From: an uncultured Collinsella sp.
Lineage (GTDB): Bacteria > Actinomycetota > Coriobacteriia > Coriobacteriales > Coriobacteriaceae
Direction of reading: 5' to 3'
Assembly (NCBI GenBank): GCA_958451615.1
Contig: CAUDQR010000007.1
Location: forward strand, 1 to 64,000
DNA: 64,000 nucleotides
Part shown: piece by piece, positions 1 to 64,000 of the stretch
How the letters are laid out: the number at the start of each line of letters is the position of its first letter
Numbering within the stretch: position 1 is the stretch's first letter
Notes under the pieces: model-generated
What the model was told of the DNA's origin: nothing
The model's input: the letters and a program-made list of their open reading frames with translations, nothing else
The model's database searches: none
Made by a program: the position numbers and the translations under genes

Positions 1-26
1 GGCCCGTGGGTTATACCCTAAGAGCA

Positions 27-49
27 AACCACCCTTTTTAAGGGTGGTT
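27..49. other. Short perfect hairpin near the left edge
   Basis: Ten-base arms (AACCACCCTT and its complement) flank a TTT loop. No clear T-run follows on the plus strand, so it may be the end of a transcription unit lying left of the window or a simple hairpin. The remaining leader up to the oppA start (50-290) holds no ORF that I can support and no convincing -35/-10 pair, although the oppA promoter must lie here. Confidence 0.4.
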
Positions 50-290
50 CTGATTTACAGACTTGTAACAGAGCCAAAATATCCCCACATACTTCGCCCA
101 ACTAAAGAAATTCTCGACCGTTAACCGGAATCAGCGCCAAATTGTGCATAAAATGCGCTACTGTATTGCAAAACGTTGGCCCGCATTGCATAACCAGCCA
201 TAACAGCGGACCGCGTTTGAATGGTTCGATTGGGCTGTCTCGACGTTGCCCGGCCGAATTCACTTTGTCCTATCTCATAAGGAGGATGGC

Positions 291-1967
291 ATGGCTGATT
301 CTATGTTCCACCAGCCCGTTATGGGTCGTCGCGCCTTTGTTGGCGGCACCCTCGCTGCGAGCTCCATGGCTTTTCTTGCCGCATGCGGCAAGAAGGGCGG
401 CGACGCTTCCGGTTCTGAGTCCGGTTCGACGCTGAACTTCTACATCAACAACCCGGTCTGCATCGACCCCTACAACGTCCAGGAGGATCAGGGCACTCAG
501 GTCGAGTACCAGCTCTTCGACGCTCTGACGGAGTACGATAACGAGAAGGGCGAGATCGTTCCGCTGGCTTGCGAGTCCTTTGAGGCTAACGACGACGCCA
601 CCGAGTTCACCTTCAAGATCAAGAAGGCCAAGTTCCATAACGGTGACGACGTTACCTCCAAGTCCTTCAAGCTCGGTTGGGAGCGCCTGGTCAACACCAA
701 GTCGGCCATCGCTACCGAGTATGGTCCTTCCGAGGTCTCCTATCACCTTTCCATGGTCGAGGGCTATGACGATCTGGTTGCCGGTAAGGCTACCGAGCTG
801 ACCGGTGTCACCTGCCCGGATGACGAGACCCTCGTCGTCAAGCTGACTTCTGCCTACGCCGACTTCCCCTTCGTCGCCTCTCACCCGGCTCTGTCCCCGG
901 TTCCCGAGTGCGCCGAGACCGATGTCAAGAGCTTCTATCTTGCCCCGGTCGGCAACGGCCCGTTCATGATGGACGGTAAGTGGGAGGATGGTCAGGAGAT
1001 CAACCTCAAGAAGTTCGACGATTATTATGGCGACAAGGCCAAGATCGACGCCATCCACTTCCAGGTCATCAAGGACGTGGAGACCGCTTACAAGGAGTTC
1101 CAGGCCGGTAACCTTGATGTCTGCGACGTTCCCGTTGCTCAGATCGACGCCGCCAAGAAGGACCGCGGCGAGTCCAAGGATGGCTACACCATGAGTGATG
1201 GTGCGCGCATGCTGCTCGGTTCCGAGCCTTCCACGTACTATCTGACGTGCAACACCACGGCCGAGCCGTTCAACAACGCTGACCTGCGTAGGGGCATCTC
1301 CCTGGCTATCAACCGTGAGGCCATCTGCAAGACCATCTTCAAGGGCACCCGTACCCCCGCTGACGGCATCGTTCCTCCGGGAATCGCCGGCTACAAGGAG
1401 GGCGCATGGGAGTTCTGCGCCTACGACGTCGACAAGGCTAACGAGTACCTCGACAAGGTCGCTCCCGCTGGCGCTAACGGCGATCGTGGCATCAATGTGA
1501 CCCTGTCCTACAACCAGGACGGCGGCCACAAGGAGATCATGGAGTCCATCATCGGCGACCTCGCCAAGGTGGGCGTCACCGCCGTCTCCGATACCCCTGA
1601 GTGGTCTGCCCTGCTCGAGCAGTATCAGAACTTCAACTATCAGTTCGGCCGTCTGGGCTGGATCGCCGATTACCCGATCATGGACAACTTCCTGTATCCG
1701 CTGTTCCACTCCGACTCCCTGGGTGGCGACAACCGCTCCGGTTACAGCAACCCCGACTTTGACGCCAAGGTTGACGAGGCCCGTGCCACGGTTGACGACG
1801 ACGAGCGTATCGCCAAGATGCAGGAGGCCGACGCCATGGTCGCCGCCGACTGCCCGGTCATCCCGGTGATGTTCTACACGCACACCATCGCTGGCTCCGA
1901 CCGCGTCAAGTACCTCTACGTTGATCCGCAGAAGCACGCCGATCTGGGTACCGCTGAGCTCGCCTAA
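291..1967 (+). CDS. oppA: Oligopeptide ABC transporter substrate-binding lipoprotein (OppA-like)
   Basis: This is the extracytoplasmic peptide receptor of the importer encoded by the next four genes, 558 aa, SBP_bac_5 family. The ATG at 291 is chosen because AAGGAGG ends 5 bases upstream; an upstream in-frame start at 246 has no such site. The N-terminus has a twin-arginine-like GRRAFVGG followed by a hydrophobic stretch and a lipobox LAAC with Cys32, so export by Tat and lipid anchoring are both plausible. The rest matches the family in length and in repeated features such as the LRRGISLAINREAIC region. It is separated from oppB by a hairpin, which usually allows the receptor to be made in excess over the permease. 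Confidence 0.93.
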   Translation: MADSMFHQPVMGRRAFVGGTLAASSMAFLAACGKKGGDASGSESGSTLNFYINNPVCIDPYNVQEDQGTQVEYQLFDALTEYDNEKGEIVPLACESFEANDDATEFTFKIKKAKFHNGDDVTSKSFKLGWERLVNTKSAIATEYGPSEVSYHLSMVEGYDDLVAGKATELTGVTCPDDETLVVKLTSAYADFPFVASHPALSPVPECAETDVKSFYLAPVGNGPFMMDGKWEDGQEINLKKFDDYYGDKAKIDAIHFQVIKDVETAYKEFQAGNLDVCDVPVAQIDAAKKDRGESKDGYTMSDGARMLLGSEPSTYYLTCNTTAEPFNNADLRRGISLAINREAICKTIFKGTRTPADGIVPPGIAGYKEGAWEFCAYDVDKANEYLDKVAPAGANGDRGINVTLSYNQDGGHKEIMESIIGDLAKVGVTAVSDTPEWSALLEQYQNFNYQFGRLGWIADYPIMDNFLYPLFHSDSLGGDNRSGYSNPDFDAKVDEARATVDDDERIAKMQEADAMVAADCPVIPVMFYTHTIAGSDRVKYLYVDPQKHADLGTAELA

Positions 1968-2063
1968 GAGTTTGCAGCTTCCGTGAGGGTCAAGTATTTA
2001 CGTAGACCTCATGGGAAACATACAGTTCCCCCTAACCTGGGGTAAACTGGCTGATGGTAATTT

Positions 2064-2093
2064 TGGGATGCCGGTCTGGCGATCGGCATCCCA
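2064..2093 (+). terminator. Intercistronic hairpin between oppA and oppB
   Basis: Ten-base arms TGGGATGCCG / CGGCATCCCA with a 10-base loop, followed by a short TTTAGGTT. The weak T-tract suggests partial termination or 3'-end stabilisation of the oppA message rather than a complete stop, fitting the need for more receptor than permease. Confidence 0.6.
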
Positions 2094-2123
2094 TTTAGGT
2101 TAATCCCTAGATAGGGGAGTGGT

Positions 2124-3161
2124 ATGGGTAAGTACATCGTTAAACGTGTGCTTCAGTTCATCCCGGTGTTTTTGGGCGTCACGCTGATTCTGTTCGCCCT
2201 CCAGAATATCGTGCCGGGAGATCCGATCAAGCTGATCGGTGGAGACAAGGCTCTGTCCCCCGAGGTAGAGCTTCAGCTTCGCGTACGCTATCACCTGGTC
2301 CAGACGGACGAGGACGGTAACGCGATCCTTGACGAGAACGGCGATCCCGTTCAGACGTCGCTTGTAGACCGTTATCTGTATTACATGAACGGTCTGCTTC
2401 ATGGCGATCTGGGTAATTCGTACCAGCGCAAGCTGCCGGTTACGGAAATCTTTGCCCAGAAGTATCCGTATACGGTCAAACTCGCCGCGTGCGCCATCGT
2501 GCTCGAGGCGATCATGGGTATCGGTGCGGGTATCATTTCGGCGGTAAAGCGTTATTCCTTCTGGGATATTTTGGTAACGCTGACCACGTCGATCCTCGTT
2601 GCCGTTCCCGCCTTCTGGCTCGGCATGCTGCTGCAGCTTTTCTTCGGCGTCATCCTTAAGGACCTCACCGGCGGCGCATTCTCCATGCCGATTTCGGGTG
2701 CCGGCGGTTCCAGCTCTCAGTATCAGGATTGGATGCACTATGTGCTTCCGACCATTACGCTGGCTTCGGTTTCGACCGCTTATGCTGCCCGCATTATGCG
2801 TTCGCAGCTGCTTGACGTCATGAACCAAGATTACATCCGTACGGCAAAGGCCAAGGGTCTCTCCAATCGCGCGATCATCATCAAGCATGCGCTTAAGAAT
2901 GCACTCATCCCCGTCGTTACCTATATTGGTGTCGACTTTGGCGGCATGCTTTCGGGTGCCATCCTGACCGAAACGGTCTTTAACTGGCCCGGTATCGGCT
3001 ATGAGGTCTATCGCGCCATTAGCATGCGTGACTGGCCCATCGTTATGGGCGGCGTTACGCTCATCGTCGTCGTCGTCATGGTGATCAACCTGCTCGTCGA
3101 CATTAGCTATGCATTCCTCGACCCGCGCATCCGCCTTGGCGGTCCGTCGGATAAGGCCTAA
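2124..3161 (+). CDS. oppB: Oligopeptide ABC transporter permease (OppB-like)
   Basis: Inner-membrane permease, 345 aa, with an N-terminal membrane segment right after MGKYIVKRVLQFIPVFLGV and five more hydrophobic segments. The cytoplasmic EAA-type loop that contacts the ATPases is visible as AKAKGLSNRAIIIKHALKNA near residue 245. It carries the usual periplasmic region between the first two segments. An AGGGGAG site precedes the ATG. It heads the oppBCDF part of the operon and is followed 14 bases later by oppC. Peptide specificity (di- or oligopeptide) cannot be read from sequence. Confidence 0.93.
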   Translation: MGKYIVKRVLQFIPVFLGVTLILFALQNIVPGDPIKLIGGDKALSPEVELQLRVRYHLVQTDEDGNAILDENGDPVQTSLVDRYLYYMNGLLHGDLGNSYQRKLPVTEIFAQKYPYTVKLAACAIVLEAIMGIGAGIISAVKRYSFWDILVTLTTSILVAVPAFWLGMLLQLFFGVILKDLTGGAFSMPISGAGGSSSQYQDWMHYVLPTITLASVSTAYAARIMRSQLLDVMNQDYIRTAKAKGLSNRAIIIKHALKNALIPVVTYIGVDFGGMLSGAILTETVFNWPGIGYEVYRAISMRDWPIVMGGVTLIVVVVMVINLLVDISYAFLDPRIRLGGPSDKA

Positions 3162-3175
3162 GGGAGGTACGTCTC

Positions 3176-4111
3176 ATGCAGGAAACTGATTCTCAGTCTC
3201 AGGAGCAGGCTACCGCCACCAAGGCCGCATCTGCTCCCGCCAAGTCCCGCACGCTGTGGGGCGACGCTTTTAAGCGTCTTCGCAAGAACAAGCTCGCCGT
3301 TATCGGTGTCTGCTGGATCATCGTCGTCGTTTTGGTTGCCCTGACCGCAGATCTGTGGGCTAAGCCCTGGCTCGGTTCGCCGACGGCTTCCGACTCGACC
3401 ACCATGGCCGAGACGTCGCTGCTGGCTCCGTGTGCCGAGCACCCGTTTGGCACCGACGCCCTTGGCCGCGACATTCTCGTTCGTGTTATCTACGGTGCAC
3501 GTGTTTCGCTTTCCGTCGGTATTATGGCCACCGCCATCTCCACGGTGATCGGTCTGGTCATGGGCGCCCTTGCCGGTTTCTATGGCGGCATCTGGGATAC
3601 GATTATCATGCGCTGCGCGGACATCTTCCTGGCGTTCCCGTACGTGCTGTTCGTCGTCGCCATGATCGCCGTTATCGGCCGTGGCCTTCAGAACGTCTTT
3701 ATCGCCATCGGTATTCTCGGCTGGCCTTCGATTGCGCGCGTCTTTAGATCCGCGATCCTCACGGTCAAAGAGAACGACTATGTTGACGCCGCCCGTGCCA
3801 TGGGTGCATCCGATGCCCGTATCGTTATGCGCCATATCTTCCCGAACTCCGTTGCTTCCATCGTGGTCTACGCGACCATGAACATCGGCGGCGCTATTCT
3901 GACCGAGTCCGCTCTGTCCTTCCTCGGCATGGGCGTTATTCCGCCTACGCCTTCGTGGGGCTCCATGATTCAGGACGGTCAGCAGTATCTTCTGACTGCT
4001 CCCTGGATGATGATCATGCCCGGTCTGGCAATTCTCTCGACGGTGCTCGCCTTCACCCTGCTGGGTGACGGTTTGCGCGACGCCCTCGACGTCAAGATGA
4101 AGGACGCATAA
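3176..4111 (+). CDS. oppC: Oligopeptide ABC transporter permease (OppC-like)
   Basis: Second permease subunit, 311 aa. A charged cytoplasmic N-terminus (about 30 residues rich in Gln/Lys) leads into the OppC_N-type segment LRKNKLAVIGVCWIIVVVLV, then HPFGTDALGRDILVRVIYGARVS, the hallmark of OppC/DppC proteins, and five further membrane segments. The EAA loop reads AARAMGASDARIVMRHIFPN near residue 205. SD AGGGAGG lies just ahead of the ATG. The stop is two bases from the oppD start, so the two are translationally coupled. Confidence 0.93.
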   Translation: MQETDSQSQEQATATKAASAPAKSRTLWGDAFKRLRKNKLAVIGVCWIIVVVLVALTADLWAKPWLGSPTASDSTTMAETSLLAPCAEHPFGTDALGRDILVRVIYGARVSLSVGIMATAISTVIGLVMGALAGFYGGIWDTIIMRCADIFLAFPYVLFVVAMIAVIGRGLQNVFIAIGILGWPSIARVFRSAILTVKENDYVDAARAMGASDARIVMRHIFPNSVASIVVYATMNIGGAILTESALSFLGMGVIPPTPSWGSMIQDGQQYLLTAPWMMIMPGLAILSTVLAFTLLGDGLRDALDVKMKDA

Positions 4112-4113
4112 GG

Positions 4114-5205
4114 ATGAAGAAGAACAAGAACTATGTGGACCTGAAGGACCAGCCGGTTCCCGAGGGCCAGCATCTGCTCGAGGTCGATGACCTTAAGATG
4201 TATTTCCACACCGAAGATGGCGTTGTTCGCGCTGTCGACGGTGTCTCCTACACGCTCGATCGTGGCGAGACCCTCGGTGTCGTCGGTGAGTCCGGCTCCG
4301 GTAAGTCCGTGACCGCCATGACCATCATGGGTCTTATCTCGATGCCTCCGGGAAAGATTGAGGGCGGCGACGTTCGCTATCGCGGTCGTTCTATCCTCGA
4401 GATGACCGAGGAAGAGATGCAGCACATTCGCGGTAACGATATCGCGATGATCTTCCAGGATCCTATGACCTCCTTGAACCCGGTCTATAAGATCGGCAAG
4501 CAGGTGGGCGAGGGCCTTCGTCTGCACCGTGGCTACTCCAAGCAGGAGGCGCTCAAGCGCGCCACCGAGCTTTTGGACCTCGTGGGTATCCCCGAGCCCG
4601 AGAAGCGCGTCAATGAGTATCCGCACCAGTTCTCCGGCGGTATGCGTCAGCGCGTCATGATCGCTATGGCTCTTGCCTGCGATCCCGATATCCTGATTGC
4701 CGACGAGCCCACGACGGCTCTGGATGTTACCATTCAGGCTCAGATTATCGAGCTCATGCAGGAGATGCAGGAGAAGAACGGCAACGCCATTATTATGATT
4801 ACCCATGACCTGGGCGTCGTCGCCGATATGGCCGATAAGATTATGGTTATGTACGCCGGCCGTCCCGTCGAGTTCGGTACTGCTGAGGAAATCTTCTACG
4901 AGAGCCGCCATCCCTACACCTGGGGTCTTATTCGCTCCATCCCGGAGCAGGCCATCGATGAGAAGAAGCCGCTGACGCCGATTCACGGCAACCCGCCTTC
5001 GCTCATGAACCTGCCCGAGGGCTGCGTCTTCTCTCCTCGCTGCCCCTATGCGACGGACAAGTGCCGCAAGCAGCGCCCCGAGCGCGTTGTCACCGAGTCC
5101 GGCCACTATTCTGCGTGCCATTATTCCGGTGACCCCGAGTTCCTCAAGAACGCCCCTGAGACGTCCCGCACGCGCAAGGATTCCAAGAAGGGAGGCGAGG
5201 CGTAA
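4114..5205 (+). CDS. oppD: Oligopeptide ABC transporter ATP-binding protein (OppD-like)
   Basis: First ATPase of the importer, 363 aa. Walker A is GESGSGKS near residue 60, the signature is FSGGMRQR, Walker B is ILIADEPTTALD, and the switch His is in MITHDLGVV. The C-terminal oligopeptide-transporter extension contains the Cys-rich segment GCVFSPRCPYATDKC, typical of the OppD/DppD class that can bind an Fe-S cluster. The last codon is directly followed by the oppF start. Confidence 0.94.
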   Translation: MKKNKNYVDLKDQPVPEGQHLLEVDDLKMYFHTEDGVVRAVDGVSYTLDRGETLGVVGESGSGKSVTAMTIMGLISMPPGKIEGGDVRYRGRSILEMTEEEMQHIRGNDIAMIFQDPMTSLNPVYKIGKQVGEGLRLHRGYSKQEALKRATELLDLVGIPEPEKRVNEYPHQFSGGMRQRVMIAMALACDPDILIADEPTTALDVTIQAQIIELMQEMQEKNGNAIIMITHDLGVVADMADKIMVMYAGRPVEFGTAEEIFYESRHPYTWGLIRSIPEQAIDEKKPLTPIHGNPPSLMNLPEGCVFSPRCPYATDKCRKQRPERVVTESGHYSACHYSGDPEFLKNAPETSRTRKDSKKGGEA

Positions 5206-6234
5206 ATGACAGACAATAACGAGCGCACTCCGCTGCTGAAGGTCGAGCATCTTTCTAAGGAGTTCCCCGCAGAGTCCGGCATGTTCGCCAAGCGTTTTTC
5301 CAAGCGCGTCGTCTCTGCTGTGAATGACATTTCGTTCGAGATTTATCCGGGCGAGACCTTTGGCCTGGTCGGCGAGTCTGGTTGCGGTAAGTCCACCACG
5401 GGCCGCACCATCATGCGCCTGACCAAGCCGACGGCAGGTAAGGTGTTCTTCCAGGGCAAAGACGTTGCCGAGATGAGCAAGCATGAGATCAAGGACATGC
5501 GTCGTGAGATGCAGTTCATCTTCCAGGACCCCTATGCTTCGCTCAATCCTCGTATGACCATCGGCGAGATCGTCTCCGAGCCCATGACTATTCATGGCGT
5601 GGGCACCAAGGAGGAGCGCATTGAGCGTGTCCGTGAGCTGCTGGACGTCGTCGGCCTCAACCCCGAGCACATCAACCGCTATCCGCACGAGTTCTCGGGC
5701 GGTCAGCGTCAGCGTGTCGGCATCGCCCGTGCGTTCGCTCTGAAGCCCAAGCTGATCATCTGCGACGAGCCCGTTTCCGCTCTGGATGTTTCCATTCAGG
5801 CCCAGGTTCTGAACCTGCTCAAGGAACTTCAGGACAAGTTCGGTACGGCCTATCTCTTCATTGCCCACGACCTGTCCGTCGTGCAGCACATCTCCGATCG
5901 CGTTGCCGTTATGTATCTGGGTAAGATGGTCGAGGTTTCGGACTGGAAGACGCTCTATAGCGAGCCTCACCATCCGTACACGCAGTCGCTGCTATCTGCC
6001 GTGCCGGTTCCCGATCCGGATATTCAGAAGACCCGCAAGCGCATCATCCTCGCCGGCGATCCGCCGTCGCCGCTGGATCCACCGACCGGCTGCCGTTTCC
6101 ACACGCGCTGCCCGATCGCGCAGGGCATCTGCTCCGAGAAGCTTCCTGAGTTTAAGGAAGTTGCCCCGGGCCACTGCTGCGCGTGCCACTTCGCCGAGCC
6201 GTTCCCGATCAAGGAATCGCACATCGACCTGTAG
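5206..6234 (+). CDS. oppF: Oligopeptide ABC transporter ATP-binding protein (OppF-like)
   Basis: Second ATPase, 342 aa, pairing with OppD. Walker A GESGCGKST near residue 57, signature FSGGQRQR, Walker B LIICDEPVSALD and switch His in IAHDLSVV are all present, as is the C-terminal Cys-rich stretch GCRFHTRCPIAQGIC. Its ATG abuts the oppD stop with no gap. It is the last gene of the operon; the first large palindromic element begins 16 bases after the stop. Confidence 0.94.
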   Translation: MTDNNERTPLLKVEHLSKEFPAESGMFAKRFSKRVVSAVNDISFEIYPGETFGLVGESGCGKSTTGRTIMRLTKPTAGKVFFQGKDVAEMSKHEIKDMRREMQFIFQDPYASLNPRMTIGEIVSEPMTIHGVGTKEERIERVRELLDVVGLNPEHINRYPHEFSGGQRQRVGIARAFALKPKLIICDEPVSALDVSIQAQVLNLLKELQDKFGTAYLFIAHDLSVVQHISDRVAVMYLGKMVEVSDWKTLYSEPHHPYTQSLLSAVPVPDPDIQKTRKRIILAGDPPSPLDPPTGCRFHTRCPIAQGICSEKLPEFKEVAPGHCCACHFAEPFPIKESHIDL

Positions 6235-6250
6235 TCGGTTGTTTTCGTCC

Positions 6251-6375
6251 GGGCCCGGCCTGGTGTTGCTTTTCAGAACGTCCTCGGACATGTCGGAAGC
6301 CCCGCTGCGCGCTACGCGCTGCGGGGCTTCCTCCGTCCTGCGGAATGTTCTGAAAAGCAACACCAGGGCGGGCCC
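6251..6375. repeat. Large palindromic element, copy 1 (variable arms, conserved internal loop)
   Basis: The outer arms at 6251-6279 and 6347-6375 pair over 28 of 29 bases. Inside lies a second hairpin (arms GGAAGCCCCGC and complement) topped by AGCGCG-AGCGCG. Read on the minus strand, the unpaired strands between outer and inner stems are ATTCCGCAGG and CATGTCCGAGGAC. These loop sequences and the apex recur in the copy at 6557-6681, while all stem sequences differ. There is no T-run after it and no ORF in it. It is either a structured RNA or a DNA hairpin element. Confidence 0.8.
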
Positions 6376-6441
6376 TGCGTTAACGCGGCAGAGGGGAGTG
6401 AGATTCCTTGATCGCTCACTTAATCTAATAGGAAAGTTGGT

Positions 6442-6496
6442 GAGGCCGGAGCTTTGGCTCCGGCCTCCTTATATAAGGGCTCGGCAAAGCCGAGCC
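6442..6496. other. Two tandem perfect hairpins
   Basis: GAGGCCGGAGC with its complement around TTTG (6442-6467) is followed after 10 bases by GGCTCGGC-AAA-GCCGAGCC (6478-6496). Neither has a U-rich tail. Together with the two large palindromes they make the 6.25-6.69 kb intergenic stretch almost entirely self-complementary. Confidence 0.65.
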
Positions 6497-6556
6497 ACTA
6501 AATTTATATCAGCCCCAGAACATATTTGAGAACTGTGCCCGGAGTACATACTCCTA

Positions 6557-6681
6557 GGGCCGGAATGAGGTTGCTTTCCAACGCATTCCGCAGGGGGCGG
6601 CATTATTTTGTAGCGCGAAGCGCGAATCAAAATAATGCCGCATGCCCGAGGACGCGTTGGAAAGCAACCTCATTCCGGCCC
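6557..6681. repeat. Large palindromic element, copy 2 (variable arms, conserved internal loop)
   Basis: Perfect 28-base outer arms lie at 6557-6584 and 6654-6681. The internal strands are ATTCCGCAGG (6585-6594) and CATGCCCGAGGAC, and an inner stem (GCGGCATTATTTTG and complement) is capped by AGCGCGAAGCGCG. The spacing of parts equals copy 1 (total 125 bases in each), but outer and inner stems have unrelated sequence. Compensatory difference with retained pairing is direct evidence that structure is conserved. Confidence 0.8.
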
Positions 6682-6738
6682 GAACAGGTCCGTCTACCAG
6701 CGCATTTACAAATTCGTAAACTTTTTTGAAAAAAGTGC

Positions 6739-6768
6739 TTGCACAGTTCTCGAATCATAGGTTATTAT
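6739..6768 (+). promoter_or_regulatory. Promoter of tRNA-Leu
   Basis: TTGCAC and TATTAT are separated by 18 bases. An A/T tract TTTTTTGAAAAAAGT lies directly upstream of the -35, as in the two other tRNA promoters of this window (10210 and 12753), which suggests an UP-like element for strong stable-RNA transcription. Confidence 0.7.
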
Positions 6769-6825
6769 CTTCCTCGTTGAACGCGCGGGTCGAACAAAAC
6801 GAACTGCGAATCAACAACATAGCAT

Positions 6826-6915
6826 GTCGGAGTGGCGGAATTGGCAGACGCGCTAGCTTGAGGTGCTAGTGACCGCTTTTTGGTCATGCGGGTTCAAGTC
6901 CCGCCTCCGACACCA
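6826..6915 (+). tRNA. tRNA-Leu (anticodon GAG)
   Basis: The acceptor stem GTCGGAG pairs with CTCCGAC, followed by A and an encoded CCA. The anticodon loop is TTGAGGT between GCTAGC and GCTAGT, giving GAG. A long variable arm (GACCGCTTTTTGGTC) marks a class II tRNA, and GGTTCAAGTCC forms the T arm. Confidence 0.95.
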
Positions 6916-6926
6916 TCGCATTTGAG

Positions 6927-6949
6927 AAGCCTCTTCGGAGGCTTTTTTG
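6927..6949 (+). terminator. Intrinsic terminator after tRNA-Leu
   Basis: AAGCCTC-TTCG-GAGGCTT with a UUCG tetraloop, running into a T-tract. Confidence 0.85.
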
Positions 6950-6974
6950 TTACCGATAGACGGTGGGGTCCACG

Positions 6975-9320
6975 ATGGAAACGCTTGAACGCAACGAGTG
7001 GGCAGACGTTGCCCAACTAGTCGAGATCACGAGCGATGCTGTCATCATCTGCGAGCTCGACGGAACCATTCTGCATGTGAATAACCGCTTACTTGGTTTG
7101 ATGTGCGAGGAACGCGCCGACGTCATCGGTGGAGATGTTAAAGACGTCCTGTACTCGTCCGCTTTTGAACGTGCGACGGAACATCGTCTGCCATTTGAAA
7201 CTGATGGCTCCGAGAACGAACTGATGCTCAAGCTAAGTGACGGCTCTTTTATTCCCGTCTTGGTTCGTGCGGGCTCCGTAACGCCTCCACGCATCTTTGG
7301 GCGCCGCGCACCACGTGTCCTGGTGGCGCTTCACAGTATCGAGGAACAGTATTCTCACGACCGTCAGCTCAAGCGTGCGTTATCGGAGCTTAGAGTGGCG
7401 AACAAGCGTCTCTCTGGGACGCTCTCGGTCATTATGAGCACTGTGGGCTCCGATGAGTTACCCAGCCTGCTTGATACCGTTTTGAACCAGCTTGTAGGAA
7501 CGCTCGATGCTTCGGGTGCCGCTATCTATTTTTCTGAGAGCGGCGGCTTTAAGCTTCGCGGTGTTTCCAAGGAGCTGTACGACAGCTACCTGCCCGAGTT
7601 TTTGCCGTATGGCGCTGGCATTCCGACGTATGTTCTTCGCGAGTCGCGTGCCTGTCGCTTGTCGATCCAACAGGACCTTGAGGGCGATAAGGCCGCCTCC
7701 GGTATGTTCATGGACCTGGATAATCGTTCAAAGCACCTGTTGCGCATGCAGGATATGCCTCCGTACCGCAGTGAAATCTGTCTTCCCGTTTTTTACGGTA
7801 CGCAGATCCTCGGCGTGCTGGAAGTTGGTTGGAAACGCCCCCAGGCACCGCTCGCCTATGACGTTAATGTGCTCGAGGTCATTTGCGATTACCTGTCTAT
7901 CCAGCTGGTCGGCATGGCATCGAGCCTTCGCTCCCGTCGCACGGCCGAGCTTGGTCGTTCCCTCAATGTGCTGCGTGATGAGTTGTTTACCTTTCTAGAC
8001 GATTCCGCTGCGGCTACCCAGGCGGTGTCGTCCGAGATCTGCAATATGCTCAACTGCCATTTTTGCCCTGTTGAGTATGACGCCAGTCTGGATTCCTACG
8101 TCATAGATTTTGAAGGCGGCAGTCGCGTTGCTTTGCCGGACGATCCCGAGAAGCTTTTCTTTTCCACGACGGCGCCAGCGGCACGTCTGGGGGCTGCCCC
8201 TGATGGCTTTGAGGCATCTGTTTTGGGCGGCACGAGTGCCGAGGACCTTAAACACGTCCGTATAACTCGCGTTGACGAATCGATGCCTATGGGAGGCTGG
8301 CTTAGAGCGCATGGCCTGCCTTGCCAGGGTCTCTACGTCGACGCCGGCATCGAGGCGGGGCGCCCACGCCCTGAGGGCGATGGCAAGCACAGTAACGACG
8401 CAATCGTTCCTGCTTCTGTTGCGAAGGGGCCGACGACGCGTGCGCTGCTGCTTCGTGATGGCAGCCAAGAGCCGATTGATGACCTTGAATATGACTACTT
8501 GGTGCACTTGGCCCATGACTTTGAACTGATCTATGAAGGCGAATCTCAAAAGCGTGAGGAGCGCCATATCGCTCAGACCCTCCAGATTGGCATGAGAAAT
8601 TCACTGGGGGATGTTCCGGGAATCGCCGCCGATTCGGTGTACCTGTCGGCCACGAACTCGGCGTTGGTCGGCGGCGATTTCTATACGCTCATCCGTCTTC
8701 CCGACGATTGCGCCGTCATGATTCTGGGCGATGTGTCTGGCAAAGGCATTGAGGCTGCATCGATGTCCGCACTCGTCAAGACGGCCCTGACGGCATATGC
8801 CTGGGAGGGCGCTGGACCGGCCCGCACGGCACGCTCCCTTAACAGCATGCTTATGGGCTTTTCGAGGGTCGAGACGTTCGTGACGGCCTTTATCGCCAAG
8901 ATTGACCTTAAAGCCGGACGCGCAACGTATTGTTCGGCGGGCCATCCTCCGACCATGGTCATCAGGCCAGAGTCGATGCCGCTGGGTGGCGGCGAGGCTC
9001 GTGGGGGAGAGGTCGAGCTGCTTGGATGCCAATCGGGGGTAATCGGTGCCTTTGAGAGCATGGTGTACGAGACAGGCGTGTTTACGTTCGCTCCTGGTGA
9101 CATGCTATTTATGTACACCGACGGAACAATCGAAGCACGTGACCGCTCGGGTGCTTTTTTTGGCGAGCAGCGCCTTCGTGACCTTCTGCTCTCTGTCTCG
9201 GGTGAGGGCGTATCGGGAATCTGCGGCAAGGTCTTGGGCGAGCTCGACCGATTTACCGAATCGGCGCTGGACGATGACATTGCATTGGTGTCCCTTGAGT
9301 TTTTACGGGGTCGTTCATAG
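6975..9320 (+). CDS. PAS-GAF-PP2C serine phosphatase (RsbU/SpoIIE type)
   Basis: A cytoplasmic sensor phosphatase of 781 aa. A PAS-like domain occupies about residues 8-110, a GAF-like domain about 150-330, a less conserved middle section about 330-520, and a PP2C/SpoIIE phosphatase domain about 540-780 with metal-binding acidic residues in GGDFY, GDVSGKG, MYTDGTIEARD and DDDIAL. The ATG at 6975 is preferred because GGTGGGG lies 6 bases upstream; a GTG at 6963 is the alternative. By family knowledge such enzymes dephosphorylate a STAS anti-anti-sigma factor. The next gene encodes exactly such a STAS domain, so the two probably form one signalling pathway. The sensed signal is unknown. Confidence 0.88.
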   Translation: METLERNEWADVAQLVEITSDAVIICELDGTILHVNNRLLGLMCEERADVIGGDVKDVLYSSAFERATEHRLPFETDGSENELMLKLSDGSFIPVLVRAGSVTPPRIFGRRAPRVLVALHSIEEQYSHDRQLKRALSELRVANKRLSGTLSVIMSTVGSDELPSLLDTVLNQLVGTLDASGAAIYFSESGGFKLRGVSKELYDSYLPEFLPYGAGIPTYVLRESRACRLSIQQDLEGDKAASGMFMDLDNRSKHLLRMQDMPPYRSEICLPVFYGTQILGVLEVGWKRPQAPLAYDVNVLEVICDYLSIQLVGMASSLRSRRTAELGRSLNVLRDELFTFLDDSAAATQAVSSEICNMLNCHFCPVEYDASLDSYVIDFEGGSRVALPDDPEKLFFSTTAPAARLGAAPDGFEASVLGGTSAEDLKHVRITRVDESMPMGGWLRAHGLPCQGLYVDAGIEAGRPRPEGDGKHSNDAIVPASVAKGPTTRALLLRDGSQEPIDDLEYDYLVHLAHDFELIYEGESQKREERHIAQTLQIGMRNSLGDVPGIAADSVYLSATNSALVGGDFYTLIRLPDDCAVMILGDVSGKGIEAASMSALVKTALTAYAWEGAGPARTARSLNSMLMGFSRVETFVTAFIAKIDLKAGRATYCSAGHPPTMVIRPESMPLGGGEARGGEVELLGCQSGVIGAFESMVYETGVFTFAPGDMLFMYTDGTIEARDRSGAFFGEQRLRDLLLSVSGEGVSGICGKVLGELDRFTESALDDDIALVSLEFLRGRS

Positions 9321-9398
9321 ACGACGCTGGGCGGGCTGAATCCGTACGGTTGGGGAAACGAATGCATCGAGTGGGCTTTTTTGGGGAACCATAGTCGT

Positions 9399-10145
9399 AT
9401 GAATGAGTGGAATGACATAGCGGTTTTGACGCCACCAGGCGATATCGACATCGCCACGGTGCCTGCGCTGCGTCGGCGGTTGGATGCTTTGATTGGCCGC
9501 GGCGTGCGTCGTGTCGTCATCAACTGTCAGGCTGTTAGCTTTATCGATTCGACGGGCTTGGCATTCCTGCTTACGCGCGCTCGTGAGCTCATGAGGCGAG
9601 AAGGCCTGCTCTCGCTCGTCAATGCATCGGGTGAAGTTGTTCGCTTTTTGGAGATTGCTCGTCTTGTCGATATTCTTCATGTCGCGGGGCCGACACGGGA
9701 GCCTATTCCCGCCATTCCGGTGGGGGAGCTGCCTCGCTGGAGTAAGAGCGTCGAGGTCCGTCAGGGTATCGAGAATCTTCCATACTACCGACATCGCATC
9801 GCCGAACTCCTTGAATCGCTTCCGTTGCGCCGTGACGAGCGCTACGATGTCGCATTGGCGTCGGGGGAGGCGCTGGGTAATGCCTATGACCATGCGGGCG
9901 GTATCGGGTGCGTCCTGACGGTTCAGGCCTATGGCGATCGCGTTGTGGTTGAGGTGCTTGATCGAGGTGCCGGCTATTCTATCGATGAAACGAGCGAACC
10001 GGTCGCATCAGAGGAGCGCGGCCGTGGTATCAAGCTTATGCGTATGCTCGTCGATAACGTGGAGGTTGCTCGTCGTACGGACGGCGCCGGCACGCGCGTG
10101 CAGATGGTGAAGCTGTTTAGCGGAGCGCTGGAGTCGTGTGCCTAG
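9399..10145 (+). CDS. Fused STAS anti-anti-sigma and HATPase anti-sigma kinase protein
   Basis: The protein is 248 aa with two domains that usually sit on separate partners. Residues about 1-95 are a STAS domain with the phosphorylatable serine in FIDSTGLAF. Residues about 120-245 are a GHKL/HATPase_c domain of the RsbW/SpoIIAB kind with N-box EALGNAYDHA, G1 box DRGAGYS and G2 box RGRGIKLMRML. The ATG at 9399 is favoured (GGGGAA upstream); a TTG at 9381 is possible. The PP2C gene lies 78 bases upstream. No sigma factor gene is adjacent, so the target must be encoded elsewhere or may not be a sigma factor. Confidence 0.88.
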   Translation: MNEWNDIAVLTPPGDIDIATVPALRRRLDALIGRGVRRVVINCQAVSFIDSTGLAFLLTRARELMRREGLLSLVNASGEVVRFLEIARLVDILHVAGPTREPIPAIPVGELPRWSKSVEVRQGIENLPYYRHRIAELLESLPLRRDERYDVALASGEALGNAYDHAGGIGCVLTVQAYGDRVVVEVLDRGAGYSIDETSEPVASEERGRGIKLMRMLVDNVEVARRTDGAGTRVQMVKLFSGALESCA

Positions 10146-10209
10146 CCAATCGCTTTAGCGCGTTTAGCTACTAAGAACATGCGGCAGACAAGTTTTTTGA
10201 AAAAAGTAC

Positions 10210-10238
10210 TTGCGTCTTTTGGACAACTCGCGTAAATT
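10210..10238 (+). promoter_or_regulatory. Promoter of the Gly-Cys-Gly tRNA cluster
   Basis: TTGCGT and TAAATT are separated by 17 bases and preceded by TTTTTTGAAAAAAGTAC. The first tRNA begins 13 bases after the -10, so transcription starts almost at the mature 5' end. Confidence 0.75.
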
Positions 10239-10250
10239 AATAACCCGCAA

Positions 10251-10326
10251 GCGGACATGGCTCAGTTGGTAGAGCACAACCTTGCCAAGGTTGGGGTCGC
10301 GGGTTCGAGCCCCGTTGTCCGCTCCA
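10251..10326 (+). tRNA. tRNA-Gly (anticodon GCC), copy 1
   Basis: Acceptor GCGGACA pairs with TGTCCGC, then T and an encoded CCA. The anticodon loop TTGCCAA gives GCC. The sequence is identical to the copies at 10477 and 12794. Confidence 0.95.
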
Positions 10327-10335
10327 TTGCATTTC

Positions 10336-10359
10336 CGGACCGTTTAGGCGGTCCTTTTT
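10336..10359 (+). terminator. Terminator-like hairpin between tRNA-Gly and tRNA-Cys
   Basis: GGACCG-TTTAGG-CGGTCC followed by five T. It lies inside the tRNA cluster, so it may be only partly effective or may mark the processed 3' end of the first tRNA. Confidence 0.6.
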
Positions 10360-10360
10360 C

Positions 10361-10434
10361 GGCGAAGTGGCCAAGTGGTAAGGCAGAGGCCTGCAAAGCC
10401 TTTACCCCCGGTTCGAATCCGGGCTTCGCCTCCA
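10361..10434 (+). tRNA. tRNA-Cys (anticodon GCA)
   Basis: Acceptor GGCGAAG pairs with CTTCGCC, then T and an encoded CCA. The anticodon loop CTGCAAA gives GCA, and the T arm is GGTTCGAATCC. Confidence 0.95.
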
Positions 10435-10444
10435 GGCAACATCC

Positions 10445-10470
10445 GGGCGCTCCGGCGCCCGTTTTGTTTT
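10445..10470 (+). terminator. Terminator-like hairpin between tRNA-Cys and tRNA-Gly
   Basis: GGGCGC-TCCG-GCGCCC followed by GTTTTGTTTT. Confidence 0.65.
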
Positions 10471-10476
10471 ACATAT

Positions 10477-10552
10477 GCGGACATGGCTCAGTTGGTAGAG
10501 CACAACCTTGCCAAGGTTGGGGTCGCGGGTTCGAGCCCCGTTGTCCGCTCCA
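10477..10552 (+). tRNA. tRNA-Gly (anticodon GCC), copy 2
   Basis: All 76 bases are identical to the copy at 10251. Its 3' end is the start of a 99-base direct repeat found again at 10722. Confidence 0.95.
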
Positions 10553-10560
10553 AACGCAGC

Positions 10561-10590
10561 AGCCCGACTACTACGGTAGCCGGGCTTTTT
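10561..10590 (+). terminator. Terminator of the Gly-Cys-Gly tRNA cluster
   Basis: AGCCCG and CGGGCT form the base, CTA/TAG extends it, and a run of T follows. Confidence 0.85.
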
Positions 10591-10721
10591 CGTACCCATC
10601 GCTTGGGCTCGAACCCGAGAGGGAGCGAGCGTTAAGCAAACGCGGAGCGTTTGTAGCGAGCTGGCGAGGACGCCGGCAGGCGGCCGAAGCCGGTGCGGAT
10701 CCGCGAAGCGAATACGCAGAC

Positions 10722-10820
10722 GCCCCGTTGTCCGCTCCAAGCGTAACAGCCCGACTACTACGGTAGCCGGGCTTTTTCGTACCCGTCGTCTGGGCTCGAG
10801 CCCGTGAGGGAGCGAGCGTT
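10722..10820 (+). repeat. Second copy of the tRNA-Gly 3' tail plus terminator (99-base direct repeat)
   Basis: Bases 10535-10633 (the last 18 bases of tRNA-Gly, the terminator and about 40 bases beyond) reappear here at a constant offset of 187 bases with only scattered substitutions and no gaps. The fragment GCCCCGTTGTCCGCTCCA (10722-10739) is therefore a tRNA remnant lacking its 5' part, and 10748-10777 is a second copy of the terminator. The 88 bases in between have no ORF that I can support. This resembles a scar of recombination or integration at a tRNA 3' end. Confidence 0.8.
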
Positions 10821-10917
10821 TTGGGGCGTGGCTGTGGCGTTGTTTGCCGCGAATGTCCGCTTTGGGCGTATCATCGTGGGCATCTCGCAAAACCTCGTTG
10901 CAAGGGAGACTCATCCC

Positions 10918-12651
10918 ATGGCTACAGAAAAGTCCTCGTCGCGCCCATGGATGTCCGATGCCGCGATCTATCAGATCTATCCGCGCTCGTTTAAGGATTC
11001 GACTGGTTCGGGTCTGGGCGATATCGCGGGCATTACCCAGCAGATGGACTATCTTGAGCAGCTGGGCATCGAGGCTATCTGGCTGAGCCCGTTTTACCCA
11101 TCGCCTCTTGTCGATGGCGGCTATGATGTGGCGGACTACTGCGATGTCGACCCACGTCTCGGCTCGCTTGACGACTTCGATGACATGATCGCTGCGGCGC
11201 ATGCGCACGGCATCAAGGTCATCGTCGACATCGTGCCCAACCATTCGTCCAACCAGCACCCCTGGTTCAAAGCCGCTCTTGCCGCCGGCCCCGGATCACC
11301 CGAGCGCGCCCGTTATATCTTCCGCGATGGTCGCGGCGAGCACGGCGAGCTGCCTCCCACCAATTGGAATGCCAACTTTGGCGGCCCCGCCTGGACGCGC
11401 GTCGCGGACGGTCAGTGGTATCTGCACATGTTTACGCCCGAGCAGCCGGACTTTGACTGGTCGTGTCCCGAGGTTCATGCGTTCTTTTGCGACGTCCTGG
11501 CGTTTTGGAGCGATCGAGGCGTCGATGGCTTTCGCATTGATGTGGCGCACGGTCTCGCCAAGGATCTCGACCGCGATGACCTCGACCGGTGGCATCTCGC
11601 CGAGGGCGATGACATGGTTGAGGACGGCACCCATCCGCTGTGGGACCGCAACGAGGTCCATGAGATCTATCGCGAGTGGCGCCGCGTGTTCGACCGTTAT
11701 GATCCGCCGCGCAGCGCCGTTGTCGAGGCGTGGGTTCTGCCCGAGCGCCAGTATCTCTACGCACGCCCCAGCGAGCTTGGCCAGACATTCAACTTTGAGT
11801 TCGCCAAGGCCACTTGGACCTATGATGACATGCACGCTGCAATCGAGAAGGGCTTGAAGGCGGCCATCGAATCCGATTCCGCCTCGACCTGGGTACTCTC
11901 CAACCACGACGTGCCGCGCGTGGCGACACGCTATGCCCTGCCGCAAATCAAGGCGACGCGCTACCATCAGATTGCGCTCGACTGGCTCTTACGCGACGGG
12001 TCGTCTTATGACGAGGACCGTGAACTCGGCGAGCGCCGCGCGCGGGCAGCCCTTTTGCTTGAGTTGGCGCTTCCGGGCTCGGCATACGTGTATCAGGGTG
12101 AGGAGCTCGGCCTTTTTGAGGTGGCTGACATCCCGTGGGCTGCACTCGAAGATCCCACTGCGACCAATACGCACGGACCGAAGCGCGAGAAGGGGCGCGA
12201 CGGCTGTCGTGTGCCCCTGCCGTGGGTGGCAGCGGACGATCCCGCGCAGGGCGGATCGTTTGGGTTTTCACCGGCGGACGCCGATGCGGCGCCCCATCTG
12301 CCACAGCCTGCATGGTTTTCCGATTACGCTGCCGATAGGGAAGAAGCGGACCCGGCATCGATGCTTGCGTTCTATCGCGACGCCCTCTGGCTGCGGCGCA
12401 AGCTGCGCGGGTGCGCCAACGATCTTGCGTGGCTCGATCTTGACGGGTGCACCGGCCTTGCGGATGGTGCCGAGGGCGCTGAGGGCGGCGTCATCGCCTA
12501 TCGCCGCGACAACGGCTGGGCGTGTGTGACGAACTTCGGTGCAGCACCCGTGGAGCTGCCGGCGGGTAGGGTCCTGCTCACCTCATCACCGCTTGCAGAT
12601 GGCAGGCTCGCGCAGGACAGCTCTGTCTGGATCATGCTCGCTGAGTTGTAG
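10918..12651 (+). CDS. GH13 alpha-glucosidase (oligo-1,6-glucosidase type)
   Basis: Cytoplasmic glycoside hydrolase of 577 aa without a signal peptide. The four GH13 conserved regions are visible: DIVPNHSS, DGFRIDVAH with the nucleophile Asp, VEAWV with the acid/base Glu, and VLSNHDVPR with the stabilising Asp. The opening YQIYPRSFKDSTGSGLGD is typical of alpha-glucosidases acting on short alpha-linked glucosides. The ATG at 10918 follows AAGGGAG; 38 upstream in-frame codons belong to the tRNA-repeat region. Exact linkage preference (alpha-1,4, alpha-1,6 or sucrose) cannot be decided. It stands alone between two tRNA clusters. Confidence 0.88.
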   Translation: MATEKSSSRPWMSDAAIYQIYPRSFKDSTGSGLGDIAGITQQMDYLEQLGIEAIWLSPFYPSPLVDGGYDVADYCDVDPRLGSLDDFDDMIAAAHAHGIKVIVDIVPNHSSNQHPWFKAALAAGPGSPERARYIFRDGRGEHGELPPTNWNANFGGPAWTRVADGQWYLHMFTPEQPDFDWSCPEVHAFFCDVLAFWSDRGVDGFRIDVAHGLAKDLDRDDLDRWHLAEGDDMVEDGTHPLWDRNEVHEIYREWRRVFDRYDPPRSAVVEAWVLPERQYLYARPSELGQTFNFEFAKATWTYDDMHAAIEKGLKAAIESDSASTWVLSNHDVPRVATRYALPQIKATRYHQIALDWLLRDGSSYDEDRELGERRARAALLLELALPGSAYVYQGEELGLFEVADIPWAALEDPTATNTHGPKREKGRDGCRVPLPWVAADDPAQGGSFGFSPADADAAPHLPQPAWFSDYAADREEADPASMLAFYRDALWLRRKLRGCANDLAWLDLDGCTGLADGAEGAEGGVIAYRRDNGWACVTNFGAAPVELPAGRVLLTSSPLADGRLAQDSSVWIMLAEL

Positions 12652-12752
12652 GGGGCCTCTTGCGGCGAGCTTGCGTTTGCCTACACCTTCCGTGGTGGCT
12701 GATGTCTTCGCGAGGTTCGCGAGGGCGTCACAAAACTTTTCAAAAAAAGTTC

Positions 12753-12781
12753 TTGCATTTGGGTGGATCATCCCGTATATT
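12753..12781 (+). promoter_or_regulatory. Promoter of the Gly-Val tRNA pair
   Basis: TTGCAT and TATATT with a 17-base spacer, preceded by the A/T tract CTTTTCAAAAAAAGTTC as at the other tRNA promoters. Confidence 0.75.
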
Positions 12782-12793
12782 AAATCCTCGCAG

Positions 12794-12869
12794 GCGGACA
12801 TGGCTCAGTTGGTAGAGCACAACCTTGCCAAGGTTGGGGTCGCGGGTTCGAGCCCCGTTGTCCGCTCCA
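12794..12869 (+). tRNA. tRNA-Gly (anticodon GCC), copy 3
   Basis: Identical to the two copies near 10.3 and 10.5 kb, with encoded CCA. It begins 12 bases after the -10 element. Confidence 0.95.
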
Positions 12870-12872
12870 TTT

Positions 12873-12947
12873 GGGCGTTTAGCTCAGGGGGAGAGCGCTT
12901 CCCTGACACGGAAGAGGTCAGAAGTTCAAATCTTCTAACGCCCACCA
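12873..12947 (+). tRNA. tRNA-Val (anticodon GAC)
   Basis: Acceptor GGGCGTT pairs with AACGCCC, then ACCA. The anticodon loop CTGACAC gives GAC. It follows tRNA-Gly by only three bases, so they share one transcript. Confidence 0.95.
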
Positions 12948-12955
12948 AATGTTCG

Positions 12956-12992
12956 CAGCTCAGAGGCTATGTCCTCTGGGCTGTTTTGTTTT
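12956..12992 (+). terminator. Terminator of the Gly-Val tRNA pair
   Basis: CAGCTCAGAGG pairs with CCTCTGGGCTG around a 6-base loop, then TTTTGTTTT. Confidence 0.8.
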
Positions 12993-13307
12993 GCCACCAA
13001 GCACGCCGCCAAATAAGCCGCCAAATATTGATCCAAGGTCTGTACGCGATGGTCTTCGCATCCCGTGGGGGCGCCGGCAGATTGCATGTGTCCTGGTCCA
13101 TCGTGACCGCAACATGTTGGTCAAGCATAATCTTTTGGATTCTTTTGGCGTGAGCGGCTTGGTTTTGGTAGGATTTGTCAGCGGCTTGACTAAGGGGGTT
13201 TTATAACTGCCATGCAGGTAGCCGTGTTGGTAACGTTTTACCGACTTGTCAAATACCCCTCATTTTTAATGCGTCTGCAAAATGACCAATTGCTTTGACC
13301 TGCTGAA
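12993..13307. other. Intergenic stretch upstream of the nrdD control region
   Basis: No gene with an SD site and sensible composition is seen on either strand. A minus-strand frame encodes a Gly-rich string (GSIFGGLFGGVLGGK) but has no ribosome site. The segment 13201-13255 is A+T-richer and probably begins the nrdD promoter region. Confidence 0.4.
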
Positions 13308-13323
13308 ACACTATATGTTGTGT
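13308..13323. promoter_or_regulatory. NrdR box upstream of nrdD
   Basis: ACACTATATGTTGTGT is a close match to the palindromic NrdR repressor site (ACACTATATATAGTGT, from general knowledge). NrdR boxes usually occur in pairs. A degenerate second candidate, ACAGGATATAGATGCT, lies at 13342-13357 with a start-to-start distance of 34 bases, slightly longer than the common three helical turns. Together they predict dATP/ATP-dependent repression of nrdD by an NrdR encoded elsewhere. Confidence 0.75.
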
Positions 13324-13580
13324 TTGACCTAAAAAAAGAATACAGGATATAGATGCTTCTTTGTCGTATGATAGATGGCGGACAGAGAACGAAGACCTTA
13401 ACTGCCTCTTTTGAACGTGTCCTTGAACCGCTTGATTGGCTCTAGGGAATGTCCGCATGGAGGCTTATGGTTTATCGAGAACACAGATTGCGCGACGGCG
13501 CCGCAAGGCAGGGGCAGGCCCTGCCGGGCATCGTTTGGCTCTGAAGCGCAATGAGGCTACGACGCGAAAGAGGCAAGAGG

Positions 13581-15803
13581 ATGAAGATCATCAAGCGCAG
13601 CGGCACCGAGGTTGTCTTTGACATCGATAAGATCGTCAATGCCATCCGCGCCGCAAACTTGGAGGTCGAGGAGAGCTCTCGTCTTACCGACCGCCAGGTG
13701 GTTTATGCGGCGCAAAACGTCGCCGAGGCATGCGAGAACGCGGGCCACACCGTTTCGGTCGAGGAGATCCAGGATTTGGTCGAGGACGAGATCATGCGTC
13801 TCGACTGCTACGAGGTCGCCCGCCACTACATCATCTATCGCTATGTTCAGAGCCTGAAGCGCCAGAAGAACACGACCGACGACAAGATTCTGTCGCTGAT
13901 CGAGTGCAATAACGAAGAGGTCAAGCAGGAGAACTCTAACAAGAACCCGACCGTCAATTCCGTCCAGCGCGACTATATGGCCGGCGAGATTTCAAAGGAT
14001 CTGACTCAGCGTGTGCTGCTGCCCCAGGAGATCGTGGATGCCCACAATGAGGGCCTGATCCACTTCCACGATTCTGACTACTTTGCCCAGCACATGCATA
14101 ACTGCGACCTGGTGAACCTGGAGGACATGCTCCAGAACGGCACCGTTATCTCGGGCACGCTGATCGAGAAGCCGCACAGCTTCTCGACTGCCTGCAACAT
14201 CGCGACGCAGATTATCGCCCAGGTTGCTTCCTCCCAGTACGGCGGCCAGTCTATTTCGCTGACCCATCTTGCCCCGTTTGTTGAGGTGAGCCGTCAAAAG
14301 ATTCGCGGCGAGGTTGCCCGCGAGCTCGAGGAGCTCGGTGTTTCGGCATCTGCCGAAAAGGTCCGTGAGGTCGTTGAGGACCGTCTGCGCGATGAGATCC
14401 GTCGCGGCGTCCAGACGATTCAGTATCAGGTCGTGACCCTTATGACCACCAATGGCCAGGCGCCGTTCGTGACGGTCTTTATGTATCTCAATGAGGCCCG
14501 TACGCCCCAGGAGAAGCACGACCTTGCCATGATCGTGGAGGAGACGCTTCGTCAACGCTATGAGGGCGTTAAGAACGAAGCCGGTGTGTGGATTACCCCG
14601 GCATTCCCCAAGCTTATCTATGTACTCGAGGACGATAACGTTCACGAGAATTCTCCGTACTTCTACCTGACCCAGCTGGCTGCCAAGTGCACCGCCAAGC
14701 GCATGGTGCCCGATTACATCTCCGAGAAGAAGATGCGCGAGCTCAAGCTGTCGAAGGGCGAGACCGCCGGCAACGGCGATTGCTACACCTGCATGGGTTG
14801 TCGCAGTTTCCTGACGCCCGACCGCTCGGGCAACGGCTTTAACAATGTTGCCAACGCGCTGAACTATGACCCGACCAAACCTAAGTACTATGGCCGCTTT
14901 AACCAGGGTGTTGTGACCATCAACCTGCCCGATGTCGCGCTGAGCTCGCATCAGGACATGGACAAGTTCTGGAAAATCTTCGACGAGCGCCTCGAGCTGT
15001 GCCACCGCGCCCTGCTGTGCCGTCATGAGCGTCTGATGGGTACGCTTTCGGATGCCGCACCGATTCTTTGGCAGTACGGCGCCCTGGCGCGTCTGAAGAA
15101 GGGCGAGACGATCGATAAGCTGCTCGTGGGCGGCTATTCCACCATCAGCCTGGGGTATGCCGGCCTGTATGAGTGCGTCAAGTACATGACGGGCCACAGC
15201 CACACCGAGAAGGAGGGCACGCCCTTTGCCATGGCCGTCATGCAGCGCATGAACGACAAGTGCGCCGAGTGGAAGGCCGAAAGCGATATTGACTTCTCGC
15301 TGTACGGTACCCCGCTTGAGTCGACGACCTACAAGTTCGCCAAGTGCCTGCAGCGTCGTTTTGGCATCATCCCGGGCGTGACGGACAAGGGCTACATCAC
15401 CAACAGCTACCACGTCCACGTGTCCGAGGAGATCGACGCATTCGACAAGCTCAAGTTCGAGGGCATGTTCCAGCAGCTTTCGCCGGGCGGTGCCATCTCC
15501 TACGTCGAGGTTCCCAACATGCAGGACAACCTCAAGGCTGTCATCCGCGTGATGCAGTACATCTACGACAACATCATGTACGCCGAGCTCAACACCAAGA
15601 GCGACTACTGCCAGGTGTGCGGCTACGATGGCGAGATCAAGATTGTCGAGGATGACGGCAAGCTGGTGTGGGAGTGCCCCAGCTGCGGCAACCGCGACCA
15701 GGAGAAGATGAATGTCGCCCGTCGCACGTGCGGCTACATCGGTACCCAGTTCTGGAACCAGGGTCGAACCGAGGAGATCCGCGACCGCGTGCTGCATCTC
15801 TAA
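13581..15803 (+). CDS. nrdD: Anaerobic ribonucleoside-triphosphate reductase
   Basis: Class III ribonucleotide reductase catalytic subunit, 740 aa, making dNTPs under anoxia. An N-terminal ATP-cone (residues about 1-90, beginning MKIIKRSGTEVVFD) provides allosteric control. The C-terminus has the zinc-site cysteines CQVC...CPSC and the glycyl-radical segment RRTCGYIGTQFWNQGR. The ATG at 13581 follows AAAGAGG; upstream in-frame codons have no such site. The activase NrdG is encoded about 430 bases downstream behind a large palindrome. A NrdR box lies in the leader. Confidence 0.95.
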   Translation: MKIIKRSGTEVVFDIDKIVNAIRAANLEVEESSRLTDRQVVYAAQNVAEACENAGHTVSVEEIQDLVEDEIMRLDCYEVARHYIIYRYVQSLKRQKNTTDDKILSLIECNNEEVKQENSNKNPTVNSVQRDYMAGEISKDLTQRVLLPQEIVDAHNEGLIHFHDSDYFAQHMHNCDLVNLEDMLQNGTVISGTLIEKPHSFSTACNIATQIIAQVASSQYGGQSISLTHLAPFVEVSRQKIRGEVARELEELGVSASAEKVREVVEDRLRDEIRRGVQTIQYQVVTLMTTNGQAPFVTVFMYLNEARTPQEKHDLAMIVEETLRQRYEGVKNEAGVWITPAFPKLIYVLEDDNVHENSPYFYLTQLAAKCTAKRMVPDYISEKKMRELKLSKGETAGNGDCYTCMGCRSFLTPDRSGNGFNNVANALNYDPTKPKYYGRFNQGVVTINLPDVALSSHQDMDKFWKIFDERLELCHRALLCRHERLMGTLSDAAPILWQYGALARLKKGETIDKLLVGGYSTISLGYAGLYECVKYMTGHSHTEKEGTPFAMAVMQRMNDKCAEWKAESDIDFSLYGTPLESTTYKFAKCLQRRFGIIPGVTDKGYITNSYHVHVSEEIDAFDKLKFEGMFQQLSPGGAISYVEVPNMQDNLKAVIRVMQYIYDNIMYAELNTKSDYCQVCGYDGEIKIVEDDGKLVWECPSCGNRDQEKMNVARRTCGYIGTQFWNQGRTEEIRDRVLHL

Positions 15804-15814
15804 TAGTCATCCCA

Positions 15815-15952
15815 GGCCGCCCCGTAGCGAGGCCCCGGACCTTTACTCGCTATTTCGGACAGTCCTGGCTCACGACGGAGGCGCCACTGGCGCCTCCTGT
15901 TCGTGCGGAACTCATATCGAGCAAAGGTCCGGGGCCTCGCTACGGGGCGGCC
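15815..15952. repeat. Large palindromic element, related type (copy 3)
   Basis: Perfect 30-base outer arms lie at 15815-15844 and 15923-15952. The inner hairpin GGAGGCGCC-ACT-GGCGCCTCC is flanked, on the minus strand, by TTCCGCA on one side and TGTCCGA on the other. These same heptamers flank the inner hairpin of copies 1 and 2, but the spacing and remaining loop bases differ. It lies between nrdD and nrdG, 11 bases after the nrdD stop, and could act as a terminator or processing site. Confidence 0.7.
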
Positions 15953-16229
15953 AAGTTGATGTAGCTGAGATGCAGCATGCGGTCTGCTCACTCCTCGAAG
16001 TTCTTAGCGGAAATAATTCGAGCTGCAGCTGCGATTTACTTGCGATGGCGGTTGAGCCGCAACCCAGTTTTTATTGGACCTCGAACCCTATACTCGATGT
16101 TCGCTTCGTTCATTGAGTTGCCTTTTGCATGAGGCCGGGACATATCGTCCCGCCCGCAGTTTCGCAGGCCGCAGGCCGAGAATGTTTGAGGACGGGATGA
16201 TATGCTCCAGACCCCCAGGAAGGTTACTT
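15953..16229 (+). other. Leader region of nrdG with alternative pairings
   Basis: No ORF is supported. CGGGACATATCGTCCCG can form a local hairpin (about 16136-16152). CATATCGTCCCG (16141-16152) can instead pair with CGGGATGATATG (16193-16204, 11 of 12 positions), enclosing GC-rich repeats of GCAGGCC. Mutually exclusive pairings suggest, but do not prove, a structured leader controlling nrdG. Confidence 0.35.
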
Positions 16230-16811
16230 ATGAACTACGCGAACATTAAATATTTCGACATTGCCGATGGGGAAGGTGTTCGTACTTCTCTGTTTGTGAG
16301 CGGGTGCCGTCGTGGGTGCAAGAATTGCTTTAACTCTGTTGCGTGGGACTTTGCTGCGGGCGAGCCCTTTGATCGTGCCGTCGAGGACAAGATTATCGAG
16401 AGCCTCGATCATCCCTTTATTGACGGCCTGACGATTCTGGGCGGAGAGCCCATGGAGCCCGAGAACCAGGCGGGGCTCGTTGAGTTTGTCGAGCGTGTTC
16501 GTGCCGCTTATCCTGCGGGGTCAGGAAAGACCATTTGGTGTTTTACCGGCGATGTGCTCGAGGAGCTTATGCCGGGAGGACGCCACCATACCGAGGTCAC
16601 GGACCGTATCCTTACCTGTCTTGATATGTTGGTGGACGGCCCGTTTGTTCAGGACCTGTACGATATCACGCTGCGCTTTAGGGGCTCGAGTAACCAGCGC
16701 GTGATCGATATGAACGCCACGCGCGCCCGTGCTGAGCGCGAGGGCGTTGCGCTTTGTGATGCGGTTGAACTTTGGCGTGATGATCCGGTCTATTCGACCC
16801 ATACTATGTAG
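16230..16811 (+). CDS. nrdG: Anaerobic ribonucleotide reductase activating protein
   Basis: Radical SAM activase of 193 aa that places the glycyl radical on NrdD. The cluster-binding motif CRRGCKNC is near residue 27, after MNYANIKYFDIADGEGVR. The ATG at 16230 follows AGGAAGG by 6 bases; a longer in-frame reading from 16074 lacks family similarity. Length fits NrdG. The separation from nrdD by a palindrome and a possible structured leader indicates independent control. Confidence 0.93.
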   Translation: MNYANIKYFDIADGEGVRTSLFVSGCRRGCKNCFNSVAWDFAAGEPFDRAVEDKIIESLDHPFIDGLTILGGEPMEPENQAGLVEFVERVRAAYPAGSGKTIWCFTGDVLEELMPGGRHHTEVTDRILTCLDMLVDGPFVQDLYDITLRFRGSSNQRVIDMNATRARAEREGVALCDAVELWRDDPVYSTHTM

Positions 16812-16877
16812 CTTGTGGTCGATGCCGGAGGGCGTGGTACCATAGCGCGAACGTGAAATCGGAAAAGTGAGGCCCAG

Positions 16878-17435
16878 ATGGTCGATCAGGAAAAAGTCGA
16901 GGCCGCCATTAAGCTGTTGCTTGAGGGCATAGGCGAGGACCCAACTCGTGAGGGCCTGCTGGAGACCCCGGCGCGCGTTGCCCGTATGTATGGTGAGATC
17001 GCCGGCGGCATGGACCAGAGTGCCGAGGAGCACCTGTCCAAAACCTTTGCCGTCGCTTCGAACGATTTGGTTATCGAGCGCGACATTACGTTCTACTCGC
17101 TGTGCGAACATCATCTGCTGCCGTTTTATGGCAAGGCCGCCATTGGTTATATCCCTAACGGTCGGGTGGCTGGGCTTTCCAAGCTCGCCCGCACGGTTGA
17201 GGTTTATGCCCGCCGTCTTCAGCTGCAGGAGCAACTGTGCACACAGGTTGCCGATGCCCTCATGGATTATCTCGCTCCCCAGGGAGCGATTGTGTTGATG
17301 GAGGCCGAGCATATGTGCATGACGATGCGTGGCGTGCAAAAGCCCGGCACCAAGACCGTGACGCTTGCTCGCCGCGGCGTCTTTGAGACCGATCCCGCGC
17401 TCGAGGAGCGTTTCTTTAGGATGCTGGGCCGCTAA
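16878..17435 (+). CDS. folE: GTP cyclohydrolase I
   Basis: First enzyme of tetrahydrofolate synthesis, converting GTP to 7,8-dihydroneopterin triphosphate; 185 aa. The zinc and catalytic residues are visible in [12 protein letters not shown] and in [17 protein letters not shown] (Cys and His ligands intact, so the zinc-dependent FolE1 type). SD GTGAGG precedes the ATG. The next gene starts two bases after the stop, and the aldolase folB follows, so this is a partial folate operon. Confidence 0.95.
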
Positions 17436-17437
17436 CC

Positions 17438-18019
17438 ATGAGAGTCGTCAACGACTTTACATCGAAGACCGATGAGGGGACGTCGCGTCGCGGCTTTATG
17501 GCTTCGGGCCTGGCCCCCTTTGGTGCCATGCCTCGCATTGATTACATTTGTGCCAACGGGCTGTTCCGGCGGCACCTGGGTAACATCGTACAGTTGGAAT
17601 CGGGGCGCATCTTCTGCCGCCACGGTATTGACCATCTGCTCGATGTCGCTCGCATTATGTGGATCAAGAATCTCGAGGAACAGCTCGAATTTGACCGCGA
17701 GGTCATCTACGCCACGGCACTTCTTCACGATATCGGCAAAGATGAACAGTATGAATCGGGTATATCCCATGATGTTGCAAGCGAACGCGTCGCTGATGCG
17801 ATTCTCGGCGGCATGCCCGATGACGTGGCGTTTGAGCCGGCCGATGCCGCAGCCATTAAGACGGCCATTCTGGGCCATCGAAAGCTGCGCGTGAACAGCC
17901 AACCGCTTGAGCGTCTGCTCTATGCAGCCGACAAAGCGTCGCGTGCCTGCTTTGCATGCCCCGCGCGCAACGCTTGCAACTGGAGCGATGATAAAAAGAA
18001 CCTGTCGATTCGCGTGTAG
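17438..18019 (+). CDS. HD-domain hydrolase in the folate operon
   Basis: Predicted HD-superfamily phosphohydrolase, 193 aa. The metal-binding His-Asp pair is in LLHDIGKDE near residue 95, with earlier His in RHGIDHLLDVAR and later residues in ILGHRKL and LLYAADKASR. A Cys-rich tail, CFACPARNAC, could bind a metal. It starts two bases after folE and is followed by folB. No dihydroneopterin triphosphate pyrophosphatase of the Nudix kind is seen here, so a role in removing phosphate from the FolE product is an attractive inference, not a known function. Confidence 0.75.
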   Translation: MRVVNDFTSKTDEGTSRRGFMASGLAPFGAMPRIDYICANGLFRRHLGNIVQLESGRIFCRHGIDHLLDVARIMWIKNLEEQLEFDREVIYATALLHDIGKDEQYESGISHDVASERVADAILGGMPDDVAFEPADAAAIKTAILGHRKLRVNSQPLERLLYAADKASRACFACPARNACNWSDDKKNLSIRV

Positions 18020-18062
18020 TTAGTTTGCGCGGTCGGGGTTCTAAACGAAGGAGACGATCGCG

Positions 18063-18548
18063 TTGAGTAACAAGAAACTGCCCGAGAATGCAACCAAGAC
18101 CGAAGGCGCCGAGCTCGCCCGCCGTGGAAGGGGCGAAATATCCACCGCAACGGCGGTGCCTCACGTGAGCTATGACGATCTGCGCCATGCCGATCGTATT
18201 GTCATTGACGGCCTTGAGGTTTTTGCCAACCATGGCGTGTATCCCGAGGAGAACGCGCTGGGTCAGAAGTTCATCGTTTCTCTGGTGCTCTATGCCGACC
18301 TTCGCGCGGCGGGGGAGCACGATAACCTGGACGCCTCGATTGACTACGGCTCGGTGTGCCACGATGTCGATGGCTATCTGCGCGAGCACACGTTTAAGCT
18401 CATCGAGGCGGCAGCCGAGGGGACAGCCCAGATGCTGCTGCGCCGTTATCCCTCGCTGCTTGGTGTGCGCATAAAGCTCGATAAGCCGTGGGCTCCTGTT
18501 GGCCTGCCCCTGGCAAGCTGCGGTGTCGAGATCGAGCGCGTGCGGTAA
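18063..18548 (+). CDS. folB: Dihydroneopterin aldolase
   Basis: Converts 7,8-dihydroneopterin to 6-hydroxymethyl-dihydropterin and glycolaldehyde. The protein is 161 aa from a TTG start at 18063 that is supported by GAAGGAG. The FolB core begins near residue 41 with DRIVIDGLEVFANHGVYPEE and ends PVGLPLASCGVEIERVR, with the catalytic Lys in IKLDKPWAP. The first 40 residues are a charged extension not typical of FolB, so an internal start is possible. No folP or folK follows; the next gene is convergent, six bases away. Confidence 0.9.
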   Translation: MSNKKLPENATKTEGAELARRGRGEISTATAVPHVSYDDLRHADRIVIDGLEVFANHGVYPEENALGQKFIVSLVLYADLRAAGEHDNLDASIDYGSVCHDVDGYLREHTFKLIEAAAEGTAQMLLRRYPSLLGVRIKLDKPWAPVGLPLASCGVEIERVR

Positions 18549-18554
18549 CCGGTT

Positions 18555-19331
18555 CTAATACGTCTCTATGGGTGGCTGCTTGAGCCGCTGCGACAGAGCT
18601 CTATTGTTGGGACAGTACGTGTCGAGCAGGGCGTGAAAACGCTGATTGTGGCTTGGCTCGAGCAAGTGGACGAACTCGTGGGCGACAACTATGTCGAGGC
18701 ATTCGACGGGGTAGGCGGCGAGCTCGCGCGTGATGCGAATGGCGCCGGATTTGGGCGTGCATGATCCCCAGCGCGTTTTCATGCTGCGCACGGAGATGCG
18801 GGCCACGGTGACGCCCATTGCGACTTCGTACGCGTGCACGATGTCGCGCAGCGCCGATGTGACCTCGGACGCATAGAGCTGGTCGATGTGGGCTTGGAGC
18901 TCATCGGACGTTAGGCCGTCGGGGATTGCGTGCCGCTTGGCCTGTGGGCCTTCGTCCGATTCATCGGTACCCATAAAACTTGCGAAGGTGGCCTGTTTGG
19001 GTCGCGGTGCGGGTGATGCAAAGTTGTGATCGAGTGCATCCTGTACCGTGATGGGCTTGCCCCAAAGTGCAATGATGGACGAGGGGCTGAGCGGCTCTCG
19101 TGCCGTCGCCTGACGCTGCTCGCGCTGGGCAAGTCGGCTGGTAATCCAGGCGCTGTTGCGCTTCACAAACGCTTCGATACGCTCGCGGGTGGCGCCGAGC
19201 GGTGCGCTGGCGTGGACCTCACCGCTCGAAGTGACGCGTAGGTTGAAGTTCTTGACGCACTTTTTGGTAACGACGACGGGGATGGGCGTCCCTCCGGGTG
19301 GGTTTGCGGAATTCGTAACCTGCTGCGCCAA
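18555..19331 (-). CDS. YgjP-like zinc metallopeptidase
   Basis: Predicted M48-like/DUF45 metal-dependent hydrolase, 258 aa. The C-terminal zinc motif is VVAHEFVHLLEPSHNQRFH (HExxH and a third His), preceded by the family hallmark MKTRWGSCTPKSGAIR. A TTG at 19331 is preferred because AAAGGA lies 6 bases upstream of it; a longer reading starts at a TTG at 19394 without an SD site. The N-terminal third carries the fold seen in this family (LRVTSSGEVHASAPLGATRE). Substrate is unknown. It is convergent with folB and upstream of no obvious partner. Confidence 0.8.
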   Translation of the reverse strand: MAQQVTNSANPPGGTPIPVVVTKKCVKNFNLRVTSSGEVHASAPLGATRERIEAFVKRNSAWITSRLAQREQRQATAREPLSPSSIIALWGKPITVQDALDHNFASPAPRPKQATFASFMGTDESDEGPQAKRHAIPDGLTSDELQAHIDQLYASEVTSALRDIVHAYEVAMGVTVARISVRSMKTRWGSCTPKSGAIRITRELAAYPVECLDIVVAHEFVHLLEPSHNQRFHALLDTYCPNNRALSQRLKQPPIETY

Positions 19332-19405
19332 CCGCGGTCCTTTGGTTGGGGGCCGGGCGGCCTTGTCGCCCGTTCGGCATGCCGGCCCGCTCAAGGGATG
19401 TGAAA

Positions 19406-20419
19406 TTAATAACGCTCGAAGAAGGCAAGGGCATTGTCACTGCAGAGCTTTTGCATCACGGTCTTGCCAAAATGCTTGGAGAGCATGTTCTGGAATTCGG
19501 GCATCTTGCTGGCATCGGAGAGGAACTCGGGCACCGCGGCGCCGTCCCAGTCGCCGCCGAGCGCGATGACGTCTTCGCCACCCAGGTCAAGCCAGTGTTC
19601 GATATGCGCCGCCAGCTGGTCGAAGGTGACATCTGCGGCGGTCTCGTCGGTTGCGTCGTTGGAGAGGAACTCGCTGCAGTAGTTGAGGCCGACGATGCCG
19701 CCCATGTCGCGAATGGTGCGGAACTGGTCGTCGGTGAGGTTGCGCCTGACGCCGCAAACCGCGCGGGAGTTAGAGTGGCTGGCGACGAAGGGGCGCGTGG
19801 CATGCGCAACAACCTCGTCAAAGCACTCGTCGTTGAGGTGGGAGACGTCGAGCACCATGCCGGCGTGCTCCATCTGCGTAAGTGCCTCAATGCCGGCGGC
19901 GGTGAGACCGGCGTGGGTGTCGTGTCCGCTCGCGAGCGGTCCCTGCGCGTTCCAGCTAAGCGACGACATGAGTACGCCCAAGCTCTTGAGCACCTCGATC
20001 AGCGCGGGGTCCTCGGCAAAGAACGTGGCGTTTTCGATGGTGTGGATGCAGGCGACCTTGCCGTCCTTGAGCGCAGGGCGAATGTCAGCGGCGCTGCGTA
20101 CGTTGACCATGCGGTCGTGGTTGAGCATTGCCTGGCCGCTCATATGCGCCATGATCTGCGCCTGGAAGCGCGCGGCGTGGGCGGTGGGGATCTCGTCGGG
20201 GACAAACGTGGCGAAGCACTGTGCCCACGGCGTGTTGCCGATCTTTGCGAGCGAGATGGCGCAGGCGTTGCCCTCGATGAGGTCGAAATCTTGCGGATGC
20301 GTTTCGTCGCCGGGGAAATAGCCGTCGGTGCCGGCGGTAAAGCGCAGGTCGAGATCGAGCGTGGCCCAGCCGATGCGGTCGGCGGTGTCGCAGTGTAGGT
20401 CAAATACGGGATATGCCAT
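19406..20419 (-). CDS. Membrane-dipeptidase-like metallopeptidase (M19 family)
   Basis: Zinc dipeptidase of the renal dipeptidase family, 337 aa, predicted cytoplasmic because it lacks a signal peptide. Metal ligands are visible in FDLHCDT (HxD), the bridging Glu in IHTIEN, His in VLDVSHLND and ASHSNSR, and Asp in GGDWDG. The ATG at 20419 follows GGAGG; an upstream in-frame ATG is not supported. It probably trims dipeptides, consistent with the peptide importer at the start of the window, but no operon link exists. Confidence 0.88.
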   Translation of the reverse strand: MAYPVFDLHCDTADRIGWATLDLDLRFTAGTDGYFPGDETHPQDFDLIEGNACAISLAKIGNTPWAQCFATFVPDEIPTAHAARFQAQIMAHMSGQAMLNHDRMVNVRSAADIRPALKDGKVACIHTIENATFFAEDPALIEVLKSLGVLMSSLSWNAQGPLASGHDTHAGLTAAGIEALTQMEHAGMVLDVSHLNDECFDEVVAHATRPFVASHSNSRAVCGVRRNLTDDQFRTIRDMGGIVGLNYCSEFLSNDATDETAADVTFDQLAAHIEHWLDLGGEDVIALGGDWDGAAVPEFLSDASKMPEFQNMLSKHFGKTVMQKLCSDNALAFFERY

Positions 20420-20539
20420 GGTTCCTCCGGTTGCAGCGTTTCTTTGCAAACTGTCTTTGAATTGTATGACTAGGGTATAGTTAGCGCCATATGTTCATGG
20501 CGGCCCGCGTTGTGCGCCGCCCTTATCACGGAGGTTTCC

Positions 20540-20968
20540 ATGTCCAACCAGGGCAAGAAGGTCAAGACTCATTATCGCGGCACGCTCGACGACGGCACGC
20601 AGTTCGATAGCTCCTACGATCGCGGCGAGCCGCTGGAGTTCACCTGCGGCGCCGGTCAGATGATCAAGGGCTTCGATGCCGCTGTTGTCGACATGCAGGT
20701 GGGCGAGAAGAAGACCGTGCACATTCCTGCTGCCGATGCCTACGGCGAGCGCAACCCCGAGATGGTCCTGACCTTCCCGGCCGAACAGGTTCCCAACATC
20801 GAGCAAATCGAGAAGGGCATGAAGCTCTTCCTGTCCACGCCGAGCGGTATGCCCGTCCCCGCCGTGGTCATCGATGTAACGCCCGAGGCCGTGACGCTCG
20901 ACGCCAACCACGAGCTGGCCGGCAAGGATCTCAACTTTGATATCGAGCTCGTCGAGGTCGAGGGCTAG
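20540..20968 (+). CDS. FKBP-type peptidyl-prolyl isomerase, SlyD-like
   Basis: Two-domain FKBP, 142 aa. The isomerase core opens with VKTHYRGTLDDGTQFDSS and GQMIKGFDAAV. The insert-in-flap region follows DAYGERNPEM and runs through FPAEQVPNIEQIEKGMKL. The core closes with NHELAGKDLNFDIELVEVEG. This is the SlyD arrangement, but the His-rich metal-binding tail of enterobacterial SlyD is missing. The ATG follows GGAGG by 6 bases. It overlaps no neighbour but lies three bases before a UreE-like gene, hinting at a joint role in metal delivery. Confidence 0.88.
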   Translation: MSNQGKKVKTHYRGTLDDGTQFDSSYDRGEPLEFTCGAGQMIKGFDAAVVDMQVGEKKTVHIPAADAYGERNPEMVLTFPAEQVPNIEQIEKGMKLFLSTPSGMPVPAVVIDVTPEAVTLDANHELAGKDLNFDIELVEVEG

Positions 20969-20971
20969 AGT

Positions 20972-21550
20972 ATGCCTGAACGCTTGGTTTCGACGACATG
21001 CTTGGGAAATCTCAACGATCCGTCCTATGAACTCCTGCTTCGCCGGAAGTTAGGCGGCGTCTTTGAAGTTGACGAGCTGCTGCTCGATTGGGACCAGGCT
21101 GATGTATGCGCGTTTGCGGGCGTGACGGAGCTGGGGCGCACGGTCGATGTTCGGCTGGATTCCGCTGACGGCGGTCGTCTTGCCGACGGCGACGTGCTCG
21201 CCATCGACCGTTCGGGCATGGTGCCCGTGGCGGTTGTCGTGCGCCTGCGCAGCGCCGAGGTCTATTTGGTCGAAGTCGACCGCATGGATCCGATTGCGCT
21301 CGCGCATGCGTGCTGGGAGATCGGCAACATGCATGCGCCGCTCTTCCGGGGCGACTCGGACGAGCATACCGTGCGCATGTATACGCCGGTGCAGCCGGTT
21401 TTGGGCCGTATGCTTCGCGGCGTCGAGGGAGCTCGAATCTCGATCGTTTCGCGCGAGCTCGATGCGGGCCGACGCTTTGCGTCGAGCGCGGCCGATGTTG
21501 TCGTGAGCATGGCTCCGGACTTTACCATCGTTAAAAAGACGCGCGACTAA
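20972..21550 (+). CDS. UreE-like metallochaperone
   Basis: A 192-aa protein whose central/C-terminal region, VYLVEVDRMDPIALAHACWEIGNMHAPLF (given here as the motif around residues 95-125), matches the UreE C-domain pattern of an ALAHA helix followed by GNxHxPL with the conserved metal-binding His. The N-terminal half resembles the UreE peptide-binding beta domain (RLADGDVLAIDRSG). There is no His-rich tail. No urease or hydrogenase genes are in the window. It follows the SlyD-like gene by three bases, so the pair is one transcription unit. Its client metalloenzyme is unknown. Confidence 0.65.
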   Translation: MPERLVSTTCLGNLNDPSYELLLRRKLGGVFEVDELLLDWDQADVCAFAGVTELGRTVDVRLDSADGGRLADGDVLAIDRSGMVPVAVVVRLRSAEVYLVEVDRMDPIALAHACWEIGNMHAPLFRGDSDEHTVRMYTPVQPVLGRMLRGVEGARISIVSRELDAGRRFASSAADVVVSMAPDFTIVKKTRD

Positions 21551-21633
21551 GCGCGCGTATGCGCAAGACGGGCTTTGAGGGGTGACCGATCAAGGTCCGT
21601 CTTGCTGTTGATAGGAGGCTTTGGGGGAAGCAT

Positions 21634-22431
21634 ATGGGTCTTGAGGGAATCAAGCTGATTGCATGCGATTTGGACGGCACGTTGCTGCACCCGGGGGAGC
21701 GCGAGCCGCGTTCCGAGGCCTTTGAGCTTATCGATGAGCTACATCGTCGCGGTATCGTGTTTATGCCGGCGAGTGGCCGTCAATATGCGAGCCTGCGCTA
21801 CCTGTTTGCCCCGGTGGCCGATGAACTCGCCTATGTATGCGAAAACGGAGCCCTGGTCATGAGCGAGGGGCGTGCCGTGGTCAAGCGTTCTATGGAGCGT
21901 GGCCTGGCCATGGATATCGCGAATGCCGTGGTTGCGTACCCCCATGCCGACGTGACCCTTTCGTGCGAGGGACACCTCTACACCATGAGCAGCAACGATG
22001 CGTTTGTTGACCACCTGCGTTATGAGGTCCATTGTGATGTGGCGGTAGTCGACCGTCCCGAAGACATTGACGAGGATGTCATTAAGATTGCCTTCCAGAC
22101 GCCCGAGGCGGAGCAGCCGGCGGCGCTGGAGTATTTTGTGCGTCGCTTTAGCGACCGGGTCGATGTGATGACGTCGGGAACCGAATGGACCGACTTTATC
22201 GGCTTTGATTCGGGCAAGGGGTCCGCGCTTGCCGATTATGGCTGTGCGCTGGGGATCTCACCTAACGAAATGATGGCGTTTGGCGATAACGAAAACGATC
22301 GCGACATGCTCAACGTGGTGGGCCATCCCTATCTGATGGAGAGCTGCAATCCCAGCATGCGCGGTGTCAATGACCGTGTCCGCTACGTGCGCACGGTCGA
22401 AGAGGAGCTGCGTCGTCTACTTGCTGAGTAG
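21634..22431 (+). CDS. Cof-type HAD phosphatase
   Basis: HAD-superfamily type IIB hydrolase, 265 aa. Motif I is CDLDGTLLHP, motif II is in MPASGRQY, motif III Lys is within DSGKGSALADY, and motif IV is AFGDNENDRDML. The cap domain lies between residues about 85 and 190. Such enzymes dephosphorylate sugar phosphates or flavin and pyridoxal phosphates. SD GGGGGAAG precedes the ATG. It is followed tail-to-tail by the Fur-family gene after 15 bases. Confidence 0.88.
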   Translation: MGLEGIKLIACDLDGTLLHPGEREPRSEAFELIDELHRRGIVFMPASGRQYASLRYLFAPVADELAYVCENGALVMSEGRAVVKRSMERGLAMDIANAVVAYPHADVTLSCEGHLYTMSSNDAFVDHLRYEVHCDVAVVDRPEDIDEDVIKIAFQTPEAEQPAALEYFVRRFSDRVDVMTSGTEWTDFIGFDSGKGSALADYGCALGISPNEMMAFGDNENDRDMLNVVGHPYLMESCNPSMRGVNDRVRYVRTVEEELRRLLAE

Positions 22432-22446
22432 GCATGTCCCAAACAT

Positions 22447-22827
22447 CTACCGGCAGTCGGGGCAGAGACCCTCGAAGATGGTGTAGTGCGACGTGACGTG
22501 CCAGCCGATTTGCTCGGACGCCTTGGCGTCGATCTGGGCATCGAAGGGGAGCGGTACGTCGATGACGCGGCTGCACGAGGTGCAGATGATATGTGCGTGC
22601 GGCTCGATGGTGCGATCGAAGCGACTTCCGCCCGGCGTCTTGATGGAGAGAATCTCGCCGGCGTCGGCCAAGAGATTGAGGTTGCGGTAGACCGTACCGC
22701 GGCTGATTTTGTCATCCTGCGCGCGCACGACGTTGTAGATTTCGTCGGCGGTGGGATGGTTATAGCTTTGGCGCACGGCGTCAAGAACCAACTTTCGCTG
22801 CCTGGTATTCCTTCTTTGCACCGCCAT
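22447..22827 (-). CDS. Fur-family repressor (PerR-like)
   Basis: A 126-aa metal-dependent regulator. The N-terminal winged helix is visible in NHPTADEIYNVVRAQDDKISRGTVYRNLNLL. The C-terminal part has PHAHIICTSC and a terminal CPDC, the two CxxC pairs that hold structural zinc. In length and sequence it is closer to PerR than to iron-Fur, but peroxide sensing cannot be proven from sequence. The likely self-regulated promoter region (22828-22888) is A+T-rich but shows no clear PerR palindrome. Confidence 0.85.
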   Translation of the reverse strand: MAVQRRNTRQRKLVLDAVRQSYNHPTADEIYNVVRAQDDKISRGTVYRNLNLLADAGEILSIKTPGGSRFDRTIEPHAHIICTSCSRVIDVPLPFDAQIDAKASEQIGWHVTSHYTIFEGLCPDCR

Positions 22828-22888
22828 GCGCCTCGCCTCTTTTCTATCAACGGTCGTAGGTAAATGATACCGTATTTAGCACACAATA

Positions 22889-23299
22889 CTAATAACGAGG
22901 CGTGAAACCGTCTTCATTGGCAAGTGGGGCTCGGGCCTGGGCGTCTACGAGGCGAAAACGCGTACCCATGCGCTCGTAGGAGGCATAAAGCGCTTCGAGA
23001 TGAGATAGGATATTTGCCGGAGCTCCCTGTATCTCCATCTCGACTGAGCCGTCTTCCATGTTACGCACCCAGCCGGTGAGCGCGCGTGCCTGCGCGAGGT
23101 TGGTGTTGGTAAAGCGAAAGCCAACGCCCTGGACTTGCCCCGCCCAGCGCAGGAAATAGCGCAGGGGAGTGTCTTGAGTGGCCTCGTCGCTTGCGAGCAC
23201 AGTAAGCCTGCGGCGCAGCTCGAGCTCGACGTTTGATGGTTTTTGAGGTTCTCGACTGCCGCCGGTGACGCTGGAGAAGAACGTATCGAAGAGGCCCAT
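22889..23299 (-). CDS. Acylphosphatase-domain protein
   Basis: A 136-aa protein with an acylphosphatase fold from about residue 42: GQVQGVGFRFTNTNLA carries the catalytic Arg, and GWVRNMEDGSVEMEIQG carries the catalytic Asn. The first 40 residues (MGLFDTFFSSVTGGSREPQ onwards) are an extra, poorly conserved segment, longer than the usual 90-aa enzyme. The ATG at 23299 lies just after the stop of the upstream oxidoreductase gene (two-base gap), so the two are co-transcribed. It hydrolyses acyl phosphates by family. Confidence 0.88.
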   Translation of the reverse strand: MGLFDTFFSSVTGGSREPQKPSNVELELRRRLTVLASDEATQDTPLRYFLRWAGQVQGVGFRFTNTNLAQARALTGWVRNMEDGSVEMEIQGAPANILSHLEALYASYERMGTRFRLVDAQARAPLANEDGFTPRY

Positions 23300-23301
23300 C
23301 G

Positions 23302-24408
23302 CTATGCCTGCTTGCCTGCGTCGGCCGGGAAGGTTATGCCGGCCTGCTGGCGCACGGCATCCATGATGCGCAGCGAGACGAGCGTGACATCGCGGTAGTG
23401 GCCAAGCTCGTGGCGTCCCGCCGGGGTCTCCCAAATCTCTTCCTTAACGTTATCGATGCCGCAGATGGCGGTGATAAAGTCTGTGAGTTCGTATTCCATA
23501 GTGTTGCTCGATTTGGGCAGGTCGAGCACGCGCCCGTTGTCTCCCTGTTCGCGCGGTGCCTCGGTCGCCGAGCCGCGTACGACGTCGCCGCGATAGTCGA
23601 TGCGGACGTTGCGGGGCGTGGACAGATGGTCGATCTGGATAGTGCCACGCTCGCCTTCGATTTGCGAGGGCAGCAGGTCGTTCGTAATTTTGGAGTGCGC
23701 GAGCTCGACGGAGATGCGGCCACCGCCGTAGCTGGCGAGGATGGAGCCGCAGCCATCGATGGGGCCGTGCGTGAGCTGTTGCGTGGTGGGGTCGAGCAGA
23801 GTAGCCATGCTCGTAAGGCCGGAGGGCATGCCGAAAATCTCGACCATGGGCTCGACGGTGTAGACGCCAATGTCCATGAGGGAGCCCGATGCCATATTGC
23901 AGTCGAAGATATTGGTGGCGCGTCCCGCGAGAATCTCGTTGTAGCGCGAGGAATACTTGCCAAAGCGCAATGAGGCGCGGCGGATGGGGGCGATCTCGCC
24001 CAGGGCGTCCTCGATGGCGTGGAAGGCGGGATCGTGGAGGGGACGCATGGCCTCGAGGGCCACGACACCTGCTGTCTCGGCAGCGCGGAAGACTTCCAGC
24101 GCCTGCGCTTCGGTGGCGCAGAAGGGTTTCTCGACGATGACGTGCTTGCCACCGGCGATGCAGGCAAGAGCCTGCTCGTAGTGAAGTGCGTTAGGGCTGC
24201 CGATATAGACGGCGTCGACGTCGGCGGCTGCCGCAAGCTCATCGAGCGACGTAAAGTTTCGCTCGCCACCGCGCTCGGCGGTAAAGGCAGTACCGCGATT
24301 GGCGTCGCGTGAAAGCGTGCCCACAAACGCGGCTTGGTCGTTGGCGTTGACGACTTGGATAAAGTCGTCGGTGATCATGGATGTACCGATGGTCGCGATG
24401 CGCAGCAT
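23302..24408 (-). CDS. Gfo/Idh/MocA-family oxidoreductase
   Basis: NAD(P)-dependent oxidoreductase of 368 aa. The Rossmann start is MLRIATIGTSMITDDF, and the family motif VIVEKPFCATEAQA (EKP with Lys) is near residue 95. The C-terminal dimerisation domain includes MASGSLMDIGVYTVEP. The ATG at 24408 follows AAGGGAG; 110 upstream in-frame codons have no support. Substrate unknown; sugars or sugar-derived compounds are common. It precedes the acylphosphatase gene in the same unit. Confidence 0.87.
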   Translation of the reverse strand: MLRIATIGTSMITDDFIQVVNANDQAAFVGTLSRDANRGTAFTAERGGERNFTSLDELAAAADVDAVYIGSPNALHYEQALACIAGGKHVIVEKPFCATEAQALEVFRAAETAGVVALEAMRPLHDPAFHAIEDALGEIAPIRRASLRFGKYSSRYNEILAGRATNIFDCNMASGSLMDIGVYTVEPMVEIFGMPSGLTSMATLLDPTTQQLTHGPIDGCGSILASYGGGRISVELAHSKITNDLLPSQIEGERGTIQIDHLSTPRNVRIDYRGDVVRGSATEAPREQGDNGRVLDLPKSSNTMEYELTDFITAICGIDNVKEEIWETPAGRHELGHYRDVTLVSLRIMDAVRQQAGITFPADAGKQA

Positions 24409-24481
24409 ACGTCTCCCTTGCGTTGTTTGGTCTACAGGATGAGTGTAGCGCGTGGGGATATAAAGCTGCGCGAAAACGCTA

Positions 24482-24967
24482 TTACAGGTCGCTCTCGTTA
24501 AAGCCGGTGTCGATATCGAGGTTGCTGCCGTCGGCCGCCGTGGTGGCGAGCTCATCACAGCGCTCGTTGAGCTCGTGACCAGCGTGACCCTTAACCCAGA
24601 TGAACTCAACCTTGTGCTTGCTTTTGGCGGTGAGTAGGCGCTCCCACAGGTCGCGGTTCTTGACGGGTTGCTTGTTGGCGGTTTTCCATCCGCGCTTTTT
24701 CCAGCCGTCGATCCAGTGCTTGTTAAAGGCGTTGACGACATACTGCGAATCGGAATGGACTTCGACCTCGCAAGGGCGGTTGAGCGCCTCGAGCGCCACG
24801 ATAACGGCCATGAGTTCCATGCGGTTGTTGGTGGTCTTGGCGTAGCCGCGCGAAAGCTCGGAGGTGAAGGTCTTGCCGGCGGGGTTGGTGTATTTGAGCA
24901 CGGCGCCGTAGCCGCCGCGTCCCGGATTTGATCGGGCCGAGCCGTCGGTATAGATGATGACCTTCAC
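24482..24967 (-). CDS. rnhA: Ribonuclease HI
   Basis: Degrades RNA in RNA-DNA hybrids; 161 aa from a GTG at 24967 that follows AAAGGAAG. The four catalytic acids are in [30 protein letters not shown] and NERCDELA, and the basic protrusion [13 protein letters not shown] is present. No N-terminal hybrid-binding domain is seen. It is alone, 73 bases upstream of the oxidoreductase gene. Confidence 0.93.
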
Positions 24968-25066
24968 GGGCTTCCTTTCGTTGGGTACGTTTCGTGTGAG
25001 TGACCATTGTAGCGCCATGCCCGCCGGGGGCTAGCAATCTACGATTTCTACCCCGTCTTCCGACAG

Positions 25067-25969
25067 TTAGTTGGCACGGATGATGCGGTTGAGCTCGTCG
25101 AGGTATTGCTGCAAGAGGGGAGAGGGCTTGCGCTCGTCGTGCATGATATAGCCTACGTGCATCGTTGGGGCGTCTGCTAACGGGATCGATGCCATACCCC
25201 ATTGCATTTCATTGGAGAGGACACCGGTCGACAGGGTGTAACCGTTCGACGTGATAAGTAAGTTAGTAAGTGTTCCGCGGTCCGAGATTCGTATGTTGCG
25301 GTCGCAAGGGATATAGCTAAAGGGTTCCTCGGCGTAATAGAAGGAGTTTGAGGTTCCCTGCTCAAAGCTGTAGCGCGTATAGGGCGTGAGGTCGGCAAGG
25401 GACAGTTGAGGGCGGCGTGCGAGCGGATGGCGTTCGCTGACGAAGACGTGGACCGTCGCGTCGAAGAGGGGATGGAAGCTTGCGCGGGCATCGGCGAAGG
25501 CCTTCTGCAAGACACGGGTATTAAAGTCGTCCAGATAGAGGATGCCGATGTCGCTGCGAAACGCGCGCACGTCGTCGATGATCTGCGATGTGGTGGTCTC
25601 GCGCATGATGAACTCGAACTTGCTGTCGCGGCAGCGCTCGACTACGTTGACAAAGGCCTCGACCGAAAAGGCGTAGTGCTGGGCGGAAATGGCGAGGCGG
25701 GCTTGCGGGGTGCCGCCGTCCTCGTAGCGCGCCTCGAGCATATCTGCCTGCTCCACGACCTGGCGCGCATAGCCTAAAAGCTCGGTACCGTCGTTGGTGA
25801 GCGTGACGCCGCGGCTGGAGCGCGTAAAGATCTCCAGATGGAGCTCCTGCTCGAGGCTTTTGACGGCGTTGGAGATATTGGACTGTGCGGTATAGAGGCG
25901 CTGCGCTGCGGCGTTAATTGAGCCGGATTCTGCCACGGCGATAAGAAAGCGAAGCTGCTGGAGGGTCAT
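25067..25969 (-). CDS. LysR-family transcriptional regulator
   Basis: A 300-aa LysR-type regulator. The helix-turn-helix is MTLQQLRFLIAVAESGSINAAAQRL and TAQSNISNAVKSLEQEL, followed by a substrate-binding-like effector domain from about residue 90. It is divergent from the O-acetylhomoserine sulfhydrylase gene, with 273 bases between the two starts. By the usual LysR arrangement it likely controls that gene in response to sulfur status, for instance O-acetylserine or O-acetylhomoserine, but this is inference. Confidence 0.9.
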   Translation of the reverse strand: MTLQQLRFLIAVAESGSINAAAQRLYTAQSNISNAVKSLEQELHLEIFTRSSRGVTLTNDGTELLGYARQVVEQADMLEARYEDGGTPQARLAISAQHYAFSVEAFVNVVERCRDSKFEFIMRETTTSQIIDDVRAFRSDIGILYLDDFNTRVLQKAFADARASFHPLFDATVHVFVSERHPLARRPQLSLADLTPYTRYSFEQGTSNSFYYAEEPFSYIPCDRNIRISDRGTLTNLLITSNGYTLSTGVLSNEMQWGMASIPLADAPTMHVGYIMHDERKPSPLLQQYLDELNRIIRAN

Positions 25970-26127
25970 CGGCGCCCGTCCTTTCGATAGCTATCTAAAA
26001 AACCGATAACAGGTTAGCGCTTTTAAGTGATTGACCGAGGGAGACGATGCTCGTACTATTCAAAACACACAAAGGCGGTAGGTAATTAAGCCGACCACAG
26101 AACCGGGATGCGAAAGGAGGCCCGCAT

Positions 26128-26181
26128 ATGAATTGCTTACCAAGACGAATGCCGGGCTCCTGTTTGCGCCCGTCGGCGTGA
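26128..26181 (+). CDS. Candidate Cys-containing leader peptide upstream of metY
   Basis: A 17-codon ORF, MNCLPRRMPGSCLRPSA, begins 7 bases after AAAGGAGG, a stronger SD than many real genes here. It has two Cys codons and ends 61 bases before the sulfhydrylase start. Placement and composition suggest translation-dependent control of the downstream sulfur gene by cysteinyl-tRNA supply. No terminator hairpin is obvious between them, so any effect may be on ribosome access rather than classic attenuation. Confidence 0.55.
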   Translation: MNCLPRRMPGSCLRPSA

Positions 26182-26242
26182 TCAGGAGACAGCGACTTAC
26201 TTCTCTCTTTTTATTTACTTTCGTTCGATCAAGGAGATCATC

Positions 26243-27553
26243 ATGAGCCGGTTCATCAACAACCCCGAGCACACCTTTGGTTTCGATACCCTGCAGCTTC
26301 ATGTTGGCCAGGAGAGCGCCGACCCCGCATCCGACTCCCGCGCCGTGCCTATCTACCAGACCACGAGCTATGTGTTCCGCAACTCCCAGCACGCCGCCGA
26401 CCGCTTTGGTCTTGCCGACGCCGGTAACATCTACGGTCGTCTGACCAACTCCACCCAGGGCGTCTTTGAGGACCGTATCGCCGCGCTCGAGGGTGGCGTT
26501 GCTGGCCTCGCCGTCGCCTCTGGCGCCGCCGCCATCACCTATGCCCTGGAGGCACTTGCCCAGGCCGGTGACCATGTGGTTGCCCAGAAGACCATCTACG
26601 GTGGCTCCTACAACCTGCTGGAGCATACGCTCTCCCAGTTTGGCGTCGAGACCACGTTTGTCGATGCCCATAACCTGGACGAGGTCGAGGGCGCCATCAA
26701 GGACAACACTATGGTCATCTACCTCGAGACGCTCGGCAACCCCAATTCCGACATTCCCAACATCGACGCTATCTCCGAGGTTGCCAAGAAGCATGGTTTG
26801 CCGGTTGTCGTCGACAACACTTTCGGCACCCCGTATCTGTTCCGTCCGCTGGAGCATGGCGCCAACATCGTTGTCCACTCCGCAACCAAGTTCATCGGCG
26901 GCCACGGCACCTCGCTGGGCGGCGTGATCGTCGATGGTGGTAACTTCGATTGGAAGGCGAGCGGCAAGTACGCCCAGATCGCTGAGCCCAACCCCTCCTA
27001 CCACGGTGTTTCGTTTGCCGAGGCTGCCGGTCCCGCCGCCTTCGCGACCTATGTCCGCGCCATCTTGCTGCGTGACGAGGGTGCCTGCATCAGCCCGTTC
27101 AACGCCTGGGTCCTGCTCCAGGGCACCGAGACTCTGTCGCTGCGCGTCGACCGCCATGTCGAGAACACCAAGAAGGTCGTTGAGTTCCTGGCTGGTGACA
27201 GCCACGTCGCCAAGGTGAACCACCCGAGCCTGTCTGAGCACCCCGATCACGAGCTCTATCAGAAGTACTTCCCCAACGGTGGCGCTTCGATCTTCACCTT
27301 TGAGATTAAGGGTGGCCAGGAGGCAGCTTGGAAGTTCATCGATCATTTGCAGGTGTTCTCGCTGCTCGCCAACGTGGCCGACGTCAAGTCGCTCGTCGTG
27401 CACCCGGCTACCACCACGCACTCCCAGCTCTCTGCCGAGGAGCTCGCCGAGCAGAACATCACGCCCTCCACGATCCGTCTTTCCATCGGTACCGAGAACG
27501 CCGAGGACATCATTTGGGATCTGAAGCAGGCCTTCGCCGCGCTGGACGAGTAA
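26243..27553 (+). CDS. metY: O-acetylhomoserine sulfhydrylase (Cys/Met metabolism PLP enzyme)
   Basis: PLP-dependent gamma-family enzyme of 436 aa, making homocysteine (or methionine with methanethiol) from O-acetylhomoserine and sulfide. The PLP lysine is in VHSATKFIGGHG, with upstream NIYGRLTNSTQGVFEDRIA and SGAAAITYAL. The length and the long C-terminal insert fit MetY rather than the 390-residue MetB/MetC types. The ATG follows AAGGAG. A leader peptide and a divergent LysR gene precede it, and a strong terminator follows. Confidence 0.9.
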   Translation: MSRFINNPEHTFGFDTLQLHVGQESADPASDSRAVPIYQTTSYVFRNSQHAADRFGLADAGNIYGRLTNSTQGVFEDRIAALEGGVAGLAVASGAAAITYALEALAQAGDHVVAQKTIYGGSYNLLEHTLSQFGVETTFVDAHNLDEVEGAIKDNTMVIYLETLGNPNSDIPNIDAISEVAKKHGLPVVVDNTFGTPYLFRPLEHGANIVVHSATKFIGGHGTSLGGVIVDGGNFDWKASGKYAQIAEPNPSYHGVSFAEAAGPAAFATYVRAILLRDEGACISPFNAWVLLQGTETLSLRVDRHVENTKKVVEFLAGDSHVAKVNHPSLSEHPDHELYQKYFPNGGASIFTFEIKGGQEAAWKFIDHLQVFSLLANVADVKSLVVHPATTTHSQLSAEELAEQNITPSTIRLSIGTENAEDIIWDLKQAFAALDE

Positions 27554-27613
27554 GGCGACTTGTGCAAGGACCCCTTGCGACTCGATAGGTATAACTGCAT
27601 AAAATGCCTGCTC

Positions 27614-27654
27614 AAGGCGCCTGCGCAAGCAATGGTTGCGCAGGCGCCTTTTTT
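27614..27654 (+). terminator. Strong terminator after metY
   Basis: Fifteen-base arms AAGGCGCCTGCGCAA and complement around a 7-base loop, running into six T in total. The following 200 bases up to the next start are A+T-rich and must hold the promoter of the secreted-protein gene; I see no other element there. Confidence 0.92.
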
Positions 27655-27865
27655 GCATAGGAAGGGCGCTATTACAGGGTTTTTGGCATGCTTTATGCAT
27701 TCGAGTTGTGGAAAACTCCTGTTGAGAGGATGTGAGTTTTACGCAATTGACGTGCGCCTTTTGAGTAAAACCGCAGGTCGCGATTTGCTCGAGGTACTAT
27801 GCAGCGCGATCGAATCACACGCAGCTCAAACGCAGCAAAAACGCACTACGGAGGTTTCCAGCTAC

Positions 27866-28642
27866 ATGAGGATCGATTCACGAAAACCGAAAGCCGCTGC
27901 CCTTTCCGCCGCTCTGACCGTGGCACTTTTGGCGGGCGCCGGTGCAACTGATGCCCACGCCGCAACACTGTCCGATACGGTTGGATCTACGCCGTCCGAG
28001 ACGACGCTGGTACAGCCCGTTGATTATCGCGGCGATGGTTATGGTTCCATGCAGGAGTGGAACGCCTCGATGGAGGCCAAGCGCGATTCCCTTGAGATAC
28101 GCGCTCAGATTATCCTAAACATGTATGGTGACTATGCCACCGATGACGAGCGCGCTGTGCTGCAGGGTTGTATCGATGGTGCGGGCAGCCTTTTGACGAT
28201 GGGGGAGGTCGACGCGAAGTCGACCGAGCTCGATGAGCTGCGCACTGTGCTTGAGAATGCCAAGCGCGAAGCGCTCGAAGCCGCTGCCGCCGAGGCGGAG
28301 GCTGCCGAGGCCGCCCAGGCTTCGTATTACAACGCCGGCTCCGGCTCGTCTTACACGTCTGCTGCGTATTACGCGAACGGCTCGGGTCTGACGCGCTCGA
28401 GCGGCGTCAATAACTATAACGGCCGCCGCGAGACTTATTACAGCAGCAACGTGTTGTATCACCACCGCACGGGCGAATGGACGCAGGATTCTGAGGGCTT
28501 CTGGCGCGATTCCGACGGCTATTACGTTGTTGCCGCGGGCGATATGGCCCAGGGCTCGACCTTTACGGGCTCCAAGGGTGATTGCAAGGTCTATGACTCC
28601 GGCTGCGCTGCCGGAACCACCGACTACTACACCGGTTGGTAA
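27866..28642 (+). CDS. Secreted cell-wall-type protein with C-terminal barrel-like domain
   Basis: A 258-aa exported protein. A Sec signal peptide (LSAALTVALLAGAGATDAHA, cleavage likely after AHA) is followed by a helical region with an Ala/Glu-rich coiled-coil-like segment (KREALEAAAAEAEAAEAAQ). A Gly/Ser/Tyr-rich linker leads to a C-terminal domain from about residue 185 (GVNNYNGRRETYYSSNVLYH), ending KVYDSGCAAGTTDYYTGW. Such tails, with the DSGC pattern, occur on secreted Coriobacterial and Clostridial proteins linked to peptidoglycan. No catalytic residues can be assigned. The ATG at 27866 is preceded by GGAGG at 11 bases. Confidence 0.75.
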   Translation: MRIDSRKPKAAALSAALTVALLAGAGATDAHAATLSDTVGSTPSETTLVQPVDYRGDGYGSMQEWNASMEAKRDSLEIRAQIILNMYGDYATDDERAVLQGCIDGAGSLLTMGEVDAKSTELDELRTVLENAKREALEAAAAEAEAAEAAQASYYNAGSGSSYTSAAYYANGSGLTRSSGVNNYNGRRETYYSSNVLYHHRTGEWTQDSEGFWRDSDGYYVVAAGDMAQGSTFTGSKGDCKVYDSGCAAGTTDYYTGW

Positions 28643-28670
28643 TCTGCCATAAGCAAAATACGCACATGAT

Positions 28671-28720
28671 GGGCGGGCGTCTTTACTGAGCTTTTAGGCA
28701 ACGTAAAGCCGCCCTTTCTT
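28671..28720 (+). terminator. Terminator after the secreted-protein gene
   Basis: GGGCGG and CTTTAC pair with GTAAAG and CCGCCC, followed by TTTCTTT. Confidence 0.7.
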
Positions 28721-28831
28721 TATGTGCGCTTGAGTTAACAGAGCCCTTACCGTGGCGGTACGCTGGGCGTATGGATGCGGGGCACACTAGTTCATGAGAA
28801 ATAGGGTCTTTCTCTTGGAGGAAGTGATCTT

Positions 28832-29038
28832 GTGAATGCTCGAGATATTGCCATTGCCGCCGTCGCGTTGATGCTTGGCTGCCTTGGTCCCACGGCCGCG
28901 CTCGTCGCGGGCATGCAGGGGACATGCGGGGCTGCTCCTATCGTGATCGGCGCGTTGATCGCGGCCACACTGCTGGGAAGCGCCGGTGTTGTCCTTTGTC
29001 GCGACGATGAGGACGAGGTTCCGGAGTCGCATCTCTAA
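28832..29038 (+). CDS. Small two-segment membrane protein
   Basis: A 68-aa hypothetical protein from a GTG start that is supported by GGAGGAAG at 8 bases. Two hydrophobic segments (IAIAAVALMLGCLGPTAALVAG and APIVIGALIAATLLGSAGVVL; about residues 6-27 and 35-55) flank a short loop with Cys. The tail CRDDEDEVPESHL is acidic. No family recognised. It ends 42 bases before a strong hairpin shared with the convergent panE gene. Confidence 0.7.
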   Translation: MNARDIAIAAVALMLGCLGPTAALVAGMQGTCGAAPIVIGALIAATLLGSAGVVLCRDDEDEVPESHL

Positions 29039-29079
29039 CTGTTGCGAAAGTGACTGTTGGCCATGGCTGAATATGAAAA

Positions 29080-29113
29080 CCGCCGCAAGGGGAGTGCCCC
29101 TTGCGGCGGCTTT
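29080..29113. terminator. Bidirectional terminator
   Basis: CCGCCGCAAGGGG pairs with CCCCTTGCGGCGG, with TTT on the plus side and TTTTCAT on the minus side. It serves the small membrane protein gene and the convergent panE gene. Confidence 0.85.
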
Positions 29114-29147
29114 GCTCTTGAGGCTGTTGGCTGCGGTGCGTCGAGCG

Positions 29148-30062
29148 CTACCAGCTGGCCTCGATTTCGCGGATGCGCGAATAGAGCCATTCGTTTTGCG
29201 GCACTTGGATACCGTGCTTGGCCGCGAGGCGGCAGATGGTGCCCGCAAACTCATCAACCTCGGTTTTGCGCCTTGCGACGCGGTCTTGAGTCATCGAGGG
29301 CATGCCGGCGGGTTCGAGCCCCTCGATGAGGTGCACCATCTGCGTTAGGTCTGCCTCGGTCAGCTCAATGCCCTCGGCGTTGGCGACCGCAAGCGTTTCG
29401 CGCATGGCGGAAACAAAGCAGCGGCGCTGCTCGGAGCCCTGCTCCGTAGCGCTTCCGTAGGTGCCGCCGTAGGCCATACAGGTCTGGTTGATGCCGTCGT
29501 TGAGCATGAGTTTGGCCCACATGCGATGTGCGATGTCGTGCTCGACGGTATGGGCGATGCCGCAACGCGTGTAGAGCTCGTCGATGGCGGTGACGGTTGC
29601 GAGCTCGGTGCCGGCCGCCGCGCCAAAGCGGATTTCGCCCGCATTGGTAAAGGTGAGCTCTCCGTTGAGGAACACGGCGTCCATGCCCTGGCAAATACCA
29701 AGAACGGTATGCTCCCAGCCAAAGCGCTCGGCAATCTTCTGCTCGCTCGTAATGCCGTTACACAGCGAGGCGATGAGCGTATTGGGTCCCACGACGCGCT
29801 CCATAGTCTTGAGTGCTTGGTTGAGTCCAGTCGTCTTGACCGTGAGAATGACCAGATCGGCGGGCGTTGCCTCGCTGGCGCGGACGGACTTGAGCGCACA
29901 GGGCTTGCCATTGACGGTGAGCGCATCGCCCGCGTGACGCTCAAAACGGGCGTCATCCATAACGTATTCGACGGCGTCGTTGCCGAGTGCCTGGGCGATC
30001 ATACTGCCGTAGAGTAGCCCGACGCCGCCCTTGCCGATAAAGGTGACCTTGTTGATCTGCAT
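29148..30062 (-). CDS. panE: 2-dehydropantoate 2-reductase (ketopantoate reductase)
   Basis: NADPH-dependent enzyme of pantothenate synthesis, 304 aa. The Rossmann motif is TFIGKGGVGLLYG, with NADP contacts near VKTTGLNQAL. The catalytic Lys is in MWAKLMLNDGINQ, and the substrate-binding Glu is near KTEVDEFAG. The length is normal. The ATG follows GGGGAG by 8 bases. ApbA/PanE paralogues sometimes act on other 2-oxo acids, and no other pantothenate gene is nearby. Confidence 0.85.
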   Translation of the reverse strand: MQINKVTFIGKGGVGLLYGSMIAQALGNDAVEYVMDDARFERHAGDALTVNGKPCALKSVRASEATPADLVILTVKTTGLNQALKTMERVVGPNTLIASLCNGITSEQKIAERFGWEHTVLGICQGMDAVFLNGELTFTNAGEIRFGAAAGTELATVTAIDELYTRCGIAHTVEHDIAHRMWAKLMLNDGINQTCMAYGGTYGSATEQGSEQRRCFVSAMRETLAVANAEGIELTEADLTQMVHLIEGLEPAGMPSMTQDRVARRKTEVDEFAGTICRLAAKHGIQVPQNEWLYSRIREIEASW

Positions 30063-30078
30063 GTGAATTATCTCCCCA

Positions 30079-30107
30079 TATAAAAGGCGCCCGCGTAAGG
30101 GGCGCCT
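30079..30107 (-). terminator. Terminator on the minus strand
   Basis: Read on the minus strand, AGGCGCCCC-TTACGC-GGGCGCCT runs into TTTATAT. It separates the small minus-strand gene at 30180 from panE. Confidence 0.75.
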
Positions 30108-30179
30108 GATGGATTGTATGCCGCCAGCGCACCTTGTGCATGCAGGGTGGCGATTTTTAAATGAATGGACGCGTGGAGC

Positions 30180-30374
30180 TTACGCTGCGGGGCAGACCGC
30201 GAAAACGCGTGCGGGATATCCAACGCCATCGCGCACCTTGGGGAAGGTGCAGAAGATGACGGCGCCTGTGGCGGGAAGCTCGTCCAGATGGTCCATGACC
30301 TCGATCTGATAGCGGTCGACCGAGAGGATGTACTGCTCGCCGGGGCAGGGGTGGGCGTCCTCACGTGTGGTCAC
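30180..30374 (-). CDS. Small conserved-looking protein of unknown function
   Basis: A 64-aa protein from a GTG start behind AAAGGAGG (5-base spacing). The sequence opens with TTREDAHPCPGEQYILSVDR and contains IEVMDHLDELPATGAVIFC, then VRDGVGYPARVFAVCPAA. Three Cys and no membrane segment are visible. No family recognised. The strong SD and its own terminator argue that it is expressed. Confidence 0.65.
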   Translation of the reverse strand: MTTREDAHPCPGEQYILSVDRYQIEVMDHLDELPATGAVIFCTFPKVRDGVGYPARVFAVCPAA

Positions 30375-30537
30375 GGTCGCCTCCTTTCATCGGGCTTTTT
30401 GCTGATGTTAAAGCGGTGTCGTGACGGCTCGATTTCTGCTACGTTACGATACATTCTCGATTGCGATTCCACGATGTTTCGGCTGCGTGACCATTGTGTT
30501 TCGCCTTGCCGGGGCGCTGATGGCGAAGGGAGGGGCC

Positions 30538-31728
30538 GTGCAATACCGTGTTGACCCCAAAAGTGGTAACCGAATATCCGCTCTGGGTCTGGGCTGCATG
30601 AGGTTTCCCGGTGCGCCGGGACACCCCGATGCGAAGACGGCCGATGCCATCATCTCCCGTGCGGTAGAGCAGGGGATTAATTATCTGGATACCGCGTATC
30701 TTTATCCCGGTAACGAGGTGTGCGTGGGCGCCTCACTTGAGCGCTTGGGGCTGCGTGACCGGGTGTTGCTGGCGACTAAGTTGCCGCACGCTTCGTGCAA
30801 GTGCGCAGAGGATTTCGACCGGTTCTTCGACGAACAACTGCGCCGCCTGCGAACCGATCATATCGACTATTACCTCATGCACAACATCACCTCGCCCGCC
30901 CAGTGGGAGCGCGTGGTGGCGTTGGGTATCGAGGACTGGATTGCGCGTCAAAAGGTGGCGGGGCGCATTCGCCAGATTGGTTTTTCGTACCACGGCAGCG
31001 CCGCGGACTTCCTCACGATGCTTGACGCGTATGACTGGGATTTTTGCCAGATCCAGTACAACTACGCTGGAGAGCGCTACCAAGCGGGAACGGCGGGACT
31101 CATGGCGGCTGCGGAGCGCGGGCTCGCGGTGTTTGTGATGGAGCCGCTGCTGGGCGGGCGTTTAGCGGGCAAGCTGTCGCCGCGGGTCCGGGCTGTGCTC
31201 GATGACGTACGCGATCCGTACCTGAAGTCGCCGGCTGCTTGGGGCCTTTCGTGGGTGTGGAACCATCCTCAAGTCACGATGCTGCTTTCGGGCATGACCG
31301 ATACCGCGCAGGTGGACGAGAACGTGGCATTGGCGGATCGCGCACTGCCGAATTCGATGACGAGAGAGCAGCTCGATACCATCGCACGTGTGCTGGGAGA
31401 GTTTGAGAAATCGAATCGCGTGCCCTGTACGGGGTGCGGCTACTGCATGCCATGCCCCAAGGGCATCAATATTCCCGGCTGCTTTGGCGCCTACAACGCG
31501 AGCTATGCGCACAGCTGGTTTACGGGCCTGTCTCAATACTTTACGGCGAGCGCGGTGCGGACGAACGAGCCCAAGCTGGTGAGCAATTGCGTCAAGTGCG
31601 GCAAATGCGCACGTCACTGCCCGCAGCACATCGATATTCCCGAGCGTCTCGACGATGTGCGCCGACGTTTCCAGCCTGGCCCCGTAACGGCTGCGCTTAA
31701 AGCCTTTTGCAAAACGCGCTCCTCATGA
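30538..31728 (+). CDS. Aldo/keto reductase with C-terminal 4Fe-4S ferredoxin domain
   Basis: A 396-aa oxidoreductase. An AKR-like barrel (residues about 1-280) has the typical opening YRVDPKSGNRISALGLGCMRF and the catalytic-type segment NYLDTAYLYPGNE. It is followed by a ferredoxin-like domain with two cluster motifs, CTGCGYCMPCPKG near residue 298 and CVKCGKCARHCPQH near residue 352. The GTG at 30538 is preferred because AAGGGAGG lies just before it and the protein then starts as in the family; an ATG at 30520 is the alternative. Such proteins are common in anaerobes; substrate unknown. Confidence 0.87.
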   Translation: MQYRVDPKSGNRISALGLGCMRFPGAPGHPDAKTADAIISRAVEQGINYLDTAYLYPGNEVCVGASLERLGLRDRVLLATKLPHASCKCAEDFDRFFDEQLRRLRTDHIDYYLMHNITSPAQWERVVALGIEDWIARQKVAGRIRQIGFSYHGSAADFLTMLDAYDWDFCQIQYNYAGERYQAGTAGLMAAAERGLAVFVMEPLLGGRLAGKLSPRVRAVLDDVRDPYLKSPAAWGLSWVWNHPQVTMLLSGMTDTAQVDENVALADRALPNSMTREQLDTIARVLGEFEKSNRVPCTGCGYCMPCPKGINIPGCFGAYNASYAHSWFTGLSQYFTASAVRTNEPKLVSNCVKCGKCARHCPQHIDIPERLDDVRRRFQPGPVTAALKAFCKTRSS

Positions 31729-31740
31729 CCCTTTTATAAC

Positions 31741-31803
31741 TTGCGGTGGAATAGTTCCTGTTTGCGGCAGAATGGGGCTTAAACAGGAACTATTCCACCG
31801 CAA
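31741..31803. repeat. Palindromic repeat, second family, copy 1
   Basis: Perfect 23-base arms start TTGCGGTGGAATA and enclose a 17-base loop starting GCGGCAGAAT. It is flanked by CCCTTTTATAAC before and CTGAAGGGGG after. The last run doubles as the SD of the following GTG start. See the copy at 32900. Confidence 0.8.
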
Positions 31804-31818
31804 CTGAAGGGGGCTGTC

Positions 31819-32838
31819 GTGGGCCATCGGGATTCATGTGATGATTTGCGCGAGGTTCGTTGGGGCGTTTTGGGCGCTGGGCACATTTCGCATCGATTTG
31901 CATCGTCGCTCAAGGAGGTGGACGGGGCGCGGCTTGTGGCTGCCGCCGGTCGCGCCCCTTCGCATGTTGAGGAGTTTTGCAGGGCGTTTTCGATTGATGC
32001 CGCGCACAGCTATGCCACGACTGACGATAGCGGCGATGCGGCTTATGATGCGCTGATTGCCGACCCCGATGTCGACGCAATCTACTTGGCTCTTCCACAT
32101 GGCATGCATGCGCATTGGGTCTGTCGGGCACTGCGCGCGGGAAAGGCCGTGCTGTGCGAAAAACCGGCCGTTTTGAGTGAGGAAGAGGCTCTATCGATTG
32201 CCTCCACCTCTCGCGAGCGCGGCGTACTGTTTATGGAGGCGATGAAGAATCGGTTTTGTCCGATGCATACTCGCGTGAAGGGTTTGCTTACGTCGGGCGA
32301 GCTTGGCCGTATCGTCTCGATCGAAAGCGTGCAAAAACTCGATTATGGTCAGCCGCCTTCGAGTTATCTGCTCGATCCGTTGCAGGGTGGCTGTCTATAT
32401 GACATGGGCTGCTACGCGGTCGGGTGGTTTGAGGATCTTCTTGCGGGTGCGTGCGATGTTTCGTCTCGTGAAGTTCGCTGGCGTGACGTATCGGGTGGCC
32501 GCGTGGATTGGGCCGATGAGATCCATATGAGTGTCGGCGGTATACCCATTCATATGGTGTGCGACGGCAAAGCAGCATATGAAAGCCGCTTAATGATTGC
32601 CTGCGAACGGGGTTCGGTGGAAATCGAGCGCCTCCATCGCCCCGAGCTCGCCCATGTGAAGTACTCCGACGGACGAATGCTCGAAATTAATGCCCCGTTT
32701 GAGGTCGATGATTTCTACAGCGAAATTCAGCATGCGACGCAGCTCGTCCAGACGGGAGAGCTTGAAAGCCCCGTTATGCCTCTTGCCGCCACGCAGCGCT
32801 GCGCGCAGATTATCGATGCGATTCGCTTGACGCTCTAG
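31819..32838 (+). CDS. Gfo/Idh/MocA-family oxidoreductase
   Basis: NAD(P)-dependent oxidoreductase of 339 aa, different from the one at 23302. The Rossmann motif is WGVLGAGHISHRFASSL, and the EKP motif is AVLCEKPAVLSEEEAL. The C-terminal domain includes GGCLYDMGCYAVGWFEDLLAG, as in dihydrodiol- and glucose-fructose-type members. The GTG start follows AAGGGGG, which belongs to the flank of a palindromic repeat. The substrate is unknown, and a second palindrome of the same family separates it from nfo. Confidence 0.87.
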   Translation: MGHRDSCDDLREVRWGVLGAGHISHRFASSLKEVDGARLVAAAGRAPSHVEEFCRAFSIDAAHSYATTDDSGDAAYDALIADPDVDAIYLALPHGMHAHWVCRALRAGKAVLCEKPAVLSEEEALSIASTSRERGVLFMEAMKNRFCPMHTRVKGLLTSGELGRIVSIESVQKLDYGQPPSSYLLDPLQGGCLYDMGCYAVGWFEDLLAGACDVSSREVRWRDVSGGRVDWADEIHMSVGGIPIHMVCDGKAAYESRLMIACERGSVEIERLHRPELAHVKYSDGRMLEINAPFEVDDFYSEIQHATQLVQTGELESPVMPLAATQRCAQIIDAIRLTL

Positions 32839-32899
32839 GCTGCGGTGCTGGTGCTCAAGGGGGCTCGGCGGACCTTGCCCCTGATGCCCCTTTTATATC

Positions 32900-32962
32900 T
32901 TGCGGTGGAATACGGTCTGTTTGCGCCAAAATAAGGCACCAATAGACCGTATTTCACCGCAA
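32900..32962. repeat. Palindromic repeat, second family, copy 2
   Basis: Nineteen-base arms (one G-T pair) start TTGCGGTGGAATA, as in the copy at 31741, then diverge (CGGTCT here, GTTCCT there) while staying paired. The loop again contains TTTGCGCCAAAAT, similar to TTTGCGGCAGAAT. The flanks CCCCTTTTATATC and CTGATGAGGGGG match the first copy, and the latter again supplies the SD of the next gene. Confidence 0.8.
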
Positions 32963-32982
32963 CTGATGAGGGGGAGTTGGAG

Positions 32983-33849
32983 ATGCTAACGATCGGGTGT
33001 CATCTTTCGACGACGAAGGGCTATCGGGCAATGGGGGAGACGGCGTTGTCCATTGGTGCCAATACCTTTGCGTTCTTTACGCGCAACCCGCGCGGTGGCA
33101 AGGCAAAAGACCTTGACATGGATGACGTGGCGGCTCTGCGCGAGCTTATGGCGCAAAACGACTTTGGACCGCTAGTGGCGCATGCCCCGTATACCTATAA
33201 CCCCTGCTCCGCTAAGGAGCGGGCGCGGGAGTTTGCCTTGGAGGCTATGGCGGAAGATTTGCAGCGTCTGGAAGCACTGCCCGGCAACTACTACAACTTC
33301 CATCCCGGTGCGCATGTGGGACAGGGGGCAGACGCCGGCATTCAGATGATTGTCGACACGCTGTGCCAGGTGATGTTTGAGGGACAGCAGACGACGGTAT
33401 TGCTTGAGACCATGGCGGGCAAGGGCACCGAGGTGGGCCGTAGCTTTGAAGAGCTGGCGCGCATTATCGAGGGCGTTGCCGCCAAGTGCCCGGAGCTGTC
33501 CGATAAGCTGGGCGTTTGTTTGGACACCTGCCATGTGAGCGATGCTGGCTACGACATCATCCATGGCCTGGACGGCGTACTCGACGAGTTCGACCGCGTG
33601 GTGGGTATCGAGCGCTTGCGCGCCGTGCATATCAATGACTCCAAGAACCCCTGCGGCGCCCATAAGGATCGCCACGAGTGCATCGGCAAGGGCTACCTGG
33701 GTAGTGAAGAGTTTGGCGGCGGTATGCAGGTTATGCAGAATATTGTATCGAATAGCCGCTTGCGTGCACTTCCATTTATTTTGGAGACGCCGAACGAACT
33801 TGCAGGTTATGCAGCTGAAATCAAACTGTTAAGGTCATTGCAGCAGTAA
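32983..33849 (+). CDS. nfo: Endonuclease IV (AP endonuclease)
   Basis: Zinc-dependent abasic-site endonuclease of base-excision repair, 288 aa, TIM barrel. Metal-binding residues are visible in [57 protein letters not shown] and ILETPNE. The ATG at 32983 is 6 bases after GGGGGAG; a TTG at 32977 is less likely. Length is normal for Nfo. It is preceded by a palindromic repeat and followed by the amino-acid transporter leader. Confidence 0.93.
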
Positions 33850-33996
33850 TGACTGTTGCTAAGTGGAGTATTCCATTCACGTTATGGGTTTGTTTCAATC
33901 AGTTTTCTCATTGCAGATTCGTAATTCCGGGTGCATAATAGCCAACAGTTTTTGCAGACCTCTGAATCAAACGGGGTCACTGGAAGGAGACTGATT

Positions 33997-34857
33997 ATGA
34001 AGCTCAAGAAGCTTGGCGCGTTTGCAGCCACGGGCGCCATGGCGCTCGCTCTTGCACTGACGGGCTGTGGTTCGTCCAACGCCACCTCTGGTTCCGATGC
34101 CGGTTCCAGCAGCTCTGACAACGCGAAGGTCGAGAAGGTCGACGGCTCCAAGGAGTATGCACTCGTCAAGGACGGTACGCTCACCGTCGGCACCTCTGCC
34201 GAGTACGCTCCGTTTGAGTACAAGGATGACAACGGCGATTATCAGGGCTTTGACCTTGAGCTCATCAAGGCTATCGGCGACAAGCTGGGCCTGGATGTCG
34301 AGTATGTCAACAATGACTTTGACACGCTGGTTCCGGGCGTCGCTTCGGGCGCCAAGTATGATGTTTCCATCGCGGCTATCACCGACACGCCCGAGCGTGA
34401 GAAGGAAGTCACTTTCTCTGATTCCTACTACATGGACGATCAGGCTATCGTGACCAAGGTCGATAACACCGACATCACGGCCGACAACTACAGCGAGAAG
34501 CTCAACAACGCCGACGCTACCATCATCGTCCAGTCTGGCTCGACCGCCGAGGCCTTTGCCCAGGAGAACTTCCCGAAGGCCAAGATCGTCCCCTACAAGG
34601 ACGCTACCGAGTGCTTCAGCGCCCTGCAGTCCGATAAGGGCGACGCCGTAGTCACCAACCGCTCCGTTGCCAGCCAGCTGACCGCCGAGCAGTTCAACAC
34701 CTGCCAGACCATCAAGCAGATCAGCACCGGCGAGGAGTACGCCATTGCCATCAACCAGGGCAACACCAAGCTCAAGGATGACATCAACCAGGCCATCAAG
34801 GACCTGACCGACGACGGTACCGTCGACGCCCTCATGGCTAAGTACAACATCAAGTAA
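33997..34857 (+). CDS. Amino-acid ABC transporter substrate-binding lipoprotein
   Basis: Extracytoplasmic receptor of 286 aa, SBP_bac_3 family. The signal peptide MKLKKLGAFAATGAMALAL leads to a lipobox LTGC with Cys at about 25, then a Ser/Asp-rich linker. The binding domain starts about residue 55 (LTVGTSAEYAPFEYKDDNGDYQGFDLELIK). The pattern fits receptors for polar or basic amino acids, but specificity cannot be assigned. SD GGAAGGAG precedes the ATG. The permease and ATPase genes follow after a hairpin. Confidence 0.9.
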   Translation: MKLKKLGAFAATGAMALALALTGCGSSNATSGSDAGSSSSDNAKVEKVDGSKEYALVKDGTLTVGTSAEYAPFEYKDDNGDYQGFDLELIKAIGDKLGLDVEYVNNDFDTLVPGVASGAKYDVSIAAITDTPEREKEVTFSDSYYMDDQAIVTKVDNTDITADNYSEKLNNADATIIVQSGSTAEAFAQENFPKAKIVPYKDATECFSALQSDKGDAVVTNRSVASQLTAEQFNTCQTIKQISTGEEYAIAINQGNTKLKDDINQAIKDLTDDGTVDALMAKYNIK

Positions 34858-34878
34858 AATAACTACTTGATTGCGCGC

Positions 34879-34909
34879 GGGCCCTTTCCGTTTTGCGGAG
34901 AGGGCCTTT
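34879..34909 (+). terminator. Hairpin between receptor and permease genes
   Basis: GGGCCCTTTCCG and CGGAGAGGGCC form a stem around TTTTG, followed by TTTGCGC. Its weak T-tail within the operon suggests partial termination, giving more receptor than permease, as in the opp operon. Confidence 0.6.
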
Positions 34910-34974
34910 GCGCTTCTCTTGACGGAGAGCGTTTCCGTCTCGTTTTGCCGGCAACTTCTACGATAGGAGCCACC

Positions 34975-36336
34975 TTGTCTCGACTGAACAAAGGGGCCGC
35001 TGAGCAGCGTTTTCCACTGCCCGTCTTGCTCCAAAAGCTAGCCTGCGTCATGGCCGTGGCGCTCGCGCTGGTGTGCGCGGGGGCATATGCGCCCACGACC
35101 GCCCAGGCGCTTGAGACCGCAAAGATTACCGCCCGACCCAACACCGGTTCGGGCAGCGATGTGGTCGGCGGCACCGAGACGCGCATTACCTGGGAAGTTC
35201 AGGCCGATGCCGACGAGGAGCTGAGCGGTCTTTCTTTGACGTTTGTCGACGGCACGACGTTTGGTACCGATGACACGCGATTGACGATGCTCTCGGGCGA
35301 GGACCTCATGGATCGTACGCCCATGAAACCCACGTGCAAGGCTGACGGCCAGACGCTCAAGATTGACTTTGGCGAGACGGCGCCTGCCGGCGGCTTTTTC
35401 CGTGTCGAGGTTTACGGCGTGACCTTCCCCGTCGAGGGCGGTGACGAGGCCTTTAGCGGCACCTACACTTTGGCCGATGGTTCGACCAAGAAGATCTCCA
35501 AGATTCCGTCGGTGGAGATCAAGGGCGTGACGGCATTCGATAACTTCCTGGCCGACCTTAAGGAGCAGCCGTGGGTCGAGGCATGGAATTCCAACATGTT
35601 CCTTCGCCTGTTCCTGAACCCGGTCATTTTGGTCCAGAGCCTGCCGATCGTCTTCAAAGGCTTCCTCATGTCGCTCTCGATCGTGCTCGTGGCGTTTCCG
35701 CTGGCAATTCCCTTCGGTTTCGCCCTGTCGCTCATGCGCATCTCCAAGTCGCGCATCCTGCGTTGCCTTGCCGGTATCTATGTGAATATCATTCGCGGTA
35801 CGCCGGCGTTCCTGCAGATCTACATCGCGTTCTTTGGCCTGCCGCTGGCCGGCGTCAAGGTTGACGACTATGTGCTGGGCGTCATCGTCATGGCCATGAA
35901 CTCGTCCGCCTACCTGTGCGAGATCTTCCGTGCCGGTATTCAGTCGATCCCCAAGGGCCAGAACGAGGCTGCGCGCTCGCTGGGCATGAACGCCTTCCAG
36001 ACACTGCTCTACGTTATGATTCCGCAGACGTTCCGCAATGTCCTGCCAACGTTGACCAGTGAGTTCATCCTGCTTTACAAGGATACGTCGCTGCTCGCGG
36101 CCGTGGGCGTGGTCGAGATCGTCATGAACGCCCGCACCATCGTGGCCACGACGGGCTCTATTACACCGTACGTGGTTGCCGCCCTGTTCTATCTGGTCAT
36201 CACCCTGCCGCTCGCTCGCTTGGTGAGCGGCCTTGAGGCGAGGCTTTTGGGCACGGCCGAAACTAAGAAGAAGCGTCCCGCCAAGAGCGCCGGACAGGTC
36301 GTCGCGACGCCCGCCGATCACATCGCCGGTCTGTAA
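34975..36336 (+). CDS. Amino-acid ABC transporter permease with extra N-terminal extracytoplasmic domain
   Basis: A 453-aa protein. A signal-like segment (about residues 20-45, ending APTTAQA) is followed by about 150 residues of beta-rich, soluble sequence (ARPNTGSGSDVVGGTETRIT onward to about residue 190). From about residue 215 comes a normal HisM/GlnP-type permease with several membrane segments and the EAA loop RSLGMNAFQTLLYVMIPQTFRN. The usual permease is only about 220 aa, so the N-terminal half is an unusual fusion outside the membrane. The TTG start at 34975 is supported by TAGGAG. It precedes the ATPase gene by 12 bases. Confidence 0.85.
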   Translation: MSRLNKGAAEQRFPLPVLLQKLACVMAVALALVCAGAYAPTTAQALETAKITARPNTGSGSDVVGGTETRITWEVQADADEELSGLSLTFVDGTTFGTDDTRLTMLSGEDLMDRTPMKPTCKADGQTLKIDFGETAPAGGFFRVEVYGVTFPVEGGDEAFSGTYTLADGSTKKISKIPSVEIKGVTAFDNFLADLKEQPWVEAWNSNMFLRLFLNPVILVQSLPIVFKGFLMSLSIVLVAFPLAIPFGFALSLMRISKSRILRCLAGIYVNIIRGTPAFLQIYIAFFGLPLAGVKVDDYVLGVIVMAMNSSAYLCEIFRAGIQSIPKGQNEAARSLGMNAFQTLLYVMIPQTFRNVLPTLTSEFILLYKDTSLLAAVGVVEIVMNARTIVATTGSITPYVVAALFYLVITLPLARLVSGLEARLLGTAETKKKRPAKSAGQVVATPADHIAGL

Positions 36337-36348
36337 GGAGGTCCTATC

Positions 36349-37101
<753 letters not shown>

Positions 37102-37127
37102 TCGGTTAACGCAATTTGCGTTACAGG

Positions 37128-37163
37128 AAACGGGGACTGGATGTGGATCCAGCCCCCGTTTTT
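37128..37163 (+). terminator. Terminator of the amino-acid importer operon
   Basis: AACGGGG and CTGGAT pair with ATCCAG and CCCCGTT around GTGG, followed by five T. Confidence 0.88.
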
Positions 37164-37216
37164 GTTAGGACACGTATGCGTATTGTCGTGACTCGGCTTT
37201 GTCGGCCCGTGGCGTG

Positions 37217-37636
37217 TTAAGCCAGCTCAGCTCCAAGGGCGCGACAGGCGGCCTCGCCCTCGTCATCGGGGGCGTCGAAGCAGATTACGGAATCGACGAC
37301 GTTGACACCCGCCTCGTCGGCGTCTGCCTTCCAGTTGTCCATCCATTCGCCCTCGGCCCACGAGTAGGAACCAAAAAGAACGACCTTCTTGTCGCCGAGA
37401 ATTTCCTTGACTTCGTCCCACATCGGCTGGAACTCGTCGTACTCAAGCTCTTCGGAGCCCATGGCGGGGCAGCCGAAAGCGAAGGCGTCATAGTTGGCGA
37501 CCTTGTCGGCGGAGAAGTCGGCGCAGGAGATGACCTCTGCCTCGGCGCCGGCGCCGGTTGCGCCCTCGGCAACGAAGTTTGCCATGGCCTCGGTGTTGCC
37601 CGTGCCGCTCCAATAGACGACGGCGATCTTGCTCAT
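37217..37636 (-). CDS. Flavodoxin
   Basis: FMN electron carrier, 139 aa. The phosphate-binding loop is YWSGTGNTEAMA at residues about 8-19, and the aromatic and acidic loops include FGCPAMGSEELEYDEF and GSYSWAEGEWMDNW. It is of the short-chain kind typical of Clostridia and Coriobacteria. It follows the DUF3793 gene by 45 bases on the same strand, an arrangement often seen where flavodoxin replaces ferredoxin under iron limitation. Confidence 0.92.
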   Translation of the reverse strand: MSKIAVVYWSGTGNTEAMANFVAEGATGAGAEAEVISCADFSADKVANYDAFAFGCPAMGSEELEYDEFQPMWDEVKEILGDKKVVLFGSYSWAEGEWMDNWKADADEAGVNVVDSVICFDAPDDEGEAACRALGAELA

Positions 37637-37681
37637 GTTTTGTCCTTTCGGTCGTGCGGCGCTTGCCGCGGTTTGTACGTT

Positions 37682-38386
37682 CTATCGGGTTGCCTGGGCA
37701 AGTTGCGCCAGGCTGCAGCCCTGCTGATAGATAAAAGTGAAGTATTGGGTGCAGGCACGGTAGGCATCAAACGTCGCAAGCGCCTGCTCGACATTTGCGT
37801 AGACCTTCCAGGCCCCAAAGACCTTGTAGTTCTCGCCGCGCTGGACGATAAACTCGTGCACGTCGTCGTAGGGATATCCAAGGAAGTAGCCTATTTCGTG
37901 CGGAAACTCGCAGGTGCAGTCTTTGCTGCAGCTAGCTTGATAGTCCAATGCGCATCGGGTTTTACCGCATGCGCATTCCGCGGCGTTATTGCTCGCGAGC
38001 GTGATGCGTGATGCCAAATGCACAAGGCATGTCGAAAGGTCTCCCGTGTCGTAGCCTTCCGAGGCGAGCGCTGTTTGGGCGCGAGGGTCTGCGAAATAGG
38101 TGGCGAGGCTTTTGGCTCGGTACGCGTACACGAGTGCTCCGCAGGGCCGCCAGACCAAAACGCTCAGATGGATGCCGAGCGGATCAAGCTCGTGATTGCA
38201 CCGGGCGATAACGTTGAGCAGGCGTGCTCGGCGATCTGCGATTGGCGCGGTCGCGCCCGAACCATCCTGATGGGCGTAGACGCCGGGATAGGTAAAGAGC
38301 GATGCCGGTTTGATGCCCGCGAGCGTGGGAGAGCAGTTGCGCACGATTGCTGCCTGAAACGTTGGGATGTCTATGGTTCGAGTCAC
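37682..38386 (-). CDS. DUF3793-family protein
   Basis: A 234-aa protein of unknown biochemical role. The family signature is CEFPHEIGYFLGYPYDDVHEFI, followed by NYKVFGAWKVYANVEQA. A Cys-rich patch, CACGKTRCALDYQASCSKDC, might bind metal. It is co-directional with flavodoxin, and by association it has been thought of as linked to iron or redox metabolism. The upstream region (38387-38478) has TTAGCCTAGG, faintly like a DtxR-type site, but this is weak. Confidence 0.8.
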   Translation of the reverse strand: MTRTIDIPTFQAAIVRNCSPTLAGIKPASLFTYPGVYAHQDGSGATAPIADRRARLLNVIARCNHELDPLGIHLSVLVWRPCGALVYAYRAKSLATYFADPRAQTALASEGYDTGDLSTCLVHLASRITLASNNAAECACGKTRCALDYQASCSKDCTCEFPHEIGYFLGYPYDDVHEFIVQRGENYKVFGAWKVYANVEQALATFDAYRACTQYFTFIYQQGCSLAQLAQATR

Positions 38387-38478
38387 GGCGTTCCTTACGG
38401 ATCTAAACTGTTAGCCTAGGAAAACTTATACACGAAAGTAAGCCTTGGTCAACAAGAAAGTTTGAAGAGGGAAACTGA

Positions 38479-38510
38479 TTGACCGAACGGACATGATTTT
38501 GGGTTAAGAT
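38479..38510 (+). promoter_or_regulatory. Candidate promoter of the metal-binding membrane protein gene
   Basis: TTGACC and TAAGAT are separated by 20 bases, longer than optimal. The spacing and the adjacent palindrome suggest a regulated promoter. Confidence 0.5.
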
Positions 38511-38514
38511 GGGG

Positions 38515-38531
38515 ACACCCCATGGGGGTAT
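38515..38531. promoter_or_regulatory. Candidate CsoR/FrmR-type operator
   Basis: ACACCCCATGGGGGTAT has inverted G-tracts around a short centre, placed just after the -10. CsoR-like repressors bind sites of this form, and the controlled gene carries a metal-binding CxxC domain. Confidence 0.5.
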
Positions 38532-38560
38532 CTAGATAGTGCTACTTGAAAGGGGAATGC

Positions 38561-38944
38561 ATGAGTGACTTGCTCAACCCCGCGAATGCCATCGTGCTGG
38601 CCGTGATTGTCGTCGGCATGTTCTTTGGCCTGCGGCGTATTGTCGCTTCGACACACGGAAAGAGCTGCTGCAGCGATGGCGCGAGCGGCAAGAAGACTAA
38701 GAGAGTTGCGGTGGCCGATACCGATGAATCTCACTACCCCTACTGCGATGAGTTGCTTATCGGCGGCATGAGCTGCGATGGCTGCGCTCAGAATGTAGCC
38801 AATGCCCTCAATGCGCTGAATGGCGTGTGGGCCACGGTAACGTACGCGGACCACACAGCGCGCGTGCGCTCTAAGCGGCCGATCGATCGCAGTGTTCTTG
38901 AGGCGGCCGTGAGAGATGCGGGTTACTACGTCATGACGCTGTAG
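38561..38944 (+). CDS. Membrane-anchored heavy-metal-associated domain protein
   Basis: A 127-aa protein. One membrane segment lies at about residues 8-28 (AIVLAVIVVGMFFGLRRIV) and is followed by a CCSDG motif, the layout of FeoB-associated Cys-rich membrane proteins. From about residue 60 there is an HMA domain with GGMSCDGCAQNVANALNAL, whose CxxC binds Cu(I) or a similar soft metal. The join of the two is unusual. SD AAAGGGG precedes the ATG. No P-type ATPase is adjacent, so it may deliver metal to a transporter encoded elsewhere. Confidence 0.8.
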   Translation: MSDLLNPANAIVLAVIVVGMFFGLRRIVASTHGKSCCSDGASGKKTKRVAVADTDESHYPYCDELLIGGMSCDGCAQNVANALNALNGVWATVTYADHTARVRSKRPIDRSVLEAAVRDAGYYVMTL

Positions 38945-38970
38945 GCCTTGCCTTGGATGCGCATCCTTGT

Positions 38971-39396
38971 CTAGGCTCGTCCGCGCAGTTCGATGTCATG
39001 GATGTCGTCGAAGTCGATGGTGATGTCTCGGAGCTTGAGGAGCTTGAAGGCGGGGAGCGCTTCGACGAGGATACCGGTGCGGGAGCGATAGCCGTACGTA
39101 TCGTAATAGGTGACGCGGACCAGGTCGCCACGTTTGAGGCCCTCGAACTTATGCGAAAGCTCGAGGGCTTTTTCTTCCGTGAGTTCGCATTTTGGCTCGG
39201 CGGTGATCTCTTGTTTGCGCACGAGCTCGTAGTATCCCGTGAGGGCGGCAAAGGGCATAAACTGCGCGGCACGGCCGGCGCGGACGGCGCCGTTGGCGGT
39301 GAGCTTGGGGTCGGCGGAGCGACGTCTTCCCTCGGGGTCCGCTAGGCGTTCAAAGGGTGTCGGTGGCCGCATCGGCTGTTGCCGGGACTTAGGCAC
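38971..39396 (-). CDS. YolD-like protein
   Basis: A 141-aa protein from a GTG at 39396 behind TAGGAGG. The first part AAQFMPFAALTGYYELVRKQE and the later LKRGDLVRVTYYDTYGYRSRTG with FDDIHDIEL match the YolD-like family. Such proteins accompany Y-family polymerases and are thought to act in the SOS response. Its start overlaps the polymerase stop by 8 bases, so the two are translationally coupled. Confidence 0.85.
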   Translation of the reverse strand: MPKSRQQPMRPPTPFERLADPEGRRRSADPKLTANGAVRAGRAAQFMPFAALTGYYELVRKQEITAEPKCELTEEKALELSHKFEGLKRGDLVRVTYYDTYGYRSRTGILVEALPAFKLLKLRDITIDFDDIHDIELRGRA

Positions 39397-40894
39397 GATG
39401 TCCTCCTACCTGATCGTTGCGTTCGCGCGCGGTGGCGCCGGCGGTAAAGCTTAATCCCTTGACGAGCGCGTTTTTGCCGTACTTGCCCTTTACGGCCAGG
39501 ACGGCGCGCGCCAGGTCGCGCTCGCGCTCATCGGCCTCGATATCGCCGAACAGATCGATGGTGACAAATTCCTCAGGCATGAGGTTGCCAAAGCCCAGGT
39601 TGATACGCTTGACCGGTCGTTTGGGATCGACAGTCTGCGCCCAGAGCTCATCGAAATAGCTCATGATCTTCTTAAACGAATTGGTGCGCTCGGGCAGCTT
39701 TCGCGAAGCGTTTGAGTGCGCGAAGAGCGCGGCATAGCCACCGCGCGGTTTGCCGCCATGTTCTCCCACGAAGATGCCATCGATTGCCTGTGCCTCTCGC
39801 ACCAGGCGGCGCCGTTCGTCATCGCGCTGGACGGGCTTGGGCGCACGGGGTGCGAGCTCGGGGCCGGCGGTTGCGGTTGGCTCGATACTCGACGTGCTCG
39901 AGCGCAGGTGCCCGCATCCGTCAACGTATTGCGCCGTGCCGCTGGCGTCGAGGCGGCGTATGTCGGCTCGCTCGCTCGCATAACCCACGAAGAGCGAGAT
40001 GCTGTCGCACACCACGTGCTTATCGACTAAGTCCAACACGGCACTGTCGACCATCTCGCGCAAGACGGTATAGGCCTGTTCGTAGGCATAACCCTTCGAG
40101 AGCACCTGTCCTGTGGTGGTCGAAGTTGCTTGCGGGCGATAGGCTTGGATATCGGCGATGGTTGTCGGCTCGCGCCCGAAGGCATGGTCGATGAGATATT
40201 CGGCATTGACGCCGAGCTCGTCGTAAAGCAGGTTTTCGTCGAGCGCCGCGACGCCCATCAGATCGTAGACGCCGTATTTCTCGAGGCGGGCTGCCACGCC
40301 GGGACCGATGCCCCAGATATCGGTGATGGGACGATGGGGCCAGATCTCCTTGCGAAAGGTCTCGTCGTCGAGTATGCCGATGCGGCTGGGTGCGTGCTTG
40401 GCGGTAATGTCGAGCGCTACCTTGGCCTGGAATAGGTTGGGGCCGATGCCAACCGTTGCCGTGATGCCGGTGCGCCCCAGGACCTCGTCACGCAGCATAC
40501 AGGCGAAGCCTTCAGCGTCGGTATGGTAGAGGTCCAGATAGGGCGTCACGTCGATAAAGCATTCATCGATGGAGTAGACGTGCACGTCCTGGGGGCTGAC
40601 GTATTCCAGATAGATACCGTAGATTTTCGCCGACACCTCCATGTAATGCTGCATGCGCGGTACGGCCGTGATGTAGTCGATGCCATCGGGAATTTCGAAC
40701 AGACGGCAGCGATTGTGTATCCCGAGGTCTTTCATGGCCTGTGTGATGGCGAGGCAGATGGTCGTGCGCCCGCGCGATTCGTCGGCAACGACCAGGTTGG
40801 TGGTGAGCGGATCGAGCCCACGGTCGACGCACTCGACGCTGGCATAAAACGTCTTGAGGTCGATGCAGATATAGGTGTGCTGCTCGTGCGCCAT
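39389..40894 (-). CDS. Y-family (UmuC/DinB-like) DNA polymerase
   Basis: Translesion polymerase of 501 aa. The catalytic acids are in CIDLKTFYASVECV and in YSIDECFIDVTPYL, and the helix-hairpin-helix is DIWGIGPGVAARLEKYGV. The long C-terminus (about residues 330-500) includes a Pro/Ala-rich linker and the little-finger region, resembling the YqjW/UvrX type of Firmicutes. The ATG at 40894 follows AAAGGA. A LexA-type promoter precedes it, and YolD is coupled at its end. Expect mutagenic repair under DNA damage. Confidence 0.92.
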   Translation of the reverse strand: MAHEQHTYICIDLKTFYASVECVDRGLDPLTTNLVVADESRGRTTICLAITQAMKDLGIHNRCRLFEIPDGIDYITAVPRMQHYMEVSAKIYGIYLEYVSPQDVHVYSIDECFIDVTPYLDLYHTDAEGFACMLRDEVLGRTGITATVGIGPNLFQAKVALDITAKHAPSRIGILDDETFRKEIWPHRPITDIWGIGPGVAARLEKYGVYDLMGVAALDENLLYDELGVNAEYLIDHAFGREPTTIADIQAYRPQATSTTTGQVLSKGYAYEQAYTVLREMVDSAVLDLVDKHVVCDSISLFVGYASERADIRRLDASGTAQYVDGCGHLRSSTSSIEPTATAGPELAPRAPKPVQRDDERRRLVREAQAIDGIFVGEHGGKPRGGYAALFAHSNASRKLPERTNSFKKIMSYFDELWAQTVDPKRPVKRINLGFGNLMPEEFVTIDLFGDIEADERERDLARAVLAVKGKYGKNALVKGLSFTAGATARERNDQVGGHRA

Positions 40895-40908
40895 CCGTGT
40901 CCTTTCAT

Positions 40909-40939
40909 CAAACACATGTTCTTATCGAATACCTGTTCG
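40909..40939 (-). promoter_or_regulatory. Two tandem SOS (LexA) boxes
   Basis: CGAATACCTGTTCG (40926-40939) differs by one base from the Gram-positive LexA consensus CGAACNNNNGTTCG. CAAACACATGTTCT (40909-40922) is a second, weaker match with its AAC/GTT core intact. Both lie between the -10 and the polymerase start, where LexA would block transcription. Confidence 0.75.
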
Positions 40940-40968
40940 ATAATACCCGCTCGTTCGGACATCGTCAA
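40940..40968 (-). promoter_or_regulatory. Promoter of the Y-family polymerase operon
   Basis: On the minus strand TTGACG and TATTAT are separated by exactly 17 bases, and the stronger SOS box directly abuts the -10. Confidence 0.8.
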
Positions 40969-40976
40969 AACCTGTC

Positions 40977-41004
40977 AAAAAGGGACTGGTTTGTTTTGGT
41001 AGGT
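40977..41004 (+). repeat. Half-element of a palindromic repeat (third family)
   Basis: AAAAAGGGACTGG followed by TTTGTTTTGGTAGGT matches the reverse complement of the right arm of the palindrome at 41671-41730 at nearly all positions. No pairing arm lies next to it, so this looks like a solitary half. Confidence 0.6.
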
Positions 41005-41131
41005 ATGGTCGTGCGGTTGGATTGGGTTTTAACGCAGCTCTAAAGAGTGCGAAACAGCTCGGAAAACCTCGCTTCGTAGCATGGGCCTAACGATTGATAC
41101 CGCCTATACGCACGGAAAGGTTGTGGAAAAG

Positions 41132-41656
41132 ATGGTCAATTATGGGTTTGGTATGCCGACGCGCCTTGTTGCGGATGGAGACGTGGCTCGCTGGTGCGGA
41201 CGATTGGTCGCTCACTACGGAGGCACCAAGGCGCTGGTTGTGCTGGGCGGTGACAAGCATACGCGCGATGAGCTTGTCTCGGCGGCACTCGGCTCGCTTG
41301 ATCGAGCTCTGCTCGAGCGCGTGCTTTTCCGCTGCGGCTCGGTTGAGGGCGACGGGGGAGACGAGCTGATCGACGAAGCCGTGGCCCTGGCGACCGACGA
41401 AGGCGTGGACTTTGTCTTGGCGATTGGCGATGCCGATACTGCCGGCTTTGCACGCGAACTCGCCCGTCGCATGGCGGCGCTCGATGCCGGCGAAGACGGC
41501 TTTGTGCCTTATGGATGCATTGTCTCGGAGGGCAAGGTGCCCGCTGCGGTGGGCGCCGGCGAGGCTCCCGTTTTTGCCATCATCGCGCCCGAGCTGCTAG
41601 AGGGAATCGGGTCTCCCTTGCGCGAGCTGCTCGGCAGCGTGTGCGCCGCGGCATAA
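41132..41656 (+). CDS. Short iron-alcohol-dehydrogenase-like protein
   Basis: A 174-aa protein (from ATG 41132, chosen for GGAAAGG upstream; ATG 41081 is an alternative giving 191 aa). Residues 1-60 (MVNYGFGMPTRLVADGDVA, then GTKALVVLGGDKHTRDEL) resemble the N-terminal NAD-binding part of iron-containing alcohol dehydrogenases and glycerol dehydrogenases. Family members are about 380 aa and carry a C-terminal metal-binding half, which is absent here. It may be a decayed gene or a reduced domain with a new role. Confidence 0.55.
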   Translation: MVNYGFGMPTRLVADGDVARWCGRLVAHYGGTKALVVLGGDKHTRDELVSAALGSLDRALLERVLFRCGSVEGDGGDELIDEAVALATDEGVDFVLAIGDADTAGFARELARRMAALDAGEDGFVPYGCIVSEGKVPAAVGAGEAPVFAIIAPELLEGIGSPLRELLGSVCAAA

Positions 41657-41670
41657 TGCCTGCCAGGAAG

Positions 41671-41730
41671 GGGTAGGTTTATTTTGGTAGGTAAAGCGTT
41701 TGACCTGCCAAAATAAACCTGTCCCTTTTT
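41671..41730 (+). terminator. Palindromic repeat of the third family, also a likely terminator
   Basis: Arms containing AGGTTTATTTTGG and CCAAAATAAACCT (41671-41692 and 41703-41725, three mismatches) enclose a 10-base loop and are followed by TTTTT. It ends transcription of the upstream gene, and its right arm is repeated at 40977-41004. Confidence 0.7.
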
Positions 41731-41855
41731 GGTCGGTTGCCGTTTGGGGGCCGATTGGCAACGCTCGCTGATTGTAGTCTTGACCTGCGCTAGAATAGTG
41801 GCATCTGAATGTCCGGGCGCATGGAGGCGTGCGTCCGTATGCTGAGGAGGACTTT

Positions 41856-43550
41856 ATGGCAACTGTTGCCGCACCTATCGACGCTACGTCGACTGACGCT
41901 TGGAAGGCGCTCGAGGCTCATCAGGAGAAGCTCGAGGCCGAGGGTATTGACCTCAAGGCCTGGTTCGCCGCCGATCCCGAGCGTGTGAACAAGCTGAGCT
42001 TTGACGCCGGTGACCTGCACTTCGACCTGTCCAAGAACCTGGTGACCGACGAGACTGTCAAGCTCCTGTGCGACCTTGCCCGCGAGGTGAAACTCGAGGT
42101 GCGCCGTGACGCCATGTTCTCCGGCGAGCACATCAACACCACCGAGGACCGCGCCGTCCTGCACACCGCGCTGCGCCGTCCGGCAAGCGAGAAAGGCCAG
42201 CTTATCGTCGACGGTCAGGATGTCGTCGCCGACGTGCATGAGGTCCTCGATCGCATGTATGCCTTCGCCGAGCGCGTGCGCTCCGGTGAGTGGAAGGGCG
42301 TTACCGGCAAGAAGATCGAGCACCTGGTGTCCATCGGCATCGGCGGCTCCGATCTGGGCCCGGTCATGGCTTACGAGGCCCTGCGTCCCTATGCCGACGC
42401 CGGTATCGACTGCCGCTACATCTCAAACATCGACCCCAACGATCAGGCAGAGAAGCTCAAAGGCCTCGATCCCGAGACCACGCTCGTGATTATCGTCTCC
42501 AAGACCTTCACAACGCTCGAGACCCTCACCAACGCCCGCGAGGTCAAGACCTGGATGCTCGAGCAGCTCAAGGCTCAGGGTGCCATCGACGGCTCCGATG
42601 AGCAGAACGCCGAGGCCGTGGCAAAGCACTTCGTCGCCGTTTCCACCGCACTTGAGAAGGTTGAGGCCTTCGGCATCGACCCCGCTAACGCTTTTGGTTT
42701 CTGGAACTGGGTCGGCGGCCGCTACTCCGTTGACTCCGCCGTGGGCCTGTCGCTGATCATCGTGCTCGGCCCCGAGCGCTTCCAGCAGTTCCTCGAGGGC
42801 TTCCACGCCATCGACGAGTACTTCTGCAACACGCCGCTTGAGAACAACGCCGTTGCGCTGATGGGTCTGCTCAACGTCTGGTACGTCAACTTCTTCGGTT
42901 CCAAGAGCCACGCCGTGCTTCCGTACTGCCAGTACCTGCACCGTTTCCCGGCCTACCTGCAGCAGCTCACCATGGAGTCCAACGGCAAGCATGTCCGCTG
43001 GGACGGCAGCGCCGTGACCTCCGACACCGGTGAGATCTTCTGGGGCGAGCCCGGCACCAACGGCCAGCACGCCTTCTATCAGCTGCTGCACCAGGGCACC
43101 GTGGTGGTCCCGGCCGATTTCATCGCCTTCGCCAATACCGCCAACCCTGCGACCGACAGCGGTCAGGACGTGCACGAGCTGTTCCTGGGCAACTTCCTGG
43201 CCCAGACCAAGGCGCTCGCCTTTGGCAAGACAGCCGACGAGGTTCGTGCCGAGGGCACGCCCGAGCAGATCGTCCCGGCCCGTTGCTTTGAGGGTAACCG
43301 CCCGACGACCTCGATCTTCGGCGACACGCTGACCCCGTTCGCACTCGGCGAGCTCATCGCCCTGTACGAGCACATCACGTTTGTCGAGGGCACGGTCTGG
43401 GGCATCGACTCCTACGACCAGTGGGGCGTCGAGCTGGGCAAGCAGCTTGCCAAGCAGATTACCCCGGCCTTCCACGACAACGCCGCCAAGGCCGAGCAGG
43501 ACGCTTCGACCCAGGCGCTCATCGAGTTCTACCGCGCTCACCGCAAGTAG
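41856..43550 (+). CDS. pgi: Glucose-6-phosphate isomerase
   Basis: Glycolytic isomerase of 564 aa interconverting glucose-6-P and fructose-6-P. Family signatures are [48 protein letters not shown] with the conserved Arg, and the C-terminal [20 protein letters not shown] with the catalytic Lys. The ATG at 41856 follows GAGGAGG. It is monocistronic and ends at a strong terminator. Confidence 0.95.
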
Positions 43551-43581
43551 GATTCGCTGCGAAAACTAACGCATAGCCGAC

Positions 43582-43614
43582 AAGGGCCCGTATCCGTTGG
43601 GATGCGGGCCCTTT
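43582..43614 (+). terminator. Terminator after pgi
   Basis: GGGCCCGTATCC pairs with GGATGCGGGCCC around a short loop, then TTT. Confidence 0.8.
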
Positions 43615-43787
43615 GCTATTTGGATAGGATGGAATGTATCGGGAGGCGCCTCGACGGGCATCGCAATCGTCGAAGGCGCGCCGGCCATGTTTGGGACAAT
43701 ATGACATTTTTCCCGTTGCAAACAGCGCCGCCGTGGGTGTTCTGTATGATGGCTCAGACAAGGTTGCTCAATGACAGGGAGGCGCAT

Positions 43788-44630
43788 ATGGCAATTAAGG
43801 CCATCGCAATGGATATCGACGGTACGCTCACCAACGACCAGAAGGTGATCAGCCCGCGTACGCGCGAGAAGCTGCTCGCGGCGCAGGAATCGGGTATTAA
43901 GCTCATCTTGGCTTCGGGTCGTCCCGCCTGGGGTCTTTACGCCTTGGCGCAGGAGCTCGACCTTCAAAACCATGACGGTCTGCTAGTTGCCTTTAATGGC
44001 GCGCATGTGGTTGACGCTCAGACCGATGAGGTCCTTTTTGACCAAGCCATGCCGGCTGACGAGCTGCACCGTCTGATTGATCATCTGCGCAATTTCGACG
44101 TGATCCCCATCATCTCGCTTGGTCGCGATCTGCATGTCGAGGATTCGTACCGCTGCATGATTACGCTGCCGGATGGCTCGCAGAAAAACATCGTCAAATA
44201 CGAGCGCGATGCCTGCGATCTCAAGATCCGTGAAGTCGAGAGTCTTCACGAGGTGGCAGACGCCTATCCGGTAGACAAGTTGCTCACCGCGGGCGACCCC
44301 GCGTACCTGCAGGCGCATTACGAGGAGATGTATGCGCCCTTTAAGCAGACGCTTTCGGGCATGTTTACGGCCGACTGGTACTTTGAGTACACGGCGCCCG
44401 GTATCGACAAGGCCCGTGCGCTCGAGGGTGCCCTGTCCAAGCTGGGCATCGATGCCAGTGAGGTCGTATCGTTTGGCGACGGCCAGAACGACAAGTCCAT
44501 GATTGAGTGGGCGGGTACCGGTGTTGCCATGGGTAACGCCGTCGACGAGGTCAAGGCTGTGGCCCAGATGGTGACTGCCGGCAACAACGAAGACGGTATC
44601 GCGGTGGCACTCGATAAGCTACTGGGCTAG
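43788..44630 (+). CDS. Cof-type HAD phosphatase
   Basis: HAD IIB hydrolase of 280 aa. Motif I is AMDIDGTLTND, motif II LASGRPAWGL, motif III GIDKARAL and motif IV SFGDGQNDKSMIEWA. The cap domain lies at about residues 85-195. The ATG at 43788 follows AGGGAGG; a much longer reading frame upstream is not supported. The substrate is probably a sugar or cofactor phosphate. A second HAD gene follows after a terminator, but they are of different subclasses. Confidence 0.88.
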   Translation: MAIKAIAMDIDGTLTNDQKVISPRTREKLLAAQESGIKLILASGRPAWGLYALAQELDLQNHDGLLVAFNGAHVVDAQTDEVLFDQAMPADELHRLIDHLRNFDVIPIISLGRDLHVEDSYRCMITLPDGSQKNIVKYERDACDLKIREVESLHEVADAYPVDKLLTAGDPAYLQAHYEEMYAPFKQTLSGMFTADWYFEYTAPGIDKARALEGALSKLGIDASEVVSFGDGQNDKSMIEWAGTGVAMGNAVDEVKAVAQMVTAGNNEDGIAVALDKLLG

Positions 44631-44652
44631 AATCGCCGATAATGCATGGTTC

Positions 44653-44680
44653 GGGCGCCTGCTTACAGGCGCCCTTTTGT
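44653..44680 (+). terminator. Terminator between the two HAD genes
   Basis: GGGCGCCTG-CTTA-CAGGCGCCC followed by TTTTGTT. Confidence 0.88.
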
Positions 44681-44693
44681 TAGGGAGGGTGCC

Positions 44694-45353
44694 GTGTCCG
44701 CATTTCCGTTCGACGCCGTTATCTTTGACATGGACGGCGTCATTGTCGATACCGAGTATTACTACCTGGGCGAGACTGCCGCGTTTGCCAAGGAGCTTGG
44801 GCTTAACTTGACCCAAAAGGAGCTGAACGGGCAGGTCGGTACCTCGCATCAGTTCTTTCTCCACATGCTGGTCGATTGGTTTGAGCGTGCCGGTAAGGGG
44901 CATTTTACTGACGAGGAAGCGTTGGCCCGTTGGGATGAGTGGGCGCATAAACGTCCGCGCGACTATCAGGCTTTGATTAACCCAGGCGCCGTGGATACGA
45001 TTCGAGAGCTGCCGCGCCGCGGCGTTCGCGTGGCGCTTGCCAGCTCGTCTCCCATGGTTAGCATCGAGGAAGTGCTCAACGCATGCGGGCTGTCGGATGC
45101 CTTTGAGTACGTGGTGAGCGGCGAGCAGTTTAAGGAGAGCAAGCCCGAGCCCGACATCTACCTGCATGCGCTGGACCTGCTGGGGCTGCCCGCGAATCGC
45201 TGCTGCTGCGTTGAGGATTCGGTGCCTGGCATCACTGCCGGCAAGCGAGCCGGCCTGACAGTCATTGCCAAGCGCGAGGAGCGCTTTGGCTTTAGCCAGG
45301 ATGCCGCGGACAAGATTATCGACCAGCTGCCCGAGCTGCTTGAGCTTTCTTAG
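44694..45353 (+). CDS. HAD phosphatase of the beta-phosphoglucomutase-like group
   Basis: A 219-aa HAD type I enzyme from a GTG behind AGGGAGG. Motif I is FDMDGVIVDTE with the usual small alpha cap after it, motif II is ALASSSP, motif III is ESKPEPDIYLHAL, and motif IV CVEDSVPGITAGKRAG. This order and the VIVDTE motif fit the beta-PGM/phosphatase group, so either a sugar-phosphate mutase or a phosphatase is possible. It lies just before an inverted-repeat element. Confidence 0.85.
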   Translation: MSAFPFDAVIFDMDGVIVDTEYYYLGETAAFAKELGLNLTQKELNGQVGTSHQFFLHMLVDWFERAGKGHFTDEEALARWDEWAHKRPRDYQALINPGAVDTIRELPRRGVRVALASSSPMVSIEEVLNACGLSDAFEYVVSGEQFKESKPEPDIYLHALDLLGLPANRCCCVEDSVPGITAGKRAGLTVIAKREERFGFSQDAADKIIDQLPELLELS

Positions 45354-45382
45354 GGGGTCTGTTGGAGGCTCTTTAGGGGTTC

Positions 45383-45612
45383 GTGGACAAAAAATGCCAA
45401 ATATGAGTACTGTCACTAATTTAGTAACAGGGAAATTATGCTTTTAAGGCCCTGGTTGAGCGCCTGGGGGCGATTATAACCTGTTAAATATGGCTTTAGC
45501 CATGCTAAAACGCCTTGATAATGAACAGCTGTACATTATCAAGGCGTTCTTTTGTCGCAAAATAATGCTACCAGCATTGCAACAGTACTCATATTTGGTG
45601 TTTTTTGCCCAC
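45383..45612. repeat. Inverted-repeat-bounded intergenic element
   Basis: The 31-base ends (45383-45413 and 45582-45612) share CCAAATATGAGTACTGT in inverted orientation plus CAAAAAA and GTGG/CCAC. The interior holds a perfect 15-base hairpin (AACGCCTTGATAATG and complement, 45509-45548), a small TGGC-TTTA-GCCA hairpin and ACTAATTTAGT. No ORF is supported. The layout resembles a non-autonomous mobile element or a structured RNA gene. Confidence 0.65.
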
Positions 45613-45617
45613 CGGGG

Positions 45618-46400
45618 TCAGCGGAAGTCAAATATGAAGCGCGAATTTTCCAAAACGATCGATTCGGCGCTCTCCACGACGCAGTTTTTAAGTTCGGCGA
45701 TGTGCAGGGAGGCGCTTTTTAGCGATGTGATGAGCTGTCGCGCGCTTGCATCTGCTTGCGGTTCGGCTGGAGCGTCGGTTTCGAGCAGCAGACGGTCGAG
45801 TGGGATCTGTCGGGCGTATTCACGACCGCGCTTGGTAGCGAGCATCCGCTCGTTCACGGAAAAATAGCAGCCTGCGTTTCGCGCACGGTCGAACTCGTTC
45901 GAGGTGCCGCTAAACCAGTGGAAGATGATGGCGGAGGAGTTGGGGCTTGGGGTGAGTAATCCATATGACTCAAGGGCGTCCAGTACGGTTCCTGCCGAAT
46001 GAACAGCGTGAATTGATATCACGCGCCCGGCGAGAGGGTACTGCACGAGTGCATCGCAGAGACGGTCAAGTGCCTGTATTTGAAGCGGTTCGCTTCCGGC
46101 AAAGCGCGCGGAAAAGTCGAGTCCTACCTCGCCGATATAGCGCTCTTGGTCAGCAACTTCGCAAAGCAGATTGACTTCGGCAGGACCGCAGCGGCCGTCG
46201 GCGAGCCACCAGGGATGGAGGCCGGCGCCCGCGATAATGTTTGGGTATCGGCTGGCCCGCTTTTTTGCTGCCGCGAAGTCGCGTGGGTCGACCCCGCAGT
46301 CAAAGAGCCCTAGACCCAACGCCGCCGACTCACTGGCTGCAGCATCGGGGCTGAGCATCAAATCAAGATGACAATGCGTGTCAAAGAATCGCGGTTCCAT
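45618..46400 (-). CDS. TatD-family metal-dependent hydrolase
   Basis: A 260-aa TIM-barrel enzyme of the TatD DNase family. Metal ligands are visible in FDTHCHLDLM, IGEVGLDFS, ISIHAVHSAG, FHWFSGT and LLLETDAPAE. The ATG at 46400 lies 14 bases after the stop of the upstream tcdA gene, with a modest AGGA before it, so they are co-transcribed. Family members act as 3'-5' exonucleases or deacylases; the exact role is not known. Confidence 0.87.
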   Translation of the reverse strand: MEPRFFDTHCHLDLMLSPDAAASESAALGLGLFDCGVDPRDFAAAKKRASRYPNIIAGAGLHPWWLADGRCGPAEVNLLCEVADQERYIGEVGLDFSARFAGSEPLQIQALDRLCDALVQYPLAGRVISIHAVHSAGTVLDALESYGLLTPSPNSSAIIFHWFSGTSNEFDRARNAGCYFSVNERMLATKRGREYARQIPLDRLLLETDAPAEPQADASARQLITSLKSASLHIAELKNCVVESAESIVLENSRFIFDFR

Positions 46401-46414
46401 CGCAGGGCATCCTG

Positions 46415-47206
46415 CTAGTCCAAGCGCTGGCCGTCGGCGCGCACGCGCTCGCACCCGCGCCCGCTGATCTGGCGGATAACCTCGCCGGCAATCATCTGAC
46501 CCATGATGGGCGGCATAAAGCTGGCGGTACCCAACTCGGTACGCTCGTGGATGTTGGACGGGTCGCGGGGTTGGGTTTTAACCGATTCCTCACAGCTAAA
46601 CAGCACGTGCAGGCTCTTGATTCCGCGCTTCTTACATTCTTTGCGCATAATGCGGCTCATGGGGTCGCGCACGGTGTCAAAGATATCGGCAAAACGCAAG
46701 CATTCGGGATGCAGCTTATTGGCCCCGCCCATAGAGCTAACCAAACGAATGTCGTGATCTTGAGCATATTTGGCAATGGTGAGCTTGGCCGAGATGGTGT
46801 CGATGGCGTCGACGACGTAGTCGAGCTTGCCGCCCGTCTGCTCAAAAACGCTCGTAAAGAACTCGTCGATATTGTCGCTCAGCAGATATTCAGTTCGCTT
46901 GATGACGGTGGTGGCGGGATTGATATCGTGGATCATGGCTTCCATAACATCGACCTTGCGCTTGCCGACGGTGCTGTGAAAGGCGATGGACTGGCGATTG
47001 ATATTGCTGGGCGCGATGATGTCCTTGTCCAGAATCACAAAATGCCCGATGCCGCCGCGGGCAAGTGCCTCGCAGCAGTTAGAGCCCACGCCTCCGCAGC
47101 CGAGTATCAGCACCGTGGTGTTGGCGAGCTTGTCGAGTGCCTCGCGGCCCATGATGATCTCGAGCTTGGTGTCGCGTGTCTCGACGAGTGCAGCAGTTTC
47201 GGTCAT
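46415..47206 (-). CDS. tcdA: tRNA threonylcarbamoyladenosine dehydratase (TcdA/CsdL)
   Basis: E1-like ThiF/HesA protein, 263 aa, that cyclises t6A37 of tRNA to ct6A with ATP. The nucleotide-binding motif is LILGCGGVGSNCCEALARGGIG, then DKDIIAPSNINRQ with the Arg finger and VVDAIDTISAKL. The tail GTASFMPPIMGQMIAGEVIR fits TcdA. The ATG at 47206 is 6 bases after GGAGG; the ATG at 47212 sits on top of that site and is rejected. Confidence 0.88.
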   Translation of the reverse strand: MTETAALVETRDTKLEIIMGREALDKLANTTVLILGCGGVGSNCCEALARGGIGHFVILDKDIIAPSNINRQSIAFHSTVGKRKVDVMEAMIHDINPATTVIKRTEYLLSDNIDEFFTSVFEQTGGKLDYVVDAIDTISAKLTIAKYAQDHDIRLVSSMGGANKLHPECLRFADIFDTVRDPMSRIMRKECKKRGIKSLHVLFSCEESVKTQPRDPSNIHERTELGTASFMPPIMGQMIAGEVIRQISGRGCERVRADGQRLD

Positions 47207-47413
47207 AGACATCCTCCGATGGGGAAGCGAATCGTGTTTTAGCTATCGCCATTATAGGTATTATCGCGATTCCATTTGAGCCCTAGGGGCTTGTTGAAAT
47301 GAGGCAGGGATTCGCATAAGATGAAGCAGATGGCACCCGTTGCAGCGGGTTAGCCAACTCCCAAACACGTTTGTAGCGTGAGAAGTGGCCGTCTTCGCAT
47401 TACGCGGGGGCGG

Positions 47414-47500
47414 CTATTTCATTCGACCTCCAATGTGGATGCCGAGCTCCACAGCCGCGATTACAAGCAACAACAACGTCAGGACATCGTTAATACTCAT
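47414..47500 (-). CDS. Small single-pass membrane peptide, possible type I toxin
   Basis: A 28-codon ORF behind a strong AAGAAGGAG (7-base spacing). The peptide starts MSINDVLTLLLLVIAA and ends GIHIGGRMK: one membrane helix with a short basic tail, the form of holin-like/TxpA-type toxins of Gram-positive type I systems. Just past the stop, CCGCC...GGCGG-like bases could form the shared terminator seen in such loci. The antisense RNA would be read on the plus strand from about 47.3 kb; no promoter for it is certain. It could instead be a small regulatory membrane peptide. Confidence 0.5.
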   Translation of the reverse strand: MSINDVLTLLLLVIAAVELGIHIGGRMK

Positions 47501-47595
47501 AGTCCATCTCCTTCTTGGGAAGAGGGAGCTGGCCCATCTGCTTCTGGACCCATTGTATCTAAAAACGAACGAATGTTCTATACATAACATTGCTA

Positions 47596-47619
47596 TTAGA
47601 TAATTAGACAAACATCTAA
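47596..47619. promoter_or_regulatory. Candidate operator of the ArsR/SdpI pair
   Basis: TTAGAT and ATCTAA are inverted around 12 bases in an A+T-rich promoter region 50 bases before the ArsR-type gene. Autoregulators of this family bind such imperfect palindromes. Confidence 0.5.
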
Positions 47620-47667
47620 ATATCAAGTATAGTGTGCACGTCGCGAGAGATAGCGAGAGGAGGTTCT

Positions 47668-47946
47668 ATGCCGGGAGAAGGTTTTAAGGCGCTGGCTGAT
47701 CCAACGCGGCGGCGCATTTTGGAACTGCTGCGCGAGGGCAATTGCACGGCGGGGGAGCTTGCCAAGCATTTCGATATCAGTAAGCCGTCGCTGAGCCATC
47801 ACTTGGCGACGCTTAAAAACGCCGGGTTGGTGACCGACGAGCGCCATGGCCAAAACATCGTATACAGCTTAAACACCACCGTCATGCAGGATTTAATTGG
47901 CTGGTTTATGGGTTTTACAAACAATGAAGGTGATAAGGATGAATAA
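47668..47946 (+). CDS. ArsR-family regulator (SdpR-like)
   Basis: A 92-aa winged-helix repressor. The sequence FKALADPTRRRILELLREGNCT and ELAKHFDISKPSLSHHLATLKNAGLV is typical, and no metal-binding Cys pair is present, which fits the SdpR-type autorepressor rather than a metal sensor. The ATG follows GAGAGGAGG. It overlaps the SdpI-like gene by 8 bases. Confidence 0.88.
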   Translation: MPGEGFKALADPTRRRILELLREGNCTAGELAKHFDISKPSLSHHLATLKNAGLVTDERHGQNIVYSLNTTVMQDLIGWFMGFTNNEGDKDE

Positions 47947-48643
47947 CGAAAACAAGGGCATTCACCCCACAGGGGTATCGTCGCGCGTGTGGATTGCGCT
48001 GGTCGCTCTGTGCGTCGCCAATGTCGTAGCGCACCTCATGGTGATGCCGAGCTTGCCTGCGCAGATTCCCACGCACTGGGGCGCGAACGGCGCTGTCGAC
48101 GGTTGGGGTCCTAGCTGGATGGCCTCCGCGCTCGGCGTGCTGCCTCTGGCGCTTCTCGCAATGTTCTGCGTGGTGCCGCGCATCGATCCCAAAGGTGAGG
48201 CATATCGAACCTCGGGTAAGTTCTATCAGGGCTTCGTAATTGCCTTCACCTTGTTCATGTGCGCCATAAGCTGGCTGGGAGAGCTTACGGTCTGGGGCGT
48301 GGTGCCGGCGGTCGGTTCGGTCAACGTGCTGATTTCCGGTGCTGTCGGTTTGCTGTTCATCGGCGTAGGCAACTACTTACCGCGCGTAAAGCAGAACTAC
48401 ACGCTCGGTATCAAGACGCCCTGGGCGCTTGCCGATCCCGAGAACTGGCGCCGTACGCAGCGTTTTGGCGGTGCCTGCTTTATGGTGCTGGGCGTTGGCC
48501 TGATTGTGATGGGCGTGGCGGGTAGCGTGCTTTCGAGTGAAGTCGTCGCCGCGGTGATTGCGGTTCTGGCGTTTGGTTCAGCTGGAGCTGCCTACGTCTA
48601 TTCGTATCTGCTGTGGCGCAAATCGCAGCGAGCCGCTCGTTAA
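47939..48643 (+). CDS. SdpI-family membrane protein
   Basis: A 234-aa membrane protein with about six segments. The N-terminal DUF1648-type motif LPAQIPTHWGANGAVDGWGP is followed by an SdpI-type region VGNYLPRVKQNYTLGIKTPWALADPENW. In Bacillus this pair gives immunity to the SdpC killing factor and also recruits the ArsR-type repressor. Here no toxin gene of that kind is adjacent. Start overlap with the regulator gene implies coupling. Confidence 0.88.
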   Translation: MNNENKGIHPTGVSSRVWIALVALCVANVVAHLMVMPSLPAQIPTHWGANGAVDGWGPSWMASALGVLPLALLAMFCVVPRIDPKGEAYRTSGKFYQGFVIAFTLFMCAISWLGELTVWGVVPAVGSVNVLISGAVGLLFIGVGNYLPRVKQNYTLGIKTPWALADPENWRRTQRFGGACFMVLGVGLIVMGVAGSVLSSEVVAAVIAVLAFGSAGAAYVYSYLLWRKSQRAAR

Positions 48644-48707
48644 GGTTGCGGAAAACTAGCGTACGCAGTTCATAGTATGTTCCGGGGGATTTTTCCCAGG
48701 TAGTATT

Positions 48708-48736
48708 AGGGGGTGTGGGCAACCATGCCCCTTTTT
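48708..48736 (+). terminator. Terminator after the SdpI-like gene
   Basis: GGGG and GTGG pair with CCAT and CCCC (with wobble pairs) around GCAA, followed by five T. Confidence 0.65.
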
Positions 48737-48827
48737 CGTTTAGTTTCAGAGCTGGTTTCCTCATTTCGTTTCCACTAAAGCGAATCAAGAATAGGGAAAC
48801 AGAAGGTAGAAAGGATAAAACAGGCAA

Positions 48828-50507
48828 ATGGCGGAGTTTATCTACCAGATGTATCAGGCTCGCAAGGCCCATGGCGACAAGGTAATCCTTGACGACGTGA
48901 CCCTGAGCTTCTACCCCGGTGCCAAGATCGGTGTCGTGGGCCCCAACGGCATGGGCAAGTCGACCCTGCTCAAGATCATGGCCGGTATCGAGGAGGTCTC
49001 AAACGGCGATGCCAGGCTCACCCCCGGCTACACCGTGGGTATCCTGCAGCAGGAACCGCCGCTCGACGACGACAAGACCGTTATCGAGAACGTGCGCATG
49101 GCGTTTGGCGATATGATCGCCAAGGTCGATCGCTTCAATAAGATCGGCGAGGAGATGTGCGACCCGGATTGCGACATGGACGCCCTCATGGCCGAGATGG
49201 GCAAGCTCCAGGACGAGATTGATACCGCCGACGGCTGGGATATCGATTCCAAGCTCGGCCAGGCCATGGACGCCTTGCAGCTGCCCGATTCCGACATGCC
49301 GGTTAACGTGCTCTCCGGCGGCGAGCGTCGTCGCGTGGCGCTGTGCAAACTGCTGCTCGAGGCTCCCGACCTGCTGCTGCTCGACGAGCCCACCAACCAC
49401 TTGGACGCCGAGTCGATCCTGTGGCTCGAGCACTTCCTGCACAACTACCAGGGCGCGGTGCTTGCCGTCACGCACGATCGCTACTTCCTGGATAACGTTG
49501 CCGAGTGGATCTGCGAGGTCGACCGCGGCCACCTTTATCCCTACAAGGGCAACTACTCCACGTATCTGGAGACCAAGGCCGCGCGTATCGAGGCGCAGGG
49601 CAACCGCGATGCCAAGCTCGCCAAGCGCATGGAGGCCGAGCTCGAGTGGGTACGCAGCTCGCCCAAGGCTCGCCAGGCCAAGAACAAGGCCCGTCTGGCT
49701 CGCTACGAGGAGATGGAGGCCGAGGCCCGCGCAAGCCAGAAGCTCGACTGGACCGACATCCGCATCCCTGTGGGCCCGCGTCTGGGCAACAAGGTGCTCG
49801 AGGCCCATCACCTGCACAAGGAGTTCGATGGCCGCGTGCTCATCGACGACCTTTCATTCACCCTGCCGCGTAACGGCATCGTGGGCGTCATCGGCCCCAA
49901 CGGTGTCGGCAAGACCACGCTTTTCAAGACCATCGTGGGTTTGGAGCCGCTGACTTCGGGCGAGCTCGAGGTGGGCGAGACCGTCAAGATTTCTTACGTC
50001 GACCAGAACCGTTCCGGCATCGACCCCGATAAGAACCTATGGGAGGTCGTCTCGGACGGCCTGGACCACATGATGGTGGGCGAGACCGAGGTTCCGAGCC
50101 GTGCGTATGTGGCGAGCTTTGGCTTTAAGGGCCAGGACCAGCAGAAGCGCGCTGGCGTACTCTCCGGTGGCGAGCGCAACCGTCTGAACTTGGCGCTTAC
50201 GCTCAAGCAGGGCGGCAACCTGCTGCTCCTCGACGAGCCCACGAACGACCTCGACGTCGAGACGCTGTCCTCGCTCGAGGCGGCGCTGCTCGAGTTCCCG
50301 GGCTGCTCGGTGGTCATTAGCCACGACCGTATGTTCCTGGACCGCGTCGCCACGCACATTCTGGCGTGGGAGGGCACCGACGAGAATCCGGGCAACTGGT
50401 ATTGGTTTGAGGGCAACTTCGAGGCCTATCAGGCCAACCGTATCGAGCGCCTGGGCGAGGACGCAGCCCAGCCGCATCGTATTCACCGCAAGCTGACGCG
50501 CGATTAG
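48828..50507 (+). CDS. ettA: ABC-F translation factor EttA
   Basis: Energy-dependent translational throttle protein, 559 aa, cytoplasmic, binding the ribosomal E site. It has two ABC cassettes: Walker A GPNGMGKST near residue 40 and GPNGVGKTT near residue 352, signatures LSGGERRR and LSGGERNR, and Walker B LLLLDEPTNHLD and LLLLDEPTNDLD. The linker contains the EttA-type arm after GWDIDSKLGQAMDAL and the conserved RSSPKARQAKNKARL. Length and order match EttA exactly. A terminator follows. Confidence 0.94.
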   Translation: MAEFIYQMYQARKAHGDKVILDDVTLSFYPGAKIGVVGPNGMGKSTLLKIMAGIEEVSNGDARLTPGYTVGILQQEPPLDDDKTVIENVRMAFGDMIAKVDRFNKIGEEMCDPDCDMDALMAEMGKLQDEIDTADGWDIDSKLGQAMDALQLPDSDMPVNVLSGGERRRVALCKLLLEAPDLLLLDEPTNHLDAESILWLEHFLHNYQGAVLAVTHDRYFLDNVAEWICEVDRGHLYPYKGNYSTYLETKAARIEAQGNRDAKLAKRMEAELEWVRSSPKARQAKNKARLARYEEMEAEARASQKLDWTDIRIPVGPRLGNKVLEAHHLHKEFDGRVLIDDLSFTLPRNGIVGVIGPNGVGKTTLFKTIVGLEPLTSGELEVGETVKISYVDQNRSGIDPDKNLWEVVSDGLDHMMVGETEVPSRAYVASFGFKGQDQQKRAGVLSGGERNRLNLALTLKQGGNLLLLDEPTNDLDVETLSSLEAALLEFPGCSVVISHDRMFLDRVATHILAWEGTDENPGNWYWFEGNFEAYQANRIERLGEDAAQPHRIHRKLTRD

Positions 50508-50517
50508 TAGCAAGTAG

Positions 50518-50544
50518 AAAGGCCGCCAGCAAGGGCGGCCTTTC
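50518..50544 (+). terminator. Terminator after ettA
   Basis: AAAGGCCGCC-AGCAA-GGGCGGCCTTT. From here to 50787 the DNA becomes A+T-rich and holds no gene that I can support; it presumably contains the promoter of the protease gene. Confidence 0.88.
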
Positions 50545-50787
50545 TTGTAGCAATTGCACTGCAGCTATGCCCTGGCTGCTGGTTTGATTCATAATCAAAG
50601 TCATCTCTTTGGGATTAAAGCCCGTTTTTGCTATGAGTGATTTTCTAATTCCGTTTAAAACGTAAAGACGTATTGGGCTACAAGGACATAAGCAAATCGA
50701 ATTGAAATATAACCAGTGCTGTAACGTTACAAAAAAGGTTATAGAATAGGAGTATCTTATAAGTCGCTCCTCTAGAAAGAAGAACAT

Positions 50788-51915
50788 ATGCTTTCGCGTC
50801 GTCGTTTTCTGCAACTTGTCGCGTCTTCAATTGTCGCCTTAGCCGCACGTCCGAAAGAGGTTTTTGCTTCGACGGGCAATATTGATGGTGAGCAGATACA
50901 ATTTACTTCAGAAATTGCGCAAGAGCTTGCCGATAAATATATAAAGGGACTCCTCGGCTCTTCGTATACGCCCTCTGACCCTATTCCTTTTGTAGACGTT
51001 GATGGGTCCCCGCTTGGCTACATTGTTCCGGTTGTGACATTCAATAGAGCCGCGGGCTATTTGGTTTTAGATGCTTCAGATGATGAAATACTTACGGGAT
51101 ATCGTTTTGGAGACGGCTTAGTCAGCCCTATGGATCGGGGAGGAGATCTTGGTGTTGAGTCTTATTCTTTCAATAACCCAGTCGTAATGATCAATCCATT
51201 CGAATTCGGTGTGCAATCTTTGGACGGTTCAATAACAACAAATTGCGGAAGAACAATCCCGGCTGTTTCCATAGAAGGACGGCCTGTCGTTTTATCGAAT
51301 AAACCTTCAAGCTGGAACGATGTCGTAATTTACGCAACTCAAATGCAGGATTACACAGTATCTGGATTTCGTTCCATTTCTCAGTTTATGTCATATGATG
51401 AAAGCGAGATTAAGAGGCTTACTGCCCACTATGCTTGTATGGTGACAGCTTTTTCGAACGTTGCGGAACTGTATGGCATTGCCAATTTATATAGCGACCC
51501 TTCGCAATATATGCAGATATGGAATTACACCAATACCCATGCTCTTTCCGATGAAGAACAGACTGTTCCCGGCGTTGTTTTGGGCGGAACGCCGATATCA
51601 ACCTGTGCAACGGGGTTTACAAATTACTGCGCAAGCAGAGGAAGTACTCTTATCGCCCGCACTGTCTCCTCTCCGGCTATCGCGAGCATTCAAAATGAGA
51701 TTAACTCTAATAGACCGAATGTTTTACATGCGAGTTTGTACAACGGATCAGCCCATTCTGTAACAGCGGAGGCTTACGCCACACTTACTGGTAAGAAAAC
51801 TGGAGAGACAAGGCAGATGATTGGCATAGCGGACGGCTGGAATTCATCTTTATCCTTCCTGAAGTATGATCAGAGCTATTATGCGTGGACTTATGGAACG
51901 ACTTTTTCGAAGTAG
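50788..51915 (+). CDS. Exported papain-like cysteine protease (C10/C39-like), predicted
   Basis: A 375-aa protein in an A+T-rich block. The N-terminus MLSRRRFLQLVASSIVALAA is a twin-arginine signal. Residues about 45-125 resemble the inhibitory prodomain of streptopain-like C10 peptidases (PLGYIVPVVTFNRAAGYLVLDA). A candidate nucleophile is Cys217 in AHYACMVTAFSNVAELYG, the histidine His323 in GSAHSVTAEAY, and the third residue Asp349 or Asn352 in GIADGWN. The typical CGxT context is altered, so catalysis is not assured. It overlaps a lipoprotein gene at its end. Confidence 0.6.
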   Translation: MLSRRRFLQLVASSIVALAARPKEVFASTGNIDGEQIQFTSEIAQELADKYIKGLLGSSYTPSDPIPFVDVDGSPLGYIVPVVTFNRAAGYLVLDASDDEILTGYRFGDGLVSPMDRGGDLGVESYSFNNPVVMINPFEFGVQSLDGSITTNCGRTIPAVSIEGRPVVLSNKPSSWNDVVIYATQMQDYTVSGFRSISQFMSYDESEIKRLTAHYACMVTAFSNVAELYGIANLYSDPSQYMQIWNYTNTHALSDEEQTVPGVVLGGTPISTCATGFTNYCASRGSTLIARTVSSPAIASIQNEINSNRPNVLHASLYNGSAHSVTAEAYATLTGKKTGETRQMIGIADGWNSSLSFLKYDQSYYAWTYGTTFSK

Positions 51916-52285
51916 GGCGATTCGTCTAGCTCTGTCTTTGGTGCTGATGGCTTCATTGGTGGGCTGTTCAACAAAGGAAGAGATATCGCGCGGAGGTTCC
52001 GGAGAAGTGACTGCGACAGACTCAGGTTCATTAGAAATAGCTGGCGGGCATGCCGATGTGATGTTACAAGGAGAAGGCGTGCTTAGGTCGATTGATGCTG
52101 AAGACGCTGTCTGCTCAATAGAGGATTTGAAGACAGGTGAAACTGCATCGTACCGAGTTTCAGATAATGCTGCGAATATGATTGAGTCGATACCGACTGG
52201 AGCGCAGGTTTCTTTTAGATACTTTGCTCCGCAACTTGAGGATGAGCTTGCTTCTCTGGTGTCTATATGCGCCGATGACAACTAA
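51893..52285 (+). CDS. Small lipoprotein coupled to the protease gene
   Basis: A 130-aa lipoprotein (ATG 51893; ATG 51881 and 51866 are in frame and possible). The signal ends with lipobox LVGC (Cys at about 24), followed by a Ser/Gly-rich segment and a beta-rich domain (GSLEIAGGHADVMLQGEGV and VCSIEDLKTGETASYRVSD). It overlaps the protease stop by 23 bases, so it is co-translated. It has no family that I recognise; a protease inhibitor or anchor is a guess from context. Confidence 0.6.
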   Translation: MERLFRSRAIRLALSLVLMASLVGCSTKEEISRGGSGEVTATDSGSLEIAGGHADVMLQGEGVLRSIDAEDAVCSIEDLKTGETASYRVSDNAANMIESIPTGAQVSFRYFAPQLEDELASLVSICADDN

Positions 52286-52298
52286 AAGGCCTGAATTC

Positions 52299-52341
52299 AA
52301 ACGGCCTCGGATGGTCAATTGGCTATCCGAGGCCGTTTTTT
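52299..52341. terminator. Bidirectional terminator between convergent genes
   Basis: AACGGCCTCGGAT pairs perfectly with ATCCGAGGCCGTT, with TTTTT on the plus side. The last two bases of the T-run belong to the stop codon of the minus-strand gene at 52340. Confidence 0.88.
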
Positions 52342-53641
52342 ACTCGACCGGGGCTTCGACCTTGTCGATGGCCCAGGTGGCTCCGAGGCCGCCGGTGGTG
52401 TTGCGGCGAATGCGTACGGTGACTTCGTGGCGTTTGCCGGCCTGTGTGTAGCGCAGGGGGAAGCTCGCGCGGTTACGGCCGGCCTCGATGGTACCGCGCT
52501 CGCGAGCGATCCAGTAGTACTCGCCGACGATGCCGAGGGTGTCAGCGCCGTAGGGGAGATAGGTCGACAGCTGGTGCAGCAGCGGGCTAGGGCAGAAGAC
52601 CTCGGTCGCGAAATCGATGGGGAAGTCCCCGGGGATGGTCGGTGCTGCGGGAGCGGGGGCCGGTGCTGAATTGGGGACCGGAGTCGGTGCAGGTGTGGGA
52701 GCCTGGTCACAGGCGGGTGCGGATGCGGACTCAATGACAGGTGCAGACTCAGATGCCGCTTCTGGCTTAGCTATGGAATCTGTCGGTTCCACGGAGATGG
52801 ACGTGTCTTCGGTCCCGGTTTTGGCATCGGCCTGCGGAGTGTCCTCTGCCTCGACGTTCGACTTGGCCTCGACCGGCGTGGATACCATGGTGGTGATGCC
52901 GGCGTTGGCGTTCTCGGGGTCGTAGACAACCGTGAGCGAGATGGCAGGCTGGGGCGCCTCGGGCTCCGGTGTTGCCTCGGCAGCATCTTGATCCGCGAGC
53001 TCGTCGGACTGATTGTCCTCGGTGTTGTCGCCAAAGACATCGTGGTTCTGGAACACGGGCGCCTCGGGCTGGCCAGCCGCCTCTTCGGTTGTCGACTTGG
53101 ATGCCTCGTTGAGCTCCGCAGCGGCTTCCTGCTCAGTCATGACTTCGGGATCGGTCATGTCGGCGAGTTCGGTTTCGACCTCCGTTGTTACCTCAAGAAC
53201 AACTTCGACCTTTGCCTCGGGCTCCGGCACGGCTTCAGTCACGGCTTCGGGCTCGGGACGCTTAACGTGCTTAGGGCGCACGGCCTTGAGGTCCTTCTCG
53301 CCGCGCTTCTTCTTTTTGTACGACTGCTTGGCGCCCTTGGCGGTCTTGGGCTTGTCCTCGCCCTTGGCAAGTGCGGCATCCCATGCCTCGTTGGCGATGA
53401 CCGTGGCATACAGGCGACCGCCCTTAAAGACAGTCAGCTTAATGCAGTCGTCGAGCTCTTCGAGCAACTCGCGCGTGGACTCGAAGCCCAGGTCATAAGC
53501 AGTCATGTCGCCAGCGGCGAGCGCCTCTTCGACCTGCGTCATAAACGTTTGCTTGCCGCATCCAATCGCATCGCGCAGCAGGCGATACAGATAGATGTGG
53601 TTGCCCAGTGAAAGCGTGGGCCTAACTATTGTCTTGCTCAT
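52340..53641 (-). CDS. Large acidic-linker protein with N-terminal helical domain, unknown function
   Basis: A 433-aa protein. Residues about 10-95 form a compact alpha/beta or winged-helix-like domain (NHIYLYRLLRDAIGCGKQTF and LGFESTRELLEELDDCIKLTVF, reminiscent of LOTUS/OST-HTH folds but unproven). A Lys-rich patch (SYKKKKRGEKDLK) is followed by about 220 residues rich in Pro, Glu, Ala and Thr, with low complexity. The C-terminal 90 residues (FCPSPLLHQLSTYLPYGADT and RIRRNTTGGLGATWAIDKVE) form a second folded domain. No signal peptide. The ATG at 53641 follows GGAG. No family that I can name confidently. Confidence 0.65.
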   Translation of the reverse strand: MSKTIVRPTLSLGNHIYLYRLLRDAIGCGKQTFMTQVEEALAAGDMTAYDLGFESTRELLEELDDCIKLTVFKGGRLYATVIANEAWDAALAKGEDKPKTAKGAKQSYKKKKRGEKDLKAVRPKHVKRPEPEAVTEAVPEPEAKVEVVLEVTTEVETELADMTDPEVMTEQEAAAELNEASKSTTEEAAGQPEAPVFQNHDVFGDNTEDNQSDELADQDAAEATPEPEAPQPAISLTVVYDPENANAGITTMVSTPVEAKSNVEAEDTPQADAKTGTEDTSISVEPTDSIAKPEAASESAPVIESASAPACDQAPTPAPTPVPNSAPAPAPAAPTIPGDFPIDFATEVFCPSPLLHQLSTYLPYGADTLGIVGEYYWIARERGTIEAGRNRASFPLRYTQAGKRHEVTVRIRRNTTGGLGATWAIDKVEAPVE

Positions 53642-53713
53642 GGCAAATCTCCTCTTTACACATGTAAAGCATCTTACCATCGCATGGCGCTCGCCATGGC
53701 GGCGCCCAAGGCA

Positions 53714-53747
53714 AACGGGCGCGAACCGCTGTCGATTCGCGCCCGTT
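53714..53747 (-). terminator. Terminator of the minus-strand membrane protein gene
   Basis: AACGGGCGCGAA pairs with TTCGCGCCCGTT. It lies 35 bases beyond the stop of the gene at 53782. Confidence 0.7.
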
Positions 53748-53781
53748 ATACAGGTCGGTTATCTATGAGAGGCAAATGTGC

Positions 53782-54744
53782 TTAGTTGCCCGATGCCGTG
53801 CCTTGGCTCGAGTTGTCGGATGCCGTGCCGGACGCGGTTCCGCTCGAGCTGTTCGAGCTGTTGGTGTTGCTGCTGTCTGCTGTGCCCGTTCCCGAAGTGC
53901 TGTCGCTCGTCTGGCCGCCCGTGCTCGGCTGCGAACCGTCAGTCGTTTGGCTTGAGTCGGTCGTGCCGGACGGCGTGCTGCTGTTGGCCGTAGAGGAATC
54001 GGTGCCCTGCGATTGGTTTTGGGTGTTCGAGGATGAATTGGCAGAGGTAGAACTGTCTTGCGTATCGTCCGTCTTTGCCTGCTGATCCTGCGACTGGGTG
54101 TCGCCATCTGCATCGCTATCGGTCGTGCGCGACGAAAGGATCGGCTCGGGACGCTCGCCCAGACCCTCACCGGCAGTGGTGATAAGGATGGCGCCGGCGC
54201 AGGCGATGACCGCGACTATGGCGATAGCGATCGAGAAGATGATGACCTTCTTTTGCGTCTGGCTGCGCTCGGCCGCCGCCTTGGCGCGCAGGCTGTTGGG
54301 AGCGACGCGCGCCGTGGTCGCGCGTCCCGCAACCTGGCGCATCTCCTGCGTGGTTGCGGCGCCACCTAGGTGCTCCTCGACATTGGGCTCAACGGGCTCG
54401 TAGGCGCCGGTAGGGTAGTCGACAGCGGCATGCGTGCCCTTGATTGCTTCGGCGCTGGCGGAGATAAAGTGGCGATAGACCTGCGAGGACACAACAGTGA
54501 TGACTGAGCTCACAGCGGCACCAATCACCGAGCCGGCAATGCCGATCTTTGAAGCAAGCGCCACGCTCGTGGCGGCAGCTGCGGCGCCGGCGATGATCTG
54601 GGGAATGGAAATGTCGTCGAACAGGCCCTTTTTGGGCGCGATGGCCATGGTCTGTCCGATGGAATGGTTCTCGTGCACGCCGTTGTTGAGCGATGCCGGC
54701 GTCATGACGCGCGTGCGCGGCGCGTCGGTGTACTTGGTTGTCAT
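53782..54744 (-). CDS. Membrane protein with Ser/Thr/Gln-rich extracytoplasmic tail
   Basis: A 320-aa protein of unknown function. Hydrophobic stretches lie at about residues 48-85 (IIAGAAAAATSVALASKIGI and following) and at about 165-190 (VIIFSIAIAIVAVIACAGAIL). The last 110 residues are low complexity, almost only Ser, Thr, Gly, Gln, Asp and Asn, and probably lie outside the cell as a flexible stalk. The ATG at 54744 follows GGGAGG. It lies upstream of the gene at 52340 on the same strand, but a terminator separates them. Confidence 0.7.
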   Translation of the reverse strand: MTTKYTDAPRTRVMTPASLNNGVHENHSIGQTMAIAPKKGLFDDISIPQIIAGAAAAATSVALASKIGIAGSVIGAAVSSVITVVSSQVYRHFISASAEAIKGTHAAVDYPTGAYEPVEPNVEEHLGGAATTQEMRQVAGRATTARVAPNSLRAKAAAERSQTQKKVIIFSIAIAIVAVIACAGAILITTAGEGLGERPEPILSSRTTDSDADGDTQSQDQQAKTDDTQDSSTSANSSSNTQNQSQGTDSSTANSSTPSGTTDSSQTTDGSQPSTGGQTSDSTSGTGTADSSNTNSSNSSSGTASGTASDNSSQGTASGN

Positions 54745-54918
54745 ACGGGGTCCTCCCGGTGTAAATCTGCTTCGTTTCGTGTAGCCATCAGGGTACCCAC
54801 CAGATGTGAATCGTACGTGACATTTAACAGATACCATCAACTCATCAAGGGGGCCTGCTGTCTTTGGTGCAATAGCTTGATGCTAAACTGGATTTACGAT
54901 TGCGAGGTGGTTTACGTG

Positions 54919-55137
54919 ATGTACCCGTATATGACATTCGAAGACGGTACCGAGGTCATTCATTCTGACCTGATTGCGGATGGCGATATCGAAAAGGTTA
55001 TCGTGCATTTTGAACGACCGACGGCAGAGGGCTTCGACTCCGCTCGCTGTGAATTGCCTTCCTGTTCGTGGACTGACTGGGAAGGGCATTTTACTCAGAG
55101 TGAAAAACGAGCTTTCGAAGAGTGTCTGAGCAAATAA
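54919..55137 (+). CDS. Small acidic protein at the head of the radical SAM cluster
   Basis: A 72-aa protein, ATG 54919 supported by GAGGTGG at 8 bases (GTG 54916 is an alternative). The sequence MYPYMTFEDGTEVIHSDL continues with KVIVHFERPTAEGFDSARCE and ELPSCSWTDWEGHFTQSEK. Two Cys, no membrane segment, no family recognised, although the DGTEVxHSxL opening suggests a small beta domain. It starts the A+T-rich block and is separated by 100 bases from the DUF2087 gene, so it may or may not belong to the same transcript. Confidence 0.65.
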   Translation: MYPYMTFEDGTEVIHSDLIADGDIEKVIVHFERPTAEGFDSARCELPSCSWTDWEGHFTQSEKRAFEECLSK

Positions 55138-55143
55138 TTTAGA

Positions 55144-55163
55144 TTAGTTCGAGTTTAGTTCGA
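55144..55163. promoter_or_regulatory. Direct repeat TTAGTTCGA, candidate operator
   Basis: TTAGTTCGA occurs twice with an 11-base period, one turn of the helix, in the A+T-rich stretch ahead of the DUF2087 gene. A regulator bound to one face of the DNA would fit. Confidence 0.4.
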
Positions 55164-55237
55164 ATAAAGAAGCTGAATGCGATGACCTAAAGCGTATGCA
55201 TTTTTAGTATTAGATGCGTATGAAATGGAGGATGTGA

Positions 55238-55519
55238 ATGGATGAGCTAATAGACTTTAAAAAACGATTTCTCAAGAATGGCGAGCTGGTTTCAATTCCA
55301 AAAAAGGAAAGCTATAAAAGAATCATGCTGCTATGGGCCGTCTCTTTCTTTGAATTAAATACAAGTTATACGGAGCTTCAGGTTAATCGTGTGCTGTCAC
55401 AGCTCTATCCTGATTATGCCGTGTTGAGGCGGTACTTGGTTGATTATGGATTCCTATTAAGGGATGAACGAGGCCTGAAATACGAGGTTAATCGTGATGT
55501 TCGCGGTATTGAGAGCTAG
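55238..55519 (+). CDS. DUF2087-domain protein
   Basis: A 93-aa protein. KKRFLKNGELVSIPKKESYKRIML, YTELQVNRVLSQLYPDYAVLRRYLVDYGFLLRD match the DUF2087 winged-helix-like domain, often found in regulators. SD GGAGGATG precedes the ATG. It overlaps the exporter gene by 23 bases and is therefore made with it. A role as cluster regulator or as a peptide-binding helper is inference. Confidence 0.75.
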   Translation: MDELIDFKKRFLKNGELVSIPKKESYKRIMLLWAVSFFELNTSYTELQVNRVLSQLYPDYAVLRRYLVDYGFLLRDERGLKYEVNRDVRGIES

Positions 55520-56681
55520 CCGTCCGGTTCGGGTCCTATATATTGCTAGAGGGATAAGCGAAATAGGCAATTGGTGTGCGAATATTGCTTTGCCAATGCT
55601 GATTTACGAGGTAACTCACGATGTTTCTGCAACTGCTTTGATGGTCTGCTGCAGATTTGCCCCCTCTCTGTTTTCAGTTGCGCTCGCGCAGCTGCCTCAG
55701 AAGATGGGTATCGGGACACTGCAGGCCATGAGATTGGCGGACTTAATTCGCGCGGGATTATTCGTTTGCTATATTTTTGTTGATAGTAAATGGAGTATGT
55801 TTGCTATTACGTGCACGGTATCGCTTTGCCGAACGGTAGAGATGCCCTGCTTTTACTCGTTGTTAAGAGCCAATACGAATAGTATCAATCGCGACGTAAT
55901 TAATAATTCGTTTGGGTTCCTGCAGAATTTGATGATGGTTCTGGGGCCAGTTGCCGGCGGTTTTGTTGTCGCTCAATTTGGGGCGGAGGCTGTTCTTGCA
56001 TTAGACGCGCTTTCTTTTGCCGCGTCGTTCTGGTTGCTGCGAGATGTTCCGTCGGTTATCGAGGTTAATGATAAAGAGGGAATAAGCAAAAATGAAAAAA
56101 ACAGGACTGCATTCAGTGATCTTAGCGCGAAGCACTTGGCAATTGGTTTCCTATTAATCGATATTTCTAGTGGCGTGGCATTCGGCTCTCTGAATTCTCT
56201 TTTGCCAGCTATAGCGCAATTGCAATTTGACTCGTCATCGATACAATACGGATTCCTTCAGAGTAGTCTTACAATCGGACTGTTGTTCGGAAATACAATA
56301 TATGGTCGTTTAATCGGTGGTTCCGATTGCGTTAAATCATATTGTTTTGTGACGTATCTTGCGCTCGGTGCGTATCTGGCGTTTGGCTATCGCTATGCGT
56401 CTGGGATATCGTTTATTTTCCTTTTTATCGTCGGTGCCGGAAACGCCATTCAAGATGTGCTTCTCATAACATCGCTGCAGGATTTGGCGAGAGACGGATC
56501 TGAATCGATAAGCCTGTTTTCAATTAGGGAGTCTTTGCAATCGGTTGCTGTTGTTATTTCAACACTTCTTGTTTCGCTGTTCACGAGCATCGCGATGTTC
56601 TCAATTCTCGTTACAGGACTTGGTGTATTTTCAATTATGATGGTAGTTGTGTTTCAATTGAATTATTTGCGAAAGATGTGA
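55497..56681 (+). CDS. MFS transporter of the radical SAM cluster
   Basis: A 394-aa major facilitator with about 12 membrane segments, MFS_3/EntS-like in sequence: the start VRVLYIARGISEIGNWCANIALPMLIYEVT is followed by FAPSLFSVALAQLPQKMG, and VLGPVAGGFVVAQFGAEAVLALDA is typical. The ATG 55497 is used (GAGG 9 bases upstream); GTG 55494 is possible. Such carriers export siderophores, antibiotics or small peptides. It lies between DUF2087 and the radical SAM gene, 7 bases before the latter, and most likely exports the modified peptide product. Confidence 0.85.
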   Translation: MFAVLRASRPVRVLYIARGISEIGNWCANIALPMLIYEVTHDVSATALMVCCRFAPSLFSVALAQLPQKMGIGTLQAMRLADLIRAGLFVCYIFVDSKWSMFAITCTVSLCRTVEMPCFYSLLRANTNSINRDVINNSFGFLQNLMMVLGPVAGGFVVAQFGAEAVLALDALSFAASFWLLRDVPSVIEVNDKEGISKNEKNRTAFSDLSAKHLAIGFLLIDISSGVAFGSLNSLLPAIAQLQFDSSSIQYGFLQSSLTIGLLFGNTIYGRLIGGSDCVKSYCFVTYLALGAYLAFGYRYASGISFIFLFIVGAGNAIQDVLLITSLQDLARDGSESISLFSIRESLQSVAVVISTLLVSLFTSIAMFSILVTGLGVFSIMMVVVFQLNYLRKM

Positions 56682-56688
56682 CGTTGAT

Positions 56689-59010
56689 ATGCCTAAAACG
56701 CTTTTAGTATTTCCCCCAGGATGGAGTCCAGTGGGGCCGTATCTTGCCTTGCCTGTTTTGAAGTCATATCTTCAAGAGGTTGAACAATACAAAGTTGACA
56801 TTGTTGACTTAAACGTGGAATTTTACGATGACCTCCTATCTTTTAGACATGTCGAAGAGTGCTGTAAAAGGTATCGGGAATCAAAGGATTCGTTTAGTTC
56901 GAATGTTCAATTAACAATCGAGTTGATACAAAAGTCGGCACTTAATGTTGACGAGGCAAAAGATATTTTCAGATCGAAGAGATACTTTAATCTAAAAGAA
57001 AGACAATATGCTGAAAACATTTTTAGAAATGCACTCTATATCATAAATCACGTCTCATATGGAGTTAAATACACGTTCAACTCCATAGATCTGCCCTATG
57101 ATTATTATTCGACACCAGAAATAATGAAATCGCTTGCGGATACCTTGCATAATCCGTTTATTTCCTTCTATGAAACTACCTTTCTTAAGCGTATTCAGAG
57201 GGAAAAAATCGAGTTTATTGGGATTTCGGTGAGCGGCTGTTTCCAATTGATTTCTGCAGTTACGTTAGCGAAACTGATTAAAGAAGAATGTCCATCTGTT
57301 AAACACGTCTCATTGGGCGGCAATTACATTACTCGTTTAGCAGATGACTGCATGAAAGAATGGCATCCCTTTTTTGAATACATTGATTCGATAATGATGT
57401 ATGACGGCGAAGAGCCGCTTGCACGTCTTCTTGAGGCTCTTGACTCTGGTGATGACAATCTCGACTGTGTTCCAAACCTTTGCCATGCTAAAGGTGGAAA
57501 GATATATAAAAACCATCGGATTGAGCAAACATTTATCAACGATACAGTTCCCGATTTCGATGGCTTCGCCCTTTCTAAATACTTCATGCCTGAGCTAATA
57601 TTGCCGGTTTATTCCTCTAGGCAGTGTTTTAATCATTGCGCCTTCTGCACCATTCCCGGTGCTACCGGTGGTTGTTACCGAAAGATGCCTATATCGAGAG
57701 TATTTGAAATAATGTGTCGGTTAAATGAAAAATACGGCACGAGAGTTTTCTCTTTTGCGGATGAAACATTCGAAGGCAAAAGAATGGAGCAACTCGCGGA
57801 TGAAATAAACGCATCGGGAAAAACGTTTTTCTGGCATGGAGAAACGAGGTTCTCTCCAACCCTAAGTACAGACGTTTTTAACAAGATATACCAAAGTGGA
57901 TGTAGGCAGATTCAGTTTGGCCTCGAGTCATACAACCAAAGAGTTCTTGATCTAATGAAGAAGAACACGAGAGTTGATTGGATTGATCGCAATATCCATG
58001 ATTGTCTCAATGCGGGTATTCCTGTTCATCTATTTTTTATGATTGGCTTTCCGACCGAAACTAAAGAAGAGGCTCTGAACACCTTAGCTTATACAGAGAA
58101 TGTTTTGAATTATTCAAAACAGGTATGTGGTGTTCCATATTCCACGAGAGGATTTACGAATTTTGGTCTCGTTATGGGGTCGGATGTTTGGAATCATCCC
58201 GATAAGTATGGTGTCTCTGTAATGCCGAAGTCCCAATATGAGGATTTGCGCCTCGAAGTGGATTATGTTTCAGGCACTGGTTTAACTTTAAATGAAGCAA
58301 AATCCTTATCTGATGAGCATCATATTGATTTTTATATGCAAGAGGTCATAAACGGTAGCGACACAATTGACTTGCCCCAGCGGCTTCATATTTCAGAGGT
58401 GACCTGGATCCTAGATTCTATTCACGCTGTCAGGTATAAGGGACATTTGACCATAGTAAAGCGACGGCTAACTAGTCTAAATCCAGCTGATCGAATCTGG
58501 CTGGATTCCAAGACCTCTGTCGTGCTCGTTGAGCCATTTGCCTACTTCTATAATTCTGAATACCATCATGTCTATGCTGTTTCCCAGTTGGTATACCTTA
58601 AGTTGGCCCGTTTATTGGAGGCCGATTGTAGCATTTCTCTTATTCTTGATCAGGGCGACCTCGAGCTGACAAGGGCGATAGAAGAACTGTTGCATTATGG
58701 ATTGCTGAATACAAATATCGATGCCGATTATGTAATGCACGATAATGGTTTTCAATTGGTTAAAAGTTCGTTTGTTAAAGAAGTCGGACGCTCAAAAGAG
58801 GGGTTAAGAGTACTGCTTAGTTGTGCCACCCATAGAATGTGTGCGGTTAATGATTTTTCGTTCGCTTTGCTTTCGTTGTTTGAAAAGCCGATTACTAAGA
58901 ACGAGGTGCGCGACATTCTGAAAAAAGAGGGACTATCGACAAGCGAGGAGCAATTAAACAAGTTGGTTGATAATTGCATGAAAGCAGATATACTACAATT
59001 GATTAGATAG
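56689..59010 (+). CDS. B12-binding-domain radical SAM enzyme, predicted peptide-modifying
   Basis: A 773-aa enzyme. Residues about 1-290 resemble a cobalamin-binding domain (LLVFPPGWSPVGPYLALPVL; later IGISVSGCFQLISAVTLAK and SLGGNYITRLADDC). The 4Fe-4S/SAM motif CFNHCAFC has cysteines 313, 317 and 320, followed by GCRQIQFGLESYNQRVLDLM and HLFFMIGFPTETKEEAL, as in B12-dependent radical SAM enzymes. The last 200 residues hold two winged-helix-like segments (HHVYAVSQLVYLKLARLLEA and MCAVNDFSFALLSLFEKPIT) reminiscent of PqqD-like peptide-binding tails. A 36-codon precursor-like ORF lies 13 bases downstream. The modification (methylation, ring formation or other) is unknown. Confidence 0.85.
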   Translation: MPKTLLVFPPGWSPVGPYLALPVLKSYLQEVEQYKVDIVDLNVEFYDDLLSFRHVEECCKRYRESKDSFSSNVQLTIELIQKSALNVDEAKDIFRSKRYFNLKERQYAENIFRNALYIINHVSYGVKYTFNSIDLPYDYYSTPEIMKSLADTLHNPFISFYETTFLKRIQREKIEFIGISVSGCFQLISAVTLAKLIKEECPSVKHVSLGGNYITRLADDCMKEWHPFFEYIDSIMMYDGEEPLARLLEALDSGDDNLDCVPNLCHAKGGKIYKNHRIEQTFINDTVPDFDGFALSKYFMPELILPVYSSRQCFNHCAFCTIPGATGGCYRKMPISRVFEIMCRLNEKYGTRVFSFADETFEGKRMEQLADEINASGKTFFWHGETRFSPTLSTDVFNKIYQSGCRQIQFGLESYNQRVLDLMKKNTRVDWIDRNIHDCLNAGIPVHLFFMIGFPTETKEEALNTLAYTENVLNYSKQVCGVPYSTRGFTNFGLVMGSDVWNHPDKYGVSVMPKSQYEDLRLEVDYVSGTGLTLNEAKSLSDEHHIDFYMQEVINGSDTIDLPQRLHISEVTWILDSIHAVRYKGHLTIVKRRLTSLNPADRIWLDSKTSVVLVEPFAYFYNSEYHHVYAVSQLVYLKLARLLEADCSISLILDQGDLELTRAIEELLHYGLLNTNIDADYVMHDNGFQLVKSSFVKEVGRSKEGLRVLLSCATHRMCAVNDFSFALLSLFEKPITKNEVRDILKKEGLSTSEEQLNKLVDNCMKADILQLIR

Positions 59011-59023
59011 AGGAGGTTTCTGC

Positions 59024-59134
59024 ATGGACGTTATTAACAAAGATCTCTTGGAGCAACTGAAAGAGTCTCAGGAAGAGGGCGTCGTGGTAGAAGTGTTCGA
59101 CTTTGAGGACTACATGGATAAATTCTGCCATTAG
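59024..59134 (+). CDS. Putative RiPP precursor peptide
   Basis: A 36-codon ORF that begins 8 bases after AGAGGAGG, the strongest ribosome site in the cluster, and directly follows the radical SAM gene. The N-terminal part MDVINKDLLEQLKESQEE is a helical acidic leader-like segment. After a Gly and a short Val-rich stretch, the C-terminal part FDFEDYMDKFCH has aromatic residues, a single Cys and a terminal His, plausible modification targets. A terminator follows 24 bases later. Short length, location and leader-like composition fit a precursor; no homologue is known to me. Confidence 0.7.
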   Translation: MDVINKDLLEQLKESQEEGVVVEVFDFEDYMDKFCH

Positions 59135-59158
59135 TTTCGGAATTTACTTGCCTCGCTT

Positions 59159-59193
59159 AAAGGAGAAGTCGATTATCGATTTCTCCTTTTTTA
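59159..59193 (+). terminator. Terminator of the radical SAM/precursor cluster
   Basis: AAAGGAGAA pairs with TTCTCCTTT around a loop with TCGATTATCGA, then TTTT. It marks the end of the A+T-rich block. Confidence 0.85.
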
Positions 59194-59322
59194 ATTAAAG
59201 ATATTTTTGGAATACATGCTCTTAGCACAGGTTAGCGTCTCAGTAAACTGGGAGGTTGCTTTGGCTAGTTAGAGATATGTGAACGTCCGTTAGACTGAAT
59301 CTCAGGGTAGAAGGGGCCTCCA

Positions 59323-61323
59323 GTGTCCAGATCAACAAGGCAATGCTGCGTTTCGGCTAATAAGAACGACGGCTTTCTGCGGGTTGCGGCGGCGTCGCCG
59401 CGGATTCGCGTGGCCGATGTCGAGGGCAATGCCGAGGTTGCACTGGCGGCTGTTCGCGAGGCTGCCGAGCGTGGCGTTCGCGCGCTGGTGCTGCCCGAGC
59501 TTAACCTGACCGGCTATACCGCGGCCGATCTGTTCCATAACCGCACACTGCTGCATGCCTGCGAGACCGCACTGGCACATATTCTCGATGAAACTCGCGA
59601 GCTGCCGATTGTCTTTACCGTCGGTCTTCCCGTTGCGGTTGCCGAGAATATCTACAACTGCGCCGCCGTGTGCTGCGCGGGCGAGCTTTTGGGCCTCACG
59701 GCCAAGAAGTATTTGCCCAACTATGGCGAGTTCTATGAGCGCCGTTGGTTTGCTCCGGCACCTACCGATCCCGTTTGGCTTGAATTTGCCGGTCAGGGTC
59801 CGGTCCCGCTGGGCTCGGGGCTTGTCTACCGTTGCTGTGATGAGGGCGCCGAGGACCTGGTGCTGGGCGTTGAGGTCTGCGAGGACCTGTGGGTGCCGGC
59901 GCCTCCTTCGACCGAGATGGCGCTTGCCGGTGCGACGGTGATTCTCAACCCGTCGGCTTCGGACGAGATTATCGGTAAGGCAGACTATCGCCGCAGCCTC
60001 ATCTCCAATCAGAGCGCGCGCCTGTACTGTGCCTATGCGTATGCAGACGCGAGCGAGGGCGAGTCCACGACCGATATGGTCTTTGCGGGCGAGAACCTCG
60101 TCTACGAAAACGGCTCCAAGCTCGCCGCGACCAAACTGCTTACTTGCGATATGGCCATCGCCGACGTTGACCTTGACCGCCTGGTTGCCGAGCGCCGTCG
60201 TTCGACGACGTGGACGCGCGCGGACGATGCGCCGGAGGCCACGGCCGTTGAGTTTTCGTTTGAGGGCGTGTTGGCCGAAGAGCCTGTCCTGCGCGATGCC
60301 TGCGATATCGACCGCGTTTTCCCGCGCGCGCCCTTTGTACCGGCCGACCATGGTGACCTGGCCGAGCGCTGCGAGACCATCCTCGACCTGCAGACCGCCG
60401 GCCTCAAGACCCGCCTGGCCCATACGGGCACCAAGGCTGCAGTCATCGGTCTTTCGGGCGGCCTTGATTCTACACTGGCACTGCTCGTGACGGTGCGTGC
60501 CTTCGATGCACTGGGGCTGCCGCGCACGGGTATTACGGCGGTTTCCATGCCCGGCTTTGGCACGACGCATCGCACCAAGTCCAATGCCGAGTCGCTTGCC
60601 CGCGACCTGGGTGTGAGCTTCCGTGAGGTTTCGATTCACGCGGCCGTGGAACAGCACTTTAAGGATATCGAGCATGATCCGGCCGTGCAGGACGTGACCT
60701 ACGAGAACAGCCAGGCCCGCGAGCGTACGCAGATTCTGATGGATCTGGCCAATCAGGCCGGCGGTTTTGTCATCGGCACGGGCGACCTGTCGGAGCTGGC
60801 GCTCGGCTGGGCTACCTACAACGGCGACCACATGAGCATGTACGCCGTCAACGCGAGCGTGCCCAAGACGCTTGTGCGCCATCTGGTGCGCTATGCCGCT
60901 GATGTTTTTGGCGGGCGTATTGCCGAGGTCTTGCTCGATATCCTCGATACGCCGGTGTCCCCCGAGCTTCTGCCGCCCACGGGCGACGGCGAGATTGCGC
61001 AGAAGACTGAGGATTTGGTGGGCCCGTACGAGCTGCACGACTACTTCCTCTACTACCTGCTGCGTTTTGGCTTTGAGCCGGGCAAGATCTACCGCATGGC
61101 GCTCAAGAGCTTCGAGGGCGCCTACGACGTCAAGACCGTTCACACGTGGCTGCGTACGTTCTACCGTCGCTTCTTTGCCCAGCAGTTTAAGCGCAGCTGC
61201 CTGCCCGATGGCCCCAAGGTGGGTTCGGTCACGCTCAGCCCGCGCGGCGATTGGCGCATGCCGAGTGACGCCAGCTCGCGCCTGTGGCTCGCCCAGATTG
61301 ACGCGCTCAATCCGATGGACTAA
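59323..61323 (+). CDS. nadE: Glutamine-dependent NAD+ synthetase
   Basis: Two-domain enzyme of 666 aa. The N-terminal nitrilase-type glutaminase has catalytic Glu in VLPELNLTGY, Lys in KKYLPNYGEFYERRWF and Cys in VEVCEDLWVP. The C-terminal synthetase has the PP-loop GLSGGLDSTLALL near residue 385. Ammonia passes from one to the other to make NAD+ from nicotinate adenine dinucleotide. The GTG at 59323 follows AAGGGG. It is monocistronic. Confidence 0.94.
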   Translation: MSRSTRQCCVSANKNDGFLRVAAASPRIRVADVEGNAEVALAAVREAAERGVRALVLPELNLTGYTAADLFHNRTLLHACETALAHILDETRELPIVFTVGLPVAVAENIYNCAAVCCAGELLGLTAKKYLPNYGEFYERRWFAPAPTDPVWLEFAGQGPVPLGSGLVYRCCDEGAEDLVLGVEVCEDLWVPAPPSTEMALAGATVILNPSASDEIIGKADYRRSLISNQSARLYCAYAYADASEGESTTDMVFAGENLVYENGSKLAATKLLTCDMAIADVDLDRLVAERRRSTTWTRADDAPEATAVEFSFEGVLAEEPVLRDACDIDRVFPRAPFVPADHGDLAERCETILDLQTAGLKTRLAHTGTKAAVIGLSGGLDSTLALLVTVRAFDALGLPRTGITAVSMPGFGTTHRTKSNAESLARDLGVSFREVSIHAAVEQHFKDIEHDPAVQDVTYENSQARERTQILMDLANQAGGFVIGTGDLSELALGWATYNGDHMSMYAVNASVPKTLVRHLVRYAADVFGGRIAEVLLDILDTPVSPELLPPTGDGEIAQKTEDLVGPYELHDYFLYYLLRFGFEPGKIYRMALKSFEGAYDVKTVHTWLRTFYRRFFAQQFKRSCLPDGPKVGSVTLSPRGDWRMPSDASSRLWLAQIDALNPMD

Positions 61324-61389
61324 GGTTGCCAAATTGAACCAAAACAGCGGGTGCAAGCGTTACACTTTTGCAATCTGATGGCCCGTATC

Positions 61390-61421
61390 GCGCGGCGCTC
61401 TTGTCGGAGCGCCGCGTTTTT
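61390..61421 (+). terminator. Terminator after nadE
   Basis: CGCGGCGCTC-TTGTCG-GAGCGCCGCG followed by TTTTT. Confidence 0.9.
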
Positions 61422-61440
61422 CATATCGAAAGGTGGCACC

Positions 61441-62604
61441 ATGCAGGCATCGCAGCGTCTCGACCGCTTTGGCGCGGAGGTCTTCGCCTCGCTCAACAAC
61501 AAACTGCTTGCGCTGAAGGCTCAGGGCAAGACCATTTACAACATGAGCGTGGGCACGCCCGACTTTAAGCCGTACGACCACGTGGTCGAGGCGCTCACGC
61601 AAGCGGCCCAGGACCCCGAGATGTGGAAGTATGCCCTGCGCGACCTGCCCGAACTCAAGCAAGCCGTGTGCGATTACTACGAGCGTCGCTTTGGCGTTTC
61701 GGGCATTACGCCGTCTATGGTGCAGTCGTGCAACGGCACGCAGGAGGGCGTTGGCCATTTGGGCCTTGCCCTGCTCGATCCGGGTGACACCATTCTGGTT
61801 CCCGATCCGTGCTACCCGGTCTTTGAGGCAGGTGCCAAGATCGCCGATGCCAAGCTCGAGTACTATCCGCTGGTGGCGGAGCACAATTACCTGCCCTATG
61901 TGGCGGGTATCGATCCCGAGGTGGCCGATCGTGCCAAGTACATGATTGTGTCGCTGCCCGCCAACCCGGTGGGCTCGGTGGGCACGCCCGAGGTCTACGA
62001 GGAGATCATCGCTTTCGCCCGCGAGCACGACCTGCTCATCGTTCACGACAACGCATACTCCGACATCGTGTTCGACGGCGAGCCGGGCGGCAGCTTCTTG
62101 CAGTATCCCGGCGCGCTCGAGGTGGGCGTTGAGTTCTTCTCGCTCTCCAAGTCGTTTAACGTCACCGGTGCGCGTATCGGCTTTTTGGTCGGTCGCGAGG
62201 ATGTGGTCTCGGCCTTTGCCAAGCTGCGCGGCCAGATCGACTTTGGTATGTTCTTCCCGATCCAGAAGGCTGCTATCGCCTGCCTGAACGGTCCGCGCGA
62301 TGAGGTCGAGGCGCAGCGTCTGAAGTACCAGGAGCGCCGCGATGCCCTGTGCGACGGTCTTGAGGGCCTGGGCTGGGAGCGTCCCAACGCGCATGGCTCT
62401 ATGTTTGTGTGGGCCAAGCTTCCCGGTGGTCGCACCGATTCCATGGCGTTTTGCGAGGAGCTCATGGAGAAGGCCGGCGTTGTGGTGACGCCGGGCGCGA
62501 GCTTTGGTCCTTCGGGCGAGGGGCACGTGCGCATGGCGCTGGTCCTGCCGCCCGATCAGATTGCTTTGGCTGTCGAGGCCATCCGCGAGGCGGGTCTGTA
62601 TTAG
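61441..62604 (+). CDS. Class I/II PLP-dependent aminotransferase
   Basis: A 387-aa aminotransferase. The PLP lysine is in FFSLSKSFNVTGARIGFLVG, preceded by VHDNAYSDIVFD with the Asp-xx-Tyr pair and LPANPVGSVG with the Asn. The N-terminus (LNNKLLALKAQGKTIYNMSVGTPDF) is like LL-diaminopimelate or aspartate-type aminotransferases. The exact amino acid cannot be told. The ATG 61441 follows AAAGGTGG; upstream in-frame codons overlap the terminator. Confidence 0.87.
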   Translation: MQASQRLDRFGAEVFASLNNKLLALKAQGKTIYNMSVGTPDFKPYDHVVEALTQAAQDPEMWKYALRDLPELKQAVCDYYERRFGVSGITPSMVQSCNGTQEGVGHLGLALLDPGDTILVPDPCYPVFEAGAKIADAKLEYYPLVAEHNYLPYVAGIDPEVADRAKYMIVSLPANPVGSVGTPEVYEEIIAFAREHDLLIVHDNAYSDIVFDGEPGGSFLQYPGALEVGVEFFSLSKSFNVTGARIGFLVGREDVVSAFAKLRGQIDFGMFFPIQKAAIACLNGPRDEVEAQRLKYQERRDALCDGLEGLGWERPNAHGSMFVWAKLPGGRTDSMAFCEELMEKAGVVVTPGASFGPSGEGHVRMALVLPPDQIALAVEAIREAGLY

Positions 62605-62747
62605 AAACCTGTTTCGACTCGTCAATAGCTCGAAACCGATTTCGTGCAGTTATTTTACGATTTCTGCAAACAATTTCGGTAAACGGTCGATTTTTGGCTG
62701 CGAATAGGAGCATAATCAAAGTCCCGATTGGATGTATTGGGATTACG

Positions 62748-62783
62748 GCAAGCCGCTCGGGTCGTTCCCGGGCGGCTTGCTTG
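62748..62783 (+). terminator. GC-rich hairpin ahead of ldh
   Basis: GCAAGCCGCTCGGG pairs with CCCGGGCGGCTTGC (one unpaired base), followed by TTGTGG. It lies 22 bases before the ldh start and could be a leader attenuator or a 5'-stabilising hairpin. Confidence 0.55.
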
Positions 62784-62805
62784 TGGAGAGAGATGGGAGT
62801 TTCTA

Positions 62806-63756
62806 ATGGTTAACGAGAAGAAGGTCGCTATTGTCGGCTGCGGTTTCGTTGGTTCGTCTTCGGCGTTCGCGCTGATGCAGAGTGGTCTGTTCTCCGAGAT
62901 GGTCCTCATCGACGTGGACAAGAACCGCGCCGAGGGTGAGGCCCTGGATATCGCGCACGGCATGACGTTTGCCGAGCCGATGAAGATCTACGCCGGCGAT
63001 TATTCCGATGTCGCCGACGCCGCCATGATCGTCGTCACCGCTGGCGCTGCCCAGAAGCCCGGTGAGACTCGCCTGGACCTGGTCAACAAGAACGTCAGCA
63101 TCTTTAAGTCCATTATCCCCGAGATTAAGAAGTCCGGCTTCGACGGCATTCTGCTCATCGTCTCCAACCCGGTCGATGTTCTGACCTACGCCGCCATCAA
63201 GATGTCCGGCCTGCCCGAGGGCCACGTCATCGGTTCCGGTACCGTGCTCGACACCGGCCGTCTGCAGCAGATGCTTGGTGCCCATGTCGAGGTCGACCCG
63301 CGCGATGTCCAGGCCTATGTCATGGGTGAGCACGGCGATTCCGAGTTTGTCGCTTGGTCCAGCGCTCAGGTTGCCGGCGTTCCGCTGAACACCTTCTGCG
63401 AGCTTCACGGTCATCTGGAGCATGAGGCTGCCGAGAAGCGCATCGCTGAGGACGTCAAGAACTCCGCCTACACCATCATCGAGAAGAAGCACGCTACCTA
63501 CTACGGCGTCGCCATGGCCGTTAAGCGCATTTGCACCGCCGTCATGCGTGACGAGCAGACCGTTCTGCCCGTCTCCTCGCTCATGGTGGGCGAGTATGGC
63601 CTGTCCGATCTTGCCATCTCCATGCCGACCGTCGTTGGCCGCGACGGCGTTGTCTGCCGCGTTCCCGTGCCGCTGAACGATGACGAGCAGCATGAGCTTA
63701 CCGCCTCCGCCAAGGCCCTCAAGGACATCATCGACAGCGTCGACTTCTCCTGCTAA
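62806..63756 (+). CDS. ldh: L-lactate dehydrogenase
   Basis: NAD-dependent dehydrogenase of 316 aa that regenerates NAD+ by reducing pyruvate. The Rossmann start is KVAIVGCGFVGSSSAFAL, the substrate/catalytic residues are in GETRLDLVNKN (Arg-Asp region), and the catalytic His is in MGEHGDSEFVAWS, the lactate rather than malate pattern. GTVLDTGRLQQML is also typical. The ATG follows GGGAG. It is monocistronic, with a hairpin leader and a terminator. Confidence 0.92.
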   Translation: MVNEKKVAIVGCGFVGSSSAFALMQSGLFSEMVLIDVDKNRAEGEALDIAHGMTFAEPMKIYAGDYSDVADAAMIVVTAGAAQKPGETRLDLVNKNVSIFKSIIPEIKKSGFDGILLIVSNPVDVLTYAAIKMSGLPEGHVIGSGTVLDTGRLQQMLGAHVEVDPRDVQAYVMGEHGDSEFVAWSSAQVAGVPLNTFCELHGHLEHEAAEKRIAEDVKNSAYTIIEKKHATYYGVAMAVKRICTAVMRDEQTVLPVSSLMVGEYGLSDLAISMPTVVGRDGVVCRVPVPLNDDEQHELTASAKALKDIIDSVDFSC

Positions 63757-63787
63757 ATCCAGCTCTTTTGGGCAACAGGCTACAATG

Positions 63788-63823
63788 AAAGGCGTCCGGT
63801 CCACACGGTCCGGGCGCCTTTTT
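63788..63823 (+). terminator. Terminator after ldh
   Basis: AAGGCGTCCGG pairs with CCGGGCGCCTT around a 10-base loop, followed by TTTTT in total. Confidence 0.85.
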
Positions 63824-63870
63824 GGTGCAAAGTAACCCTACCCCAATTCGCCATAGTTGATGGGAGAGTC

Positions 63871-64000
63871 ATGTCGGATTCACCTAACTTTTTGACCTAT
63901 GTCCAGACGGCGTTTGATCCGTTTGAGGAACGGTCGTTCTGCGCGGTGGATAGCCTGGTCTTTGCGTGGCTGTCCTATTTGCGTTTGCCGGGTGATATGG
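63871..64000 (+). CDS. DUF2974-type alpha/beta hydrolase (5' part, cut by the window edge)
   Basis: Only 43 codons are in the window. MSDSPNFLTYVQTAFDPF and SFCAVDSLVFAWLSYLRLPG match the beginning of DUF2974 (Mbeg1-like) proteins, which continue into an alpha/beta hydrolase fold. SD GGGAG precedes the ATG. The rest lies beyond base 64000. Confidence 0.6.
   Translation, partial: MSDSPNFLTYVQTAFDPFEERSFCAVDSLVFAWLSYLRLPGDM

What the first reader, a model, noticed from the sequence alone, without database searches (positions are those of the whole stretch)
54919..59193. Compact A+T-rich cluster: DUF2087 protein, MFS exporter, B12-binding radical SAM enzyme and a tiny precursor gene
Four tightly packed genes (DUF2087 overlaps MFS by 23 bases; MFS to radical SAM 7 bases; radical SAM to the 36-codon ORF 13 bases) end in one terminator and differ in base composition from both flanks. 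Radical SAM enzymes next to a very short peptide gene and an exporter are the standard RiPP layout. A cobalamin-binding N-terminus with two winged-helix-like C-terminal segments is not a combination that I can place in a named RiPP class.
Basis: partly seen in the sequence, partly recalled or inferred. Interest (0 to 1): 0.85.

Follow-up and report, generated by a model that had tools for sequence, protein, structure and literature searches.

The report
Mobile peptide-modifying gene cassette in Collinsella
A small mobile set of genes in a human gut bacterium appears to make, chemically alter and export a tiny peptide of a family we could not find described, and in most of the related genomes examined that carry it the altering enzyme is freshly broken while its neighbour genes are kept.

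Summary
Window 54849-59367 is a 4.5-kb A+T-rich island, absent at the same site in five related Collinsella genomes. It holds DUF2087, MFS, B12-radical-SAM and a 36-codon ORF, then a terminator. The ORF is a real gene: in each of eight family loci (Coriobacteriia, Bacillota) a 33-49 aa ORF follows or overlaps the enzyme gene and ends in [K/Q][Y/F] plus 1-3 residues; one (L039) was read after the motif was set. The enzyme's first 585 residues fold like OxsB/TsrM; its two winged-helix segments are tandem PqqD-like RiPP recognition elements (RREs). It is far below the cut-offs of all 24 NCBIfam classes it matched. Best reading: a one-enzyme RiPP system that docks the leader on an RRE, probably C-methylates the conserved near-terminal Tyr/Phe (ApyD precedent) and exports through the MFS. 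Seven of eight Collinsella carriers have a lesion in the enzyme although pN/pS is 0.11, and 14 database variants of the Collinsella peptide have a lost, altered or run-on tail: recent recurrent loss of production, perhaps immune non-producers. Chemistry and product are not shown.

The parts
54849..59367 (.). accessory island (whole cassette); replaced by 123 nt of native sequence, including the native nadE start, in five related genomes
   Evidence: alignments of 5 of 5 empty sites stop at 54848 and resume at 59368
54919..55137 (+). 72-codon ORF of unknown kind inside the island; among fetched loci found only in Collinsella
   Evidence: (no Pfam)
55238..55519 (+). DUF2087 protein (93 aa), probable cluster regulator
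   Evidence: PF09860, E 4.5e-20; DUF2087 also at L027, L029, L030, L038
55497..56681 (+). MFS exporter (EntS / TIGR00900-like, both under curated cut-off)
56689..59010 (+). B12-binding radical SAM enzyme, 773 aa, probable precursor maturase
57625..57648 (+). CxxxCxxC [4Fe-4S] motif (C313, C317, C320)
   Evidence: kept in the 23 rows except C317, which is Ser in one row (P0038)
58486..58713 (+). first PqqD/RRE-like domain (residues about 600-675)
58744..59007 (+). second PqqD/RRE-like domain (residues about 686-773)
59010..59016 (+). Shine-Dalgarno-like GAGGAGG of the small ORF
59024..59134 (+). 36-aa precursor peptide gene MDVINKDLLEQLKESQEEGVVVEVFDFEDYMDKFCH; conserved K33-F34 (59120-59125)
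59159..59189 (+). terminator-like hairpin and T tract

Best explanation
The island encodes a one-enzyme RiPP system. The 36-aa peptide is the precursor: an N-terminal helix-like stretch (LLEQLKESQEE) and a strand-like stretch (GVVVEVFDF) act as leader, and the tail (about DYMDKFCH) as core. The enzyme binds the leader with its C-terminal tandem PqqD/RRE-like domains. Its cobalamin and [4Fe-4S]/SAM sites then modify the conserved near-terminal aromatic residue (Tyr in most lineages, Phe34 here), most likely by C-methylation, for instance at the beta-carbon as ApyD does. The product is exported, and self-resistance perhaps provided, by the MFS protein. DUF2087 probably sets precursor expression, as BtmL does for bottromycin. 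Shown: gene set, conservation, domain folds (predicted), an island missing from some strains, purifying selection, recurrent enzyme lesions. Inferred: docking, the modified residue, methylation, export, the role of DUF2087. Unknown: leader protease, final product, activity.
Confidence: 0.55

Rival explanations
1. A RiPP system as above, but the enzyme crosslinks the conserved Lys/Gln-Tyr/Phe pair, or another nearby carbon, instead of methylating.
For: The pair [KQ][YF], not the aromatic alone, is kept in 11 of 11 distinct precursors chosen. PbsB shows that a B12-rSAM RiPP enzyme can form a C-C crosslink (PMC12257519, passages).
Against: A biaryl link is unlikely because the L028 tail has a single aromatic residue. 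Gln replaces Lys in two lineages (L031, L038). Known B12-rSAM enzymes are mostly methylases (recalled).
Confidence: 0.2
2. The peptide is a carrier: the tail residue is modified and then cut off as a small molecule (PQQ-, mycofactocin- or pearlin-like), which the MFS exports.
For: PqqD-like domains in the enzyme; conserved residue 1-3 residues from the end; MFS rather than a peptidase-containing ABC exporter.
Against: No peptidase, PEARL or further maturation gene found among the island's ORFs. The last residues differ between lineages (CH, CN, AT, SP, AAA, CLK, V, A), which does not suggest one fixed small product.
Confidence: 0.15
3. The short ORF is not a substrate but a toxin or regulatory peptide; the enzyme modifies another molecule (lipid, tRNA, small molecule).
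For: Models of B12-rSAM enzymes of hopanoid, phosphonate and tRNA-type pathways match the same core.
Against: These models score far below cut-off. RRE-like domains are leader-binding domains elsewhere. The ORF is at the enzyme's 3' end in 8 of 8 loci and its tail is conserved.
Confidence: 0.07

Closest known systems
ApyD / aminopyruvatide clusters (NF050148; PMC10635010)
   Same: RRE-containing B12-radical-SAM enzyme; precursor whose near-terminal Tyr is modified; MNIO partner in apy, and an MNIO (PF05114) also beside the Tumebacillus member L028
   Different: 85.2 bits against a cut-off of 750; no P450, methyltransferase or MNIO among the Collinsella island's ORFs; different precursor; two RRE-like domains here
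TIGR03975 rSAM_ocin_1, RiPP maturation radical SAM C-methyltransferase
   Same: best NCBIfam match, residues 6-519
   Different: 118.7 bits, cut-off 281.85: not a member; the tandem RRE tail lies outside the matched part
PbsB of biphenomycin-like clusters (PMC12257519)
   Same: B12-rSAM RiPP enzyme acting on aromatic residues; MFS gene in the cluster
   Different: PbsB needs MNIO-made ortho-Tyr and joins two aromatics; here one aromatic is shared and the island has no MNIO
Bottromycin cluster (btm), regulator BtmL (PMC7113386)
   Same: DUF2087 regulator in a RiPP cluster with cobalamin-dependent radical SAM methyltransferases
   Different: different precursor, YcaO-based chemistry (recalled), several methyltransferases
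OxsB and TsrM (PDB 5ul4, 6wtf)
   Different: 16-18% identity over the aligned part, other substrates; no tandem RRE-like tail (recalled)

Membership tests
RiPP biosynthetic cluster | short precursor gene conserved beside the maturase | tested here: met
   8 of 8 loci
RiPP biosynthetic cluster | leader-recognition domain (RRE) | tested here: met
   by sequence of homologues and predicted fold only, binding not tested:
RiPP biosynthetic cluster | demonstrated post-translational modification of the precursor | not testable with these tools
   needs co-expression and mass spectrometry
TIGR03975 rSAM_ocin_1 C-methyltransferases | curated score cut-off 281.85 bits | tested here: not met
   118.7 bits
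ApyD (NF050148) | curated score cut-off 750 bits | tested here: not met
   85.2 bits
PhpK P-methylases (TIGR04479), HpnJ (TIGR03471), HpnR (TIGR04367), BchE (TIGR02026) | curated cut-offs 600, 577.6, 650, 481.35 bits | tested here: not met
   104.7, 85.5, 47.7, 58 bits
Cobalamin-dependent radical SAM enzymes | CxxxCxxC cluster motif | tested here: met
   C313, C317, C320; Pfam Radical_SAM E 6.5e-18
Cobalamin-dependent radical SAM enzymes | cobalamin-binding Rossmann domain | tested here: inconclusive
   PF02310 20 bits under the gathering score of 32.1, 10 of 23 family rows at E<=0.1; fold matches cobalamin-bound OxsB and TsrM; binding not tested
SPASM-type RiPP radical SAM enzymes (sacti-, ranthipeptides, streptide) | SPASM/auxiliary cluster C-terminal to the radical SAM core | tested here: inconclusive
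   no SPASM model listed for the window enzyme (Pfam E<=1; NCBIfam E<=0.1); auxiliary clusters not otherwise tested

The most novel reading that the evidence does not exclude
A new RiPP class made by a single B12-radical-SAM enzyme with two tandem recognition elements, whose product is a bacteriocin or signal between gut bacteria. Natural selection repeatedly creates immune non-producers: production is knocked out in the enzyme gene (near its 5' end or by insertion sequences) or in the peptide's tail, while exporter and regulator persist, and the cassette spreads among strains by recombination at the nadE locus.
Probability: 0.3. Interest if true: 0.8.

Novelty: new variant of a known kind. 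Interest (0 to 1): 0.62.

Why it matters
It adds a RiPP family with no name in the libraries searched, whose single modifying enzyme combines the OxsB/TsrM fold with two PqqD-like domains; such enzymes form C-C bonds that are hard to make chemically (recalled). It sits in Collinsella aerofaciens, a common human gut species (recalled), with natural enzyme-intact, enzyme-broken and cassette-free strains at one site. That makes the question 'what does the peptide do, and who pays for it' testable with existing isolates.

Tried and rejected
Phage or plasmid origin: no megablast match of the island to phage records, no viral-contig relative, no plasmid record covering 80% of the enzyme in one place (91 partial, all under 60% identity), no phage match for the Lactococcus homologue P0038. 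Defence system: no PADLOC match for 5 of 5 proteins. Non-peptide B12-rSAM classes: all listed matches under cut-off. C-terminal Cys as the hallmark: rejected. A second precursor search with divergent seeds gave no new lineage (10 hits; its only new id, P0167, is the L039 peptide). I could not reach the genomic context of the Lactococcus and Fusobacterium homologues P0038 and P0040. Excess of lesions in the enzyme over other cassette genes: 7 of 8 lesions with a length share of 0.564 gives P = 0.073, not significant. Leader docking by a read-through fusion was prepared and dropped because the L029 C-terminal part aligned at only 8-21% identity; it was never folded. Genome sampling with the enzyme profile found the family in 2 of 397, 3 of 398, 9 of 395, 1 of 45 and 1 of 71 genomes; some genomes are in more than one sample, and the seeds themselves are among the hits. 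The protein search scored only 7995 candidates and listed 120 of 289 matches.

Claim of not being in print: rests on paper searches only (listings); the library lacks most subscription papers, and I did not look up the 2022 radical-SAM RiPP atlas that PMC12452194 cites. Papers opened: PMC12257519, PMC10635010, PMC12452194 and PMC12710340 by passages; PMC7113386 by passage and section 5.

Full report
WHAT IS THERE. The window is Collinsella aerofaciens-group chromosome: near-identical enzymes lie in named C. aerofaciens records. GC falls to 0.40-0.45 in the four genes from 0.62-0.63 in the flanks. I compared ten Collinsella genomes, chosen by me from those already searched, at both flanks. Five carry the cassette (G001, G007, G008, G010, G024) and five do not (G003, G004, G011, G015, G992). 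In all five empty sites the alignment stops at window 54848 and resumes at 59368, with 123 nt of native sequence between. The insertion also replaced the native 5' end of nadE: the empty allele starts MNLHLSQSDGFLRVAA, while the window reads ...ANKNDGFLRVAA from a new start. Between strains the cassette genes are more alike than the flanks. Window against L057, for example: left flank 22 of 448 sites differ, MFS 16 of 1188, enzyme 20 of 2322, nadE flank 40 of 493. That fits spread by homologous recombination.

THE SMALL ORF IS A GENE. With the window these are eight loci; L027 and L030 are close kin. Each has a 33-49 aa ORF at the 3' end of the enzyme gene: 13-32 nt after it in five, 105 nt after it in L038, overlapping it in L031 and L039. 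Alignment of seven gave a shared plan: helix-like LLExLKE, then [I/V]xxE, then a tail with [K/Q][Y/F]. The L039 ORF was read afterwards and ends ...HTKYA, a single held-out success; its enzyme gene is broken into pieces with transposase-like genes between them and its MFS gene is split, but the precursor is whole. A profile search of 5.8 billion proteins gave 46 hits at E<=10. P0134 and P0144, whose longest contigs have the same lengths as those of enzymes P0013 and P0011 (67% and 60% identical over 69% and 92% of the query), keep the last twelve residues FDFEDYMDKFCH unchanged while the leader differs. In 11 of 11 distinct full-length precursors that I chose, the [KQ][YF] pair is followed by 1-3 residues. 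Against this, only 31 of all 46 hits end that way: P0123 runs on past the tail, and 14 Collinsella-type variants have an altered (P0140), run-on (P0135) or lost tail. Chance per locus is 0.3-1.5% in Markov sequences and 0.3-2.4% at random places; L038 fails that test for lack of a matched Shine-Dalgarno.

NEIGHBOURS. An MFS gene lies near the enzyme in 8 of 8 loci: next to it or to the precursor in most, beyond the DUF2087 gene in L027, L030 and L038, on both sides in L029 (the downstream one just under the gathering score), split in L039. DUF2087 is in 5 of 8: alone here and in Olsenella, fused to a LuxR-type helix-turn-helix in L027 and L030 and to an ArsR-type one in L038; not found in L028, L031 or L039 by tblastn at E 0.01. 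L028 has an MNIO (PF05114, E 1.7e-18) after its precursor.

HOW IT MAY WORK. ApyD is an RRE-containing B12-rSAM enzyme that makes beta-methyltyrosine at the penultimate Tyr of ApyA (PMC10635010, passages). Here the only features shared by the eight loci's precursors are Lys/Gln and an aromatic close to the end. I therefore favour C-methylation of the aromatic, F34 in the window, after leader docking on an RRE. PbsB shows that such enzymes can also crosslink aromatics (PMC12257519, passages), but the L028 tail has a single aromatic. BtmL, a DUF2087 protein of the bottromycin cluster, selectively raises precursor transcription (PMC7113386, section 5), a precedent for the DUF2087 gene. Leader removal is unexplained.

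RECURRENT LOSS. Eight Collinsella genomes carry the enzyme. Seven have a lesion in it: start codon ATG to ATA (G010), stop at codon 11 (G993), stop at codon 29 (G007), 2-nt insertion near codon 16 (G008), and contig breaks at residues about 198 (G031), 748 (G001) and 751 (G996). The G031 and G996 breaks run into DNA present in many copies, and the two pieces in G031 share 5 nt, as after insertion-sequence transposition. G024 and the window are intact. DUF2087 is intact in 8 of 8, MFS in 7 of 8 (G001 has a 1-nt insertion), the precursor in 6 of 6 that hold it on the fetched stretch. In the protein database, however, 14 Collinsella-type precursors have lost, altered or run-on tails (some may be contig ends or read errors), so the precursor is not spared. 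pN/pS among eight alleles, window included, is 0.11 for the enzyme, 0.24 MFS and 0.18 DUF2087, and 0.16 for the precursor among six on few sites, so the losses look recent. The three truncating small lesions all fall in the first 29 of 773 codons (5e-5 if uniform; noticed after the fact). By length alone 7 of 8 lesions in the enzyme is not significant (P 0.073). Immune non-producers, cost of the enzyme, or decay of a recently useful cassette all fit; the first is the boldest.

VERDICT. A real RiPP-type cassette on an island that some strains lack, with an enzyme outside named classes. Chemistry, product and activity remain to be shown.

Noticed in passing
L041-L047, L049, L050 (Collinsella genomes G001, G007, G008, G010, G024, G031, G993, G996): Seven of eight carriers have a start-loss, nonsense, frameshift or insertion-type lesion in the radical SAM gene while the other cassette genes are mostly intact.
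   Followed up: yes
P0135, P0140, P0145, P0148, P0151, P0153, P0157-P0159, P0161, P0163-P0166: Database variants of the Collinsella precursor with a lost, altered or run-on tail; several change frame at or just after FDFED.
   Followed up: partly
P0002-P0007: Six protein clusters of 1053 aa join the MFS to the radical SAM protein in one frame, apparently by deletion of the MFS 3' end and enzyme 5' end, with slightly different junction residues; biology or assembly artefact not settled.
   Followed up: partly
P0038, P0055 (Lactococcus lactis): These two sequences have Ser in place of the second Cys of CxxxCxxC; P0049-P0054 are about 58 residues shorter than P0038 but keep the three Cys.
   Followed up: partly
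window 59323-59400: The island replaces the native first codons of nadE, so carriers have a different NadE N-terminus.
   Followed up: partly
L028:10649-12222: In Tumebacillus the precursor is followed by an MNIO (PF05114) and a 241-aa protein without Pfam match, suggesting a version of the pathway with a second enzyme.
   Followed up: partly
window 54919-55137: 72-codon ORF inside the island with no Pfam match; among fetched loci found only in Collinsella.
   Followed up: partly
window 50788-52000: A second A+T-rich patch (GC 0.455 at 51001-52000) with a 375-aa protein that begins with an Arg-Arg signal-like stretch and has no convincing Pfam match.
   Followed up: no
L027:12673-13404 and L030:12877-13608: A LytTR response-regulator gene (Pfam-scanned in L027 only) follows the MFS gene in these two loci.
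   Followed up: partly
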